Origin: Planctomycetota bacterium
GTDB lineage: Bacteria > Planctomycetota > Planctomycetia > Pirellulales > UBA1268
Length of the DNA: 64,000 nt
Direction: 5' to 3'
NCBI GenBank assembly: GCA_016872555.1
Contig: VGZO01000016.1
Span: 1 to 64,000, forward strand
The position numbers were made by a program, and so were the translations under genes. This document shows positions 1-64,000 of the stretch, one piece after another. The number at the start of each line of letters is the position of its first letter. Position 1 is the stretch's first letter. Under the pieces are notes generated by a model. The model was not told the origin of the DNA and searched no databases. It was given only the letters and a program-made list of their open reading frames with translations.

Positions 1-324
1 CGGCCGCTCGCCGGCCCTCCCGACACCTGGCTCAACCTGATCCATGTCGCCGACGCGACGGCGATCGTGGCGCTCGTCGCCGACCATCCTGCTCCCGGTC
101 CGTTGTATGTCGTCAGCGACGGCCATCCCGTGCGGCGTGCCGAGTGGTATGCGGAACTGGCCCGCACGATCACCGCCCCGGAACCTGCCTGGGAGCCGAC
201 GGCTCGCCGCGTCCGCGGCGGCGACAAGCGCGTCGATCCGACCCGAGTGCTCCGTGAAATCGCCCCACCGCTTCGCTATCCAGACCCGTTTGCAGGGTTG
301 CGGGACTGCCTCGCGGATCCCTGA
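1..324 (+). CDS. NAD-dependent epimerase/dehydratase (SDR), C-terminal fragment
   Basis: The frame is open from the first base of the window and ends at the TGA at 322-324, leaving about 107 residues. The fragment contains NLIHVADATAIV followed by a 'plYvvSDGhPV' stretch. This is the usual C-terminal half of extended SDR nucleotide-sugar epimerases, where 'iHVdDaa' precedes the part that closes over the sugar. The Rossmann fold and the YxxxK catalytic motif lie outside the window, so the substrate cannot be named. It runs tail to tail with the protease gene on the other strand. Confidence 0.75.
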   Translation, partial: RPLAGPPDTWLNLIHVADATAIVALVADHPAPGPLYVVSDGHPVRRAEWYAELARTITAPEPAWEPTARRVRGGDKRVDPTRVLREIAPPLRYPDPFAGLRDCLADP

Positions 325-342
325 TCTCCCGGCTCCCGCGGC

Positions 343-2481
343 TCACTGCAGGGCCGGCGCCGGCACGGGATCCTGCTTGCCGAGATCGAGTTGGGCGAGG
401 CTCGCGATTCCGCCGGCGAGGGCCTGCAGGTAATCGACGGTGACCGCCATCGCTTCGTCGAAATAGAAGTCCTTCTTGACGACCGGACGCCCCGCACCGG
501 GCGCCTCTTCGGCGGCCTTTTCCTCGACCTCTGCGGCCTTCCCCTCGTTCCACTGCCGCTCGAACTCGGTCTCGACCAGCGAGATCGTCTTCTCGCTCTT
601 CCGCTTCGAGTACCGGGCGATGTCGTCGGCGACCTTGCGGAAGTCGGCGCTGGCCGCGACGCGGGCCGACGAGCGCTCGCGCAGCGTCCGCACGATGTCT
701 TCCGTCACCCGGCCGCTGTCGGCGAACTCGGCTGGTTTGACCTTGTCGACGGTGATCGCGTAGTCGAGATCGGATTCACCGACCGGCAGATGATTGCTGA
801 TGCTGGGCAATTCGATGTCGCTCTTCACGCCCTCGAGCTGGGTGCTCACCCCACCCGGCCGGTAGAACTGCTGCTGGGTGATCTTGATCGCCCCCAGGGA
901 CGGGGCGTTGGGCATCCGCTGGAACAATTCGCGACCGATGTCGAGAAGCCCCTGGACGGTCCCCTTGCCATGGGTCGACTCGTCACCGATGACGAGCCCC
1001 CGGTGGTAGTCCTGGATGGCACCGGCGACGATCTCGCTGGCGCTGGCGCTGAACTTGCTGGCGAGCACCACGAGCGGCCCGTCCCAGACGACGCCGGGAT
1101 CGGGATCATCGAACTGCTGGACGACCTTGTTGGCATCCTTGATCTGGACGACGGTGCCGGTGTTGATGAACAGTCCGGTGAGGGAGATCGCCTCGGGGAG
1201 CGAACCACCCCCGTTGTTGCGCAGGTCGAGGACGATGCAATCCACCCCCTGGCGCCGGAAGTCCTCGATCAGCCGCTTGCAATCGCGCGTACTGCTCTTG
1301 TACTCGGGTTGCCCCTGCCGGGCACCAGCCATGTCCATGTAGAAACTCGGCAGGTTGATGAACCCGATCCGGAACGGCATTCCGTCGGGCTTCCGGCCGG
1401 CCTCGATCAATTCGCCGCGGGCTTCGCTGTCGGTGAGCTCGATCTTCGACCGCGTGATGTCGTAGATCTTCGGTGCCGTCTGTCCGACGGGGATCACCTT
1501 CAGCCGCACGATCGTCCCGCGCTTGCCGCGGATCAGCTTGACGACCTCGTTGATGTTGAGATCGACGACGTCGACGATCTCACCGTCCGGCCCCTGCCCC
1601 ACGCCGACCACCCGGTCCTTCTTCTGCAGCCGGCCGTCTCGGTCTGCCGCGCCGCCCGAGACCAGTTCGGCCACCGTCGTGAATCCGTCCTCGTTCCGCA
1701 GCTGGGCACCGATGCCGTCGAGCTGGAGCCGCATCTGGATCTCGAAGTTCTCGAGTGTCGACGGCGACATGTACGTGGTGTGCGGGTCGAGGCTGCTGGT
1801 CAACGCCGTCAGGTAGGTCTCGAGCAGCTCGTCAGACGTCATCTGGTGCATCCGCTTCGAGAAGCTCCGGTAGCGCCTGTGGAGCTTTTCCTTGGCCTCC
1901 TCGGGCGGGGTCTTCTCCATCTTCTGCACCAGCAGGTCGTACTTGATCCGCTTGCGCCATTGGCTCTCGGCCTCGGTCTCGTTCCTCGCCCACGACGTCG
2001 CATCGCGGTCGATCGTCATCGTCTCGGCGACGGTGAAGTCGTGCGGCTCGTCGATCAGGCGCTCGATCAACGGCAGCCGCGCATCGACACGTTCGAGGAA
2101 CCGCTTGAAGACCTCGTAGGCAAACGAGACGTCACCCTTCTTGACGAGGTCGTCGAGGCTCTCGCGCTTCTGCGAGAGGGCGTCGATGTCGCTCTGGATG
2201 AAGTAGATCTTCATCGGGTCGAGCGCTTCGAGGAACGTCGTGAACCAGCGCCGGGCGATCTCGTCGTCGATCACCCGGCGGGTGAAATGCTGGCGCTCGA
2301 GCAGATTGCGGACGGCGAGCGTGATCTGCCGGTCGTTCGGCCCCGGCTTCTGGGCGGTGACGGGGCGGGCGGCCTCCTGCGCTGCTGCCGAGGCGGCGAC
2401 GACCAGCACCATGACCAAGCCGGCGGTCGTACCGCGGCCCCGTCCACTCACGTGCCTGCCCGTCGCGACGAACGTCTTCAC
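343..2481 (-). CDS. prc: Carboxy-terminal processing protease (tail-specific, S41 family)
   Basis: A 712-residue periplasmic serine protease that should degrade or trim proteins from their C-terminus. It has an N-terminal signal peptide (about residues 15-35), a helical Tsp-type N domain, a PDZ domain (about 245-340) and an S41 catalytic domain. The SASASE segment near residue 477 carries the nucleophile region and the Lys of GKGTVQ lies about 25 residues later, as in E. coli Tsp. A DUF3340-like C-terminal domain follows. The GTG start at 2481 was chosen because GAGGAGG lies just upstream and a signal peptide follows directly. The frame stays open to 3324, but that stretch reads as a shadow of the chelatase gene. 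A CACAAT element at 2538-2543 is a possible -10. Confidence 0.92.
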   Translation of the reverse strand: MKTFVATGRHVSGRGRGTTAGLVMVLVVAASAAAQEAARPVTAQKPGPNDRQITLAVRNLLERQHFTRRVIDDEIARRWFTTFLEALDPMKIYFIQSDIDALSQKRESLDDLVKKGDVSFAYEVFKRFLERVDARLPLIERLIDEPHDFTVAETMTIDRDATSWARNETEAESQWRKRIKYDLLVQKMEKTPPEEAKEKLHRRYRSFSKRMHQMTSDELLETYLTALTSSLDPHTTYMSPSTLENFEIQMRLQLDGIGAQLRNEDGFTTVAELVSGGAADRDGRLQKKDRVVGVGQGPDGEIVDVVDLNINEVVKLIRGKRGTIVRLKVIPVGQTAPKIYDITRSKIELTDSEARGELIEAGRKPDGMPFRIGFINLPSFYMDMAGARQGQPEYKSSTRDCKRLIEDFRRQGVDCIVLDLRNNGGGSLPEAISLTGLFINTGTVVQIKDANKVVQQFDDPDPGVVWDGPLVVLASKFSASASEIVAGAIQDYHRGLVIGDESTHGKGTVQGLLDIGRELFQRMPNAPSLGAIKITQQQFYRPGGVSTQLEGVKSDIELPSISNHLPVGESDLDYAITVDKVKPAEFADSGRVTEDIVRTLRERSSARVAASADFRKVADDIARYSKRKSEKTISLVETEFERQWNEGKAAEVEEKAAEEAPGAGRPVVKKDFYFDEAMAVTVDYLQALAGGIASLAQLDLGKQDPVPAPALQ

Positions 2482-2701
2482 GCGTGACCTCCTCCTCGGA
2501 ACCGCTCCCGGCGGCGTCGCACGGGATACGGAACGACATTGTGCCAAGTCATGGCAGCCGTGACGAGGCGACCCTCGGCGACTGCGAAAAGCCTTCACCG
2601 TCGTGACGGGGCCCACCGTTCCGCGGGGGAAAACGACACCGCGTTGCCATCGCGAACCCCACGCGACCGACGTGTACTTCCCGGCTTGCCATTTCTCCAG
2701 A

Positions 2702-3538
2702 CTATGCGGGGCATGCCGGCATGTCGTCGATCCGGTGCGGCCACACGGCGGCGATCCGATCGGCGAGGGCTGCGGCGATCGCCGCGTCGGCACCGAGCCG
2801 CGCGGCGAGCAACCATTCGATCGCCGGATGCGCCGCTCGGGCCGCGGCCACGGCGGCGGCGACGTCCCGCTCGACCGCCCCGCTGAACAACAGATGCGGC
2901 CGGACGACGACCCGCCGCGGACCTGTGGCCCCGGCATCGGCGAGAGCCTCGGCGACCGTCGGTCGTGCTGCCGCGACGAACCCGGTGAGCGTCCGCCACG
3001 CACGCGGTCCGCCCGACTGCCGATCGACCGCCGCGACCAATTCGGCGAGGCGTGCTTCGGCGCCGCCATCGCTCGCCCCCCGCCCCACCACCACGTCCAC
3101 GGTATCGGCGACAGCGACGGCAGCGCGGCCGGCCACGGCCTCGGCGCGGCGCCGTGCCGCGAGGGCGACGATCGCCGGATGGATGCCGAGCACGTCCGCC
3201 TGGACGAGGCACGTCGCCGTCGCTGCCGCGGCCGCCGCAAGGGCGTCGGGGACGTCGCGGCGAGCGTGGCCGGCGGCGAACAGGAGGAGCGGGGCGACGA
3301 CGACGGTCCTGCAGCCGCGGTCACGGAGCCGCTCGAGGCCGGTCATGATCGACGGCTCGAGGAGCTCGAGAAACGCCCCCTCGACGGCGATCCCGTCGCA
3401 CTGCACGGACAGCAGATGCGTGACGGCGGCAGTCTCCTCCGCGCCGATCGGGTCGCGGGTGCCGTGACCGACGACGAGGATGCCGCAGCCAGCCGCCGAC
3501 TCGGCCGACCTTGGAAAAAAACCGGTGTCGCCGTCCAT
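2702..3538 (-). CDS. CbiX/SirB-type chelatase with two CbiX domains
   Basis: The 278-residue product has two tandem CbiX-like halves (about residues 20-125 and 140-260). The family inserts Co2+ or Fe2+ into sirohydrochlorin. The first half keeps both metal-binding histidines, in VVGHGTRDP and FAAGHARRDV. The second half keeps the LLFSGAVERDV pattern but has Val where the second His is expected, so only the N-terminal half looks catalytic. The ATG at 3538 is preceded almost directly by a run of nine G on this strand. A TACGAT element at 3584-3589 could be its -10. No cobalamin or sirohaem synthesis genes are nearby, so the metal is not predicted. The gene is divergent from the FHA regulator. 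Confidence 0.8.
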   Translation of the reverse strand: MDGDTGFFPRSAESAAGCGILVVGHGTRDPIGAEETAAVTHLLSVQCDGIAVEGAFLELLEPSIMTGLERLRDRGCRTVVVAPLLLFAAGHARRDVPDALAAAAAATATCLVQADVLGIHPAIVALAARRRAEAVAGRAAVAVADTVDVVVGRGASDGGAEARLAELVAAVDRQSGGPRAWRTLTGFVAAARPTVAEALADAGATGPRRVVVRPHLLFSGAVERDVAAAVAAARAAHPAIEWLLAARLGADAAIAAALADRIAAVWPHRIDDMPACPA

Positions 3539-3539
3539 G

Positions 3540-3548
3540 CCCCCCCCC
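3540..3548 (-). repeat. Homopolymeric G9 tract abutting the chelatase start codon
   Basis: Nine consecutive C on the + strand read as G9 on the minus strand, separated by one base from the ATG at 3538. It occupies the ribosome-binding position, and no other Shine-Dalgarno sequence is visible there. Confidence 0.85.
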
Positions 3549-3630
3549 GTTGTCGACCGCGGTCTCCCGTCCCCGCCACGGTGATCGTACGCCACCCGCA
3601 CCGGCGAGCGGATTCCGCGGAAGGCGGAGC

Positions 3631-3636
3631 TATAGT
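3631..3636 (+). promoter_or_regulatory. -10 element TATAGT of the FHA regulator
   Basis: The sequence GCTATAGT fits the -10 motif that recurs in this window. It lies 63 nt before the GTG at 3699. No good -35 is visible. If it is real, transcription starts near 3643, which rules out the upstream TTG at 3636 as the translation start. Confidence 0.5.
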
Positions 3637-3698
3637 TGGTCGGAGGGTCGAGTTCTGCGTCGTCAAGCGCCCTTCAAGCACCCTCCGGGGGCTCGGCC

Positions 3699-4742
3699 GT
3701 GTCGCCGACTTCGTTCGCCGCAGCCGCGACCGGCACCGACGCGGTTCTCGACCTGTTCGTCGGCGACCGGCCGGGACCATCGTATCCGTTGTCCACCGAC
3801 CGGCCGACCACGATCGGTCGCTCGAGCGACGCCGACATCACGATCGCCGATCGGTTGGTGAGCCGGCTCCACGCCACCATCCGGCCCGATCCCTCGGGAT
3901 GGACGATCGCCGACCTCGGGAGCCGCAACGGCACACGGCTCGACGGGGTGACGATCACCGAAGCGACGCTCCAGCCGGGGGCCGTGATCGGCATCGGCAC
4001 CCATTCGCTGCTGTTCCGCTCCCCACGCGGGCGCGCGGTGCTGGCGGCGCCGAACGGCTGGCGCGTGCGTTTCATCACGCCGCTGGCGGAGCTCGTGGGC
4101 AGCGCACTCGGCGCGCAAACCGGACCGGCCGAACAGATGACCCGGTTTCTCGCCGCCACCCGGCTGTTGGGCTGCCACGGTTCGGGCGACGTCGCCACGA
4201 CCGTGGTGGAGCTCGTCGTCGCCAACTGTGCCGTGGCCGGCGCGGCCTGGTTGCCTGCCGCGGCCACCACGGAGTCGGTCGCCGCCGAGCCGGCGGGCGA
4301 GGTCCTCACCGGGCTGATCGAGGGAGCCCTGCGTCAGGCGATCGTCTCCTGCGGAAGCGTCGTCTGCCTCTCCCCCGAGCGCCCGACCGCTTCCGATGGC
4401 GGAGTCGGGGATCTGGTCTGCGTGCCGGTCGGACCGGGTCCCGACGGGCTGCTCGCCATCCGGGCGACCGAGTCGCCGCTCCGCAGTTCCGATCTCGACT
4501 TCCTCGCCGTGGTCGCCTCACTCGCCGCAGCGCGGCACGATACCGGTCCCACCGGGGCCGGGCCGGCCGACAAAGCGGCGTTCGTAGCCGCGTGCCCCGA
4601 CCTGGAGATCACGGCCTGGGAACGGGTCCTGATCGGTGAAGCCATCCGCCGCCACGGCGGCAATGTCGGTGCCGCCGCCCGTGCGCTCGGACTGAGCCGC
4701 GCGACGCTGTACAGACGGCTGGGAAGCGGGCCGCAGGGCTGA
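3699..4742 (+). CDS. FHA-GAF-Fis domain transcriptional regulator
   Basis: The 347-residue protein has an FHA domain at about residues 15-105, with the phosphothreonine-binding core GRS, SRLHA and GSRNGT. A middle region (about 150-290) resembles a GAF sensor domain. A C-terminal Fis-type helix-turn-helix (about 305-345) contains GGNVGAAARALGLSRATLYRRL. It looks like a sigma54 enhancer-binding protein without the AAA+ domain, so it probably binds DNA but cannot remodel sigma54 polymerase. The GTG at 3699 is preferred over TTG 3636 because a -10 element sits at 3631-3636; the start remains uncertain. The gene is divergent from the chelatase. Confidence 0.8.
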   Translation: MSPTSFAAAATGTDAVLDLFVGDRPGPSYPLSTDRPTTIGRSSDADITIADRLVSRLHATIRPDPSGWTIADLGSRNGTRLDGVTITEATLQPGAVIGIGTHSLLFRSPRGRAVLAAPNGWRVRFITPLAELVGSALGAQTGPAEQMTRFLAATRLLGCHGSGDVATTVVELVVANCAVAGAAWLPAAATTESVAAEPAGEVLTGLIEGALRQAIVSCGSVVCLSPERPTASDGGVGDLVCVPVGPGPDGLLAIRATESPLRSSDLDFLAVVASLAAARHDTGPTGAGPADKAAFVAACPDLEITAWERVLIGEAIRRHGGNVGAAARALGLSRATLYRRLGSGPQG

Positions 4743-4757
4743 CCGACGGCCCCGGAG

Positions 4758-6098
4758 TCATCCCCCGGAAGTGGCCGCACGGTCGGGCATCGTCTGCAGC
4801 CGCACGACGAGCAGCGCCACGCCCGTGAGCACGGCGACCGCGGCGGCGTACGGGAGGACGTGCGACGGGTGCAGGCCGAACAGGACCGATCCGAGGAACG
4901 GACCGATGATCCTGCCCAACGACGCGAACGACTGGTTCACACCGAGCACCTCCCCCTGCCGCGTCGCGTCTGCCTGCCGTGAGATCAGCGCCGATACGGA
5001 GGGGTTCACGCAGGCGAACCCCGCCACCGCGATCGCGGCAGCGACGTAGAACAGCGTCATCAGCCACCGGTTCCCGGCCGCGTTGCCGTCGCGGTACACC
5101 CACCAGGCGATGAATCCGAGGAGGCCGAGCCCGACCACCAGCAGGCCGACACCGGCTGCGAGCATCCGCTGCTCGGGAAATCTCTTCGCAAGCGGCCGAT
5201 AGGCGCCCCCCGCGAGGAGGAGCATCAGGCCGATGAAGGCGAACACGAGGAAATTGCCGTTGTCGTCCATTCCGAAGGCCGCCTTCGTCAGTCGCGCCAG
5301 CGTCGCTTCGAAGTTGGCGAAGGCCACGATCGAGAGGAAGTAGACGAGCACGAGGCTGCCGACGGCGGGCATCGCCAGCACCGCCGTCATCCGCGACAGC
5401 CCGGTCCGCTGCCGCTCCCCCGCGCCCCCTTCAGGGCGCGTCTCACGGAACACGAGCGCCGCAATCAGCAACGCCACGGCCGACAGCGCCGAGGCGATCG
5501 CTCCCACTCCCCACGGCCGCTGCTGGAACAGCGCCAAACCGAAGTACGCGATCAGCGGCCCGAGCGTGAAGCCTCCCCCGAAAGCGATCCCGATCAGGGC
5601 CATGCCGCGGGCGCGATTGGCGGGCGTGGTGCAGTCGGCGATCACGGCAGCGGCGGTTCCGACGCTCGCCCCCGCGATCCCGGCTCCGACCCGCGACAGG
5701 AGCATCAGGCCGATCGCGAGGGCTGCCTGCTGCCGCGACGGCACCGGGTCGGAGGGGACCGTCACCGCGAGGGCGTACAGGGCATAGAAAACGACCGATC
5801 CGGCCAGACTGAGGAGGAGCAGCGGACGGCGCCCGACCCGGTCCGACAACCGCCCCCACAGCGGGCTGAACAGGAACTGCATCAGGGAAAAGGTCGAGAA
5901 CAGGATGCCGATCACCGCCCCGATGGCCGGATCGGTCAGTCCGAGCGCCCGCAGGTAGGGCTCGGCCTGCCGCGGCATCACCGGGAGCACGATCCCGAAC
6001 CCGAGCAGGTCGATGAACACGGTGAGGAACACCACCAACAGGGCGGCGCGGCTGGCGGCCGGCGCGGCTCGGTCGGTGCTGCTAGACTGCCCGGGCAT
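4758..6098 (-). CDS. MFS transporter, TetA-like drug/proton antiporter family
   Basis: A 446-residue inner-membrane protein with 12 predicted hydrophobic segments. Motif A, GRLSDRVGRRPLLLLS, lies between TM2 and TM3, and the N-terminus LTVFIDLLGFGIVLPVMP is typical of the TetA/DHA1 subgroup. The likely role is proton-driven export of a small compound, which the sequence does not identify. The ATG at 6098 is chosen because it is the first Met shortly before TM1. The CATG there also forms an ATG on the other strand, so this gene and xseA diverge from almost the same point. Confidence 0.85.
   Translation of the reverse strand: MPGQSSSTDRAAPAASRAALLVVFLTVFIDLLGFGIVLPVMPRQAEPYLRALGLTDPAIGAVIGILFSTFSLMQFLFSPLWGRLSDRVGRRPLLLLSLAGSVVFYALYALAVTVPSDPVPSRQQAALAIGLMLLSRVGAGIAGASVGTAAAVIADCTTPANRARGMALIGIAFGGGFTLGPLIAYFGLALFQQRPWGVGAIASALSAVALLIAALVFRETRPEGGAGERQRTGLSRMTAVLAMPAVGSLVLVYFLSIVAFANFEATLARLTKAAFGMDDNGNFLVFAFIGLMLLLAGGAYRPLAKRFPEQRMLAAGVGLLVVGLGLLGFIAWWVYRDGNAAGNRWLMTLFYVAAAIAVAGFACVNPSVSALISRQADATRQGEVLGVNQSFASLGRIIGPFLGSVLFGLHPSHVLPYAAAVAVLTGVALLVVRLQTMPDRAATSGG
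6083..6088 (+). promoter_or_regulatory. -10-like element TAGACT of xseA
   Basis: The sequence GCTAGACT fits the recurring -10 pattern and lies 54 nt before the xseA ATG at 6142. It falls inside the first codons of the divergent MFS gene. Confidence 0.4.
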
Positions 6099-6141
6099 GA
6101 AGGGGATTCCGCTGACTTTCGGCCGTGATCCACCGGCGGCC

Positions 6142-7383
6142 ATGAGCGTGTCGGAGCTGAACGCCCGCGTCAAGAACCGCCTCGAACCGGGCTTTACCGA
6201 CATCTGGGTCGGTGGCGAGGTCTCCAACCTCGTCCGCGCCGTGTCGGGGCACCTCTACCTTTCGCTGAAGGACGACGATTCGGTGGTCCGCGCCGTCATC
6301 TGGCGGGCCACGCTTCCCGGGCTCGCCCTCGAGCCGGTCGACGGGCTGGCGGTGGTCTGCCATGGCCGCCTCGAGGTCTACGCTCCGCGCGGGACGTACC
6401 AGCTCTCGATCGATCGCCTCCATGCCGTCGGCACGGGGGCCCTCGAGGCGCGGCTCCGGCAGCTCGAGGCCAGGCTCGCCGCCGAGGGGCTGTTGGCCGA
6501 GGACCGGAAACGTCCGCTGCCGACGGCGCCGGGGCGGATCGCGCTGGTCACCAGCCCCGCCGGTGCGGCGATCGCCGACTTCCTCGAAACGCTCGCGGCA
6601 CGCTGGCCCGCCTGTGCAGTGGTCGTGGTACCGGCGCGGGTCCAGGGCGCCGGAGCCGCCGACGAGGTGGCGGCCGCCATCGCCCGCGCCGGTCGCCTGC
6701 AGCCCCCCGTCGAAGCCGTCGCCGTGGTCCGCGGCGGCGGTAGTCTCGAGGACCTGTGGTCGTTCAACGAGGAGGCGGTGGCCCGGGCCGTCGCCGCCTG
6801 TCCGGTACCGGTGGTGTCGGGAGTCGGCCACGAAACCGACGTCACGCTCTGCGACTTGGTCGCCGACGTCCGCGCCCTGACGCCGACCGATGCGGCAGTC
6901 CGGCTGAGCCCCGACCGCCGTCCGCTGCTCGCCAACCTCGCGGCACTCGAGCCGCGTCTGGCCGCGCTGATCTCCCGACGGATCGAAACGGAGCGCGTCA
7001 GGCTCGATCGACTCGCCTGCTCCCGGGCGCTGTCGGTCCCGCGGCGGCTCGTCGCCGATCGCCGGGCGGCCGTGGTCGCCGGGCAGGAGCGCGTCGCCCG
7101 TGCCGCCGCCGTGGCACTGGCCCGGGCGGGGGAGCGGCTCGCCGCCGCGACCGCGCGCGTCGAGGGAGTCAGCCCGCTGCGGATCCTCGCGCGCGGGTAT
7201 TCGGTGACCACCGTCGCACGCGGCGTGGACCAGACGCTGGTGCTCCGCGACGTCGCTGGCCTGGTTACCGGCGACAGGCTGTCGACGCGTTTGGCACAGG
7301 GGCGCGTCGAGAGCGTGGTGGAGCGGATCATCCCCGACGACCGAACAGACGGGGCCCGGTGCGGTGACACCGGGGCCCGGTGA
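6142..7383 (+). CDS. xseA: Exodeoxyribonuclease VII large subunit
   Basis: A 413-residue cytoplasmic subunit of exonuclease VII, which degrades single-stranded DNA in both directions. It starts with an OB-fold (VSELNARVKN, DIWVGGEVSN, GHLYLSLKD). The catalytic domain follows with ALVTSPAGAAIADF, VVRGGGSLEDLWSFNEE and GVGHETDVTLCDLVAD, all family hallmarks, and then the coiled-coil C-terminal region. ATG 6142 is preferred because a -10-like element ends 54 nt upstream. ATG 6097 would add 15 residues and sit only 9 nt from that element. It is followed 45 nt later by xseB. Confidence 0.93.
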   Translation: MSVSELNARVKNRLEPGFTDIWVGGEVSNLVRAVSGHLYLSLKDDDSVVRAVIWRATLPGLALEPVDGLAVVCHGRLEVYAPRGTYQLSIDRLHAVGTGALEARLRQLEARLAAEGLLAEDRKRPLPTAPGRIALVTSPAGAAIADFLETLAARWPACAVVVVPARVQGAGAADEVAAAIARAGRLQPPVEAVAVVRGGGSLEDLWSFNEEAVARAVAACPVPVVSGVGHETDVTLCDLVADVRALTPTDAAVRLSPDRRPLLANLAALEPRLAALISRRIETERVRLDRLACSRALSVPRRLVADRRAAVVAGQERVARAAAVALARAGERLAAATARVEGVSPLRILARGYSVTTVARGVDQTLVLRDVAGLVTGDRLSTRLAQGRVESVVERIIPDDRTDGARCGDTGAR

Positions 7384-7428
7384 ACCCGCCACCGCCGCCG
7401 GTGCGGCAGGCTTTTCGAGGGACTTTTC

Positions 7429-7863
7429 ATGCGACGCCGCGACGAGCCTGAACCCGGCCCCCCTCCGGCGGCCGAACAACCTCCCTCGTCCACGCCGATC
7501 GCCGGACAGGAAAAGACGGCGCAGTCGACTTCGTTCGAGGCCGGTCTGGAGCGACTCGCCCGGATCGTCGACCAACTCGAGGCTGGCGAACTGGGGCTGG
7601 TGGAGTCGATCGACGCCTACGAGCGGGGGATCGTCCTCATCAGGCAGCTCCACCACCAACTGTCGGCCTGCGAACAGCGCGTCGAAATGCTTGCCGCTGC
7701 TGATCCCCCGGCACGTGGCGAGAGCGGTCTGCCAGCCGGTCCCGATCCATCGGCGGCTGCCGGACGACCGGCAAAGCCCGACCGCTCCGCCACGGGGACC
7801 ACCGGACGTGCGGGGCGGACTCGGCGGCTTCCCGGGATGGACGATTCGCCGCCCGGCGTCTAA
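7429..7863 (+). CDS. xseB: Exodeoxyribonuclease VII small subunit
   Basis: The 144-residue product contains the XseB fold at about residues 30-90: FEAGLERLARIVDQLEAGELGLVES, then the E-G-x-L/I heptads. XseB binds the long helices of XseA. The family is usually 60-80 residues. Here both ends carry Pro/Arg/Gly-rich low-complexity tails that lack obvious function. It lies 45 nt after xseA and is almost certainly cotranscribed. Confidence 0.88.
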   Translation: MRRRDEPEPGPPPAAEQPPSSTPIAGQEKTAQSTSFEAGLERLARIVDQLEAGELGLVESIDAYERGIVLIRQLHHQLSACEQRVEMLAAADPPARGESGLPAGPDPSAAAGRPAKPDRSATGTTGRAGRTRRLPGMDDSPPGV

Positions 7864-7889
7864 ACTTTCTCGAAGTTTCTCGCGTTTTT
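7862..7889 (+). terminator. AT-rich hairpin and T-tract after xseB
   Basis: AAACTT/AAGTTT form a 6-bp stem with a 5-nt loop at 7862-7878. A run of five T follows at 7885-7889. The stem overlaps the xseB stop codon. The T-run is seven bases from the stem, so this is at best a weak terminator. Confidence 0.3.
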
Positions 7890-7907
7890 GATCATGATTC
7901 CCCGGGC

Positions 7908-7928
7908 CCGGTCAGTACCAGTGACCGG
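7908..7928 (+). repeat. 7-bp inverted repeat in the xseB-ispA gap
   Basis: CCGGTCA (7908-7914) and TGACCGG (7922-7928) are perfectly complementary around a 7-nt loop. They lie in the 182-bp gap ahead of ispA. There is no T-run, so this is a hairpin or operator candidate rather than a terminator. Confidence 0.5.
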
Positions 7929-8045
7929 TCGACCCGATCGCAGGTGGTCCCGGCCGGGATGGGGAGCCGGGGGGCGGGGTCAGTGACCCACCGCCCACGA
8001 CCACGTGGCCGTCCGCCCGCCCCGGTGTCCCTCTCGAGCCACGTC

Positions 8046-9008
8046 ATGCCAGCGGTCGGATCGTCCTCGGTGGTGGCCGCGGCCGACCCGGCTGCTGAAT
8101 TGGCGGCCGTCCGCGCGTTCGTCGATCCGCGACTCGACGGTGCACTGGCGACTTCCGGCGACTCGTCGCCCCGGCTTGCAGAGGCGATGCGCTATGCTCT
8201 GCTCGCGCCGGGCAAGCGGCTCCGTCCGGCACTCGTGCTGTGGGCCGCCGAGGCGGTCGCGCCCGACCGATTGTCGCGTGCTGCGGCCTGGGAGGCGGCG
8301 GCCCCGGCGGCGGTGGCAGTCGAGATGATCCACGCCTACTCGCTGGTCCACGACGATCTCCCGGCGATGGACGACGACGACCTGCGACGGGGCCGCCCGA
8401 CGTGCCACCGGGCGTTCGACGAGGCGACAGCGATCCTCTGCGGCGATGCCCTCCAAGCGCGGGCATTCGCCGTCCTGGCGGGCGGCATGCCGGCGACGAC
8501 CGCCGCCCGCGCGCTGGGAGTGCTGGCCACCGCAGCCGGTCCCGACGCGCTCGTCGGAGGGCAGGCCGACGACCTCGCCTTCGAGCGCGGCTGGCAGCCG
8601 GATCTGTCGACCGCAACGGCAGCGGACCAACTGGCGTGGCTGGAGCGGGTCCATCGCCGCAAGACCGGGGCGCTGTTCCGGGCCGCGGTGATCCTCGGCG
8701 GACTGGCGCTGGAAGCCGACGAGCCCAGCCTCGCGCTGCTCGACGAGTACGCACGCCACTTCGGCCTCGCCTTCCAGATCGCCGACGATCTCCTCGATGC
8801 CGAGGGGGACGAGGCAACCGTCGGCAAACGGGTCGGCAAGGACGCGGGACGGGGCAAGCTCACCTTTCCCACCGTCGCCGGACTGGAACCGAGCCGCCGT
8901 CGGGCCGCCGACCTCGCCGCTTCGGCAAAAACCGTGACCGCCACCCTCGGCACCCGTGCCACGGCACTCGGTCGGCTGGCGGAGTGGATCGTCGCCCGGG
9001 ATCATTGA
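8046..9008 (+). CDS. ispA: Polyprenyl (farnesyl/geranylgeranyl) diphosphate synthase
   Basis: A 320-residue cytoplasmic prenyltransferase condensing isopentenyl diphosphate with allylic diphosphates. The first Asp-rich motif DDLPAMD is at about residues 103-109 and the second, ADDLLDAEGD, is near 247. GKRLRPALVLWA and VGKDAGRGKLTFPTVAGL are family signatures. The DDx4D first motif is the bacterial short-chain type, so the product is C15 or C20. The start is uncertain: ATG 8046 was taken as the first Met close to the conserved fold, although the frame is open from 7944. Its place between xseB and dxs matches the well-known xseB-ispA-dxs order. Confidence 0.88.
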   Translation: MPAVGSSSVVAAADPAAELAAVRAFVDPRLDGALATSGDSSPRLAEAMRYALLAPGKRLRPALVLWAAEAVAPDRLSRAAAWEAAAPAAVAVEMIHAYSLVHDDLPAMDDDDLRRGRPTCHRAFDEATAILCGDALQARAFAVLAGGMPATTAARALGVLATAAGPDALVGGQADDLAFERGWQPDLSTATAADQLAWLERVHRRKTGALFRAAVILGGLALEADEPSLALLDEYARHFGLAFQIADDLLDAEGDEATVGKRVGKDAGRGKLTFPTVAGLEPSRRRAADLAASAKTVTATLGTRATALGRLAEWIVARDH

Positions 9009-9094
9009 CCCCCGTCCTCCGGCCGCCCGCTGCCGACCAGCCCCGTTCCACACCCGCTCCGACCGTTCCCCGCAGCCACAAGGACGTACCGGCG

Positions 9095-11029
9095 ATGACG
9101 CGGCTCCTTCCGTCGATCATGTCTCCGAGGGATCTGGCCGATCTGTCGATCGAGCAGCTCGAGCAGCTCGCCGCGGAGATGCGGCGGAGCCTGTGCGAGG
9201 TGGCGACGACCCGGACGGCCCACTTCGCGTCGAACCTCGGCGTGGTGGAGCTGTGCCTGGCCCTCCACAAGGTGTTCGATTTCAGCCGCGACCGCCTCAT
9301 CTGGGACACCGGTCACCAGATCTATCCCCACAAGCTGATCACCGGCCGGTTCGCACGGTTCGCGACGATCCGCACGCGCGGCGGGCTGATGGGGTATCCC
9401 AACCCCGACGAGAGCCCCTACGACTTGTTCATGACCGGTCATGCCGGCTCGAGCGTGTCGACGGCGCTGGGGTTGGCCAGCGGCGACGACCTCTGTGGGC
9501 GCGACGACCGGCGGAGCGTGGCGGTGATCGGCGACGGCGCCCTTCCCTCGGGGATCGTCTTCGAGGCGCTCAACAACGCCGGCTTCCTCAAGAAGCGGCT
9601 CCTGGTGATCCTCAACGACAACAAGATGTCGATCTGCCCGCGCGTCGGTGCACTGGCGGAGTATCTCGACGTGATTCGTACCAATCCCTGGTACCGCGGG
9701 ATCAAGCAGCAGGCCGGCGAGATCATCAAAGGCGTGCCGATGGTCGGCGAGTCGATGGAGCGGATGCTGCTCAACGTCAAGGACTCGCTCAAGGCCACGC
9801 TCCACGGCGGCATGCTCTTCCAGGCCCTCGGGGTGCGCTATTTCGGCCCCGTCGACGGTCACTCGCTGCCCGGCTTGATCCGCTACCTCCAGCTCGTCAA
9901 GGACGAGGAGGGGCCGGTCCTCCTCCACGTCCTCACCGAGAAGGGGCACGGCTTCAAGCCGGCCGCCGACGATCCGGTGTTCTTCCACACGCCGGCGCCG
10001 TTCGAATGCGACGACGACGACTGCGTGATCGCGATCAAGAAGTCGACGGCACGGACCTACACCGACGTCGCCAGCGAGTCGATCGCCAAGGCGATGCGCC
10101 GCGATCAGACCGTGACGGTGATCACCGCGGCGATGTGCCAGGGGAACAAACTCGAGCCGGTCCGTGCCGAGTTTCCCACGCGGTTCTTCGACGTCGGGAT
10201 CTGCGAGTCGCACGCCGTCGCCTTCGCGGCCGGGCAGGCCAAGGTCGGCTGCCGGCCGATCGTCGACATCTACAGCACCTTCCTCCAGCGTTCCTACGAC
10301 CAGATCTTCCAGGAGGTCTGCCTGCAGAACCTGCCCGTCGTGTTCATGCTCGACCGCGCCGGTCTCACCGGTCCCGACGGACCGACCCACCACGGGTCCT
10401 ACGACCTCGGCTACCTGAGGCTGTTCCCCAACATCACCGTCCTCGCGCCGGGCGACGAACACGACATGACGGCGATGCTCGATTGGGCGCTGACCCAGCC
10501 GGGGCCGGTGGCGATCCGCTACCCGAAGGCGGTCGTCGATCACCACCGTGGCGAGCGCGCCCCGATCGCCTCCGCGACCGCCGAGTTCATACGCGGCGGC
10601 GGCGACGGGCTGATCGTCGCCTGCGGGACCCTCGTCGGCGCGAGCCTCCAGGCGGCGGCCCTCCTCTCCGAGGAGGGGCTCGACGTCGGCGTCGTCAACG
10701 CGCGGTTCGTCAAACCCCTCGATCCGCGCCTCGTCGAGCGGATCGAAGCCGCTCCATGGGTCGTGACGGTCGAGGAAAACGCCCTGCCGACCGGCTTCGG
10801 GAGCGCCGTGCTCGAGGCCTGCGCCGATGCCCAGGCCGCCGCACCGCGCGGGGCGTTCGTCCTTCCGCCGGTGGTCCGCCTCGGTCTGCCCGATCGGTTC
10901 GTCGAACATGGCGAGCGCGGTGAATTGTTCGCCGAGCTCGGACTCGACGCGGCCGGGATCGCGGCCCGCTGCCGCGCGCTCGCCGGCCGGCAGGCGGCGA
11001 GCCTCGCGACGCCGGTCGCGGGCCGTTGA
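9095..11029 (+). CDS. dxs: 1-deoxy-D-xylulose-5-phosphate synthase
   Basis: A 644-residue thiamine-diphosphate enzyme that makes DXP from pyruvate and glyceraldehyde-3-phosphate, the first step of the MEP pathway. Visible features in order: DTGHQIYPHKLITGR, the ThDP motif GDGALPSG...LNDNK, GPVDGHSLPGL, DVGICESHAVAFAAGQA with the catalytic Glu, IYSTFLQRSYDQ and GPDGPTHHGSYDLGYLR. The common GDGALTGG is GDGALPSG here, and AEQHA is CESHA; the catalytic Glu is kept. The ATG at 9095 lies 86 bp after ispA. The gene is immediately followed by nadK. Confidence 0.93.
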   Translation: MTRLLPSIMSPRDLADLSIEQLEQLAAEMRRSLCEVATTRTAHFASNLGVVELCLALHKVFDFSRDRLIWDTGHQIYPHKLITGRFARFATIRTRGGLMGYPNPDESPYDLFMTGHAGSSVSTALGLASGDDLCGRDDRRSVAVIGDGALPSGIVFEALNNAGFLKKRLLVILNDNKMSICPRVGALAEYLDVIRTNPWYRGIKQQAGEIIKGVPMVGESMERMLLNVKDSLKATLHGGMLFQALGVRYFGPVDGHSLPGLIRYLQLVKDEEGPVLLHVLTEKGHGFKPAADDPVFFHTPAPFECDDDDCVIAIKKSTARTYTDVASESIAKAMRRDQTVTVITAAMCQGNKLEPVRAEFPTRFFDVGICESHAVAFAAGQAKVGCRPIVDIYSTFLQRSYDQIFQEVCLQNLPVVFMLDRAGLTGPDGPTHHGSYDLGYLRLFPNITVLAPGDEHDMTAMLDWALTQPGPVAIRYPKAVVDHHRGERAPIASATAEFIRGGGDGLIVACGTLVGASLQAAALLSEEGLDVGVVNARFVKPLDPRLVERIEAAPWVVTVEENALPTGFGSAVLEACADAQAAAPRGAFVLPPVVRLGLPDRFVEHGERGELFAELGLDAAGIAARCRALAGRQAASLATPVAGR

Positions 11030-11047
11030 GCCGCGCGTGGAATCCGC

Positions 11048-11995
11048 ATGCCAGCCCCCCGTCGCCTCGAGCCCGAACGCCCCCACGCCGGCGACCTCGC
11101 CATCGCCTTGGTGGCCTCCTCGGCCTCGGCCACGATCGCGACCGAGGCCGAGCGGCTGGCGGCATACCTTGTCGGACGGGGCCATCGCGCCTGGACCGCG
11201 ACCGTGCCGCGGCGCGATCCGCGATCCGGGGCGCCCGAACGCGACGACGCGCCGGTGCTGCGCGATGCCGACCTGGTGATCGTGCTCGGCGGTGACGGCA
11301 CGATCCTCCACACGGCCCGCTGGATGGCCTACCACCAGGTGCCGGTCCTCGGCGTCAACCTCGGAACGCTGGGATTCCTCGCCGACCACCCTCACGGGGA
11401 CGTCGAGAGCGCGATCACCGCGATCGAGGCAGGGCGGTTCCGGCTCGTCGATCACATGCTGTTCGAATGCCACGTGCGCCGGGCCGGTGTCACCATCCAC
11501 CGTGAACTGGGGATGAACGACGTCTCGGTCCTCGCCGGTCCGCCGTTCTCGATGATCGAGATCGTGCTCAACGTCGACGGCGAGTACGCCACGACCTACC
11601 GCTGCGACGGGTTGATCGTCAGCACCCCCGTCGGCTCGACGGCCTACAACCTGTCGGCCGGCGGGCCGATCGTGCGGAAGGATCTCGATGCGTTCATCTT
11701 CAATCCGCTCAATTCCCACGCCCTGAGCAACAGGCCCGTCGTCGATTCGGCCGAGCGGATCTACGACCTGTTCGTCCCCCACCCGAACGCCGGCTCGGCC
11801 TGCGTCGTCGACGGCCAGGTGGTCACGGGGCTGGAGGAGGGCGACTACGTCGCCGTGCAGCGGGCGGCACCGCGGTTCACGCTCGTCGAGACCAGCGATC
11901 GCGGCTACTATCGCACGCTGCGCGACAAACTTCATTGGGGTGGAGGGTTCCAGGCGACCGGCCCGCGGTTCACGCGCGCCGGCCCACCGGGATGA
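11048..11995 (+). CDS. nadK: NAD(+) kinase
   Basis: A 315-residue ATP-dependent NAD kinase that produces NADP, the cofactor used by the next MEP-pathway steps. The signature GGDGT occurs at about residues 81-85 (VLGGDGTILHTARW). GVNLGTLGFLAD, ELGMNDVSV and the C-terminal signature CDGLIVSTPVGSTAYNLSAGGPI-like stretch all follow in order. The gene starts 18 bp after dxs and probably ends the transcript. The N-terminal 30 residues are low-complexity. Confidence 0.93.
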   Translation: MPAPRRLEPERPHAGDLAIALVASSASATIATEAERLAAYLVGRGHRAWTATVPRRDPRSGAPERDDAPVLRDADLVIVLGGDGTILHTARWMAYHQVPVLGVNLGTLGFLADHPHGDVESAITAIEAGRFRLVDHMLFECHVRRAGVTIHRELGMNDVSVLAGPPFSMIEIVLNVDGEYATTYRCDGLIVSTPVGSTAYNLSAGGPIVRKDLDAFIFNPLNSHALSNRPVVDSAERIYDLFVPHPNAGSACVVDGQVVTGLEEGDYVAVQRAAPRFTLVETSDRGYYRTLRDKLHWGGGFQATGPRFTRAGPPG

Positions 11996-12074
11996 GACGG
12001 GCCCGGTGAATGGACTCCCGGAGCGTCCGACGCCGCAGTGGCCCGGACCCGTCCTGCTGGCAAGGAGACGAGGC

Positions 12075-12971
12075 ATGGTCGCACGCGGGGCTGCCTGGGG
12101 ACGGGACGGGAAAGCGCGTCATGGTGGCCGTCGGTGCGGCGCGGTCGCATTCCTCCTGGCCGGCATCACGCTCGCCGCCGGTGGTCGGGGACACGCCGAC
12201 GAACCGGGCCCGGTGCGCCTCGAATACCGGTTCCGGTCCGGCGAGGTGCTGCCGATGTCGGTCGCCCACCGGGCGCTCACCGAGACGACGGTCGCGGGCA
12301 CGCGGCAGGCCGTCGAGACCGCCACCGATTCGACGAAGCGGTGGCGGGTGACCGACGTCGACGACATGGGCCGGACGACGATCGAACACTCGGTCGACGA
12401 CGTTTCGATGACGTCGCGCACCAGTGACCGCGGCGAGACGCGGTGGCGCAGCACCGACTCCAGCCCACCCCCCCCGGGCTACGAGACGTTCGCCGACAGC
12501 CTGGGGATCCCGCTCACGCGGCTGGTCATCGATCGTGCCGGGCGCGTCCTCGAGCGCCGCGAACTCCGCCCCCAGCCTCCGCCCGCGACCGGTGACCTGA
12601 TGGTGGTGCCGTTGCCCGACGGGCCGGTCGCGGTCGGCGCCGAATGGACGGTGCCCCAGGAGGTCGTCGTCGAAGTTCCGGGGGGGCCCCGTCGCGCCGT
12701 CCGGACGCGGCTCCGCTACCGTCTCGACGAGCTCCGCGACGGCGTCGCCGTGATCCACGTCGACACCACCGTGCTCACCCCGATCGACGACCCACGGGTG
12801 GAGGCCCGGCTCCTGGAACGGATCTGGGACGGCACGATCCGCTTCGACATCGAACGGGGTCGGGTCGCGAGCCGGTCGACGACGATCGACCGGCGGGTCG
12901 TCGGGTTCAGCGGTGCCGAGTCGAGCCTGCGCTACAAGGCGAGCCTCGAGGAACGTCTTGCCGGCCCCTGA
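12075..12971 (+). CDS. Exported protein of unknown function
   Basis: The 298-residue product has an Arg-rich N-terminus followed by a hydrophobic signal segment (about residues 22-38) ending at GGRGHADE. The mature part starts VRLEYRFRSGEVLPMSV and is rich in short beta-strand-like segments, such as IDRAGRVLERR, GAEWTVPQEVVVEVPGG and TRLRYRLDELRDGVAVIHVDTT. It resembles planctomycete exported proteins annotated only as DUF; I cannot assign a role. The start is well supported by AAGGAG 7 nt before the ATG at 12075. It lies 79 bp after nadK. Confidence 0.75.
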   Translation: MVARGAAWGRDGKARHGGRRCGAVAFLLAGITLAAGGRGHADEPGPVRLEYRFRSGEVLPMSVAHRALTETTVAGTRQAVETATDSTKRWRVTDVDDMGRTTIEHSVDDVSMTSRTSDRGETRWRSTDSSPPPPGYETFADSLGIPLTRLVIDRAGRVLERRELRPQPPPATGDLMVVPLPDGPVAVGAEWTVPQEVVVEVPGGPRRAVRTRLRYRLDELRDGVAVIHVDTTVLTPIDDPRVEARLLERIWDGTIRFDIERGRVASRSTTIDRRVVGFSGAESSLRYKASLEERLAGP

Positions 12972-13005
12972 GTGGCGGTGATCGCCGGCCCGCGCTCGAC
13001 CGTGC

Positions 13006-13034
13006 TTGCCCGCCGCGATCGACTGAAGTATGGT
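13006..13034 (+). promoter_or_regulatory. Candidate promoter of the rbfA-rtcB transcript
   Basis: TTGCCC at 13006-13011 and TATGGT at 13029-13034 are separated by exactly 17 bp. Transcription would start near 13041 and give a leader of about 395 nt before rbfA. Confidence 0.45.
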
Positions 13035-13097
13035 TGCTTATCGGCCGATGATCCTGCGGCTTTTGTGCTGCTGCCCACCCGCGGGCGGAGGTGAATC

Positions 13098-13151
13098 ATG
13101 CACGCGATCGCTTTGATTGCCGTCGTCGACCGCCTGCCGCTGGCCGGCTGA
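13098..13151 (+). CDS. Possible 17-residue leader peptide upstream of rbfA
   Basis: The ATG at 13098 is preceded by GGAGGTGA (13087-13094), an eight-base match to the anti-Shine-Dalgarno sequence at optimal spacing. It reads MHAIALIAVVDRLPLAG and stops at TGA 13149-13151, eight bases before a stable hairpin. It has no run of a single regulatory amino acid. This is either a leader peptide or a chance frame with an unusually good ribosome site. Confidence 0.4.
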   Translation: MHAIALIAVVDRLPLAG

Positions 13152-13158
13152 ACCGCTC

Positions 13159-13181
13159 GATCGGACGTTCCCCGTCCGATC
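13159..13181 (+). promoter_or_regulatory. Hairpin directly after the leader ORF
   Basis: GATCGGACG (13159-13167) pairs perfectly with CGTCCGATC (13173-13181) around a TTCCC loop. No T-run follows, so it is not a standard terminator. It could be an attenuator or an RNA-stability element. Confidence 0.5.
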
Positions 13182-13240
13182 CGCCATCACGGGCCCGCTC
13201 CCCTGGTGATCCGGTTCCGAGCCCACCCGCTCGCTCCTCC

Positions 13241-13269
13241 GGGAAATCTCCGGTTTTCGCCGGTTTCCC
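13241..13269 (+). promoter_or_regulatory. Second hairpin in the rbfA leader
   Basis: GGGAAA pairs with TTTCCC on the outside and CCGG with CCGG on the inside, around a TTTTCG loop, with a 3-nt bulge (TCT) on the left arm. In total it has ten base pairs. It lies midway between the leader ORF and rbfA. Confidence 0.45.
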
Positions 13270-13435
13270 GCAGTTTCCGGTGGCAGGTCTGACATCGCCT
13301 TTCGTGTTGCCCCTCCGGCGACCGTCGGCGACATCGCGCGCCCCCCGCGGCCCACGAGGCAGCTCCGGAAACCTGTCGTTTTCGGCTGCCGCATCCTTCC
13401 ACTGCCACGTCCGACAACTCTCCCGGGAAAACCCC

Positions 13436-13840
13436 ATGGCCAGCCGCCGTTCGCTCCGTCGTCGTTCGTCCCGTTTCCCGTCGCCCGAAGGCGACGACCA
13501 GCCGTCGTTCCCCCGTTCCTCCGCCGTCAATCGAAAGGACCTCCAGCTCTGCCGTCAGGTCGCCGAAGCCCTTCATCTCCTTCTCGGCGACTGCGGCGAC
13601 GACATCCTCCGCGACCTCCACGTCGTCCAAGTGCTTCCCGCCCCCGACGCCACGCAGCTGCTCGTGATCGTCGGCGCGGCACCGGGAGACACGCCTCCCG
13701 ATCCCGGCAGCGTTCTCGAGCGCCTCCAGGCGCGCTCGGGGATGCTGCGCGCCGGCGTGGCCGCGGCGATCACGCGCAAGCGTGCGCCGGCACTGCTGTT
13801 CGAGTACGCCGTGCCCCGGGTCGCGGAGGATCACCGATGA
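13436..13840 (+). CDS. rbfA: RbfA-like ribosome-binding factor
   Basis: The 134-residue product has a basic Ser/Arg-rich tail (about 30 residues) and then a KH-like RbfA domain. Visible features are a QVAEALHLLLGD helix, a LRDLHVVQVLPAPDATQLLVIVGAA strand pair, an LERLQARSGMLRAGVAAAIT helix and an RKRAPALLFEYAVP terminal strand. RbfA binds immature 30S subunits near the 16S 3' region and assists maturation. The usual nusA-infB-rbfA setting is absent. Instead its stop overlaps the rtcB start (ATGA). ATG 13436 is chosen because the open frame upstream looks non-coding. The gene could be a second, specialised copy. Confidence 0.75.
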   Translation: MASRRSLRRRSSRFPSPEGDDQPSFPRSSAVNRKDLQLCRQVAEALHLLLGDCGDDILRDLHVVQVLPAPDATQLLVIVGAAPGDTPPDPGSVLERLQARSGMLRAGVAAAITRKRAPALLFEYAVPRVAEDHR

Positions 13841-14973
13841 CGCATTCCCCATCGCCGGTGACACCGCGGACGTGGCTGGTCGCGCCGCTCGCCGCAGACG
13901 TTCGCCGTTCGATCGACCGGCTGGCCGGATCGGCCGACGTCCGGCAGGTGGCGGTGATGCCCGACGTCCACCGGTCAGGTGACGTCTGCGTCGGAGTCGC
14001 CGTCGCCACGTCCGGCCTCGTCTACCCGGCGGCCGTCGGTGGCGACATCGGCTGCGGGATGGCGGCCCTGCGCTTCGACGCGGCGGCCGACATCCTCGCC
14101 GCCGAGGCCACCGCGCTCGAGATCCTCCGCGGGTTCCGCGGGGTGGTGCCGGCGCTCAAACGGCGGCGTGCGGACGCCGTGGGTGGGCCCGACCCGGAGC
14201 GCCTCTCGGCCGCGGCCCTCGCGCGCGCCGCGCGGCGGGACGGCGCGTGGCAGCTCGGCACACTCGGCCGCGGCAATCACTTCCTCGAACTGCAGGCCGA
14301 CCAGGAGGGGTGGTTGTGGCTGATGGTCCACAGCGGCTCGCGCGGCATCGGCCGGGCGATCGACGCCTGGCACCGCCGCACCGCGGTGCCGGTGGACGAT
14401 GGCGGGCTGGCCGCGCTTGATTCCACCACCGCGGTGGGCCGGGCGTACCTCGACGACGTCGCCTGGGCGCGGGAGTGGTCGCGTGCCAACCGGGCGTGCA
14501 TCGCGCGGGCGGCTGCCGAAATCCTCCGGACCGTGTGCGGCGCCACGGCGGAATGGGGGACGCTGGTCGACTGCGACCACAACCATGTCCGCGCCGAGTC
14601 GCACGACGGGGTCGACCTGCTCGTGCACCGCAAGGGGGCCCTGTCGGCGCGCGCGGGCGAGCGTGGGCTGGTACCAGGGTCGATGGGGACGGCGAGCTTC
14701 CACACCGTCGGACGGGGCTTCGCGGCGGCGCTCGAGTCGAGCTCCCACGGCGCCGGCCGGGCGCTTCCCCGCGGCACGGCGGCGGAGCGGATCGACGCCG
14801 GCCGGCTCGTGCGGGAGATGCACGGCGTATGGTTCGACGCGCGCCGCGCCGGCCAGCTGCGCGACGAGGCACCGTCGGCCTACAAGGACATCCGCGCCGT
14901 GATGCGCGCCCAGCGCGAGTTGACCGCCGTCGAACGCGAACTGCGGCCGGTCCTCAGCTACAAGGCGACCTGA
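13837..14973 (+). CDS. rtcB: RtcB family RNA-splicing ligase
   Basis: A 378-residue GTP- and Mn2+-dependent ligase that joins 2',3'-cyclic phosphate or 3'-phosphate RNA ends to 5'-OH ends. Family motifs are complete: GGDIGCGM (metal-binding Asp and Cys), LGRGNHFLE, VHSGSRG, DCDHNHV, RKGA, VPGSMGTASF, SSHGAGR with the His that takes GMP (about residue 304), and EAPSAYKDI. No archease or rtcR regulator is nearby. The start codon overlaps the rbfA stop as ATGA, so the two are translationally coupled. It ends 15 bp from the end of dnaA, which is on the opposite strand. Confidence 0.9.
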   Translation: MTHSPSPVTPRTWLVAPLAADVRRSIDRLAGSADVRQVAVMPDVHRSGDVCVGVAVATSGLVYPAAVGGDIGCGMAALRFDAAADILAAEATALEILRGFRGVVPALKRRRADAVGGPDPERLSAAALARAARRDGAWQLGTLGRGNHFLELQADQEGWLWLMVHSGSRGIGRAIDAWHRRTAVPVDDGGLAALDSTTAVGRAYLDDVAWAREWSRANRACIARAAAEILRTVCGATAEWGTLVDCDHNHVRAESHDGVDLLVHRKGALSARAGERGLVPGSMGTASFHTVGRGFAAALESSSHGAGRALPRGTAAERIDAGRLVREMHGVWFDARRAGQLRDEAPSAYKDIRAVMRAQRELTAVERELRPVLSYKAT

Positions 14974-14988
14974 CGCCTGCGAAGCCCG

Positions 14989-16614
14989 TCAGCCGACGAG
15001 CAGCAGATCCTCGACGCGGCGGATCACGTCGGCGACTCGCCACGTCGCGTCGGCGAGCATCAGCGGGCGGTCGGTCGCGAGCCAAGCCGCGACAGTCTTG
15101 TGGGCCGACAACACCGTCGAGTGGCTGCGCCTGCCGAAGTAGCCGCCGATCTCGGCAAGCGCGGCTGCCGTGTGCCGCCGCGCCAGGAACATCGCCAGCA
15201 TCCTCGGGTGGTTCACCGCGCGCCCCCTCGAGCGCGCTTGGAGCGAGCCCGGGGCCAGCCCCAGCGCCGTGCACACCGCCCGGTCGACGTCGGCGATCCG
15301 GACACCGCGGTGGCACGAGCGGATCAGGTCGGCGAGGGCTTCCTCGGCCAGCCCGACGTCGATCGGCATTCCGAGCATCTTGCTGGCCGCCTCGAGGCGG
15401 TTTACGGCGCCGACCAACTCCCGCGAATGGCGGACCAGCCTGGTGGCCACGAAGGCCACGACGTCGTCGGGCAGTTCGAGCCCCCGTCGGGCGGCCAACG
15501 AGACGACGATCCCGCGGCGCGACGCCTCGTCGGCCGGCTGGATCCGCGCGCTGATGCCGCCGCGGAGACGGGCCTGGAGGTCGGCTCCCAATTCCGTGAT
15601 CGTGTCGGGGTCGCGATCGGCCACGAGCACCACCTGGCGACCACGGCGCAGCAGGGCGTCGATGGTGTGGCACAGCTCCGTGACCGTGGCCCGGGCATTG
15701 CGGCCGGCGAAGAACTGCAGGTCGTCGATGGCGAACAGTTCCGCCGCCCGGCAGGTGCGCCGGAATGCGGCTGCCTGCCCTCCGTGCAGCGCCTGGAGAA
15801 ACGCGGTCGTGAACTGCTCCGCCGTCTGCGCGACGACCGCACCGACCGCGGCACGGTGCCGGACGCGCTCGCACAGCCCGTCCACGAGGTGCGTCTTCCC
15901 GCACCCTCCCGGGCCGACGATCACCAGCGGTGACACCTGTCCCGGTCGGGCCAGCGCCATCTCGACGGCGGTCCACGCCATTCGGTTGCCGGCGCCGACG
16001 ACGAACTCCGCCAGCCGGGCACCCGGAACACCGCGCCCCGGTTCGGACGGACGGCCGACGCCGATGGCGGCATCGCACGGGATCGGCGCGACGGACCGCT
16101 TTTCGTCAACCGGCGGCGCCAGCGGCATCAGCGCCCCGCGGCCGGCCGTCGCGGTGATCTCCCCGGCCTCGGGAACGGCGGCCGCATCACCGCCGGCCGG
16201 CAAGCCTTCCGGGGCGCACGCCGGCACGGCCGTGACCCACTCGACGGTGGCCGCCCCGTCGATCACCTCCCGGGCGGCGGCGACGAGGTCGGGGTGGAAG
16301 CTGCGCTCGAGCCACTGCCGGGCGAACGCCCCACCGACGACCACGCGCACCGTCCGGCTGCCGGACGGGGCTTCGAGAACTTCGATCGCGGTGCCCTCTG
16401 TGAACCAGACGGAGAACCGCTCGGGTCCGATGCGCCGGCGCACCGCCGCGCGAAACTGCTCCGTCGCCTCGACGGCGACACACCCAGCGGCCCGATCATC
16501 GACGACCCGGAGCCCTCCCCCGGACGCGGTCGGCGACCGATCCCCGCCGGCCTGAGGACGGCTCGACTCCTCGTGCAGCGACGACGCGCGAAGCGATCTG
16601 GCCGTCCGTGCCAT
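14989..16614 (-). CDS. dnaA: Chromosomal replication initiator protein DnaA
   Basis: The 541-residue protein has N-terminal domain I (FRAAVRRRIGPERFSVWF, about residues 50-70) and a variable linker of roughly 100 residues. The AAA+ domain has Walker A GPGGCGKTHL near 238 and Walker B LFAIDDLQFF near 297. The C-terminal DNA-binding domain ends in RSHSTVLSAHKTV near 500. In E. coli DnaA the equivalent RDHTTV supplies Asp, His and Thr contacts to the DnaA box; here they are Ser, His and Ser. The ATG at 16614 was chosen over GTG 16662 because it fits the promoter at 16700-16727. dnaN and recF are not adjacent. Confidence 0.9.
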   Translation of the reverse strand: MARTARSLRASSLHEESSRPQAGGDRSPTASGGGLRVVDDRAAGCVAVEATEQFRAAVRRRIGPERFSVWFTEGTAIEVLEAPSGSRTVRVVVGGAFARQWLERSFHPDLVAAAREVIDGAATVEWVTAVPACAPEGLPAGGDAAAVPEAGEITATAGRGALMPLAPPVDEKRSVAPIPCDAAIGVGRPSEPGRGVPGARLAEFVVGAGNRMAWTAVEMALARPGQVSPLVIVGPGGCGKTHLVDGLCERVRHRAAVGAVVAQTAEQFTTAFLQALHGGQAAAFRRTCRAAELFAIDDLQFFAGRNARATVTELCHTIDALLRRGRQVVLVADRDPDTITELGADLQARLRGGISARIQPADEASRRGIVVSLAARRGLELPDDVVAFVATRLVRHSRELVGAVNRLEAASKMLGMPIDVGLAEEALADLIRSCHRGVRIADVDRAVCTALGLAPGSLQARSRGRAVNHPRMLAMFLARRHTAAALAEIGGYFGRRSHSTVLSAHKTVAAWLATDRPLMLADATWRVADVIRRVEDLLLVG

Positions 16615-16699
16615 GGGGTCGTTCCAGATAGGCGACCTGCATCCATCGGCAGGCGCCGCCACCGCGGGAATCGCTTCCCAGACGTGACGAACGAGGCGG

Positions 16700-16727
16700 A
16701 GTATAGGGGGGCATCGCGTGCTGTCAA
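16700..16727 (-). promoter_or_regulatory. Strong sigma70-type promoter of dnaA
   Basis: On the minus strand a perfect TTGACA (16727-16722) and TATACT (16705-16700) are separated by 16 bp. Transcription would start near 16693, giving a leader of about 79 nt before dnaA. This is the best consensus promoter I found in the window. Confidence 0.75.
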
Positions 16728-16739
16728 TTCATGACAGCA
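16719..16739. repeat. 21-bp inverted repeat over the dnaA -35 box
   Basis: TGCTGTCA (16719-16726) and TGACAGCA (16732-16739) form a perfect dyad around a 5-bp centre. The -35 hexamer of the dnaA promoter lies inside it. The geometry is typical of a dimeric repressor operator. No DnaA-box-like TTATCCACA was seen around it. Confidence 0.7.
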
Positions 16740-16756
16740 TTGCGGCGTCGCACGGG

Positions 16757-16780
16757 AAAAAAGAGCGCAGCTCGCGCGCT
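16757..16780 (-). terminator. Intrinsic terminator after the acyltransferase gene
   Basis: On the minus strand AGCGC pairs with GCGCT around a 7-nt loop, followed one base later by six T (16762-16757). It lies 96 nt beyond the acyltransferase stop and just before the dnaA promoter, insulating dnaA from upstream transcription. Confidence 0.6.
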
Positions 16781-16875
16781 GGTGCAGCCGTCAGTCGTTG
16801 ACATCCGCGCGACGTGTCGAAAACGTGCAGCCGGTGGGGGGAGACACGCACCGGCGGATCAATGCCCGTCGGCTG

Positions 16876-17715
16876 TCAGGAGGCGAGCCGCGCCGAGGTC
16901 GCCGTCGCGGTGGCACGCTCACCGGCTGCCGAGGCGAGCTCCGTGCGGGCCAGCTCGTCGGCGAGTGGCACGCCTGCCGGGCCGGGCAGCGCCGCCGCCC
17001 AGTCGGCGACCCGCGATGGCTCGCGGCGCACGCGCGATGCCCCCGGGCGGTCGGCGCCCGACGTCGCCCACGCCTCGGCGTCGTCGGAGAGCCGGACCAA
17101 CAGCCGCTCGATCCCGGCGCGGTGCCACTCCAGACCGTCACGGTCGAGTCCCTCGGGCACGTGGATCGCCCGGCTGACCACCGCCCGGGCCCGCGACCAG
17201 GGGCGCGGCACCGCGAACCGGTCCCAGGTCCGGAGGCGCCACGGCCGGTCGAACCCCAACCCCATCGCCACCAGCGGGATGCGGAACGTGCCGGCGAGGT
17301 AGACGCAGCCGGTCGCCAGCCGGCGCCGTGGACCGCGCGGACCGTCGGGGGTGATCGTCAGGTTGCCGGTGCGGGCCCGTTCGGCGAGCTGGCGGAGGAC
17401 CACCGAACCGCCGTGGAACGTGCTGCCGCGGACCACGCCGAACCCCATCATCCGCGCCACCTTGTCGAGAACGTTGGCATCCCAATGCCGTGACAGCAGC
17501 ATCGCGATGTTGGCATGCCCGCGGAGGTGGAGGGGGAGGAGGATCGCCTCGTGCCAGAACACGAAGATCTTCGCGCCACGGAAGTCGGGATGCACCGGAT
17601 CGACCGTGGGATCGCCGAAGTCGGCGCGGTAGTCGAGCGTCGCCATCCAGTGGCGGATGGCGGCCGTCGCCACCAGGGAGGTGGCGCCGATGGCGAGGGG
17701 CGACGTGATCTTCAT
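16876..17715 (-). CDS. DUF374 / lysophospholipid acyltransferase-like protein
   Basis: A 279-residue protein, probably membrane-associated, of the LPLAT superfamily. It has the acyltransferase block FVFWHEAILLPLHL near residue 53, with the His-containing motif altered to HEA(I) as in DUF374. Then come MLLSRHWDANVLDKVARMMGFGVVRGST, GGSVVLRQL and ITPDGPRGPRR (the PDGPRG block binds phosphate). Members sit in lipid A or Kdo regions and are thought to acylate lipids; the substrate is unknown here. ATG 17715 has GGAGG 10 nt upstream. It follows dapF by 57 bp on the same strand. Confidence 0.82.
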   Translation of the reverse strand: MKITSPLAIGATSLVATAAIRHWMATLDYRADFGDPTVDPVHPDFRGAKIFVFWHEAILLPLHLRGHANIAMLLSRHWDANVLDKVARMMGFGVVRGSTFHGGSVVLRQLAERARTGNLTITPDGPRGPRRRLATGCVYLAGTFRIPLVAMGLGFDRPWRLRTWDRFAVPRPWSRARAVVSRAIHVPEGLDRDGLEWHRAGIERLLVRLSDDAEAWATSGADRPGASRVRREPSRVADWAAALPGPAGVPLADELARTELASAAGERATATATSARLAS

Positions 17716-17772
17716 CGCGACAGGTCCTCCAGGTTCGCTTCGGGGCACGGGGGCCACCGCCCCGCGCGCGGG

Positions 17773-18681
17773 TCAGCCGCCGTACCACTCGCCGACGAAC
17801 ACCTCCTCGGCGGGCCCGGTCATCGCCACGCCCCCCCCTTCGGCCCAGTCCAGTGCCAATTCACCGCCGGGGAGCTCGGCGACCACCGCGCGGCCTGCCC
17901 GGCCACAGAGGACCGCCGCCACGCAGACCGCCGCCGCACCGGTCCCGCAGGCCTGCGTGATCCCGCTGCCGCGCTCCCAGGTCCGCATCCGCACCCGGTC
18001 GCACCCCAGCACGGTGACGAAGTGGACGTTGGTGCGTTGGGGAAACGCGGCGTGGCGCTCGACGCGCGGTCCGATCGCCTCCAACGGTACGCGGGCCACG
18101 TCGCGGCAGAAGTAGATGGCATGGGGGTTGCCCATCGACACCGCCGTCAATCGTGGGTCGAGGCCCGCCGCGTCCCACCAGGGCTCGGCAGGACCGAGCG
18201 TCGCGGTCGGCTCGTCGACAATCGGAGTTCCATGGCGAGGTGCGCCGGTGACCGCGGCGGCATGGTCGACGGGCACCACGTCGGGCACGAGGATCGGGAC
18301 CCCCATGTCGACGCGGACGACCGACTTCCGCGGGCCCTGCGGGGTGACGACGACGGTGAGCACGCCACGGCCGGTCTCGATCGTCACCGGCCCCGGGGGG
18401 GCGTGGCCGCGCGACACGACCAGATGGGCGACGCAGCGGATCCCGTTGCCGCACATCTCCGCTTCGCTGCCGTCGGCGTTGAACATCCGCATCCGCGCCT
18501 GGGCGACGGAGGACGGCTGCACGAGGATCAAGCCGTCCCCGCCCACGCCACGGTGCCGGTCGGCGATCAGCGGTGCGATCGCCGCCGGATCGGCCGGCGT
18601 CGGCTCGCGGAAGCAATCGACGTACACGTAGTCGTTGCCCGCTCCGTGCATCTTCACGAACCGCAGGGTGTCGGTCGGCAT
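17773..18681 (-). CDS. dapF: Diaminopimelate epimerase
   Basis: A 302-residue cofactor-independent enzyme converting LL- to meso-diaminopimelate for lysine and, where present, peptidoglycan. GAGNDYVYVD opens the protein. The two catalytic cysteines lie in EMCGNGIRCVAH (about residue 75) and QACGTGAAAV (about 244), with SMGNPHAIYF and ERGSGIT between them. All key residues are intact. The gene supports a standard DAP pathway in this organism. It starts 35 bp after the AsmA-like gene stops and precedes the acyltransferase. Confidence 0.95.
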   Translation of the reverse strand: MPTDTLRFVKMHGAGNDYVYVDCFREPTPADPAAIAPLIADRHRGVGGDGLILVQPSSVAQARMRMFNADGSEAEMCGNGIRCVAHLVVSRGHAPPGPVTIETGRGVLTVVVTPQGPRKSVVRVDMGVPILVPDVVPVDHAAAVTGAPRHGTPIVDEPTATLGPAEPWWDAAGLDPRLTAVSMGNPHAIYFCRDVARVPLEAIGPRVERHAAFPQRTNVHFVTVLGCDRVRMRTWERGSGITQACGTGAAAVCVAAVLCGRAGRAVVAELPGGELALDWAEGGGVAMTGPAEEVFVGEWYGG

Positions 18682-18715
18682 GGTCGGGGATCTCCGCAGG
18701 GGCGACGGACGTGGC

Positions 18716-21700
18716 CTACCGTACCAGCGCCGGCCCGACGGCGGCGGTCCTCGTCGCCTGCTGGGACTGGAGCTGCTGCAGGGCCGCCGTCAGCGTCGGG
18801 AAGGCCTCGGTGCTGATCTCCGGCTGGGTGAGCGTGCCGTCGACGTGGACGAGCATGAACTGGCCGCTGGCGCCCCCGAGCACGCGCTTCATTACCGGCA
18901 ACTGCGCCTCGGCGTCCCCCATGATCGGCCGGAGGGTGAGGCTGACGCGCGAGTCGAAGTCGATCTCGCCGTTACCGACGAGGCTGATGACGTCGCCAGC
19001 CAGTTCGATGGTGTCGAGGTAGACGTGCGGACCCTCGACGCGGAAGTCGACGACGCTCGAGCTGAAGGCCCGCCGGTCGGGGACCTTGACCTGCAGCACC
19101 TTGAGCAGCGCGACCATCACCGGCAGTTCGTAGATGTCGGCGTCGCGGAGCCGGACCTGCCCGCGGCCCGCCAACGAGTACTCGCCCGACCGCGACCCGG
19201 TGAGCTCGGCGACGGCGTGGACGCGCCCGCGGTAGGGCGTCGCCGCCGGCCCGCCGCCGTCGGCGGTGAGCTGCTCGAGGTCGGCCTGGCCGAGGGCGAG
19301 GGCGACGGTGAAGCCGCCGCCGGCGCCCGGGGCGACCGTGCCGTCGAGCGTTAGCACGCCGCCGGCCATCGTCGCCACCAGCCGGCGCGGCGCGACGGTG
19401 ACCTGCTGGACGGCGGCGGTGCCGAAGCGGACGCCGTCGGGACCGGCGCTGAACGGGCCGTTGACGTCGGTGAGCTGGTGGCCGCGCCACCACGCGCTGT
19501 CGATCGCCACGTCGCCGGAGGCGTGCCAGGTGCGGCCGTCGGCGGCCCCGGTGAGGCGGACGCCGCCGTGGACGTGGTCGAGCGCGACCCCGACGTCGAG
19601 CCCCCCCTGCTCCATGTCGAAGCGCATGTCCCAGGTGGCGGCGGCGGGACCGGGGCGGCCGTCCGCGGCGAGCGCCGTGGAATAGATGTCAAGCGTGCCG
19701 TCGATCGACAGCAGCCCGCGCGGCCGGACGGCCTGGACGCTGGCGCGGAGCCCCGCCGGCAGCGCCTGGAGGAGATCCTGGTCGGCGCGGAAGCGGTCGG
19801 CGGAGAGCCGCTGGAATGCCACGTGCCAGCCACCATCCGGGGTGAAGCGGCAGGTTCCCGCGGCGGCGACGGTGGTCCGGTCGTGGGCGGCGCGGACGTC
19901 GTCGAAACGCAGCCAGCCGTTTTCCCAGGTGAGCCTCCCCTGGAGGCGTTCGAGACGGTACGGAAACCAGCTCGGCTCGATCGACACCGTGTCGCCGGTC
20001 GGCCGGGCCTCGAGGGCCACGCTCGTCGAGCGCGCCTTGACGCGGTGCCGCACCGTGGCGGTGAACTCGGCGTTGCCGCGGGGATCGAGGTCGTCCCAGA
20101 CGTCGCGCACGCCCCGCGGCAGGGCGTCGCGCAGCTCGCGCTCGAGCACGACGCCGGTCCCGGCGAGCTGGAGCACGAGCTCACCGTCGCCGTCGGCCGC
20201 GGGGACGAGCTGGCCGGAGCAGCGCACCGTGCCGGTGTCGTTGCACCCGCTGACGTCGTGGATCGTCCACTGGCCGTCGTGCATGCGCACGTCACCGGTG
20301 ACGCGTGACAGCGGATAGGGGAACCCGGCGTAGCGCATGCTGCAGTCGACGAGATGGATCGCCAACCGATTCGACTGGCCGGTGGGGAACGCCGGGGAGC
20401 GCTCGTGCTGGAACACGAAATCGAACGTCCCCTCGGCCTCGAGGGCCCGGACGATGCCGGCGCTGCGCGCCGGCAGGGCGGCGAGCAGGGCATCGTCGAC
20501 CCGCATCGAATCGCCGCGGACCTCGAGCAACCCGACGGTGCCGGTCGGCCCGCTGCGAAACGCTCCCTGGACGTGGACCGGATGGCCACCCGCCTGGCCG
20601 GTGAGGTGGATCGACAGCGCCCCGCCGTCGAGGGTGACGGTGCCGACCGTGCGGTCGATCCGGTAGGGGAAGCGGTAGTGTGTCAGCGACGCGTCGCGGC
20701 AGTGGATCGTGACCTTGGGTTCGAACGCCCCGCCGCGCCGGGCGAGGCGGGCGCGGAGGTCGATCTCGCCGCTGGGCATCAGCTTGCTCCACTGCGCCGC
20801 CCACGACTCGGGCAGGCAGCCCTCCCACTGGCGCCCGACGACGAGCCGGTCGGCCTCGACGACGGCTTCGAAATCGGCCGTCGGCGACCACCCCTCGAGG
20901 CGGCCGCCCCCACGCACCAGCGTCGATCCGGAGTGGGCGGTGAGCTCGCGGACGGTGAGCCCGCTCCGGTCGGCGGTGAACGTCGCGACTGCCGCCGACA
21001 GCGGGAACGGAAAGGACGGGTGCTCGAACTGCCCCCCCTCGAGCCGCCCCGCGACGGCGACCGTCGCCAGCGCGGGTGTCGACAGCATGCCGTCGACGCG
21101 CCACTCGAGGCCGATGCGCCCGCGGACGGCGTTCGTCAAGCCGGCGACGGACCGCGCCGTCGGCGCCGGCAGCAGCGCCACCATCCGCGGACCGACGTCG
21201 AGCCCGTCGAGCCGTCCGTCGACATGGAACGTGTCGGCGGCCGTGGCGACCACCCCGGTGAACGAACAGCGTTCGAAGACGTCGCCGGCGAAACTGCCGC
21301 GGAACCGGGCGGTACCGTCGGCGCCCGGGGTCAGTTCTGCCGCGACCTGCCGCAGCGTGACCCGTGCCGCGGTGCCGACCCCGTCGACGACGACCGTCGC
21401 ATCCTCGACGGTGACCGGCGGCAACGCCATGCCACCGGGCCGCGCCCCGAGCAGCCGGGCGACGCTCCAGCGGCCGTCGCGCTGGACGGCGTGCACCACT
21501 CCCCGACGGACGTGGGCGGCGGTGATCCGCGGGGTGCCCCCCGCGAGCTCGGCGAGGCTCGTGCCGCAGGCGAGGCGCAGTTCCTCGACCCACACCAACT
21601 GCCGCCACTGGTGCGGCAGCGACGGATCGGCGATCGTCACGCCACGGACGACGATCCCCTGCCCCTCGACGACGGCAGCGTTGACCCGCACCTCGAGTCC

Positions 21701-21853
21701 CGGCCACGTGGCGGCGAGGCGCTCCTCGACGCGGCGCCGCACCTCGGCATCGAGCCGCGCCGGCCCGAGCGCACCGGCGGCGACGACCGCGGCGACGGCC
21801 AGCGGCACCGACCAGCGCACCAGCGTCCAGAGGGTGTCGTTGACCGTGGTCAC
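18716..21853 (-). CDS. Large AsmA-like protein
   Basis: The 1045-residue protein has one N-terminal membrane anchor (LVRWSVPLAVAAVVAAGALG) and a long periplasmic region of repeated beta-rich segments. The C-terminal 200 residues fit an AsmA-like C-terminal domain: YSLAGRGQVRLRDADIYELPVMVALLKVL, SSSVVDFRVEGPHVYLDTIELAGDVISLVGNGEIDFD. AsmA/TamB relatives form long grooves that carry lipids between membranes. That role is plausible here but unproven. It starts with GTG at 21853. No strong ribosome site is visible. It probably heads the transcript that continues into dapF. Confidence 0.78.
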   Translation of the reverse strand: MTTVNDTLWTLVRWSVPLAVAAVVAAGALGPARLDAEVRRRVEERLAATWPGLEVRVNAAVVEGQGIVVRGVTIADPSLPHQWRQLVWVEELRLACGTSLAELAGGTPRITAAHVRRGVVHAVQRDGRWSVARLLGARPGGMALPPVTVEDATVVVDGVGTAARVTLRQVAAELTPGADGTARFRGSFAGDVFERCSFTGVVATAADTFHVDGRLDGLDVGPRMVALLPAPTARSVAGLTNAVRGRIGLEWRVDGMLSTPALATVAVAGRLEGGQFEHPSFPFPLSAAVATFTADRSGLTVRELTAHSGSTLVRGGGRLEGWSPTADFEAVVEADRLVVGRQWEGCLPESWAAQWSKLMPSGEIDLRARLARRGGAFEPKVTIHCRDASLTHYRFPYRIDRTVGTVTLDGGALSIHLTGQAGGHPVHVQGAFRSGPTGTVGLLEVRGDSMRVDDALLAALPARSAGIVRALEAEGTFDFVFQHERSPAFPTGQSNRLAIHLVDCSMRYAGFPYPLSRVTGDVRMHDGQWTIHDVSGCNDTGTVRCSGQLVPAADGDGELVLQLAGTGVVLERELRDALPRGVRDVWDDLDPRGNAEFTATVRHRVKARSTSVALEARPTGDTVSIEPSWFPYRLERLQGRLTWENGWLRFDDVRAAHDRTTVAAAGTCRFTPDGGWHVAFQRLSADRFRADQDLLQALPAGLRASVQAVRPRGLLSIDGTLDIYSTALAADGRPGPAAATWDMRFDMEQGGLDVGVALDHVHGGVRLTGAADGRTWHASGDVAIDSAWWRGHQLTDVNGPFSAGPDGVRFGTAAVQQVTVAPRRLVATMAGGVLTLDGTVAPGAGGGFTVALALGQADLEQLTADGGGPAATPYRGRVHAVAELTGSRSGEYSLAGRGQVRLRDADIYELPVMVALLKVLQVKVPDRRAFSSSVVDFRVEGPHVYLDTIELAGDVISLVGNGEIDFDSRVSLTLRPIMGDAEAQLPVMKRVLGGASGQFMLVHVDGTLTQPEISTEAFPTLTAALQQLQSQQATRTAAVGPALVR

Positions 21854-22002
21854 GGGGATGCCGGCGCGACGGGGCGGCGCGCGGGGCGGCGCGCTGCCGC
21901 CCGCGTCAGGGGGCGGGAAGGTAGGGAGCGGTCGCGGATGGGGTCAAGCGGTGCATCCCCACCCCCCCTGCTCGCCCCGTTTCCCACGTTCCGCGCCCTT
22001 GC

Positions 22003-22008
22003 TATAGT
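22003..22008 (+). promoter_or_regulatory. -10 element TATAGT upstream of the MFS gene
   Basis: GCTATAGT matches the recurring -10 motif, 63 nt before the ATG at 22071. The -35 region (TTTCCC) is poor. Confidence 0.5.
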
Positions 22009-22070
22009 GCCCGCTCTCGCGGGGCGTTCACGAGCCCCCTTCCCCTTCTGGCCGCTGGAGGCGCCCCGGC

Positions 22071-23699
22071 ATGGACACCGCATCCTCGAACTGGCACGGC
22101 GACTCCGGTTCCCCGTCGGGAGTCAACGCCCAGCGGCTGTTGTGGGCCGGGTTCATGGCGATCCTCGCCGCCGGCGTCGGCTTCGCGATCCGCGGCGGCA
22201 TCCTCGACAACTGGGGGAAGGAGTACGGGCTCACCGCCGGGGAGCTCGGCAACATCACCGGGCAGGGCTTCACCGGGTTTTGCTTCGGGATCATCATCGG
22301 CGGAGTGATCGCTGACCGGATCGGCTACGGGAAGCTCGTGTTCGCCGCCTTCCTGCTCCATGTCCTGTCGGCCGCGATGACGTTCCTGGTCACGAAGGAC
22401 AACGCCTCCAGCATGCTGACGTGGAGCTCATTCATCTTCGCACTGGCCAACGGCACGCTCGAGGCCGTCGCCAATCCGCTGGTCGCGACGCTGTTTCCCA
22501 AGAACCGCGCCCATTATCTCAACATCCTTCACGCATCGTGGCCCGCCGGTCTGGTCCTCGGCAGCGCCGCCGGCTGGATCCTCGACGACAAGATGAAGGT
22601 CGATTGGAAGCTGCAGATGGCGCTGTATCTCGTGCCGACGCTGATCTACGGGCTGATGTTCCTCGGACAGCGCATGCCGCGCTCCGAGGCTTCGGAAAAG
22701 GGTGTCAGCACCGCCGACATGTTCAAGGACGTAGGGATCCTCGGCGGCCTGGTCGTCTGCTATCTCCTCTCCCTGTTCTTCGCCGGACCGCTCGGACTGC
22801 AACCGATCGTTTCGTACGGTATCGCCGGAGCACTGCTCCTCGCGATCGGGTTCATCACCAAGTTCTCGATCGGCAGCGTGCTGATGTTCATCCTGTTCAT
22901 CACCCACGCGCTGGTCGGCGCGGTCGAACTGGGCACTGATGGCTGGATCCAGAACATCACCGGCAACCTGTTCAGTTCCGAGCAGGGCAAGTGGCTGTTC
23001 ATCTGGACCAGCGCGATCATGTTCGGCCTGCGATTCTGCGCCGACTTCATCGAGAACAAGATGGGGCTGTCGCCGATCGGCTTGCTGCTGGCCTGTTCAG
23101 TCCTGGCCTGCGTCGGCCTGCTGCTCTCGGCCAACATCAACAGCCTGCCCCTGGCCTTCGTGGCCCTGGGGATCTATGCGGTCGGCAAGACGTTCTTCTG
23201 GCCGACGATGCTCGCCGTCGCATCCGACCAGTTTCCACGCACCGGGGCGGTGGCGATCTCGATCATGGGAGGCATCGGGATGCTGTCGGCCGGGCTGATC
23301 GGCGGCCCCGGCCTCGGCTACTGCAAGGATCGGTTCGCCGGAGAAGCACTGCGCGCGGCGTCCCCGGCCGTGTACGCCGAGTACAAGGCTGCCAAGCCGA
23401 GCACCTTTCTCGGCATTCCGGCGACCGAGGCCACCGGGCTCGACGGGGCGAAGTTCGGCGCGATCAGCGAGAAGTTGGCCGAGGCGCGGGAAGGCATCGC
23501 CAAGCAGGGGGGCGTCGTCGCCGAGGCGGTGAACACGCTCACCGCGGACGAACGGACGGTCCACGCCGCAAGCATCGAGGGAGACCGCAACACCCTTCGC
23601 TTCGACGCGATCATCCCCGGGATCATGGCGGCGATCTACCTGGTGTTACTCCTGTTCTTCGCCAGCCGCGGTGGCTACCGCCGCCAGACGATCGACTGA
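22071..23699 (+). CDS. MFS transporter, sugar-permease-like
   Basis: A 542-residue inner-membrane protein with about 12 hydrophobic segments. [28 protein letters not shown] gives the motif-A region, and [38 protein letters not shown] resembles the fucose-permease/FGHS subgroup. Unusually, about 100 soluble residues (near 420-520, with [15 protein letters not shown]) are inserted before the last membrane segment. The transported compound is unknown; a sugar or nucleoside is a reasonable guess. It runs tail to tail with tilS. Confidence 0.82.
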
Positions 23700-23751
23700 C
23701 ACGACCCGATCGAGACCGATCCCCACGGCAGCTCCCCGCGGGACGACGGAA

Positions 23752-24804
23752 TCACTCGTCCGTGCACCGTTCCGGGGGACCCACCGCGACGTGCCATCGG
23801 CCGTCGACGTTCATCGCCATGGCCCTCACGCCCCCCGGAAGGTCGATCCGGCCGCGGACGCTGCGGCGGACCAACGCCGCCAGGCTCCGGTAGTGCCCGT
23901 CGGTCATGTGCCTCCGCGGCCATCCCTCGCGGCGCCACAGCACGGCGAACATCTCGGCGACCAGGTGGGGGTCGCACCCGGCCAGCGCGCCGGAGTCGAT
24001 CACGACCGCGCCGTCGGCGCGCTTCGTCGCATGGGCGTCGAGCAGCCCGCGGGCGACATCCTCGAGCACCGCCGCGGCAGCCGCCGCCTGTCTCCCGAGG
24101 CGGACGAGGCTCGCCTGCACCGACGGATAGGATCCGGCCGCGAGGCGCGGGAGGATCTCGTGGCGGAGGAAGTTGCGGGCGTAGCGCCGGTCGGCGTTGG
24201 TTTCGTCCTCGCACCAGGTCACGCCCTGCCCGGCGAGGAACGCGCGCGGCGCCGTCGCCGGGACCTCGAGGAGCGGTCGGATCAGCTCGACGCCGTCGCC
24301 GAGCCGACGGCGCGCCGGCATTCCCGCCAACCCCACGAGCCCCGTCCCGCGCGCGATGCGGTGGAGGATCGTCTCTGCCTGGTCGGCCGCGGTATGGGCG
24401 ACGGCGACGCTGCCCGCGCCGGCATCGCGCGCCACGTCGAGGAGGAACCGGTAGCGGAGGCGCCGGGCGAGCCCCTCGACCCCTTCGCCGCCATGCGCCG
24501 TCGCGCGCACCGCGATCGCCCCCGTCCGGCAGGGCAGCCCGAGACGCCCCGCCAGCGCGGCGACCACGGCGGCGTCGTGCTCGGCCGTCGGCCGCAGGTC
24601 GTGGACCGCATGGGCGACGGTGAGCGGCGGCGTGGATCCGCGCCGCGCCGCCAGTTTCGCGATGCCGATGAGCAGGGCGACGCTGTCGGCCCCCCCCGAG
24701 ACGGCCACGACCGCCGGCCCTGCCCAAAACCCCAAGCTGTCGAGCCCCGCCGCCAATGCGGTCAGGAACGATTCCTCCCCGGTGCTCGGCGATTCAGCAG
24801 CCAT
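23752..24804 (-). CDS. tilS: tRNA(Ile)-lysidine synthase
   Basis: A 350-residue PP-loop ATPase that attaches lysine to C34 of the CAU anticodon of tRNA-Ile, changing both its charging and decoding. The PP-loop AVSGGADSVAL is at residues 34-44. GVEGLARRLRYRFLLD, VAHTAADQAETILHRIARGTGLVGLAGM and CEDETNADRRYARNFLRHEILPRL follow. The usual HHADDQ is HTAADQ here. The protein is shorter than the 430-residue E. coli enzyme, as in other bacteria with a reduced C-terminal region. ATG 24804 was chosen because the PP-loop then lies at the normal distance from the N-terminus. Confidence 0.9.
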   Translation of the reverse strand: MAAESPSTGEESFLTALAAGLDSLGFWAGPAVVAVSGGADSVALLIGIAKLAARRGSTPPLTVAHAVHDLRPTAEHDAAVVAALAGRLGLPCRTGAIAVRATAHGGEGVEGLARRLRYRFLLDVARDAGAGSVAVAHTAADQAETILHRIARGTGLVGLAGMPARRRLGDGVELIRPLLEVPATAPRAFLAGQGVTWCEDETNADRRYARNFLRHEILPRLAAGSYPSVQASLVRLGRQAAAAAAVLEDVARGLLDAHATKRADGAVVIDSGALAGCDPHLVAEMFAVLWRREGWPRRHMTDGHYRSLAALVRRSVRGRIDLPGGVRAMAMNVDGRWHVAVGPPERCTDE

Positions 24805-24857
24805 CCCCCGATTGTGCCGCGGCGGCGCAGCGGCGGCGAACCCGACGCCAAGCGGCA

Positions 24858-24886
24858 TTGAGCCCCCCGGGGCCGATCGGTACCCT
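24858..24886 (+). promoter_or_regulatory. Candidate promoter of the lipoprotein gene
   Basis: TTGAGC (24858-24863) and TACCCT (24881-24886) are separated by 17 bp. Transcription would start near 24893, about 28 nt before the ATG at 24921. Confidence 0.45.
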
Positions 24887-24920
24887 CCCCGCCTCACCCC
24901 GGCTCCCGGAGACCACGCGC

Positions 24921-25562
24921 ATGCATGCCCGCCCCATGCCCCAGGCACGCCTGCTGCTCGCGGCAGCGCTGCTCCCCGCACTCGCCGGCTGCTCGGCGCT
25001 CGGGACGCTGACCTACATCGTCATGCCCAAAGACGTGCCCGCGGAGTTCGCGGGGCTCAAAGGCAAGCACGTCGCCGTGGTCTGCAAGCCGATCGTCGAA
25101 CTGCAGTTCAGCGACGCCGGCACGTCGCGCGAACTGGCGACCACCGTCGGCAATCTCGTCGAGCGCAACGTCCGCCAGGCGCGGGTCATCCCGCAGGACG
25201 AGGTGGCGCGCTGGGTCGACGAGAACACCTGGGTCGACTACCGGGCGATCGGCAAGTCGCTCGACGCCGATCTGGTCGTCGGGATCGACCTCGAAGAGTT
25301 CCGCCTCCACGAGGGATCGACGTTGCTCCGCGGTCGGGCCACCGCCAACGTGCGCGTCTACGACATCGCCGCCGACAAGATGGTCTTCGAGAAGCGGTTC
25401 GACGACTTCAGCTTCCCGCGTGACGGGGCGATCCCCGTGACCGACCGGCCGGAGGCCCAGTTCCGCGGGATGTTCATCCACCTCCTCGGCCAGCGCATCT
25501 CCCGCTGCTTCCACGCGTACGACAGCCGCGAGCAGTTCGCCGACGACAACCTGTCGTTCTGA
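24921..25562 (+). CDS. Putative lipoprotein of unknown function
   Basis: The 213-residue product has a lipoprotein signal peptide with lipobox LAGC at residues 21-24. The mature part contains GLKGKHVAVVCKPIVEL, a VGNLVERNVRQARVIPQDEVARWVDEN helix, LDADLVVGIDLEEFRLHEGSTLLRGRATANVRVYDI and a C-terminal helix ending near DDNLSF. The alternation suggests a compact alpha/beta domain, possibly an envelope-assembly lipoprotein, but I recognise no named family. A later Met at 24936 is an alternative start. It runs tail to tail with the VWA gene. Confidence 0.75.
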   Translation: MHARPMPQARLLLAAALLPALAGCSALGTLTYIVMPKDVPAEFAGLKGKHVAVVCKPIVELQFSDAGTSRELATTVGNLVERNVRQARVIPQDEVARWVDENTWVDYRAIGKSLDADLVVGIDLEEFRLHEGSTLLRGRATANVRVYDIAADKMVFEKRFDDFSFPRDGAIPVTDRPEAQFRGMFIHLLGQRISRCFHAYDSREQFADDNLSF

Positions 25563-25573
25563 GACGGGTCCGG

Positions 25574-27556
25574 TCAGAGGCGCTTCAAATCCCGCTTCGG
25601 CTTCGGCGGAGCGAGCATCCGTTTCTTGTCGTCGCTGGGGGCCGTGGGCACGGGGTTGCCGTTGCCGTCCTGCATCTTCGGGTCTTTGACGCCGGTGTGC
25701 GACTCCGTCCACCGGTATCCGAGTGGGACGCGGAGCTCCTCGGTCGCCACCAGCGCCCAGGGCGTGCCGTCGTGCTCGGCGACGACGCGCTCGAGCAGCT
25801 CACGGGCCTGCTTGGCAAGCTTCTCCGTCTGCGAGCCGACGCTGACCTCGTCACTCGGCTCGAGCGTCCAGGTGTCGCTCCGCGCGTCCTTGAACTTCAT
25901 CCCCAGCTTCGCCTGGGCGAGCATCTGGTTGTAGGCATCGGTGCGGACCTTGGCGGCGAGGACGCGGCCGAGCGCGAGATCGAAGGCCGCCTGCCAGCGC
26001 CGCTCCGTCACGGCGGGGCGATCGGGGAGGCCGGCCGACAGCTTGGAATGGAGGTCGTCGACCCGCGGCGCGGTGCGGGCGGCGGTCCGCTGGGCCTCCG
26101 TGAGGAGCTGGGCCAGCGCACCCTCGTCCTGGCGCGGAAAGACCATTCGGGGCGAATCCATCGGGTCGATCTGGGAGGACCGGGCCGCCTCGACCAATGC
26201 CGACTTCGCCTTGTTCCTGCGGATGTCCTGCTCCTGCACGGCGGGGGCCCGGTAGTCGGGTTGGTAAGCGATCATTCCCTGCGGGTCGAAGAAGTAGCGG
26301 AGCTGCGACTGCATCGGCTGGATCATCTGGTTGGTCACCCGGCCGCGCTGGTCGCTGCTGCCGTGGACGCGGAAATAGATCCCTCCGGTGTCCGCGCAGA
26401 GTTTGGAGAGGCGGAACGGGCCGAACCCCGAATCGATCGCCTCGTCGGCGAGACGGTCGGAGCGGATGTGGACGACCTCGGGAAACCCGGTCTCCGGTCC
26501 CTGCTCGATGACCGCCCACTGCTCCCCCTGGTCGTACTTCGGATCGAACTCGACGTACTTCATCCGCACCTCGCGGATCCCGAACGGTGCCGGGACGCCG
26601 ACGACGTACACGGGGATCCCGAGCGTCAGGCAGAGCTTGGTGGCGGCGTCGGCCGTATCGACGTCGTTGCCCACCTCGTCGGTGAACACGACGATCATCA
26701 CGTTGCGCTTCGGCGCCGAGGTCCGGAAGATCCGGGCGGCCTCGGCGGCGGCGCGGACCGCGTGGAACGTCATCTCGACGCCAGACTCGTCGACCGGGAC
26801 GGCGTTGATCGCCTCGATCACCTCGGCGACCTCGGCGGTCGGCTTCGGAGTGAGCAGCTGCACGTCCTTGCCGAACGCGACGACGAGGTTCGACAGCGAC
26901 GGTCGGTTGCGGAGGCTGCGGTTGGCGCCCAGTTCGTCGAACACCCGCGTCAACCGCCCGGCGATCTCCTGGCGCTGGGCCGACAGGCTGACCGAGCGGT
27001 CGAAGACCCAGCAGACCACCGTCGGACGCTGGTCGAGCGACGCGGCGATTTCGGCCGTGAGACGGTCGACGGCGCCGGCGGCACCCGTCGAGGCGACCCC
27101 GGTGGCACCGCGGACCACGATCCTCTCGTCGAACGCCTGGGCGGTGGGCAGGGTGTCGAGCGGCTCGAGTTGCACAGTGCCGGCGACATCGGTCTCGGTC
27201 ACGGGGGTCACCGACACGTCGGCGACGACCGGCGCCAGGGCCTGGGCGACCCCCGCGGACTGATCGAGGCCGGCACCGGCCTCGACGAGGGGTTCGTCGG
27301 CGACCACCATTTCCTCGGGATCGAGCGGCAGCTCATCCTCGACGACGGCCGCCGACTCGATGACCGTGACGGATGGAGCGGGCGCCCCGGGGTCGACGAC
27401 GACCAGCCCCAGCGCCAAAAGCACGATCACATGCACCAGCAGGCTGGTGAGCAGCGCCGGCAGGTCGCCCGAGCGGATCGCCCACGGCGAGGCCGCCCCG
27501 CCGTCCGCCGCAGCGGATCCGGCAGCCATCGTCAGCCGGCTGGTGTGGGTGGCCAC
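25574..27556 (-). CDS. VWA-domain membrane-anchored protein
   Basis: The 660-residue protein has one transmembrane anchor (LLTSLLVHVIVLLALGLVVV, about residues 35-55), an acidic low-complexity stretch and then a von Willebrand A domain. The MIDAS motif DRSVS lies near residue 185 and is followed by VFTDEVGNDVD. The C-terminal half is helical and charged, with many DxxS segments, and ends KPKRDLKRL. VWA domains bind ligands through a metal ion; the partner is unknown. GTG 27556 has AAGGGG upstream. ATG 27529 is an alternative, and a TAGAAT box at 27581-27586 fits either. Confidence 0.75.
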   Translation of the reverse strand: MATHTSRLTMAAGSAAADGGAASPWAIRSGDLPALLTSLLVHVIVLLALGLVVVDPGAPAPSVTVIESAAVVEDELPLDPEEMVVADEPLVEAGAGLDQSAGVAQALAPVVADVSVTPVTETDVAGTVQLEPLDTLPTAQAFDERIVVRGATGVASTGAAGAVDRLTAEIAASLDQRPTVVCWVFDRSVSLSAQRQEIAGRLTRVFDELGANRSLRNRPSLSNLVVAFGKDVQLLTPKPTAEVAEVIEAINAVPVDESGVEMTFHAVRAAAEAARIFRTSAPKRNVMIVVFTDEVGNDVDTADAATKLCLTLGIPVYVVGVPAPFGIREVRMKYVEFDPKYDQGEQWAVIEQGPETGFPEVVHIRSDRLADEAIDSGFGPFRLSKLCADTGGIYFRVHGSSDQRGRVTNQMIQPMQSQLRYFFDPQGMIAYQPDYRAPAVQEQDIRRNKAKSALVEAARSSQIDPMDSPRMVFPRQDEGALAQLLTEAQRTAARTAPRVDDLHSKLSAGLPDRPAVTERRWQAAFDLALGRVLAAKVRTDAYNQMLAQAKLGMKFKDARSDTWTLEPSDEVSVGSQTEKLAKQARELLERVVAEHDGTPWALVATEELRVPLGYRWTESHTGVKDPKMQDGNGNPVPTAPSDDKKRMLAPPKPKRDLKRL

Positions 27557-27877
27557 TGGTCGTCCCCTTGCTTCGCCCCGATTCTAATGGAAATCGCCCA
27601 CTGAAACCGGCTTTCCGCAGTTTTCCCCGCCGGCTGGCCCGGCGCCGCGGACGAGTGGCCACGCCCCTGAGTCGCGACCCTTGACGCTGGCGACGCTTGC
27701 GGGACATTGAAAAAAGGGGAGCGAGCGATCTCCTCGCTGCAGGGCGGCGTCACTCGGCACCCCCGCCCCGGCGGAGAGATTCCGTTCCTCGGCCGCGCTC
27801 CGGGGCGACCGCCGGGCTCCGCCTTCGTCGCTCCACCGCTCCCGGCCGCGATTCTCTCCCCCGTTCACGAGTGCTCC
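27557..27877. other. 321-bp divergent intergenic region
   Basis: It lies between the VWA gene and the hydrolase-like gene. On the minus strand TAGAAT (27586-27581) may be the VWA -10. On the plus strand TTGACG (27681-27686) followed by a weak GACATT (27703-27708, 16 bp later) may drive the hydrolase-like gene. I see no gene in it; an in-frame TTG at 27707 has a non-coding-looking translation. Confidence 0.45.
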
Positions 27878-28951
27878 ATGGCCGATCTCGGCTCCCCTCC
27901 GACCGTCGTTTCCTGGAAGTTCCCCCGCGGATGCCGCGTCGCCTTTCGCCATGCCGCCCACTGGCTGGTGGCCTGGAACGTCATCGCCGGCATCGCCGCA
28001 TCGCAGTCGCCCCCCGCGGCGCCGACACGCCCGGCCACGCCCGCCGTGCCACCCGCGCCGGAGGCGCTCGACCTCGAGACCACCGACGGCGTGAAACTCG
28101 CCGTCTGGCTGTACCGTGCTCCGGACGCCACCGCCTCCGCCACCCCGCGCCCGCGGGGCGCGCCGAAGCCGACGGTGATCCTCGTCCACGACCTCGGCGG
28201 CACCCATGCCTCGGTCGAACCGTTGGCGCTGGCGCTGCAGCGGGCGGGCTGCCATGTCGTGGCCCCCGACCTCCGCGGTCACGGTGACAGCACCGTGCGC
28301 AGCGGTCCGGGAGGCAAGGAGGTCGAAGTGGAGGCGAAGAGCCTGAAGCGCGGTGACCTCGAGGCGATCGCCGCCTCCACCGGGGGAACGGTGCGCGACC
28401 AGGCCAACGCGCGGGGCGACATCGAGACCGTGCGCGACTTCCTCCGCATGCAATCGGGCTGGGATGCCCCCGGCCTCGACCGGCTCGTCGTCATCGGCAT
28501 CGGCACGGGAGCGACGCTCGCCACCCAATGGACCGCCGCTGACGCCTCGTGGCCACCCCTGGCGTCGGGCCCCCAGGGACGCCAGGTCAAGGCCCTGGTG
28601 CTGGTCAGCCCGGCCTGGACACCGCGCGGGTTGCCGATCCTGCCGGCGCTCGGTCAGGAGACTGTGAAACGCGACGTGCCGATCCTGGTTCTCGCCGGGA
28701 GAGCCGACAAGGACGCCCTCCGCGTGTTCGACCAACTCAAGCGCGGCCGCCCCCAGGAGTGGTACGAGCAGCGGACGGGTGCGGGCCCTGCCCAAGCCCC
28801 GAAGCTCGAAAAGCCGGCCGATGCCACGGCCGTGCTGCTCCAGATCGATGCCGACGACTCGGGCGAGAAACTCCTCGCCTCGCGCCGCCCCGACCCGGCG
28901 GAGCTGATCAAGGGGTTTCTCGGAGCGGTCCTGCCACAGCCACGCCCCTGA
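27878..28951 (+). CDS. Alpha/beta-hydrolase-fold protein lacking the nucleophile
   Basis: The 357-residue product has a hydrophobic N-terminal segment (about residues 25-45, a possible signal) and a Pro/Ala linker. The fold then shows VILVHDLGGTHAS (oxyanion loop) and VVAPDLRGHGDS. The position of the nucleophile elbow reads VVIGIGTGATLA: the usual GxSxG is GIGTG, so the catalytic Ser is absent. VPILVLAGRADKDALRVFDQL supplies a possible acid, and no clear catalytic His follows. It is therefore probably a non-hydrolytic member, for example a binding protein. ATG 27878 is chosen as the first Met before the signal. Confidence 0.75.
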   Translation: MADLGSPPTVVSWKFPRGCRVAFRHAAHWLVAWNVIAGIAASQSPPAAPTRPATPAVPPAPEALDLETTDGVKLAVWLYRAPDATASATPRPRGAPKPTVILVHDLGGTHASVEPLALALQRAGCHVVAPDLRGHGDSTVRSGPGGKEVEVEAKSLKRGDLEAIAASTGGTVRDQANARGDIETVRDFLRMQSGWDAPGLDRLVVIGIGTGATLATQWTAADASWPPLASGPQGRQVKALVLVSPAWTPRGLPILPALGQETVKRDVPILVLAGRADKDALRVFDQLKRGRPQEWYEQRTGAGPAQAPKLEKPADATAVLLQIDADDSGEKLLASRRPDPAELIKGFLGAVLPQPRP

Positions 28952-28984
28952 CACGATCGCCGAGCCGGTCGGCCGTCCCGGCGC

Positions 28985-29779
28985 TCAGGGCAGTCGCAGT
29001 TCCGTCCCCGCCGTGAGCAGCGCGGGGGAGCGGACACGGTCGCGATTGGCCTCGAACAGCATCCGCGCGTTGGCCGTGTTGCCGTAGAAGCGCTGGGCCA
29101 GCGATTCGAACGTCTCTCCCGCCGCGACGATCACTCGCGCCGGCCGGCGGGGCGGTGCGATCACCGGGAGCGCGGAGGCTGTGTCACCCGCCGGACTCCA
29201 GGCCGGCGGCAGCCGCAGCGGGATACCGACGGGCAACAGCGCCGGATCGGTGATCCGGTCGCGGTTCGCGGCGAGGATCGCACCCGCGGCACCAGGATGG
29301 CCGTAGACACGGACCGCGATCGTCGTCAGGTCGTCGCCATCGCGCACGAAGTCGCTGGCCACGGCCGCGGGACGCTGGAGCGCGGCCGCGGCGGGCACCG
29401 CGGCCGTGGGGGCCTGCCCCGCCGGGGGCGCGACATCGAGCAGGGGTGGCGGCGGAAGGGCGAGCGTCGAGCGGTACGCCATGCCGAGCGTGGGTGCCCC
29501 GGATGGCGGTGACACCGCAGGAAGCGGCACGGGGGGCGGCAACGCCGGCGCTGGCGGAGCCGCGACGGGAACGGCCGCGGGAGACGGAGCTGGCGGCGGT
29601 GCCGCGTCGGGAATCACGTGCCCCGGCGGCGGGTTGGCCACGTGCCCATCGGCGCTGACCGTCGCCAGGAGCGGAGCATCCAGCGCGACGAGGCCCTGGA
29701 TCCGGGGTGCCGCCACGGCGGTTCCCAGCGCCACGAGGGCCACCCCCCCAGCCACGCGAACTCCCCGCAACACGCCCAC
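28985..29779 (-). CDS. LysM-repeat protein, membrane-anchored
   Basis: The 264-residue product has a short N-terminus, one hydrophobic anchor (VAGGVALVALGTAVAA), about 100 residues of Pro/Ala-rich linker and two LysM domains. The first is VRDGDDLTTIAVRVYGHP...PLRLP, near residues 155-205; the second is IVAAGETFESLAQRFYGNT...TELRLP, at the C-terminus. LysM binds N-acetylglucosamine polymers, so the protein probably contacts the cell wall. GTG 29779 was chosen because GGAGG lies 8 nt upstream. GTG 29827 and 29845 are alternatives without such a site. It follows secDF by 101 bp in the same direction. Confidence 0.8.
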   Translation of the reverse strand: MGVLRGVRVAGGVALVALGTAVAAPRIQGLVALDAPLLATVSADGHVANPPPGHVIPDAAPPPAPSPAAVPVAAPPAPALPPPVPLPAVSPPSGAPTLGMAYRSTLALPPPPLLDVAPPAGQAPTAAVPAAAALQRPAAVASDFVRDGDDLTTIAVRVYGHPGAAGAILAANRDRITDPALLPVGIPLRLPPAWSPAGDTASALPVIAPPRRPARVIVAAGETFESLAQRFYGNTANARMLFEANRDRVRSPALLTAGTELRLP

Positions 29780-29880
29780 GTTGGCATCCTCCGCCGCGGG
29801 CGCCGGGAACCAGGTCCACGGCGCCACCCCGCAAGGATACCCCACGGTTGGCGACCGGCTGGCCGATGCGTCGTGTCTCG

Positions 29881-32800
29881 TCAGGTCGCCCGGGCGGCCG
29901 ACCGCATCGCTGCCGGCTTCTCGGCGCCGGCGAACCGCTCCTGCAGCCAGAGCACGATCGGCGATGCGATGTACACCGTGCTGTAGGTGCCGGTGATCAC
30001 CCCGACGAGCATCGTGAACGCGAACGCGTGGATTCCCTGGCCACCGAACAGGTACAGGACCAGCGTCGCCACGAGGACCGTGCCGGACGTGAGGATCGTA
30101 CGGCCAAGGGTCTGGTTGACGGCCTTGTCGACCATCGCGGCGGTGACGAACGGCTGCTTTCCGCGCAATTCGCGGAGACGGTCGAAGATCACGATGGTGT
30201 CGTTGATCGAGAAGCCGACGATCGTCAGCAACGCGGCCACGACGTCGAGGCTGATCTTGAAGTCGTCGACGAGCGCCCAGCCGAGGAACGGCGACACGAA
30301 CCGGCTCAGCGCCAGGCAAGCGATCGCCACGAGCACGTCGTGGATCAGGGCGACGACGGCGGCCACGCCGAAGGCGACGTTCTGGAACCGCAGCCAGACG
30401 TAGAGCACGATCATGACCAGGCTGGCGAGCATCGCGTAGACGGCCATCACCTTGGCGTTGCCGGCGACCTTGCCACCGATCGAATTGGCCGACAGGTACA
30501 CCGGGGTGTCGGCGAGCTGGCTGGCGACGGTGTCGAGGGCCTTGCGGGTCGTCTCGGCGTCGAGCGACGTCTCGAGGCTCCACGACTCGGCCGGGCGGTT
30601 GGCACCGCTCGCCCCGGGGGAATCGATGCGGAATGCCGCCCCCGCCGACCCGACGGCGGTCAGCGCCTGCTCGATCGTCGCCTCGAGCGTGGGGCGGTTG
30701 ATCCGCTCGGGGAACGAGAGCGAGACGGCCGTCGGGAGGGCCGCGGCGGCCTCGCCGTCGGTGGACCGCGTCTTGATTTCCCCGTACTGCATCGAATAGG
30801 TGAGCAGCCTGCCCGGAAAGGCGTCGCGGAGGGTCTTCTCGACCTCGCCTTCAACGCCGCCGCTCCTGCGCAGCGACGTGTCGACCTTGTACCGGCTCCC
30901 GGGGGCGGCGTCGGCCGTGGTGACGGCGCTGACGGCGACGTCAGGCAACCCCGACACCGCCTGCCGCACCGCGGCCACGTCGAGCTCCTGCCCCGGCTTG
31001 AACGCCAACTGGACGCTCGTCCCCCCGGTGAAGTCGATGTCGAACAGCCCCTGGCCGCGCTGCCAGGCCGCGGCGAGCCCGAGGAGGATGAACGCCGTCG
31101 AGCCGATGATCGCCGGCTTCATCCAGGCGACGAACGGGAACGCCGTCTCCCCGAAGATCCGTCCCATGTTGAGCCGCTTGATCCACCGGCAGCGCTCCGC
31201 GAGGTCGAACACCACCCGTGCGCAGAACACCGCGGTGAACAGGTTGAGTGCGAGGCCCAGGATCAGCGTCACGGCGAATCCCTTGAGCTGGTCGGTGCCG
31301 ATCGAGAACAGCACGACACCGGTGATCAACGTCGTCAGATTCGAGTCGACGATCGTCGAAAAGGCGCGTTGGAAGCCGTTGCGGATCGCCGTCCGCAGCG
31401 AAGCCCCGCGCTGCTGCTCCTCGCGCATCCGCTCGTAGATCAGCACGTTGGCATCGACGGCCATGCCGACCGAAAGCACCAATCCGGCCAACCCGGCGAG
31501 GGTGAACGCCGCCTTGATCGAGATCATCACGGCGACGACCAGGAGGATGTTGAGGAGCACGGCGATGTCGGCGACGAAACCGGAGAACCGGTAGTACGCG
31601 AGCATGAACGCCAGCACCAGCGCCGTGGCCATGATCATCGCCAGCGCGCCGGACCGGATCGTGTCGGCACCGAGCTGCGGGCTGATCGTCTGCTCGCTGA
31701 TCGGCTCGCTCTGCAAGGCTGCCGGCAGGCTGCCCGCGTTGAGGACGCCGACGAGGAAATCGATGTCCGACTTGCTGAAATCCCCGGTGATCTGCCCATT
31801 GGAGCTGATCGCCTCGCGGATCCGCGGCGCCGAGAGCAGGACGTCGTCGAGCACGATGCCCAGGCGGCTCTCGAGACCGTTGGCCGGGTTGGGGAGGTTG
31901 CTGCCCGTCAGCTGGTTGAACAGCGTCGCCCCGGCGGTGTTGAAGGCGAAGTTGACGCACGGCCGCAGGCTCTGGTCGAGGCTCGACAAGGCGCGGACCA
32001 AGTAGCCGCCGTTGACGTTGAACGGATCGATCACGACGAGGACTTCGGTGGTGCCGTCGGGCCCGGGACGCGTCACCAGCCCCTCGGCCTCGAGTTTGTC
32101 GGTGTCGAGACGGATCCACCGCCCCCGGGGCTTGCCACCGTCGAGGACCGTCGTGCCGGGCGTACGCGACAGCTCGATGACGCGACCGTGTCCCGGATCG
32201 AGCGGGTTGGCCGTGATCCGGAACTCGAGCACGCCGGCGCTCGACACGATCCGCTTGACGAGCTCGACCTCCTTTGGATCCACCTCGGGCACGATGACCT
32301 CGATCTGATCGAGGCCGAAGCGCCGCACCGTGACCTCTTTTTGTCCGCCCGGGTTGACGCGGCGGCTGACCGCGGCGACGAGCTTGTCCATGTCGATCGA
32401 GTCGATCTGGCCGCCGATGTCGAACAGGACGGCATCGCCTGAACCCCGAGCCGCCGAGGGAGCCAGCTTCATGTCGCCGAAATCGATCGCGGCGACCTCG
32501 TCGAGCAGCGCTTGCCGAGCTGCCGGATCGGCGCTGCCGAGGCGGACGGCGATCCGGCCATCGGCGGTCCGCTCCACGCCCCCTCCCTCGCGCCGGGAGA
32601 CGAGCGGCTGGATCCGCGCGATGCACTCGTCGACACGCCCCGCGATCTGCTTGGAACGGTCGATCTCGTAGACGAGGATCAGGCCTCCCTTGAGATCGAT
32701 TCCCAGCCGCGGCGGCCAGCCGAGGGCCACGATCACGGCACCGGCGGCGGTCGCCACCAGCACCGCGGCGATCCTCGCCCACATGTCACTGACGCGGAGT

Positions 32801-32955
32801 TGTTTGGCGAGCAGCCAGGCGACGAACGTCGGCACGACGATCACGCCGAGGGTCAGCAGCCAACTCATCCAGCCGTCCTGCCACCATTCTGACGCGGGAA
32901 GCGCGGCCGACGCGGCCTGGGCGAGGACGGGAAGAGACGCCGAAAGCATGTGCAT
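29881..32955 (-). CDS. secDF: Fused SecD-SecF protein translocase subunit
   Basis: A 1024-residue membrane protein that uses the proton gradient to pull proteins out of the SecYEG channel. The N-terminal half is SecD: a first membrane segment, the GIDLKGGLILVYEID motif, a P1 domain and a six-helix bundle. The second half is SecF, with DFTGGTSVQLAFK and then its own bundle containing SINDTIVIFDRLRE. Fusion of SecD and SecF in one chain is known in several phyla. Start MHML at 32955 leaves a short hydrophobic leader. It lies 33 bp after yajC in the classic tgt-yajC-secDF order. Confidence 0.95.
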   Translation of the reverse strand: MHMLSASLPVLAQAASAALPASEWWQDGWMSWLLTLGVIVVPTFVAWLLAKQLRVSDMWARIAAVLVATAAGAVIVALGWPPRLGIDLKGGLILVYEIDRSKQIAGRVDECIARIQPLVSRREGGGVERTADGRIAVRLGSADPAARQALLDEVAAIDFGDMKLAPSAARGSGDAVLFDIGGQIDSIDMDKLVAAVSRRVNPGGQKEVTVRRFGLDQIEVIVPEVDPKEVELVKRIVSSAGVLEFRITANPLDPGHGRVIELSRTPGTTVLDGGKPRGRWIRLDTDKLEAEGLVTRPGPDGTTEVLVVIDPFNVNGGYLVRALSSLDQSLRPCVNFAFNTAGATLFNQLTGSNLPNPANGLESRLGIVLDDVLLSAPRIREAISSNGQITGDFSKSDIDFLVGVLNAGSLPAALQSEPISEQTISPQLGADTIRSGALAMIMATALVLAFMLAYYRFSGFVADIAVLLNILLVVAVMISIKAAFTLAGLAGLVLSVGMAVDANVLIYERMREEQQRGASLRTAIRNGFQRAFSTIVDSNLTTLITGVVLFSIGTDQLKGFAVTLILGLALNLFTAVFCARVVFDLAERCRWIKRLNMGRIFGETAFPFVAWMKPAIIGSTAFILLGLAAAWQRGQGLFDIDFTGGTSVQLAFKPGQELDVAAVRQAVSGLPDVAVSAVTTADAAPGSRYKVDTSLRRSGGVEGEVEKTLRDAFPGRLLTYSMQYGEIKTRSTDGEAAAALPTAVSLSFPERINRPTLEATIEQALTAVGSAGAAFRIDSPGASGANRPAESWSLETSLDAETTRKALDTVASQLADTPVYLSANSIGGKVAGNAKVMAVYAMLASLVMIVLYVWLRFQNVAFGVAAVVALIHDVLVAIACLALSRFVSPFLGWALVDDFKISLDVVAALLTIVGFSINDTIVIFDRLRELRGKQPFVTAAMVDKAVNQTLGRTILTSGTVLVATLVLYLFGGQGIHAFAFTMLVGVITGTYSTVYIASPIVLWLQERFAGAEKPAAMRSAARAT

Positions 32956-32988
32956 GGAATGGGTTCCGCTGGACGGCCGCGGCCGGGA

Positions 32989-33408
32989 TCAATCCCCGGC
33001 GGCGACCCCGGCCTCGGAGGCGTCGAGCACCCGGGCGATGCTCGACAGGGTCACCGTGATCTTCACCGACCCGGAATCATCGACCTTGAGCGTGACCCGT
33101 TGCCCGTCGCGATCGACGTTGGCCACGGTGCCGTAGATCCCCGCGCTGGTGAGCACGCGGTCGTTCTTCTTGAGCCCCCCGAGGAGCCGATCCTGCTTCT
33201 TCTGCCGTTCCTGCTCGGGGCGCAGCACCATGAACCAGCCGAGCAGCAGGATCAGGGGGAGCGTGACCCACGGGAAGACCTGCTCGGCAACCCCACCCGG
33301 TGGTGCGGCCCCGGCAGGGGCATCGGCCGGGGCGGCCACCTGGCAGACGAGGCCGGCGACGCCGCCGACGGGCAGGGGGGTCAACGGCAGGACGACGGAT
33401 GGCGGCAT
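32989..33408 (-). CDS. yajC: Preprotein translocase subunit YajC
   Basis: The 139-residue product has one membrane segment (WVTLPLILLLGWFMVL) followed directly by RPEQERQKKQDRLLGGLKKNDRVLTSAGIYGTVANVDRDG, the YajC signature. YajC binds SecDF and is part of the holotranslocon. The 40 residues before the membrane segment are Pro/Ala-rich. ATG 33408 is the first Met before the segment. It lies between tgt and secDF, as in most bacteria. Confidence 0.93.
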   Translation of the reverse strand: MPPSVVLPLTPLPVGGVAGLVCQVAAPADAPAGAAPPGGVAEQVFPWVTLPLILLLGWFMVLRPEQERQKKQDRLLGGLKKNDRVLTSAGIYGTVANVDRDGQRVTLKVDDSGSVKITVTLSSIARVLDASEAGVAAGD

Positions 33409-33575
33409 GACAGGGTGCCGACCGGCATCACGCCGGCGATTCGGAACGATTTCGAGAGGAAAACCGCTCAATGTAGTGGTCGAGACGCACGTCGGACAAG
33501 CCCGCCGCGGTGCCGACGGGAAAGGGGCGTGTGGCGGATCGGGCGGGGCGATCGCCATCGGCAGTCCGACGGCCT

Positions 33576-34709
33576 TCACCCCGCCGTGTTGGGCTCACCG
33601 GCCCCACCGGGCTCGAGGAGGGAGAGCAGCCGGTCGTGCTCCGCCTCGAACCGGTCGGCGACGATCGCCCCCCGTAACCGGGCGACGAGCCGCTGGTAGA
33701 AGGTCAGGTTGTGGATCGACAGGAGGATCGGGCCGAGCATCTCGCCGGCTTGGAACAGGTGCCGCAGGTAGCCGCGCCCGTGGCGGCAAGCGGCGCACGG
33801 GCAGTCTTCCTCGATCGGCTGCTCGTCGCGTGTGTGGCGGGCGTTGCGCAGCCTGATCTCGCCGTGGGACGTGAACGCCAGGGCATTGCGGCCGCAGCGC
33901 GTCGGCAGTACGCAATCGAACATGTCGATCCCGGCGGCGACGGCGGCCACGATGTCGGCCGGTTTGCCGACCCCCATCAGATAGCGCGGGCGGTCCGCGG
34001 GAAGGTGGGGCACCGTCGCCGCGAGCGTCGTGCGCATCGCCTCCGGGCCCTCCCCGACCGACAGGCCGCCGACGGCGTATCCGGGGAGGTCGAGGTCACG
34101 GAGGCGGGCGGCGCTCTCGGCACGGAGGTCGGCCTCCAGGCCCCCCTGGACGATCCCGAACAGCGCTTGATCGGCGCGGCGTTTGGCGGCGCGGCAGCGC
34201 TCGGCCCAGTGCAGTGAACGGCGCATCGCGTCGGCCACCACCCCGTGGTCGGCAGGCAGCGCGATCACGTGGTCGAGCTGCATGATGATGTCGGCGCCGA
34301 GCGCCTCCTGGATGCGGACGGCCTCTTCGGGAGTCAGGTCGATCGCCCGTCCGTCGACGTGTGAGCGGAACACGGCACCGGCATCGGTCACCCGCACCTG
34401 GCGCGCCAGGCTGAACACCTGGAAACCGCCGCTGTCGGTCAGTGTCGGGCCACGCCAGCCCATGAACCGCGCCAGGCCGCCGGCAGCGGCGACGATCTCT
34501 TCGCCCGGGCGGAGGTGGAGGTGGTAGGTGTTGGCCAGGACCATGCCGGCGCCGGTCTCGGTGACGCGGCCGATGTCGACCCCCTTCACCGTGGCGGCGG
34601 TGCCCACCGGCATGAACAGCGGCGTCGGGACGACGCCGTGCGGCGTCGAGAGCACACCCGCCCGGGCGCGAGCGGACGTGGCTTCGATCCGGAGGTGAAC
34701 AGGGCCCAT
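33576..34709 (-). CDS. tgt: Queuine tRNA-ribosyltransferase
   Basis: A 377-residue enzyme that exchanges G34 for preQ1 in tRNAs with GUN anticodons. [10 protein letters not shown] carries the general-acid Asp, [12 protein letters not shown] and MFDCVLPTR the nucleophilic Asp, and the zinc site [16 protein letters not shown] is complete (three Cys and a His). Length and order match the bacterial enzyme. It begins 9 bp before the end of ugd, in the same direction, and starts the tgt-yajC-secDF operon. Confidence 0.96.
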
Positions 34710-34718
34710 CGGCGGGCC

Positions 34719-36044
34719 TCAGCCAGAGGCCGGACCGGTCACCGGCTGCTTCCCGATCGCCTCGTAGGCGAAGCCGCGGGCGCGCATGTCGGCGGGGGAG
34801 TAGAGGTTGCGACCGTCGATGATCACACGGTGCTTCATCCGCCGTGCCATGTCGTCGAAATCAGGCCGGCGGAAATCACCCCACTCGGTGACGATCACGA
34901 GGCACTCCGCCCCGTCGAGGGCCTCGAGGGGGCCCGGCGCGTAGCGGAGACGATCGCCGTAGATCGCCTTCACGTTGGCCATCGCCACGGAATCGAAGAC
35001 CGTCAGCCGCGCGCCGCCGGCAAGGAGCCGTTCGATGAGATCGATCGCCGGGGCATCGCGGATGTCGTCGGTGCGCGGCTTGAACGCCAACCCCCAGATG
35101 GCGATCGCCCGGTCGCTGAGCCTGTTGCCGAAGTGCCTGACGACCTTCTCGCCGAGGACCTGCTTCTGGGCGAGGTTGGTCTCGTGGACCGCCGCGAGGA
35201 TCCGCGGCTCGATGCCCTTGTCGCGGGCCATCGCCGCGAGGGCTTGGACATCCTTGGGGAAGCAACTGCCGCCATAACCGGCGCCAGGGAACAGAAAGGC
35301 GAAGCCGATCCGGCTGTCGTGGCCGATCCCGCGCCGGACGTCGTCGATGTCGGCCTCCATGCGCTCGCAGAGATTGGCGACTTCGTTGATGAAACTGATC
35401 TTCGTCGCCAACAGCGCGTTGGCGACGTACTTCGTCATCTCGGAACTCTCGGGCGACATCGCGAGAAACGGGTTGTCTGTCCGGAGGAACGGGGCGTAGA
35501 GGGCACGGAGCGTTTCGCCGACCTCGGCCGAGCGGACGCCGACGACCACACGGTCGGGCTTCTGAAAGTCGTCGATCGCCGCCCCCTCCTTGAGGAACTC
35601 GGGGTTGCTGGCCACGCGGCAGTCGCGTCCCGTCCGCTGCCGCAAGCGCCGTTCGATGCCGGCACACGTCCCGACCGGCACGGTGCTCTTGGTGACGACG
35701 ATCGCCTCCGGCCGGAGGTGGGGCGCGATCGAATCGACGACGCTCCAGAGGGCGGTCAGATCGGCCGATCCGTCGGCCGCGGGGGGTGTGCCGACGGCGA
35801 GGAACACGATCTCCGCGGCGGCGACGGCGGAGGCGGTGTCGGTGGTGAAGGTGAGTCGCCCTGCCCGGGAGTTGCGTTCGACGAGATCCGCCAACCCGGG
35901 CTCGTAGATCGGGATCTCGCCGCGGCGGAGCAACGCCACCTTGTCGGCGTTGATGTCGATGCAGGTGACGTTGTTGCCGCTGCTGGCGAAACAGGTTCCC
36001 GTGACGAGCCCGACATATCCCGTGCCGACGACCGCGATCCTCAT
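34719..36044 (-). CDS. ugd: UDP-glucose 6-dehydrogenase
   Basis: A 441-residue enzyme oxidising UDP-glucose to UDP-glucuronate with two NAD+. It has the NAD fold [12 protein letters not shown] at residues 5-16, [23 protein letters not shown], the helix [24 protein letters not shown], and the catalytic Cys in YGGSCFPKD (about 260). [12 protein letters not shown] completes the C-terminal nucleotide site. UDP-glucuronate feeds capsule or lipid decoration. A run of eight T lies just upstream on this strand (36068-36061), in the gap after gyrA. Confidence 0.95.
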
Positions 36045-36060
36045 GGCTTACTTCCCGTTC

Positions 36061-36091
36061 AAAAAAAACAGTCGGGGTACGACGCCACCCG
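36061..36091 (-). terminator. Possible weak terminator after gyrA
   Basis: On the minus strand a short GTCG/CGAC stem is followed two bases later by eight T (36068-36061). It lies about 100 nt after the gyrA stop and just before ugd. The stem is only four pairs, so the call is tentative. Confidence 0.3.
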
Positions 36092-36170
36092 GGCCCGCCA
36101 CCTGTCCTGCCGTCAGGGTGGTCACCCCGCGGACCAACCTCGTTATTTCAATTCCCGACGTTGGCCGGCG

Positions 36171-38993
<2,823 letters not shown>

Positions 38994-39033
38994 CCGGTCC
39001 GCGGTGGGGCCGAGAAAGGTTGGGGAAGTCTTG

Positions 39034-39061
39034 AACATACCCGTCGGGAAAGGGCGGTCAA
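39034..39061 (-). promoter_or_regulatory. Promoter of gyrA
   Basis: On the minus strand TTGACC (39061-39056) and TATGTT (39039-39034) are separated by 16 bp. Transcription would begin near 39027, 34 nt before the ATG at 38993. Confidence 0.6.
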
Positions 39062-39184
39062 CCCGCGGAAAACCCAGGCTTCCAGGGGCGCGTCCGCCTT
39101 GACCCGTGCCCCCCGGACACCTACCCTCCCCGCCCCTCGGCGCCGGCGGAGGCGCAGGGGTTCCTCCCGGCTCAGGCAATACCC

Positions 39185-40903
39185 ATGCCCCCCGAACGCT
39201 TCCACGGTCCGATCGTCGCCGCCATCGCCGCCGTGGTGTTGCTCGTCAACATCGGGGGCGTCGCGCTCCACGACGAGGACGAGCCACGCAACGCCGCCTG
39301 CTCGCGGGCCATGGCCGCGCGCGGCGATTGGGTGGTGCCGTCGTTCAACGGCCAGATGCGCCTCGACAAGCCGGCGCTGGTCAACTGGCTGCACCTGGCC
39401 GGCTACGCTGTCGCCGGGCCGAACGAGACCGGCGCCCGCCTCGGCGGGGCGATCCTCTCGGTGGGGACCTGCCTGTTGACCTGGGCGATCGGCCGCCGTC
39501 TCCACGGCGCCGCCGTCGGGTTCCTCGCCGGATGCGCGATGGCCAGTGCCGCCTGGACCGGGATCGCGGGCCGGGCCGCCACGCCCGATGCACCGCTGAC
39601 GTTCTTCACGACCCTGGCGCTGGCGCTGTTCGTCGGCGGCATCGGCGGCGCCGGTCGGCCGACGATCTCACGACGCCGGGCCATGGGGATCGGCGCGGCG
39701 TGCGGCGGCGCGCTGCTGACGAAGGGCCCGATCGGGCTGCTGTTCCCCCTCGCGGCGCTGGTCGGCTGCGGTCTGCTGCTGGGCGCCGGCACGTCCGGTC
39801 GGCCAGGTGTGCGTGATCGTGTCGCCGGCGTCGTCGCGATCCGTCCGGGGTGGATCGTCGCCGCCGCACTGGTGGTGGCGGCACCGTGGTACGTCTGGGT
39901 CAGCCTCCGCACCGACGGCGCGTGGCTCAAGGGCTTCCTGCTGATCCACAACCTGCGCCGGTTCACACAGCCGATGGAGGGGCACTCGGGCTCCTGGCTC
40001 TACTACCCCGCCGTCGTCGCCGTGACTTTTTTCCCCTGGTCGATCGTGCTGGCCGCGACGCTGTCGCGCGCCTGCGTGCTCTCCTGGCGGCCGGCCGATC
40101 ACCGCCATGCCGCGACCGTGATCTCCACGGTCTGGGTGGCGACCTGGGTGCTCGCCCTGTCGGCGGCCGCGACCAAGCTGCCGGGCTACGTGTGGCCGGC
40201 GTTTCCCGCCCTGGCAGTGCTCACCGCCGCCTTCCTCCACGACTGGTTCCAGGACGACCTGCCCGGCTTCGGCCGCCGGGCCGAAGGGGCGCTGCTTCCA
40301 GACCGGACGATGGCGGTGGCCTGGACGATCCTCCTCGTCGCCGGCCTGGGCATCGCGGTCGCCCCGTGGCTGGCGGGGGACCGCCTCCCCGACACGGCGC
40401 GCTGGCTGGCGGTCCCGGCACTGGCCTGCACCGCGGGGGCGGTGGCGGCGTGGTGGTGGCAGCGCCGCGGGCGACGCGATCGATCGCTGGCGACACTCGC
40501 GCTGACGGCCGCGGCGTTCACCGGCATCATCGCCGCCGCCGGGCCGACCGCCGTCCAGTCCGGCGCGGCCGGACCTCGTCATCTCGCGACGCTGCTCGCC
40601 CCCCCGGCGACCGACGATGCCTGGGTCTCGGTCGGGACCGTGCCGGCGAGCGTCGTGTTCTACACCGGGGCGACGATCCGCGAGGTCGAGTCGATCGCGG
40701 CCGCCGCCGATCACCTCCGGCGGCATCCGGCCGGAATGGTGTTCGCCGCCCGGGACAACGCCCGGGATCTCGCGCCGCTCCTCGGGCCGGACCACGTCGT
40801 CGTCCATCGGGTACCCCTGCCGTTCGCCGACGAACTCGTCGTCGTCGCACGGCGCGCCAGCGCGGAGACCATCGCGGCATGCGAGCCACCCAGCCAGCCC
40901 TGA
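39185..40903 (+). CDS. GT39-family (ArnT-like) glycosyltransferase
   Basis: A 572-residue polytopic membrane enzyme that would use a polyprenyl-phosphate sugar as donor. The first external loop has the acidic DEDEPRNAACSRAM block (about residues 28-41), with the catalytic Asp/Glu, then DWVVPSFNGQMRLDKPALVNW, a pattern shared by GT39/ArnT and the next gene. About twelve hydrophobic segments follow, and a small C-terminal soluble domain. The acceptor could be lipid A, glycolipid or protein; the sequence does not tell. The gene is divergent from gyrA. Confidence 0.85.
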   Translation: MPPERFHGPIVAAIAAVVLLVNIGGVALHDEDEPRNAACSRAMAARGDWVVPSFNGQMRLDKPALVNWLHLAGYAVAGPNETGARLGGAILSVGTCLLTWAIGRRLHGAAVGFLAGCAMASAAWTGIAGRAATPDAPLTFFTTLALALFVGGIGGAGRPTISRRRAMGIGAACGGALLTKGPIGLLFPLAALVGCGLLLGAGTSGRPGVRDRVAGVVAIRPGWIVAAALVVAAPWYVWVSLRTDGAWLKGFLLIHNLRRFTQPMEGHSGSWLYYPAVVAVTFFPWSIVLAATLSRACVLSWRPADHRHAATVISTVWVATWVLALSAAATKLPGYVWPAFPALAVLTAAFLHDWFQDDLPGFGRRAEGALLPDRTMAVAWTILLVAGLGIAVAPWLAGDRLPDTARWLAVPALACTAGAVAAWWWQRRGRRDRSLATLALTAAAFTGIIAAAGPTAVQSGAAGPRHLATLLAPPATDDAWVSVGTVPASVVFYTGATIREVESIAAAADHLRRHPAGMVFAARDNARDLAPLLGPDHVVVHRVPLPFADELVVVARRASAETIAACEPPSQP

Positions 40904-42648
40904 AACCGACCGCTGCCGACGCCTGGCTGAGTCCCCACGTGGCGTCGGCGATCGTCGTCGTCGCGGCCTGCGCCAGCCTGGCCGCCGGCTTCGCGCCGAT
41001 GCCGTTGTGGGACGAGGACGAGCCGCGGTTCGCGGCGATCGCCCGGGGCATGCTCGACTCCGGTGACTGGGTCGTACCCCGGTTCAACGACACGCTCGCC
41101 GTCGACAAGCCCGTCCTCATGCACTGGTGCATGGCGGCGGCGGCGGCGCTGCTGGGCCCCGACGAGCGCGTCGCCCGTCTGCCGGCCGCGCTGGCCACTC
41201 TGTTGGCAGCGCTGGCGCTCCACCGCGCCGGGAGCCGGTGGTTCTCACCGGCCGTTGGCGTGACCGCCGCACTGGCCTTCGTCGGATGCCTGCTGGTGGG
41301 GATCGAGGCCCATGCCGCGACCCCCGACGCGATCCTCACCGCCGCCACCGCCTGGGCGACGGTGCTCGCGGCCGAACCACTCGTCGGTGGAGCGACGAGG
41401 ATCGGCGTGGCGCGGGCACTGCTCGTCGGTGCGCTGTGCGGTCTGGCCGTGCTCTGCAAGGGGCCGATCGGCTTCGTCGGGCCGGCCGCGGTGGTCGGGA
41501 CGTGGGCCTGGGCGGCGCGGACGGCGTGCCATGTGCCCGACGGCGGGCGTCCGGGCCTCGGGGCGCTCGTCGCTGGCGCCGGCGACGCGCTGCGGTCCCT
41601 CAGCCCACTGGCGATCGTGGTCGGCACGCTGGCGGTCGCCGCTCCGTGGTACGTCGCCGTCGCGATCCGCACCGGCGGGGAATGGCCGGCGGGCTTCTTC
41701 CTCGTCCACAACATCGGCCGGTTCGCCGCGCCGATGGAGAACCACCAGGGGGGACTGCTGTTCCACGTCGTCGGTCTGTTGATCGGATTCTTCCCGTGGT
41801 CGTCGTTCCTGCCGCTGGCCGTCGTCCTCGCCGGTTGGCGCGTCGTCCGCGGCGGCGACTCGCCCGGCCGGCGCCGGGCGCTCGGCCTGGCCCTCGTCTG
41901 GCTGGCGGTGTGGATGATCGGCTTCTCGCTGGCGGCGACGAAACTCCCCAACTACGTCCTCCCCGCCTACCCGGCGGCGGCGCTGATCGTGGCGGCGATC
42001 GCCGTCGACGCCTGCGCGCGTGTCGGTTGGCCCCACCCGCGGTGGCTGCTCGCCGGCACCGCCAGTCTCGCGTTCGGGGGTCTGGCGACGGCCGTCACCG
42101 TGCTCGTCGCCGCGCGCTACGGACTGGCAGGGAGCGAGGCGGTGGCGGTCGTGGGGCTGATCCCGGTCGTCGGGGCGGCGCTGTGCCTCGGCCTGGCGCG
42201 CCGGTCGCCAGGGCAGGCACTGGCGGCGCTCACGCTCACCGGACTGATCTACACGCCCCTGGCCGTCGGCCCCGCCGCGGCGCGGATCGCAGCCGCCAAC
42301 GAACTTCCCGGTCTCGTGGCCGCCGCCCACCGGCATGCCGGCGGCCGGGCGCGGCTCGGGACCTATCCGCAGAACACGCCGGCGATCGTGTATTACGCCG
42401 GCGACACCGTCAGGGAATGGCCGTCCAACGCCGCGGCGCGGGCAGCAGGCTTCCTCGGCAGCGGCCCCGACGCGGTCCTCGTCGTGCCCGCCGGGCGGCT
42501 GGCGGCCCTCGAGCGCTGGCTGCCGCCGGGCACGGCGGTGGTGGCGCGGGCCCGGCCGCTGTTCAAGGACGAGGATTTCGTCGCCGTCGGTACGGTGCGA
42601 GCGGGTGCGACCGCCGTGGGAAGCACGTCCCGGAGGCTCGAACGATGA
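40879..42648 (+). CDS. Second GT39-family (ArnT-like) glycosyltransferase
   Basis: A 589-residue paralogue of the preceding gene, with the same PLWDEDEPRFAAIARGM and DWVVPRFNDTLAVDKPVLMHW blocks, many membrane segments and a soluble C-terminal domain. ATG 40879 lies 24 bases inside the previous gene, so the two overlap and are probably translationally coupled. The tandem arose by duplication. The likely donor is made by the GT2 enzyme that follows with an ATGA overlap. Confidence 0.85.
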   Translation: MRATQPALKPTAADAWLSPHVASAIVVVAACASLAAGFAPMPLWDEDEPRFAAIARGMLDSGDWVVPRFNDTLAVDKPVLMHWCMAAAAALLGPDERVARLPAALATLLAALALHRAGSRWFSPAVGVTAALAFVGCLLVGIEAHAATPDAILTAATAWATVLAAEPLVGGATRIGVARALLVGALCGLAVLCKGPIGFVGPAAVVGTWAWAARTACHVPDGGRPGLGALVAGAGDALRSLSPLAIVVGTLAVAAPWYVAVAIRTGGEWPAGFFLVHNIGRFAAPMENHQGGLLFHVVGLLIGFFPWSSFLPLAVVLAGWRVVRGGDSPGRRRALGLALVWLAVWMIGFSLAATKLPNYVLPAYPAAALIVAAIAVDACARVGWPHPRWLLAGTASLAFGGLATAVTVLVAARYGLAGSEAVAVVGLIPVVGAALCLGLARRSPGQALAALTLTGLIYTPLAVGPAAARIAAANELPGLVAAAHRHAGGRARLGTYPQNTPAIVYYAGDTVREWPSNAAARAAGFLGSGPDAVLVVPAGRLAALERWLPPGTAVVARARPLFKDEDFVAVGTVRAGATAVGSTSRRLER

Positions 42649-43652
42649 CGATCACACCGTTCTGCGGCGACTCCCCACCGCCCCGGCGGCCCGTGCCACG
42701 GCTGTCGGTCGTGATCCCCTGCCACAACGAGGCGGCGGTCGTCGCGACCACGCATCGCCGTCTCGTCGCGGTCCTCGAGGGGGCGGGGCTCGAGTTCGAG
42801 GTGGTGTATGTCGACGACGGCAGTCGCGACGAGACGCTCGAGCGACTCGAATGGATCGCGGCCGCCGATCCCCGCGCCCGGGTGATCGAACTGTCGCGCA
42901 ATTTCGGCCAGCAGGCGGCGATGTCGGCGGGACTGGCGGAGACCACCGGCGACGCCGTCGTGCTCATCGATGCCGACCTCCAGGACCCCCCGGAGGTGAT
43001 TCCCGAGATGGTGGCCATGTGGCGCGACGGTGCCGACGTCGCCTACGGGCGGCGCCGCTCGCGCGACGGTGAGACGCGTTTCAAGCTGCTCACCGCGGCC
43101 CTGTTCCACCGCCTCCTGTCGCGGGCGGTACCCCATCCGATCCCGGTCGACACCGGCGACTTCAAGCTGCTCGACCGGGCGGTCGTCGACACGATCGTCG
43201 CCCTGCCCGAGCGGCGGCGCTACCTGCGGACGATGGTCGCCTGGACGGGCTTCCGGCACGAGGCGGTGTGGTACGACCGCCACGCCCGGGCCGCCGGCAC
43301 CACCAATTACTCGCCTCTCAAACTCGCCCGGCTCGCCGGCGACGCTTTGGTGCTGTCGTCAGACCTGCCGATGCGGATGACCTGGGTCCTCGTCGGCGGA
43401 CTGGTCACGGTCGCGACGGTGGCGGCCGTCACCGCCGCCACGGCACCGCCCGGACCTCCCGGCGTGGCAGCGCTGCTGGCCGTCGCCGCCGGCGTGGCCG
43501 CCGCGCCGACCGCCGCGGTGGCTCTCGTCGGGGAGTACGTCGTCCGCACCTACCGCGAGGCACAGCACCGTCCGGCTTGGATCGTGCGCCGGAGGCTCGG
43601 CCGCGGTCTGGGCGCGGCCCGCGGCGGCCCACCCCGCTCCGCCGCCGCCTGA
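42645..43652 (+). CDS. GT2-family polyprenyl-phosphate glycosyltransferase
   Basis: The 335-residue enzyme has a cytoplasmic GT2 domain with LSVVIPCHNEAAVV, VVYVDDGSRDETLE and DADLQDPPEVIPEM (metal-binding DxD and the acceptor site), plus QQAAMSAGLAETTGDAVVLI. Two C-terminal membrane helices follow (MTWVLVGGLVTVATVAAVTAA and AALLAVAAGVAAAPTAAVALV). This layout fits DPM1/ArnC/GtrB-type enzymes that load a sugar onto undecaprenyl phosphate. The start overlaps the second GT39 gene (ATGA), strongly suggesting it makes the donor for both. Confidence 0.9.
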   Translation: MTITPFCGDSPPPRRPVPRLSVVIPCHNEAAVVATTHRRLVAVLEGAGLEFEVVYVDDGSRDETLERLEWIAAADPRARVIELSRNFGQQAAMSAGLAETTGDAVVLIDADLQDPPEVIPEMVAMWRDGADVAYGRRRSRDGETRFKLLTAALFHRLLSRAVPHPIPVDTGDFKLLDRAVVDTIVALPERRRYLRTMVAWTGFRHEAVWYDRHARAAGTTNYSPLKLARLAGDALVLSSDLPMRMTWVLVGGLVTVATVAAVTAATAPPGPPGVAALLAVAAGVAAAPTAAVALVGEYVVRTYREAQHRPAWIVRRRLGRGLGAARGGPPRSAAA

Positions 43653-43704
43653 CGATCGGCGGCGGAGGGGGAAGGCACCGTCAGAGGCTGTCCGCGCGGC
43701 CGCC

Positions 43705-44280
43705 TCACTTGCCCTTGGACAGTTCGGCCTCGATCGCACCGGTGAGCTTGGCGTCGTCCGGGGCGACCGCCGACTTGAACCGGCCGACGACGTTGCCATC
43801 GCGTCCGATGAGGAACTTCTCGAAGTTCCACGAAACCTCGCCGGGGGGATTGGCCGACTCGGTGAGCGTCTTGTAGAGCGCCGCTTTGCCCGGCCCCTTG
43901 ACGACGATCTTCGAGAACATGTCGAAGGTGACGTTGTATTTCGACGAGCAGAACTCGGCGATCTGGGCGTCGCTGCCCGGCTCCTGGCCACCGAACTCGT
44001 TGGCGGGAAAGCCGAGGACCACCAGCCCCTTGTCCTTGTAGGCGTCGTACAGCTTTTGCAGCCCGGCGTACTGACCGGTGTAGCCGCAGCGGCTGGCGAC
44101 GTTGACGACGAGGACCACCTTGCCCTTGTAGGCGCCGAGGTCGACCGCCGAGCCGTCGATTTTCTTCATCTGTCCGCTGAGCGGCGAATCGGCGCGGGCC
44201 GTCACCGCCGCCGGACCACCGAACGCGAGGAGCACGGCGAGGGCACCGACCCCACCGAACACGAGTGAACGCGACGCCAT
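43705..44280 (-). CDS. Exported glutathione-peroxidase-family protein
   Basis: The 191-residue product has a signal peptide (about residues 1-30) and a thioredoxin-like GPx domain. Catalytic Cys is in VASRCGYTGQYAGL (about 65), Gln in FPANEFGGQEPG and Trp in SWNFEKFLIGRDG, so the triad is complete with Cys instead of Sec. These enzymes reduce peroxides, often using thioredoxin rather than glutathione. The periplasmic location is inferred from the signal peptide. A TATACT -10 element lies 61 bp upstream at 44341-44346. Confidence 0.9.
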   Translation of the reverse strand: MASRSLVFGGVGALAVLLAFGGPAAVTARADSPLSGQMKKIDGSAVDLGAYKGKVVLVVNVASRCGYTGQYAGLQKLYDAYKDKGLVVLGFPANEFGGQEPGSDAQIAEFCSSKYNVTFDMFSKIVVKGPGKAALYKTLTESANPPGEVSWNFEKFLIGRDGNVVGRFKSAVAPDDAKLTGAIEAELSKGK

Positions 44281-44340
44281 GACGAGCAGTCCTCCACGGG
44301 AGAAAGGTCCAACGACGGGCAAAAGCCGCCGCCAGGAGGA

Positions 44341-44346
44341 AGTATA
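44341..44346 (-). promoter_or_regulatory. -10 element TATACT of the peroxidase gene
   Basis: GGCTATACT on the minus strand lies 61 nt before the ATG at 44280. No clear -35 is seen. Confidence 0.5.
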
Positions 44347-44372
44347 GCCGGCGGCATCGCGCCGGCTGCGGC

Positions 44373-45953
44373 TCACGCGGGCCCGGCGGCGGGCACGTCG
44401 GGCCTGGCCGCAGCGGCAAGGCTCGCGAAGTTGTCGCGGAACCGCCCGGCGAGGCCCCGGGCCGCCCGCTCCCAGGCATCGGCGTCGGCCCAGGCGCGCC
44501 GCGGGTCGAGGAGCCGCGCGCCGCTCACCCCGGGAACCTCCGTCACCGCCTCGAGCCCGAACACCGGATCGCGCGCCGTCGGCGCGCGGTCGAGGGCCCC
44601 GGCATGGATCGCGTCGACGATCGCGCGGGTCGCGCCGAGGTCGATCCGTCGGCCGACGCCATGGGCGCCCCCCGTCCAGCCGGTGTTCACCAACCATGCC
44701 CGGGCGGCGTGGCGGCGGAGGCGCTCGGCCAGCAGGCGGGCGTAGGCGGACGGGTCGCGGACGAGGAACGCGGCGGAGAAACAGGCGGAGAACGCGACCT
44801 GCGGTTCGACGACTCCCATCTCGGTCCCCGCGACGCGCGCCGTGTAGCCGGAGAGGAAGTGGTACATCGCCTGGGCGTGCGACAGCCGGCTCACCGGCGG
44901 GAGCACGCCGGAGGCATCGCAGGTCAGGAACACGACGTTGCGCGGATGACCGGCGACGCAGGGGATCGCGGCGTTGTCGATGAACTCGATCGGATAGGCC
45001 GCGCGGGTGTTCTCGGTGATCGAGGCCGAATCGTAGTCGACGTGGCGCGTCGCCGGGTCGACGACGACGTTCTCCAGCACCGTACCGAAGCGGATCGCAC
45101 GGAAGATCTCCGGCTCGCGTTCGGCGGACAGGCGGATGCACTTGGCGTAGCACCCACCCTCGATGTTGAACACGCCGTCGTCCCCCCAGCCGTGCTCGTC
45201 GTCGCCGATGAGCCGGCGCCGCGGGTCGGCCGAGAGCGTCGTCTTGCCGGTTCCGGAGAGGCCGAAGAACAGCGCCACGTCGTCGCCCCGGAGGCCGGTG
45301 TTGGCCGCACAGTGCATCGACAGGATGCCGTGCTTCGGGAGCCGCCAGTGCATCAGCGTGAACACGCCCTTCTTCATCTCCCCGGCGTAGCCGCTGCCGA
45401 GGATCACGAGCTCGCCGCGCTCGAGCGACATGTCGATCGCGGTGGTGCTGCCCGTGGGGGAGAGGGCGGGATCGGCGCCGGTGCCACCGGCGTTGAGGAT
45501 CGTGAAATCGGGCTCGCCGAACCCCGCCAGCTCCTCGGCCGTCGGGCGGATCAGCATCGTGTGCATGAACAGGGCGTGGTACGCATTGGCCGCCACGACC
45601 CGGACCTTGACCCGGGTCGCGGGGTGCCAGCCGGCGAAGCCGTCCTGCACGTACACCACGCTGCCGGAATCGAGAAACCGTGCGGCGCGCTGCCGGTGGG
45701 CGAGGAACGTCACCTCGTCGATCGGGTGGTTGACCGACCCCCACCACACCTGGTCGGCCGAATGGGGATCGCGGACGACGTGTTTGTCGGCGGGGCTGCG
45801 CCCGGTGCGCGCTCCGGACCTCACCGCCAGGGCACCCGAGGCGGTGATCGTCGCGCCATGGTTGGCGATCGCGGCTTCGTACAGCGCCGGCACCGCCGCG
45901 TTGCGGATCACGGCCGCATGGGTGATCCCGAGCCGAGACAGATCGACCGCCAT
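44373..45953 (-). CDS. pckA: Phosphoenolpyruvate carboxykinase (ATP)
   Basis: A 526-residue enzyme converting oxaloacetate and ATP to PEP, the first committed step of gluconeogenesis. The P-loop GLSGTGKTTLS lies near residue 234, followed by DDEHGWGDDGVFNIEGGCYAK with metal-binding residues and by RSGARTGRSPADKHVV (substrate site). All key residues match the ATP-dependent family rather than the GTP one. ATG 45953 gives the usual length. It lies 19 bp after the 202-residue membrane protein gene and is probably cotranscribed with it. Confidence 0.95.
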   Translation of the reverse strand: MAVDLSRLGITHAAVIRNAAVPALYEAAIANHGATITASGALAVRSGARTGRSPADKHVVRDPHSADQVWWGSVNHPIDEVTFLAHRQRAARFLDSGSVVYVQDGFAGWHPATRVKVRVVAANAYHALFMHTMLIRPTAEELAGFGEPDFTILNAGGTGADPALSPTGSTTAIDMSLERGELVILGSGYAGEMKKGVFTLMHWRLPKHGILSMHCAANTGLRGDDVALFFGLSGTGKTTLSADPRRRLIGDDEHGWGDDGVFNIEGGCYAKCIRLSAEREPEIFRAIRFGTVLENVVVDPATRHVDYDSASITENTRAAYPIEFIDNAAIPCVAGHPRNVVFLTCDASGVLPPVSRLSHAQAMYHFLSGYTARVAGTEMGVVEPQVAFSACFSAAFLVRDPSAYARLLAERLRRHAARAWLVNTGWTGGAHGVGRRIDLGATRAIVDAIHAGALDRAPTARDPVFGLEAVTEVPGVSGARLLDPRRAWADADAWERAARGLAGRFRDNFASLAAAARPDVPAAGPA

Positions 45954-45972
45954 GACCCCTCCACAGCCAGAC

Positions 45973-46581
45973 TCATCCCACCGCCAGCCACGCGGCGACG
46001 ACGAGGACGAGGACGCCGAGGCCGGCGGGCACGACTCCCCAGGGATTGCGGCGGACGCGGAACCGGCGAACCGTGCGCCGCAGGCGGCGGCCGAACTCGG
46101 CCCACCCCTCGACACCCGGCCGCCCGCCGACCGCGACCAGCGCCACGCAGCGAACCGCTCCATCCCCTTCCAGGTGAACCTGGAGCCCGCGGCTGGGAAG
46201 CGCCGCCGTATCTCCCGCCCAGCGGACCGCAGGATCCAAGCCCGATGCCACCTCCGCCACCAACGGCCGCAGTTGCTCGGGGGTGATGTTGTACACCACC
46301 AGCCGCGGCCGAGGCACGAGCACCGCCAGCGCCACCGCCAGCACCAGCGCCAGCAGGAGGATCGGCCAGCTCCACGGCGATCCCCCCGCGGCCGGCAGCA
46401 CCAAGGCCAGCGGACCGACCAACACCAGCCCCGAAACGGCGCCGGCGAGGAGCAGCGCGTCCCAGGTGCCGGCGACGACGGTCGGGCGGCGGCGCAGATG
46501 CGCCGCGGCCACCAGCAGCAGGTAGACCCCAAGCGGCACCAACCCGGTCCACAGCGGCAAGGCGTCGAGGAATCGGTTCAT
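45973..46581 (-). CDS. Membrane protein of unknown function
   Basis: The 202-residue product has about three hydrophobic helices at the N-terminus (TGLVPLGVYLLLVAAAHL, WDALLLAGAVSGLVLVGPLALVL, ILLLALVLAVALAVLVP). A soluble part with PRLVVYNITPEQLRPLVAEVASGL follows, and a final helix GVLVLVVAAWLA. No known family is recognised. It is just upstream of pckA. Confidence 0.7.
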   Translation of the reverse strand: MNRFLDALPLWTGLVPLGVYLLLVAAAHLRRRPTVVAGTWDALLLAGAVSGLVLVGPLALVLPAAGGSPWSWPILLLALVLAVALAVLVPRPRLVVYNITPEQLRPLVAEVASGLDPAVRWAGDTAALPSRGLQVHLEGDGAVRCVALVAVGGRPGVEGWAEFGRRLRRTVRRFRVRRNPWGVVPAGLGVLVLVVAAWLAVG

Positions 46582-46689
46582 GGCGCGGCCGAGGGAGCGG
46601 GACCTGCGATCGCAAGGCTAGCAAACCTTGGCAGAAGTGATCGGCCGGCGATGCGGCCGAATCACCTCCGCCGGCGCCACCGGCGGCGG

Positions 46690-46860
46690 CTACCGCATCG
46701 CCAGCCAGGCCAGCACGCCGAGCCACAGGACCTCGACGGCGGCGGCGATCGCCAGGCGCCACCGGGCACCGGACGGCGGCAGGACCACGATCCCCGGACC
46801 GTCACCGTGCGTCGCCTCGGCACCGTCGGACACCATGGTGTCGGTCTCGCAGATGGGCAC
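46690..46860 (-). CDS. Small single-span membrane protein
   Basis: A 56-residue frame from GTG 46860, or 48 residues from ATG 46836. It ends in a helix (WRLAIAAAVEVLWLGVLAWLAMR) preceded by GPGIVVLPPSGAR. The composition is protein-like, but the start lacks a clear ribosome site. It follows the Minf_1886-family gene by 52 bp. Confidence 0.5.
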   Translation of the reverse strand: MPICETDTMVSDGAEATHGDGPGIVVLPPSGARWRLAIAAAVEVLWLGVLAWLAMR

Positions 46861-46912
46861 GGCACCCGACCGCGAGCCGCGGCCCGCGCTGCAACGGCCG
46901 GCAGACCGGCGG

Positions 46913-47473
46913 TCAGTCGTCGTCGTCGTCCGGAGGGATGAACACCGGATCGCGGGAAAACGCCTCGTGGAAATCGTAGACGGCGTGGAAGTCTTCCCGC
47001 TTGTCACGGCGGGTCTTGCGCATCTGGCCGATCTCGATCATGTTGAAGACGATCTCGCCGAGATCGTCGGTGCTGCCGATCCCCCAGCTGCCGAGCACGA
47101 CCCTGGAGAGGAGCCCGTATTGCTGCAGGGCGTAGAGCCTGGCGGCCTCGCACAGCTGCTGGCCGGTGAGGTGTCGCTCGCCGCCGCGCCGCCGCCGCGC
47201 CTGTCGGGGCCGGCGCCCGGCAGAGGCCGGCGCCCGTTCCTCTCCCGGCTCCGTGCCGCGGCCACGCTCGACGGGCTGCCGTTCGCCCGCTCCCGGCTCC
47301 ATGCCCCGCTGGTCCCCGGGCGGCTCGAGCTCCTCGGCGGGTGGTTCCTCGCCGAGGCCGAGCGATTCCTGGGCGAACGACAGGGCCTCGAGCACGAACA
47401 GGTAGGCGTCGAGTTTGTAGCGGCGATCCCGTTGGAGGAGTTGTCCGATCGGATGCGACTGATCGATGGGCAT
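46913..47473 (-). CDS. Minf_1886 family protein
   Basis: The 186-residue protein has an N-terminal helix bundle (HPIGQLLQRDRRYKLDAYLFVLEALSFAQESLGL), a Gly/Arg-rich spacer of about 50 residues, and a conserved block with LTGQQLCEAARLYALQQYGLLSRVVL, GIGSTDDLGEIVFNMIEIGQM and a YDFHEAF end. It ends in an Asp run. This is the conserved family called Minf_1886, common in Planctomycetes and Verrucomicrobia, whose function is unknown. ATG 47473 is preferred over 47548 because a TATACT box is 57 nt upstream. Confidence 0.8.
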   Translation of the reverse strand: MPIDQSHPIGQLLQRDRRYKLDAYLFVLEALSFAQESLGLGEEPPAEELEPPGDQRGMEPGAGERQPVERGRGTEPGEERAPASAGRRPRQARRRRGGERHLTGQQLCEAARLYALQQYGLLSRVVLGSWGIGSTDDLGEIVFNMIEIGQMRKTRRDKREDFHAVYDFHEAFSRDPVFIPPDDDDD

Positions 47474-47529
47474 GAACTTCCTCCACGACAGCCCGGGGCC
47501 GAGAGCCCGCAAGACCCCTGCCGAGCGGC

Positions 47530-47535
47530 AGTATA
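47530..47535 (-). promoter_or_regulatory. -10 element TATACT of the Minf_1886 gene
   Basis: GGCTATACT on the minus strand lies 57 nt before the ATG at 47473. Confidence 0.5.
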
Positions 47536-47590
47536 GCCGCCCAGCCACGGCCGCCGTCGGAGGGGCGCGGAGGCCGCAGGGGAGCGCGAT

Positions 47591-48643
47591 TCAGCGGGCC
47601 GGCGCGGTCGGCTGGCCCGCCGTCTGCGGCGGCGGCGCCGCGGCATCCTCGAGGATGAACGTGTAGCCCAGCGGGGTGACCGGCTTGGAGAAATCCCGGA
47701 TCAGGTCGAGCCCCTTGTCGACGAGGCTCGTTTTCGGATCGAACTGGTAGACGTCGTGGTCCTGGCCCCCGGGCTTGAAGATCCGGATCGCGAACGGCAT
47801 CAGATCGCGGGCCTGGAGGATCAACTCGACCTTGGAGAAATTGGCCGCGTCGGCCTGGAAGCGCGGCAGCGCTTCCAGCCAGATCTGGTCGGCGACCCCC
47901 GGCGGAGTGACGATCCGCATCTGGTAGCGCTTCTTGAGCGAATCGGCCTTGGCGCCGAACACGAACGGCAGCGGCCCTTCGCTGATCGCCTTGCCGTGCA
48001 TCTCCGGGGGCAGCCGTGTCTCGCGGAGTTGGCGCTCGGTGTGACGGAACTCATAGATGCTCGTGCCACTGCACACCCAGTGCTCGCCGACGTCGCCGCT
48101 GCGAGCCTCGTAGCGCGACGCCTGGGCATTCCACTGCCGCGATTCCTTGACACGGAACAGCCCCTTGTCGGGCATTGCGTACTTGATCTCGCCGGTGCTC
48201 TCGGAAAACGCGAGTCGGTCACCTTTGGGACCGACCGGCCCGAAGGCGTTGTACTCCCATTTCCAGAAGCCGCATGACCACGTCCGTACGGCGGCGTTTC
48301 GGGCCTCCCAGGCGACGAGCAGCCGGTCGAGGGCCGCGGCGGCTTCCGGCGCCATCGCCGGCGGGCCGGGCGGTGCGGTCCCGGCCGCGCCGGGGCCGGC
48401 CTGAGCCGGTGCCGGCGTTGGGGCGGCGGTGGCGGCTTGCGGCCTGACAGGGGCGGCACCCGGCCGCGGCACCGGCCCTTGGGCCAGCGCCGGGGCGCCG
48501 GCTCCCGCGACGGTCATGACGATGGCGCACGCCAGCCCCCTGCAGACGGCGGCGGGCCGGTCCTGCGGCCGCCGGATGGGCAGGGACGACCGCGGCGATG
48601 CGCTCTGTCCACGGTGGGAAAGCGGAAGGCGTGGCACGGTCAT
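47591..48643 (-). CDS. TIGR03009-type exported protein
   Basis: The 350-residue product has a long basic N-terminus with a hydrophobic signal (CAIVMTVAGAGAPALA), a Pro/Ala linker and a conserved domain from about 95 onward. That domain starts LLVAWEARNAAVRTWSCGFWKWEYNAF and continues with IKYAMPDKGLFRVKESR, EHWVCSGTSIYEF and RDLMPFAIRIFKPGG. It matches the planctomycete domain TIGR03009, whose function is unknown; the fold resembles outer-membrane lipoprotein sorting proteins. ATG 48643 has GGGA upstream. Confidence 0.78.
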   Translation of the reverse strand: MTVPRLPLSHRGQSASPRSSLPIRRPQDRPAAVCRGLACAIVMTVAGAGAPALAQGPVPRPGAAPVRPQAATAAPTPAPAQAGPGAAGTAPPGPPAMAPEAAAALDRLLVAWEARNAAVRTWSCGFWKWEYNAFGPVGPKGDRLAFSESTGEIKYAMPDKGLFRVKESRQWNAQASRYEARSGDVGEHWVCSGTSIYEFRHTERQLRETRLPPEMHGKAISEGPLPFVFGAKADSLKKRYQMRIVTPPGVADQIWLEALPRFQADAANFSKVELILQARDLMPFAIRIFKPGGQDHDVYQFDPKTSLVDKGLDLIRDFSKPVTPLGYTFILEDAAAPPPQTAGQPTAPAR

Positions 48644-48661
48644 GGCTCCCGAGGGGGCGGG

Positions 48662-48667
48662 ACTGTA
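48662..48667 (-). promoter_or_regulatory. -10-like TACAGT upstream of the TIGR03009 gene
   Basis: GCTACAGT on the minus strand lies 19 nt before the ATG at 48643. It has the recurring GC-prefix form. Confidence 0.35.
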
Positions 48668-48846
48668 GCATCGGTTCGGGCGGGGGGCGAGGTCGGTTCG
48701 CCACGTCGGTCCGGTGGGCTTCCGGTGCCGATAACGCCCCTGATCCAGCGCGGCTTGGCGCTCCGGTGGGCCGCAGCCGCTGCCCCCGAGGGCACCCGCG
48801 GCCCGCGACGGCCTGCCGGCCCGCCCCACTCCACGAGGAAGCCGCG

Positions 48847-49839
48847 ATGATCGTCGCCTGCTACTCAACCCAACCCCACGACCGCCGCTCGCTGGAGGCC
48901 GCCGCCACCGGCTCGCCGATCGAGTGGCGGTGGCTCGACGTCCGGCTCGACGCCCACTCCACTCCCCTCGCCGCCGGGGCCGCGGCGGTGTGCTGCTTCG
49001 TCAACGACCGTCTCGACGCCGCCGCGCTCGGGCGACTGGCGGATCTCGGCGTGAAACTGGTGGCGCTGCGGTGCGCCGGATTCAACCAGGTCGACCTCGT
49101 GGCCGCCGGGCGGCTCGGCCTGCCGGTCGTGCGCGTGCCGGAATACTCGCCCCACGCCGTCGCCGAGCACACCGTCGGCCTGATGCTCACGCTGGTGCGG
49201 CGCCTCCACAAGGCCTACGCGCGGGTCCGGGACGGCAACTTCTCGCTCGAGGGACTGCTCGGGTTCGACCTCCACGGCAAGACCGCTGGAATCGTGGGCA
49301 CGGGGCGGATCGGTGCCCGCGTCGCCGAGATCCTCCTCGGCTTCGGCTGCCGGGTGATCGCCCACGATCCCGGCGCCGATCCGCGGCTCGCCGCCCGCGG
49401 CGTGACCTATCTCCCGCTCGACCACGTGATCGCCGGAGCCGACATCCTCACGCTCCACTGTCCACTGACCCGGTCCACGCACCACCTCGTCGACGCCCGG
49501 CGGATCGCCGCGACGAAGCGCGGGGTCCTGCTCGTCAACACCAGCCGCGGCGGGCTGGTCGACACCCGGGCAGTGATCGCCGCCCTCAAGACCGGCCAGA
49601 TCGGTCTCCTCGGCCTCGACGTCTACGAGGAGGAGGCGGGGCTGTTCTTCCTCGACCACAGCGACGAGATCATCGGTGACGACATCTTCATGCGCCTGCC
49701 GACGTTCCCCAACGTCGTCGTCACGGCGCACCAGGCGTTTTTCACGCAGGAAGCGCTGGCGGCGATCGCGGAGCAGACGGTCCGTAACCTCGTCCACCTC
49801 GGGCGTGGCGAGGCGCTCGAGGCCCTCGTCGGCGCCTGA
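48847..49839 (+). CDS. D-2-hydroxyacid dehydrogenase (LdhA-like)
   Basis: A 330-residue NAD-dependent enzyme. GTGRIGARVAEILLGFGCRVIAHDPGAD is the NAD fold (about residues 150-176). The catalytic Arg is in LVNTSRGGLVDT, the Glu in LGLDVYEEEAGLFF and the His in VVTAHQAFFT. The VYEEEAGLFFLDHSD insertion is characteristic of D-lactate dehydrogenases, so pyruvate reduction is likely. It is divergent from the TIGR03009 gene, and its end lies 16 bp from the end of speA. Confidence 0.9.
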   Translation: MIVACYSTQPHDRRSLEAAATGSPIEWRWLDVRLDAHSTPLAAGAAAVCCFVNDRLDAAALGRLADLGVKLVALRCAGFNQVDLVAAGRLGLPVVRVPEYSPHAVAEHTVGLMLTLVRRLHKAYARVRDGNFSLEGLLGFDLHGKTAGIVGTGRIGARVAEILLGFGCRVIAHDPGADPRLAARGVTYLPLDHVIAGADILTLHCPLTRSTHHLVDARRIAATKRGVLLVNTSRGGLVDTRAVIAALKTGQIGLLGLDVYEEEAGLFFLDHSDEIIGDDIFMRLPTFPNVVVTAHQAFFTQEALAAIAEQTVRNLVHLGRGEALEALVGA

Positions 49840-49855
49840 GGCCGGGCTGCCGCGA

Positions 49856-51841
49856 TCAGGAGCGCGACGGCTCCTCGAGGTAGGTGTAGCCGCCGAGCCC
49901 CTCCTCGTAGAAGCGGAGGAAGCGGCCGGCCTGCTGGTCGCAGATCAAACCGTCCCGGACGGCGTGCTCGATCGCCCCGCGGAGCCGTTGGACCAACAGC
50001 CCGGCGTCGAACTCGACGTAGCCGAGCACCTCGCGGACGGTGTCCCCCTTGATGACCGCGTCGACGACGACCTCGCCGCGCGCGTCGGTGCTGATGTGGA
50101 CCGCGTTGGTGTCGCCGAACAGGTTGTGGAGGTCGCCGAGGATCTCCTGGTACGCACCGATGAGGAACGCCCCGAGGTAGTACGGCTCGTTTTGCCAAAC
50201 GTGGAGTGGGAGGGTCCGCTTCACGTCGCGCCGGTCGATGAACTGATCGATCTTGCCGTCGGAATCGCAGGTCACGTCGCCGAGGACCGCCTCGCGCGTC
50301 GGCTTCTCGTCGAGCCGGTGGATCGGCATCACTGGAAACAGCTGCTTGATCGCCCAGCTGTCGGGGATCGACTGGAACAGCGAGAAATTGCAGAAGTAGG
50401 TATCGGAGAGGGTCGACGGCAGCCCCTCGAGCTCCTCGGGCACGAATTCCAGCTGCCGGCAGAGCTTGCTGATCCGCCGGCAGATCAGCCAGTAGAGCCG
50501 CTCGACGGTCGCCCGCTGGTCGAGCGGGAGATAGCCGCTGGCGAACAGGCCCATCGCCGTGTCGAGGGCCTGCTGGGCGTCGTGGTAGCTCTCGAGCAGA
50601 TTGCGGACGTTGAGATTGCGGCACGTCTCGGCGAGATCGTGGAGCGGCTGCTCGGCATCAGCGGGGGGATCGACGACCTCGGCGGGGGTCGCGCCGTCGG
50701 TGGACGTCTCCGGAAGCGGCTGCTTGTCCCCCGCCACGCGGTCTCCCGCGAAACCGGGCTCCGACACGCCGAGGACGCCGAAGATCAGCATGCTGTGGTA
50801 GGCCACCACGGCGCGGCCGCTCTCGGAGACGATCGTCGGATGGGCCACCCCCGCCTCGTCGCAGGCGTTCTGGACGTGGTACACGACGTCGTTGGCGTAC
50901 TCCTGGAGGCTGTAGTTGACGCTCGATTCGAAATTGGTCTGCGAGCCGTCGTAGTCGATTCCCAGGCCACCGCCGACGTCGAGGTAGCGGAGGCCGGCGC
51001 CGCGTTTCACCAGCTCGGTGTAGACGCGCGAGGCCTCGTTGAGCGCCGCTTTGATGTGACGGATGTTGGTGATCTGGCTCCCCTGGTGGAAGTGGAGCAG
51101 TTGGAGGCAGTCCTCCATGCCGTGGGAGGCGAGCAATTCCAGCCCCTTGAGGATCTCCCCCACGGTGAGCCCGAACTTGCTGCGGAATCCCCCCGACGAC
51201 TGCCACCGGCCGGCGCCGCGGGTGGCGAGCTTGACCCGCATCCCGATCCGCGGCCGCACGCCGAGTTTCTGCGCGTATTCGAGGATCAGGTGGAGCTCCG
51301 AAAAACGCTCCACGACGGGGATGATCTGACGCCCGATCTTGTGGGCGAGCATCGCCGTCTCGATGAACTCGGCGTCCTTGAAGCCGTTGCAGATGATCGG
51401 CGTGTCGTTGTCGGCCAGGGCGATCACGGCGAGCAACTCCGGCTTGCTGCCCGCCTCGAGCCCGAAGCGGAACGGCTTCCCGAACCGCAGCACCTCCTCG
51501 ATCACCTGCCGCTGCTGGTTGACCTTCACCGGGTAGACGCAGCAGTAGTCGCCACGGAACCCGCTCTCGCGGATCGCGGCCGCGAACGCCCCGTGGATCT
51601 CGCCGAGCCGATGCTCGAGGATCTCGGCGAACCGGAGGAGGATCGGCAGGTCGATGCCCCGGATCTGGAGACGGTCGACGAGCGCCTTGAGATCGACGCT
51701 CCGGGTCGGGTCCTTCGCCGGATGGACGAGCAGGTGCCCGTTGGCGCCCACCGAGAAGTAACCGTTGCCCCACCGTGCCACTTCGTAGAGGTCGTTGGCG
51801 TCGGCGGTGCTCCAGTGTTCCACGTCGAGATCGACGGCCAT
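49856..51841 (-). CDS. speA: Biosynthetic arginine decarboxylase
   Basis: A 661-residue PLP enzyme turning arginine to agmatine for polyamine synthesis. PLP Lys is in YPVKVNQQ (about 105). LEAGSKPELL, KDAEFIE, LHFHQGSQITNI, YLDVGGGLGIDY and SESGRAVVAYHSML are all intact. The length fits the SpeA family (630-660). ATG 51841 fits a TACACT box 61 nt upstream at 51902-51907. speB is not nearby. Confidence 0.95.
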   Translation of the reverse strand: MAVDLDVEHWSTADANDLYEVARWGNGYFSVGANGHLLVHPAKDPTRSVDLKALVDRLQIRGIDLPILLRFAEILEHRLGEIHGAFAAAIRESGFRGDYCCVYPVKVNQQRQVIEEVLRFGKPFRFGLEAGSKPELLAVIALADNDTPIICNGFKDAEFIETAMLAHKIGRQIIPVVERFSELHLILEYAQKLGVRPRIGMRVKLATRGAGRWQSSGGFRSKFGLTVGEILKGLELLASHGMEDCLQLLHFHQGSQITNIRHIKAALNEASRVYTELVKRGAGLRYLDVGGGLGIDYDGSQTNFESSVNYSLQEYANDVVYHVQNACDEAGVAHPTIVSESGRAVVAYHSMLIFGVLGVSEPGFAGDRVAGDKQPLPETSTDGATPAEVVDPPADAEQPLHDLAETCRNLNVRNLLESYHDAQQALDTAMGLFASGYLPLDQRATVERLYWLICRRISKLCRQLEFVPEELEGLPSTLSDTYFCNFSLFQSIPDSWAIKQLFPVMPIHRLDEKPTREAVLGDVTCDSDGKIDQFIDRRDVKRTLPLHVWQNEPYYLGAFLIGAYQEILGDLHNLFGDTNAVHISTDARGEVVVDAVIKGDTVREVLGYVEFDAGLLVQRLRGAIEHAVRDGLICDQQAGRFLRFYEEGLGGYTYLEEPSRS

Positions 51842-51901
51842 TCGGGCGCTCCGGTGAAGGCGCCCGCGGACAAGCTCCGGATGCCGCGGGACGTCTCAGG
51901 G

Positions 51902-51907
51902 AGTGTA
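51902..51907 (-). promoter_or_regulatory. -10-like TACACT of speA
   Basis: GCTACACT on the minus strand lies 61 nt before the speA ATG. Confidence 0.4.
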
Positions 51908-51961
51908 GCGTGTCGGGAGCGACCTACCATGCTGCGTGGGCGACGATGACCGGCAGTGTGC

Positions 51962-53392
51962 TCAGCCGGCATCCGCCGACCGTGGCTGAAGCCGCTCGTA
52001 GAGCCAGGTCATCGCCAGGCCGCGGGCGGTGAGATCGGCCGCCATTGCGTACCACGCCCCCACGGCGCCGAGCCCCAGCCCCGGGAGCGTCGCTCCCGGC
52101 AGCACGACCGCCGGCCATGCCAGGAACACCGCCAGCGGGAGTCGGATCGCGAGGAGCCCGAGGAAATTGACCGCCAACGGTGGTCGCGTCAGCCCGGCGC
52201 CCCGCAGGGCCCCCGAGAAGACCATCAGCAGCGCCAGCGGCGGCTGCACGAAGGCCACGATCCGCACCAGCCGCGCCGTGAGGGTGGCGACGTCCGGCTG
52301 CCGATCGGCCCCACCGACGAACCAGGCGGAGAGCGGCTCGGCGGCGGCGAGGAACAGCGCCCCGGCGACCCCCATCAGCGACATCCCCGCCACGGCCGCC
52401 AACCACACCGTGCTCCGCGCCCGCCGCGGCTGGCGGGCGCCGAGAAACTGCCCCGACAGCGTCGCCGCCGCGACGCCGAACGCGCCTCCGGGAAGAAAGG
52501 CCAGCGATTCGATCGTGACCGCGACGGAGTGGGCGGCGGCGTCGACGTTGCCCAGCCGGTTGACGATCGACAGGAACCACATGTGACAGACCGAGTTACC
52601 CACCGCATCGGTGCCCGCCGGCACGCCGACATCGACGATCCGGCGGAGCCGCTGGCGATCGGGCCACCAGTCGGCCGCCGTGGGCCGGAGGCCGCGGGAC
52701 CGCCGGGCGAGCAGGGCGACGACACACGCGGCACCGACGAGATACCCGGCCAGCGTGCCCCAAGCCAGCCCCGCCCACCCCAGCCGGGGAAGGCCCGCCA
52801 CGCCGCTGGCGAGGGCGTAGCTGGCGCCCGCGTTGACGAGATTCACCAGCGACATCGCCATCAGCCCGCCGACCATGTCGCCGGCCCCGCGGAGGATGGC
52901 GACACCGACGGTGATCAGCATCACCGCGGGGAGGGCGGGGAGCACGATGGCGATGTACTGCCAGGCCAGCGTTGAACTTTCCGCCGGCAGCCCGAGCAGG
53001 GCCACGAGCCGCCGTCCCGCCACCGCCATCACCACGACGAGCACCAGCGCCATCCCGGCGCCGACCAGCAGTGCCTGCGCGGTGGCGCGCCGGGCGCCGA
53101 CGGCATCCCCCTCGCCGACACACCGGGCGACCAGCGCCGTCGCCGACACCGCCGGGACCGCGAACAGTCCCGGCAGGAAGCTCAGGCAGTAGGCGACCAG
53201 CCCGACGGCGGCGAGGTATTCCGGCCCGTCGAGCAGGTTGCCGGCCAACCATTTGTCGGTGAAGCCGACGGCAAGGGCGAGGACCTGCTCGAGAAGCACA
53301 GGCGCGACGAGCCGGACCACCGGCGCGTTCGAGCCGGCGGTGCGGTGGATCCCCACAGGACCGGCACCGTCGGCCGGGGGCCGCGTGGTCAC
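51962..53392 (-). CDS. MATE-family efflux transporter
   Basis: A 476-residue membrane protein with about twelve hydrophobic helices in two similar halves. The N-terminal half has VVRLVAPVLLEQVLALAVGFTDKWLAGNLLD, the MATE pattern, and INR/VAVTIESLAFLPGGAFGVAAATLSGQFLGA opens the second half. It should export cationic compounds with Na+ or H+. GTG 53392 has GGAG five nt upstream, better than the ATG 53440 alternative. It precedes speA in the same direction. Confidence 0.85.
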   Translation of the reverse strand: MTTRPPADGAGPVGIHRTAGSNAPVVRLVAPVLLEQVLALAVGFTDKWLAGNLLDGPEYLAAVGLVAYCLSFLPGLFAVPAVSATALVARCVGEGDAVGARRATAQALLVGAGMALVLVVVMAVAGRRLVALLGLPAESSTLAWQYIAIVLPALPAVMLITVGVAILRGAGDMVGGLMAMSLVNLVNAGASYALASGVAGLPRLGWAGLAWGTLAGYLVGAACVVALLARRSRGLRPTAADWWPDRQRLRRIVDVGVPAGTDAVGNSVCHMWFLSIVNRLGNVDAAAHSVAVTIESLAFLPGGAFGVAAATLSGQFLGARQPRRARSTVWLAAVAGMSLMGVAGALFLAAAEPLSAWFVGGADRQPDVATLTARLVRIVAFVQPPLALLMVFSGALRGAGLTRPPLAVNFLGLLAIRLPLAVFLAWPAVVLPGATLPGLGLGAVGAWYAMAADLTARGLAMTWLYERLQPRSADAG

Positions 53393-53496
53393 GGCTTCTC
53401 CACTGGACCGCGCGTCCACGGCGGCAGCCCCGGGCGGCAAGTTGGCCCGTGCTGGGGCGGGCCGACGGCCGTCGGCGCCACGGTCGGGTCCTTCGC

Positions 53497-54783
53497 TCAG
53501 ACGAACAAGTCCTTGATCACCTTGCCGGAGTTGGCGATCTTCATCGGCCGGCCGTTCTTCGCGGTGAAGGTCGTCTCGAGCGACACTCCCAACGCCTTGA
53601 GCACGCTGGCCATCAGGTCCTGGGACGTGTACGGCTCCGACACGACCTCCTTGCCGTCGGCGCTGGTCTCGCCGACGACGGTGCCGCGTTTGAATCCACC
53701 ACCCCCGACGACCACGCTCCAGCTTCGTGCCCAGTGGTCACGGCCGGCGTTGGCGTTGATCGACGGCGTCCGGCTGAACTCACCCATCCAGATCACGGCG
53801 GTGTCCTCGAGCAGGCCGCGATCGGCCAGATCGGCCACCAGGGCACTCATCGCCTGGTCGAGTTCCGGGAGCTTCCGATCCTGCAGCGTCGGGAAGATGT
53901 CGGCGTGGTTGTCCCACCCGCCGAGGTCCACCTCGACGAACGGAACCCCGAGTTCGACGAGGCGACGGGCCATCAAGCACCCGCGTCCGAAGCCTGTGGC
54001 ACCGTAGCGGTCCTGGACTTCCTTCGGCTCCTGCATGACCTTGAAGGCATCCATCTGCCGGCTTTTGAGGATCTTGACGGTCTTGTCGAGCACCTTGGCA
54101 TGGTCCTCGGCGGCCGTCCCGCGTTTCTCGCCGATGAACCCCTTCTCGATGGTCGCGAGCATCTCGAGCCGCTGAGACATCCGTGCCGGATCGATGCCCA
54201 TGTCGAGGTTCCGGACATTGCCGTTGGTGTCGACGACGAACGGTGCCCAGGTCATCCCGAGGAATCCCGGCCCGACGCTCCCGCTCCCCACCGACACGAA
54301 CGGCGGGACTTCGAGCTCCGGGACCTGGGCCGCCAGTTCGTGCGCGATCACCGCGCCGTAGCTGGGATGCTCGATGTTGGGATTGGGCACGTAGGCGGTG
54401 TGCATGTAGTACCGACCGCGCATGTGGTCGGCCTCGCGCGTGCTCATCGAGCGGACGATCGACATGTGGTGCATCTGCTTGGCCATCAGCGGCATGTGCT
54501 CGCTGATCTGCACCCCGTCGGCACTCGTCGAGATCGGTCGAAACGGCCCCCCGGTCGCGGCACCGGGCTTGAGATCCCAGATGTCCATCGTGCTCGGGCC
54601 GCCGCCCATCCAGAGGAGGATCGCGGCCTTGTGCCGTTTCTGCAGGTCGGAGGCGTTGGCGAGCAGTGAATTGGTGAATGCCGTCGCCGGCGCGGCGAGG
54701 GCGGCGGCCCCGGCGACGTGGCTGGCGAAGTGTCGCCGGCTCATCCCCGCGGGGAGCACGTGACGGGCGAACGGGAACGGCAT
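53497..54783 (-). CDS. DUF1501 domain protein
   Basis: The 428-residue protein has an N-terminal twin-arginine-like signal (MSRRHFASHVAGAAALAAP). The DUF1501 domain contains ILLWMGGGPSTMDIWDLKPG, MHHMSIVRSMSTREADHMRG, VSVGSG, VPFVEVDLGGWDNHADIF and WMGEFSRTP. The domain resembles alkaline-phosphatase-like sulfatases. In planctomycetes it is almost always paired with a DUF1549/DUF1553 gene, as here. The role is unknown, though polymer or sulfated-substrate use is often suggested. ATG 54783 has AAAGGA upstream. Confidence 0.85.
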   Translation of the reverse strand: MPFPFARHVLPAGMSRRHFASHVAGAAALAAPATAFTNSLLANASDLQKRHKAAILLWMGGGPSTMDIWDLKPGAATGGPFRPISTSADGVQISEHMPLMAKQMHHMSIVRSMSTREADHMRGRYYMHTAYVPNPNIEHPSYGAVIAHELAAQVPELEVPPFVSVGSGSVGPGFLGMTWAPFVVDTNGNVRNLDMGIDPARMSQRLEMLATIEKGFIGEKRGTAAEDHAKVLDKTVKILKSRQMDAFKVMQEPKEVQDRYGATGFGRGCLMARRLVELGVPFVEVDLGGWDNHADIFPTLQDRKLPELDQAMSALVADLADRGLLEDTAVIWMGEFSRTPSINANAGRDHWARSWSVVVGGGGFKRGTVVGETSADGKEVVSEPYTSQDLMASVLKALGVSLETTFTAKNGRPMKIANSGKVIKDLFV

Positions 54784-54828
54784 GGCTGGGTCCTTTCGCG
54801 ACGGACGAAACGGAAGAGCGGCGGCCAC

Positions 54829-56523
54829 TCAGTGGTTGATGATGAACTCGTTGGAATTGAGCACCGCCCACCAGATGTCCTGGAGGGCGGCGGCGGCGTC
54901 GCCCTTGCGGGCGCCCATGATCTGATTGGCGACTTTGAGCTCTCGCGCCGTGGGGCGACGGGCGAGGGCGGCACGGTAGAGGAGGTCGATCTTCGCCGCG
55001 TTCTTCAGCTCGTTGGACCGGGCGATCCGGTCGAGGAACCCGCCCTGGCCGACGGCGGTCGCCGACTTGACGAGGTCGCCGTTGAACATCATCAGCACCT
55101 GGGGGATCGAGCCGTTGAAGGTCGTCGCCTCGTCGCCTTCGTCGGTGCCGAAGGCGATGATGAATTGCGACAGCCACTCGTCCTTCCGTCGGGCCGCCGC
55201 CTCACCGCGGGTGGACTCCCCTTCCCCCTCGCCGCCGACGCGGTCAGCCTCGGTGGCCGTGAGCAGCGACTGGTAGAGCTCCTCGGGGCGCATCTGCCGG
55301 AGGTAGAAGCGCGAAAACCTCGGCTGTTCGCCGACGAACGGATCGTCCTTGGAGTTGCCTTTCGTGGTCCGGCTCGACAGCGAGTAGGGGCGTGAAAGCA
55401 CGATCCAGCGCATCAACTCCTTGACGTCGAAGCTCCCCTCGCGGAATCGCTCCGCGAGACCGTCGAGGAGCTCCGGATGCGACGGGGCGTTGTGCTCGCC
55501 GAGATCGTCGACGGGACGGGTGAACCCGAACCCGAAGAAATGCCCCCAGATCCGGTTGACGATCGCCTTGGGAAACAACGGACTGGTGACGATCAACTTG
55601 GCCAGCTCGCCGCGCCGGTTGACGCCGTACTCGGTTCCATCCTCCATCTTCCCGGGAAGGTAACCCGACTTGGAGATCGCCGTCCCGTCGACGAACACCG
55701 GGAAAGCCACTTTCACCTGCCCGTTGCGAAGCTCGAAAAACAGTTCCGCGGCCTCCGGGTCGGGGTTCGCGCCTTCGCCGGCGAAGTCTTCGTCCACAAG
55801 CGCCATCGCCTGGATGTCGCGGGTCCCCGCGAACTGCCGCAACGCCTTCGTCTGCCGGAAAAAGGCGTTCAACTCCCAGAACTGGTTCTGTTTCCCCTTG
55901 TTGAACGGATGGTTGTGGCACTGCGTGCATTGGACCTGCAGGCCGAGGAAGATCTGCGCCGTCTTGGCGGTGGCCTGGATGCCGTTTTCGTCGAGCTTTC
56001 CCGAGAGGAAATTGGTGGCGCCGTTGAACCCCTTCTGCCCCGATTTGTTGACGCCGGTCGCGGTCACCAACTCGGTCACGAACCGGTCGTAGGGCATGTT
56101 CTTGGCGAGCACGCGGCGCAGCCATTGCCGCATGCCGCTGCGGTTGACGCGCTCGTTTTCGGTGTCACGCCCGATCAGGATCGTGGTCCAGATGTCGGTC
56201 CAGTGCCGGGCGTATTCATCGACCGATTCCTCGCCGAGCAGACGATTGACCAGGTCGACGCGCCGCGATTCCGACGAGCCGGCCAGGAAGGCATCGAGCT
56301 CCGACACCGAAGGAATCCGGCCGACGAGGTCGAGGTACACCCGCCGGCACCACTCTTCGTCGGTCGCCGGGGCGGCGGGTTGGAGCCCGGCATCGGCCCA
56401 CCCGGCCGCGATCGACTCGTCGATGAACTTGACCTGGGGAATGCCGTGGTGCGGCTCGCGCGCCAGCGCGGCCCCGGACAGCAGCGTCAGGGCGATCCAG
56501 GCCACTGCGACGCGGAGGGCCAT
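54829..56523 (-). CDS. DUF1549/DUF1553 domain protein
   Basis: The 564-residue exported protein has a signal peptide ([17 protein letters not shown]), then DUF1549 with [19 protein letters not shown] and YARHWTDIW, and a central TQCHNHPFN in a CxxCH setting (CTQCH). DUF1553 follows with [40 protein letters not shown]. The planctomycete cytochrome-like proteins of this class are linked to the DUF1501 partner that follows 45 bp downstream. CTQCH could bind haem, but no second ligand is certain. ATG 56523 is chosen for the signal; ATG 56637 has a better ribosome site (GAGGA) but a long non-signal N-terminus. Confidence 0.85.
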
Positions 56524-56732
56524 GCACCACCAGCCGGCGCGGGGAAAGCCATCAGCGTCGCAGACCGCCGGACAGGCTGCAGCGACACCGTGGACCGCTC
56601 GGACAAACCCGGGGAAAAGCGCCGTCGAAGACCGCATGGAGCGTCCTCGGGAAATGGGGTGCGGTGCCCCGTCGCACACTTCCCTCAACCTCCCCAGGGT
56701 ATCCAATCGGCAGGTGGCGGGCAATCGCGGGA

Positions 56733-56754
56733 GGAGAAAACGGTCGTTCTCTCC
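56733..56754 (-). terminator. Hairpin after rplQ
   Basis: On the minus strand GGAGAGAAC and GTTTTCTCC form a nine-pair stem (one G-U) with a GACC loop, 52 nt past the rplQ stop. No long T-run follows, so termination may be partial. Confidence 0.4.
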
Positions 56755-56805
56755 CCGGCCGATACCCCGCCGTACGCTGTCTCGCGGGCGTGCGGCCAGG
56801 AGTGG

Positions 56806-57378
56806 TCAGCTTCCCGCTTTCCGTCCCTTGACCCGCGGAGCGGGCTGGGCCGCCGGCGCGGCGCCGACGAGCTCCAGGATCGCCCTCGGGCCGGCGTCAC
56901 CGAGGCGCGGCGTCGCCAGCTTGAGGATCCGGGTGTAGCCACCGGGCCGATCGACGTACCGCGGCGCCACCTTCTCGAACACGATCCGCGCCGCCTGCTT
57001 GTCGCCGAGCAGCTGCACGACACGGCGGCGGGCGGTGACTATCGGGGCCGATGCCTGCGCCCATTGCCGCCAGCGGTCACTGCCACGCCACTGCTTCCAT
57101 TCGGCCGAGTCACGCGAGGCGGTCGAGGCCAACTCCCCGGCCCGGCGGGAGTGCACCAAGCCCCGCTTGGCGATCGTGATGCAGCGTTCGACGAGCGGCC
57201 GCACCTCCTTCGCCTTGGCGACGGTGGTCACGATCCGCCCGGCGACCTTCGGCGCGCCCGTCTCGTCGGGCTCACAGGCCCGCTCGGTGAGGAACAGGGC
57301 GGACGCGAGATTCCTCAGGAGCGCCCGCTGGTGAGCGGGGCTGCGGCCGAGCACCCGGCCTTTGCGACGATGACGCAT
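56806..57378 (-). CDS. rplQ: 50S ribosomal protein L17
   Basis: The 190-residue protein has the L17 core [30 protein letters not shown], then [23 protein letters not shown] and the terminal block [24 protein letters not shown]. It is longer than E. coli L17 (127) because of an insertion of about 45 Arg/Trp-rich residues in the middle and a basic C-terminal tail. ATG 57378 is the first conserved Met. It follows rpoA by 91 bp, the standard order. Confidence 0.95.
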
Positions 57379-57469
57379 GGAGACACTCCGGACAATCAGA
57401 ATCTGAACGACATCGATCTCAACCGCGAGCGGGAGCCACCCCGCGCGGGAGGCCGGACACGGCCGCTGT

Positions 57470-58447
57470 TCACACCTCGGCCGCCATCCCCAACCGCAAC
57501 CCCACCTCGGCGAGTTTCTCCTCGATCTCCTGGAGGGTGGTCTCACCGAAGTTCCGCACCTCGAGCAGATCCTCGCGCGTCTTCGAGACGAGGTCCCGGA
57601 GGGTCGTGATCCCCTCCGTCTCGAGGCAATTACTCGCCCGCAGCGACAGCTTGAGGTCCGCGACGAGCATCCCCAGACGGCTCTCCAGCGGGGCTTCGAT
57701 GGCCAACACCCCGGCCGCGGCCGGGGCGGTGACTGCCGGCCCGGGGCGCGAATAGCCGACGAACGGATTGAGGTGCTTGCGGAGGATCTTCGCGGCCTCG
57801 ACCAGCGCCATCTCCGGCGTCACCGTTCCGTTGGTCCAGATCTCGATTGCCAGCTTGTCATAGTTGGTTTTCTGGCCGACCCGGGTCTCCTCGACCTCGT
57901 AGCGCACGCGCGTCACCGGGCTGAACACGGCATCCACGGGAATGATCCCGATTTCCTGGGCTTCCGGGCTGTGTTCGCTCGCCGGAACGTATCCACGGCC
58001 GTTTTCCACGACCATCTCGAGTTCGAACGGCACGTCGTCCGTGAGGGTCGCGAGGACGAGGTCCTTGCTGATCACCTCGACTGCCTCGTCGGTCTGGATG
58101 TCGGCGCCGGTGACGGGCCCCCGAGTCTGCTTCTCGACGCGGATCACACGGGTCGAATCGCTGTGGTTCTTGACGACGAGGCTCTTCACCGCCAGGACGA
58201 TGTCGGTGACGTCCTCGAGCACCCCCTTGAGCGTGGTGAACTCATGGAGCGCGTTACCGACCTTGATCTGGGTGACGGCGCTGCCTTCGAGGCTCGACAG
58301 CAGCACACGCCGGATGGCGTTGCCGACGGTGGTCCCGAACCCACGCTCGAACGGCTCGGCGACGAACCGACCGTAGGTGGGCGACAGCGTCTTGGCATCG
58401 ACGACCACCGCCCCCGGCAACTCGAGACCGCGCCAACGGATATGCAT
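57470..58447 (-). CDS. rpoA: RNA polymerase alpha subunit
   Basis: The 325-residue subunit has the N-terminal dimerisation domain ([24 protein letters not shown]) and the C-terminal domain ([34 protein letters not shown]) that contacts upstream DNA. Both are complete. ATG 58447 follows AGAAGGG. A GGCCTG/CAGGCC hairpin lies 24-38 nt upstream (58471-58485). It follows rpsD by 161 bp. Confidence 0.97.
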
Positions 58448-58608
58448 GGTTTCGCCCTTCTCTGTACCGCGGCCTGCCACAGGCCCCGGCTCCTGTTTCG
58501 TTGTTCAGCGATTCCGCGACGCCCGTCCGGAACCGCACGTGCCGCGCTGCCGCCCCACCCCGACCGCCACCACCGGATGGCGATCCGTCGCGCGGCTCAC
58601 CGCCACCG

Positions 58609-59235
58609 TCACTTCGAACACAACTCGATGATCAGGTTCGCCTGGACCGGGATCGACACGTCGTCGGAACCGGGAAGCCGATCGACCCGCCCCTCGGGAA
58701 CGCCCGCTTCCAGGCGCGAGAGGAAGTCGGGGACGTCGCGGTGCATCGACGACATCGCCGCGTGCACCAGCTGCAGGCTCTTGGCCCGGTTCTTGACCCG
58801 GACGATGTCGCCCGCCCTGACGAGATAACTCGGGACATCGACCCGCCGGCCATTGATCGTGACATGCCCGTGGAGCACGAACTGGCGGGCGGCGGACCGC
58901 GACGTGGCGAAGCCGAGGCGGTGGACGACGTTGTCGAGCCTGCGCTCGAGCAGCGACATCAGCACCTCACCGGTGTTGCCCTTGCCGCGCTCGGCGCGGG
59001 CGAAGTACGCCCGGAACTGGCGCTCGAGCACGCCGTAGTAGTGCTTCACCTTCTGCTTCTCACGGAGATGGATCCCGTACTCGGTCGGTTTGCCACGGCG
59101 CTTCTGCACCATCCCCGGAGGCGAGGAACGGCGTTCGAAGGCGCACTTCGAGGTGTCGCAGCGCGTGCCCTTGAGGAACAGTTTCAGGCCGTCACGGCGG
59201 CACAGGCGGCACACAGGCCCGGTGATTCTTCCCAT
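58609..59235 (-). CDS. rpsD: 30S ribosomal protein S4
   Basis: A 208-residue primary assembly protein that binds the 5' domain of 16S rRNA. It keeps the zinc form at the N-terminus: CRLC near residue 10, then two more Cys in GTRCDTSKC. The S4 RNA-binding domain with RRLDNVVHRLGFATSRSAARQFVLHGHVTINGRRVDVPSY is present. S4 also represses the alpha operon in many bacteria. Start ATG 59235 follows a hairpin by about 75 nt. Confidence 0.97.
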   Translation of the reverse strand: MGRITGPVCRLCRRDGLKLFLKGTRCDTSKCAFERRSSPPGMVQKRRGKPTEYGIHLREKQKVKHYYGVLERQFRAYFARAERGKGNTGEVLMSLLERRLDNVVHRLGFATSRSAARQFVLHGHVTINGRRVDVPSYLVRAGDIVRVKNRAKSLQLVHAAMSSMHRDVPDFLSRLEAGVPEGRVDRLPGSDDVSIPVQANLIIELCSK

Positions 59236-59308
59236 GGTTGTTCGCGAGGGGGAAAAGGTTCGGAGCGGGGTTGCGTTTGGATCGTGGAGTCGTGGAGTCG
59301 AAAGATCA

Positions 59309-59328
59309 CCCGGGCGAAGCCGCCCGGG
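59309..59328 (-). promoter_or_regulatory. 8-bp hairpin with GCTT loop between rpsK and rpsD
   Basis: CCCGGGCG and CGCCCGGG form a perfect eight-pair stem with a four-base loop, 74 nt before the rpsD start. Two direct copies of CGTGGAGT (59283-59298, + strand) lie between it and rpsD. There is no T-run. It might be an S4-binding or processing site. Confidence 0.5.
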
Positions 59329-59397
59329 GCACGGCGGCCGTCGCCCCGGAAAGCCGATGGCCGCGGCAGCGCCGGGCGTCGGCCACGGAGACGGAAA

Positions 59398-59775
59398 TCA
59401 CACTCTCCGCTTCTTCGGGGGTCGGCACCCGTTGTGCGGCAGCGGGGTGATGTCCTCGATGGATTTCACATTCATGCCGGCGGCCTGGAGCGCGGTGATC
59501 GCGCTTTCCCGACCGCTGCCCGGGCCACGGACACGGACTTCGAGGTCCTTGACACCGAACTTGGCCGCCTTTTCAGCCGCCTGCTGGGCGGCGCACTGGC
59601 CAGCGAACGGGGTCCCCTTGCGGCTTCCCTTGAAGCCGCAGGTCCCACCGCTGGCCCAACACAGCGTGTCCCCTTTGGTGTCGGTGATGGTGACCGTGGT
59701 GTTGTTGAAGCTCGCCGTGATGTAGGCGATCCCAGCCGACACGCTCTTCTTCTTGGCTTTTGCAACCTTCGACAT
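59398..59775 (-). CDS. rpsK: 30S ribosomal protein S11
   Basis: The 125-residue protein has the family core [56 protein letters not shown] and the C-terminal [18 protein letters not shown]. It binds the platform of 16S rRNA. The gene stands 57 bp after rpsM and 162 bp before rpsD in the alpha operon. Confidence 0.97.
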
Positions 59776-59832
59776 CGTTCCTGCCTTGGTTCCTGCCTTG
59801 GCTGTTTCGATCCGCCGCCCGGAGCGAGCGGA

Positions 59833-60216
59833 TTACTTGAGGTCCTTGACGCCCTTCTTCCCGGCGACCGTCTTCTTCGGGCCCTTGCGCGTCCGGGCGT
59901 TGGTCCTCGTGCGCTGGCCACGGACCGGAAGACCACGGCGGTGGCGAAGGCCGCGGTAGCTCCCGATGTCCTTCAGCCGGGAGATGTTTTGGGCGACCTG
60001 ACGGCGGAGTTGCCCCTCGACGACGTAGTCCTTGTCGAGCAATGCGGCCAGACGGGCCAGCTCGTCCTCGTGTAGCGAGCGGGCGATTCCCTCGGGATCG
60101 ACCCCTGCCTTGTGGCACAGCTCCCGGGCCACCCGCGGACCGACGCCGTACAGGTATTGGAGGGAGTAGATCGTCCGCTTCTCGGACGGGATATCGACGC
60201 CGAGCAATCTGGGCAT
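59833..60216 (-). CDS. rpsM: 30S ribosomal protein S13
   Basis: The 127-residue protein has MPRLLGVDIPSEKRTIYSLQYLYGVGPRVARELC, the helix-two-turn-helix part and the basic tail RHRRGLPVRGQRTRTNARTRKG. It contacts 16S rRNA and the P-site tRNA at the head of the 30S. It follows rpmJ by 84 bp. No mutation is apparent. Confidence 0.97.
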   Translation of the reverse strand: MPRLLGVDIPSEKRTIYSLQYLYGVGPRVARELCHKAGVDPEGIARSLHEDELARLAALLDKDYVVEGQLRRQVAQNISRLKDIGSYRGLRHRRGLPVRGQRTRTNARTRKGPKKTVAGKKGVKDLK

Positions 60217-60300
60217 GGGAGTTCGGAGTCCAGCAACGGGGGGGAAAACGACCGGGGAGGAGCGGACACAGACCGAGACGATCGCGCCAGGCGCGGCCGG

Positions 60301-60414
60301 TCACCCCTGCCGCTGCTTGTGACGGGGGTCGGCACAGACGACGAACACCACGCCTCGGCGGCGGACGACTTTGCATTTCTCACAGACGCGACGAACGCTG
60401 GCTCGCACTTTCAT
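60301..60414 (-). CDS. rpmJ: 50S ribosomal protein L36
   Basis: The 37-residue protein [15 protein letters not shown]... has the zinc-binding CEKC, a later Cys and the DPRHKQRQG tail, so it is the zinc (C+) form. ATG 60414 follows GAGGA at eight nt. The upstream frame is open to 60798 but that translation looks non-coding. infA, normally between map and rpmJ, is absent. Confidence 0.95.
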
Positions 60415-60941
60415 GACACGATTCCTCGCTCTCGTGGTCGGACGGCATTTCCGGCGATGGTCGGCCGGTTCGGTCGACGTCGATCGATCGTCGGCCCCGA
60501 CACCTTCGGCATCACCGTCGTGATCGACCGGCACGTCACCGATCGAAGCGCCGTAGCGCGCCGGGGTTGGTATCGACGCGGCGGCGGCGTGCCGTGCGTC
60601 CACCACCGCCGACCCTTCCAGGTCGAGCGGGCGGCCGGTCGATCTGGCCGCAGCTCCGATTCGCCCGTCCGAACCCGACCGATCGCCGACCCCCAATGTG
60701 GGGCACATGCCCGGGAATGGAGAAAAGGCGGACCGAGTCGGGTCACGGAGTATAGGGTGCGGAAGGCTGCCCTCACAAGTGGCACGGCATCGGGCCACGA
60801 ATCACGTCAACCACCGGACGAAAACCCCCCATCGGGAGGATCGTCGCGTCCCCGATCGGGATCACGGCCGGCCGCAACGTTCGGTCGCACCCCGACCACG
60901 GCCCGTTTCCGGGAGCGCGACGCCACGACGGCCAGGACGGG
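60415..60941. other. 527-bp gap between map and rpmJ, holding the rpmJ promoter
   Basis: No gene is recognised here, including infA in any of the six frames read. The minus-strand promoter at 60749-60778 implies a leader of about 328 nt. The leader is GC-rich, and I saw no terminator in it. Confidence 0.6.
60749..60778 (-). promoter_or_regulatory. Promoter of the rpmJ-rpsM-rpsK-rpsD-rpoA-rplQ transcript
   Basis: TTGTGA (60778-60773) and TATACT (60754-60749) on the minus strand are separated by 18 bp. The -10 has the recurring C-TATACT form, and start would be near 60742. Confidence 0.55.
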
Positions 60942-61742
60942 TCACCCGACCGGTTCGATCACCTCGCCAGGGGCCGGCGCCGCCGTGAGCACCACCGGCC
61001 CCTGCTCACTGATCGCGATCGTGTGCTCGAAGTGGGCGCTGGGCATGCCATCGACGGTGCTCTGCGTCCAGTGGTCAGACATCACGCGGACCTTCTTCGT
61101 GCCCATGTTGACCATCGGCTCGACGGCGATGACCAGCCCGGGAACGAGCTCGAAGTCGTGGTTCCGGCGAAACGCCGGGGTGCAAAAATTCGGGACCTGG
61201 GGATCCTCGTGCATCTTGCGCCCGATCCCGTGCCCGACGAAGTTCTCGACGACGCTGAACCCATGGTCGCGGACGTAGCGCGCCATCTCCGTCGCCACGT
61301 CGCTCCAGCGGCTCCGCCGCCCCATCAACTGGATCGCCAGGGCGAGCACACCGGAGGTGCAGTCGAGGAGCCCCTTGGTGCGCGGCTCGACCGCTCCGAC
61401 GGGATGCGTCATCGCCGAGTCGCCACACCATCCGGCAAGGCTGCAGCCGGTGTCGATGCTGACGATGTCGCCGTTCACCAGGACGCGTGGTCCCGGAATG
61501 CCGTGCACCACCTCGTCGTTGACGGAGATGCAACAGACCGCCGGAAACGGCACCTTGCCCGGGACACCCTTGAACAGCGGGAGGGCACCGTGCCGGGTGA
61601 AAAACTCCTCGACGGCGAGATCGATGTCACCGGTGGTCACGCCCGGCCGGACCATCGAGGCTGCCAGTTGATGCGCGCCCCAAACCACCAAACCCGTTCG
61701 CCGCATCGCGGCGATCTCTCGGGTGGAGCGAAGATTCACCAC
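60942..61742 (-). CDS. map: Methionine aminopeptidase, type I
   Basis: A 266-residue metalloenzyme that removes the initiator Met. The metal ligands appear in order: SIDTGC, GDSAMT, GHGIG, AVEPM and FEHT, and the substrate His in [11 protein letters not shown]. No zinc-finger extension is present. The first codons are GTG GTG; 61742 is taken. It stands 81 bp after adk and has its own TATACT box at 61788-61793. Confidence 0.95.
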
Positions 61743-61787
61743 GGGTGGGTACCGATCGGGGGAGACGGGACGGGCGATCGTCGCGGG

Positions 61788-61793
61788 AGTATA
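61788..61793 (-). promoter_or_regulatory. -10 element TATACT of map
   Basis: GGCTATACT on the minus strand lies 46 nt before the map start, in the adk-map gap. No -35 is seen. Confidence 0.5.
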
Positions 61794-61823
61794 GCCTGCC
61801 GACAGGATGGCGCTTCGGCCGAC

Positions 61824-62399
61824 TCAGCCCCGCGTCGAGGACTGACGGAATGGGGAAATCGAGGCCGTGACCCGGTCGAAGATCTCCTCCGCGCTGCCGA
61901 GACCGTCGACGGTGACGAGTTTCCCCTGCCGGCCATAGTAGGCCAGAAGGGGAGCTGTCTGCAGTTCGAAACTGACGATCCTCCGCGAGAAGACCTGCGG
62001 ATCGTCGTCGGAACGCCCGCGGGCGAGCATCCGCCGGACGAGCTCGTCGCGCGGCACGGCCAGCTCGATCACGCAGTCGATGGCGATCGCCCGGCGTTCG
62101 AGCAATTCGTCGAGGGTCGCTGCCTGGGTGAGCGTCCGCGGAAATCCGTCGAGGAGGAATCCGGTCCGGCAGTCGGCCGATTCCAGCCGCCGCGTCACCA
62201 TCCCGAGGATGATCGGGTCGGGGACGAGTTGGCCCTGCTCCATGTAGCGGGCCGCCTCGACCCCCTCGACCGTCCCGGCCCGCACGGCATGGCGGAGCAT
62301 CTCCCCGGTCGACAGATGGGGCACGCGGAGCTGGGCGGTCAGCCTCGCACACTGCGTGCCTTTTCCGGCACCGGGAGGTCCGATGAGGATGATCCGCAT
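61824..62399 (-). CDS. adk: Adenylate kinase
   Basis: The 191-residue enzyme exchanges phosphate between AMP and ATP. The P-loop GPPGAGKGTQ is at residues 8-17; STGEMLRHAVRAGT, FLLDGFPRTLTQA and the short ARGRSDDDPQVF lid follow. The short form lacks the long zinc lid. It is followed by map and preceded by secY at 34 bp. Confidence 0.96.
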   Translation of the reverse strand: MRIILIGPPGAGKGTQCARLTAQLRVPHLSTGEMLRHAVRAGTVEGVEAARYMEQGQLVPDPIILGMVTRRLESADCRTGFLLDGFPRTLTQAATLDELLERRAIAIDCVIELAVPRDELVRRMLARGRSDDDPQVFSRRIVSFELQTAPLLAYYGRQGKLVTVDGLGSAEEIFDRVTASISPFRQSSTRG

Positions 62400-62433
62400 T
62401 GGCGCGTCCGCGAGCCGGGTTCGGCGCCCCGGG

Positions 62434-63795
<1,362 letters not shown>

Positions 63796-63895
63796 GGGCG
63801 CCTCGGGCGGTCAGGAGACTGGTGACGGGGGCGGGCCGGTGCCAGGCAGAATCAGGGTGCCTTCCCGACCCCGCCCGCGGCCGCCCACCTTACGT

Positions 63896-64000
63896 TCAAG
63901 TGGCCGGTTTCCGCGAGCCCCGGGACGCTGCCCCCCCTTTGGCGCCGCGCCCCCCTTTGGATCCCGCCTTGTTCTTCACCACCGGTGTCGGACCAGGCAG
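63896..64000 (-). CDS. rplO: 50S ribosomal protein L15, C-terminal end (partial)
   Basis: The window edge cuts the gene; 34 residues remain, reading LPGPTPVVKNKAG then a Lys/Gly/Arg-rich tail ending RKPAT at a TGA (63896-63898). The LPGPTPVVKN stretch fits the end of planctomycete L15, and the place directly before secY is the usual one. The identification rests on position as much as on this short sequence. Confidence 0.7.
   Translation of the reverse strand: MPGPTPVVKNKAGSKGGRGAKGGAASRGSRKPAT

Follow-up and report, generated by a model that had tools for sequence, protein, structure and literature searches.

Why should an operon for an RbfA-like protein and an RNA ligase be preceded by a short open reading frame with a stronger ribosome-binding site than any of the coding-like frames around it? 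The question is raised by the rbfA2-rtcB locus in a 64,000-nucleotide stretch of Planctomycetota DNA (contig VGZO01000016.1; hereafter the window), whose source genome assembly comprises 162 contigs. On the forward strand, the Shine-Dalgarno (SD) sequence GGAGGTGA (13087-13094) lies 3 nt 5' of an ATG at 13098, which opens an upstream ORF (uORF) of 17 codons, MHAIALIAVVDRLPLAG (13098-13151 including the stop TGA). After 7 nt follows a perfect 9-bp hairpin, GATCGGACG-TTCCC-CGTCCGATC (13159-13181), then a composite hairpin, CGGGAAA...TTTCCCG with an inner CCGG/CCGG (13240-13270), and finally the genes rbfA2 (from 13436) and rtcB (from 13837). Both hairpins are part of an untranslated C-rich spacer (13152-13435; C 0.42, G 0.26) that is non-coding in every frame. 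The SD sequence, its spacing, the ATG and the 17-residue frame claimed in the original prediction, as well as its nine-pair hairpin after the stop and its second composite hairpin, are all present. Its remark that no other start in the window has so complete a ribosome site is correct, since an SD match of at least 7 nt is reached by none of the 37 coding-like ORFs of the window (any start within the first 40 codons), one of at least 6 nt by three and one of at least 5 nt by eight; the sole other case of GGAGGTGA with a start, at 42992, lies within a long open frame.

The operon consists of rbfA2 (13436-13840, forward strand), which is a second RbfA-like gene, diverged and lacking an SD sequence, and rtcB (13837-14973, forward strand), which encodes an RNA ligase (PF01139, E 1.7e-74) and whose start overlaps the rbfA2 stop. 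The rbfA2 product scores below the PF02033 cut-off (19.8 versus 34.7 bits), and a full-scoring, canonical rbfA is present elsewhere in the genome. Its AlphaFold model (pLDDT 76.7) has the RbfA (KH-type) fold, as a Foldseek search of the PDB with this model returned RbfA structures as its best six matches (E about 5e-5 to 1e-4). Because RbfA structures came first in that search, we regard the product as a second RbfA-like protein; judged by its predicted fold, rbfA2 is a second, diverged RbfA-like paralogue and not the housekeeping rbfA. It has no relative among viral contigs and no match in plasmids. The rtcB alignment shows DINCG/DIGCG and HRKGA, two stretches, shared with the solved RtcB family, that we take to be catalytic. 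The closest NCBIfam single-family models are PRK09588 and TIGR03073, both below cut-off; TIGR03073, which describes RtcB associated with a release factor, is missed with 130.2 versus 271.8 bits, and no PrfH release factor adjoins rtcB, the neighbours being RbfA-like and DnaA-like proteins. A second RtcB is encoded elsewhere in the genome, and no SD-led uORF was found upstream of its gene.

Comparison with close relatives separates the short frame from the DNA that follows it. In a 95%-identical relative (L036/L004), the uORF carries two synonymous and no nonsynonymous changes and the peptide is identical, while 19 of the 284 spacer sites differ. Read in the rbfA2 frame, the spacer changes relative to L036 are 4 synonymous and 15 nonsynonymous, and the other two frames give similar proportions, from which we conclude that the spacer is non-coding. 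In the sister genus g7 (L040-L043, L044/L014), identity is 85-88% over the uORF, 47-54% over the next 60 nt and 38-51% over the rest, and the sole indel inside the g7 uORFs is of 3 nt and in frame. By these synonymous-only changes, by the sharp fall in identity after the uORF and by the recurrence before related operons described below, the short frame is conserved in relatives, in which respect the original prediction was borne out. When the g7 leader DNA was searched in the 72 family genomes, confirmed matches were found only before the rbfA2-rtcB operon; the two remaining weak matches are 22 and 24 nt long (E 3.3e-4 and 4.1e-4), and a match in G026 without a detected rbfA2 proved to be a contig ending inside the leader and not a separate occurrence. 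Between families the peptides, of 10-23 residues, differ widely. Their C-terminal parts do beat residue shuffles, but a +2 frame control scores equally high, and peptide-level constraint across families is therefore not claimed. By eye, a long inverted-repeat insertion has entered the spacers of L056 and L100 but is absent in L093 of the same genus; the spacer therefore tolerates insertions.

The wider reach of the uORF was assessed from RbfA2 profile searches, which gave hits in 13 of the 72 genomes of the family, 54 of 396 in the order and 45 of 392 in the phylum, besides 25 named loci; the named near relatives with the operon are mostly Planctomycetota MAGs. A uORF was counted as SD-led if it had an SD match of at least 5 and 8-30 codons and lay within 620 nt. 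Our first set comprises 56 distinct loci from the order and the named genomes, with duplicate loci of one genome counted once; it omits the weak matches G374, G199, G190 and G305, G029 (contig end, L014/L072) and a second G028 fragment. With rtcB directly downstream, 21 of 23 loci have such a uORF (shuffles 3.8), compared with 8 of the 27 rbfA2 loci without rtcB (shuffles 7.2); the figures are one of three where rtcB lies upstream and two of three where a contig end cuts the locus. At an SD match of at least 6, 15 of the 23 loci with rtcB (shuffles 0.88) and 5 of the 27 without it (shuffles 1.63) are retained. The phylum sample comprises 27 loci; L127, L129 and L130 were omitted as repeats, and 17 search rows without a locus of their own were excluded. 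It gives uORFs in 7 of 8 rbfA-rtcB loci versus 6 of 19 without rtcB, and in 6 of 8 versus 2 of 19 at the stricter SD match. Fisher's p for rtcB versus no rtcB is 8.7e-6 in the first set and 0.011 in the phylum sample, for locus counts that are non-independent through shared ancestry and come mostly from draft MAGs, the two samples being drawn partly from different classes, which helps. Three of the 31 rbfA-rtcB loci lack a uORF at the threshold used; L098, one of the two order loci scored negative, does carry, by eye, a comparable short frame, whose SD match is 4 nt. Conversely, L049, L058, L060 and L080 have a strong SD-led uORF without rtcB. These exceptions aside, the counts indicate that the uORF tracks the rbfA-rtcB operon and not rbfA2 alone. 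The comparison shows that selection has kept a short, strongly SD-led ORF before rbfA2-rtcB operons across the Planctomycetota, downstream of promoter motifs and about 95-520 nt ahead of an rbfA start that usually has no strong SD sequence. In-frame TAGs in several rbfA-like matches of f44 apparently lie upstream of the gene start and do not represent recoding.

Two kinds of promoter-like element precede these leaders, the sigma70 and ECF labels being our reading of the motifs. In the window, a candidate sigma70-like promoter, TTGCCC-N17-TATGGT, lies at 13006-13034 on the forward strand; on its own it is weak, since 28 of 200 shuffles reach at least its score. Eight other family leaders have TTGAC-type elements with 17-18 nt spacing in a similar place. 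Over the ten family leaders examined, the elements are of TTGAC/TTGCC type with a TA-rich hexamer. They lie 70-100 nt ahead of the uORF and are individually weak, being equalled in 3 to 43 of 200 shuffles. The top-scoring element of L036 is a different one, and the shared register, TTGCCC-N17-TATTCT, was read there by eye; compared with the window at about position 12988, L036 is longer by about 124 bases in the stretch from the upstream gene to the promoter. The second element, which precedes the uORF in other families, is an ECF-sigma-like motif, CGAACC-N14-19-GTC. In the wider set, 28 of the 56 upstream regions contain it, whereas shuffles give 1.3 and the reverse strand gives 1. Where a uORF is present, the motif usually lies 70-140 nt upstream of it, so that the uORF would be transcribed. 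The motif suggests that rbfA2 may belong to a stress sigma regulon. Examples are L047, L075, L079, L082, L083, L091 and L099, and it is also seen at rbfA2 loci without a uORF.

On balance we favour the reading that a translated leader ORF would make rbfA2-rtcB expression depend on the behaviour of ribosomes on the uORF; the recurring uORF is probably a switch that senses translation and controls ribosome or RNA repair, and not a pattern arisen by chance. We propose the following hypothetical sequence of events, in which (i) in normal cells, ribosomes would translate and then leave the uORF, exposing the C-rich untranslated spacer; (ii) the exposed spacer would keep rbfA2-rtcB expression low, most simply via Rho-dependent termination or mRNA decay; (iii) ribosomes stalled on the uORF, or failing to use it, as a result of inhibitors or of rRNA or tRNA cleavage, would relieve this block; (iv) the RbfA-like 30S factor and the RtcB ligase would then be made and could mend 30S subunits or their RNA. 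We infer the translation of the uORF, the sensed signal and the Rho route, while the stress-sensing and repair steps are drawn by analogy with ToiL of E. coli and with RtcB2-PrfH, and the repair role also by analogy with an Anabaena rtcB that is reported to be induced by translation inhibitors (PMC10272220). In each of the 30 tabulated spacers C is more frequent than G, but the rbfA2 coding region of the window is similarly C-rich (C 0.40, G 0.30), so that the spacer composition does not clearly stand apart from coding sequence. The source genome has two Rho-like genes (G000:C12:21233-22480 and G000:C21:36069-37151), one scoring over and one under the family cut-off.

Short translated leaders upstream of a regulated gene are familiar from the erm, cat and amino-acid leader peptides. 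The leader described here shares with sensory uORFs an SD-led short ORF in the 5' leader that is conserved as an ORF, and with erm, as treated in PMC12121999, a short putatively translated leader before the gene to be regulated. It differs from the erm, cat and amino-acid leaders in having no site resembling an intrinsic terminator in 12900-13500, no run of codons for a single amino acid in the peptides (by eye) and no supported helix masking the RBS; the features of a trp-type attenuator are accordingly missing. The closest parallel is ToiL, the uORF of the E. coli toiL-topAI-yjhQ operon, where antibiotics that stall ribosomes on the uORF are described as inducing the downstream operon (PMC12121999). 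A long 5' leader, an SD-led short uORF before a putative stress operon and ribosome problems as the proposed input are common to both. However, the ToiL uORF is described as pairing with the downstream RBS and Rho as acting inside topAI (PMC12121999), whereas such pairing is unsupported here and a role of Rho is one that we propose; no sequence relation is evident. As to function, RtcB2 is reported to act on cleaved 16S rRNA (PMC9223846), and RtcB2-PrfH, as portrayed in PMC9223846 and PMC6514570, is likewise a two-gene operon of sporadic occurrence that couples an RtcB ligase with a ribosome-associated protein. The present RtcB matches TIGR03073 and PRK09588, albeit below their cut-offs. In contrast to that pair, the partner here is RbfA-like and not PrfH, and a leader uORF precedes the operon, whose ligase activity is predicted. 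The rtcBA/RtcR system is also an RNA-repair operon under inducible control, but its control is presented as activator-driven transcription (PMC7790460, PMC9650030), whereas a leader ORF and sigma70- and ECF-like promoters are found here.

Among the alternatives, an ermC-like translational attenuator, in which stalling on the uORF would refold the two hairpins and free the rbfA start, appears rather unlikely, although the order of the elements (uORF, hairpin, hairpin, start) is what it would lead one to expect. The 9-bp stem is unlikely to have arisen by chance, since only 9 of 1000 dinucleotide-shuffled spacers contain a perfect stem of at least 9 bp with a 3-8 nt loop, while the whole leader folds only modestly better than shuffles (z -1.77). 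L036 retains both hairpins, with one change in each, located in the loop. Covariation or conservation of the two stems was the other mark of a controlled leader put forward in the original prediction, and here it failed: the stems persist only in this 95%-identical relative, and neither an equivalent stem nor covariation was found further out. The 9-bp hairpin is absent in L037-L044, eight leaders that have no perfect short-loop stem of more than 6 bp between uORF end and rbfA start, and the composite hairpin was not recognised beyond L036. Searched at gathering score, Rfam gave no match in the window and only tRNAs in the loci of 20 relatives. A candidate hairpin after the uORF in other families, whose 3' arm GGCCAGG is conserved in most alignment rows, was rejected as it shows, by eye, no two-sided compensatory change. 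Pairing with the rbfA start region can be drawn by eye in one genus (L056, L093, L100), where CTCTCGCT can pair with AGCGAGAG before the start, and in L051 (CTCTCAC/GTGAGAG). However, the best duplex between leader and RBS in the window is equalled in 113 of 200 shuffles, and among 28 leaders only L040 and L056 have a duplex matched by at most 10 of 200 shuffles. In folding calculations, placing a ribosome at the start or the stop of the uORF shifts the energy needed to open the rbfA start by at most 1.2 kcal/mol (9 family leaders), and over 16 leaders the ribosome position does not consistently open that start; the computed structures thus do not support a leader-RBS pairing of the ToiL or ermC type that a ribosome on the uORF would relieve. 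Of the translation-controlled leader originally predicted, the conserved SD-led frame stands, whereas the conserved stems do not.

We consider it unlikely that the leader is instead a dedicated sensor of ribosome damage, in which the strong SD sequence of the uORF would compete for 30S subunits and report an intact 16S rRNA 3' end or decoding centre. Cleavage would then abolish this signal and shift translation to the SD-less rbfA2, switching on an RbfA-RtcB operon whose products would capture cut 30S subunits and reseal their rRNA. In line with this idea, the uORF has an SD match of 5-8 nt versus at most 4 nt for rbfA2 in all ten family leaders, strong SD sequences are rare among the other genes of the window, and E. 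coli RtcB re-ligates truncated 16S rRNA according to work cited in PMC10272220. However, weak SD sequences are the rule for the genes of the window, and an SD-less rbfA2 is therefore not special. If true, this would be a counterpart of RtcB2-PrfH, a repair system that takes its cue directly from how its own leader is translated.

A uORF that simply loads ribosomes or permits reinitiation, raising rbfA2 translation without sensing anything, is in our view quite improbable. PMC4833913 describes leader genes located some 10 nt ahead of structural genes as aids to reinitiation, also in Planctomycetes, but the gap between uORF and rbfA2 is 284 nt here and 79-522 nt in relatives, which exceeds the short distances proposed there. 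That the peptide itself is a small functional protein is very doubtful: selection on the ORF within genera would agree with it, but the very different sequences between families and the lack of standalone copies in the leader-DNA search speak against it. Equally hard to sustain is a chance ORF in a GC-rich leader, given uORF counts far above shuffles, or an N-terminal extension of rbfA2, whose frame is indeed open upstream to 13091 in the window and for 273 codons in L036, but for just 43 and 47 codons in L040 and L043, and which the spacer substitutions also contradict.

We therefore return to the leader ORF as a probable switch that responds to ribosome behaviour. If this is true, the uORF would be a regulatory one, found phylum-wide and linked to an operon for RNA repair, and RNA repair switched on by the state of translation would become a testable idea; if our reading is right, it also makes RbfA, after PrfH, the second candidate for a ribosome-docking partner of RtcB. 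Among open-licence papers, we found no report of an RbfA-RtcB pairing, nor of a uORF associated with rtcB and RNA repair.

Some relatives show further genes beside rbfA2. In L045 (2902-5415), an rbfA2 of the same family stands without rtcB and without a uORF and is followed by a gene for an ABC-F-like ATPase, while in L057 (1608-2682, reverse strand) a divergent gene for an RtcA-like RNA cyclase adjoins an rbfA2, both products being named by eye. In Anabaena, an rtcB and a tRNA operon are reported to respond to translation-targeting antibiotics (PMC10272220). An array of ten tRNA genes that adjoins the rbfA-rtcB operon in L051 (107-1213, reverse strand) recalls this stress-induced tRNA operon.
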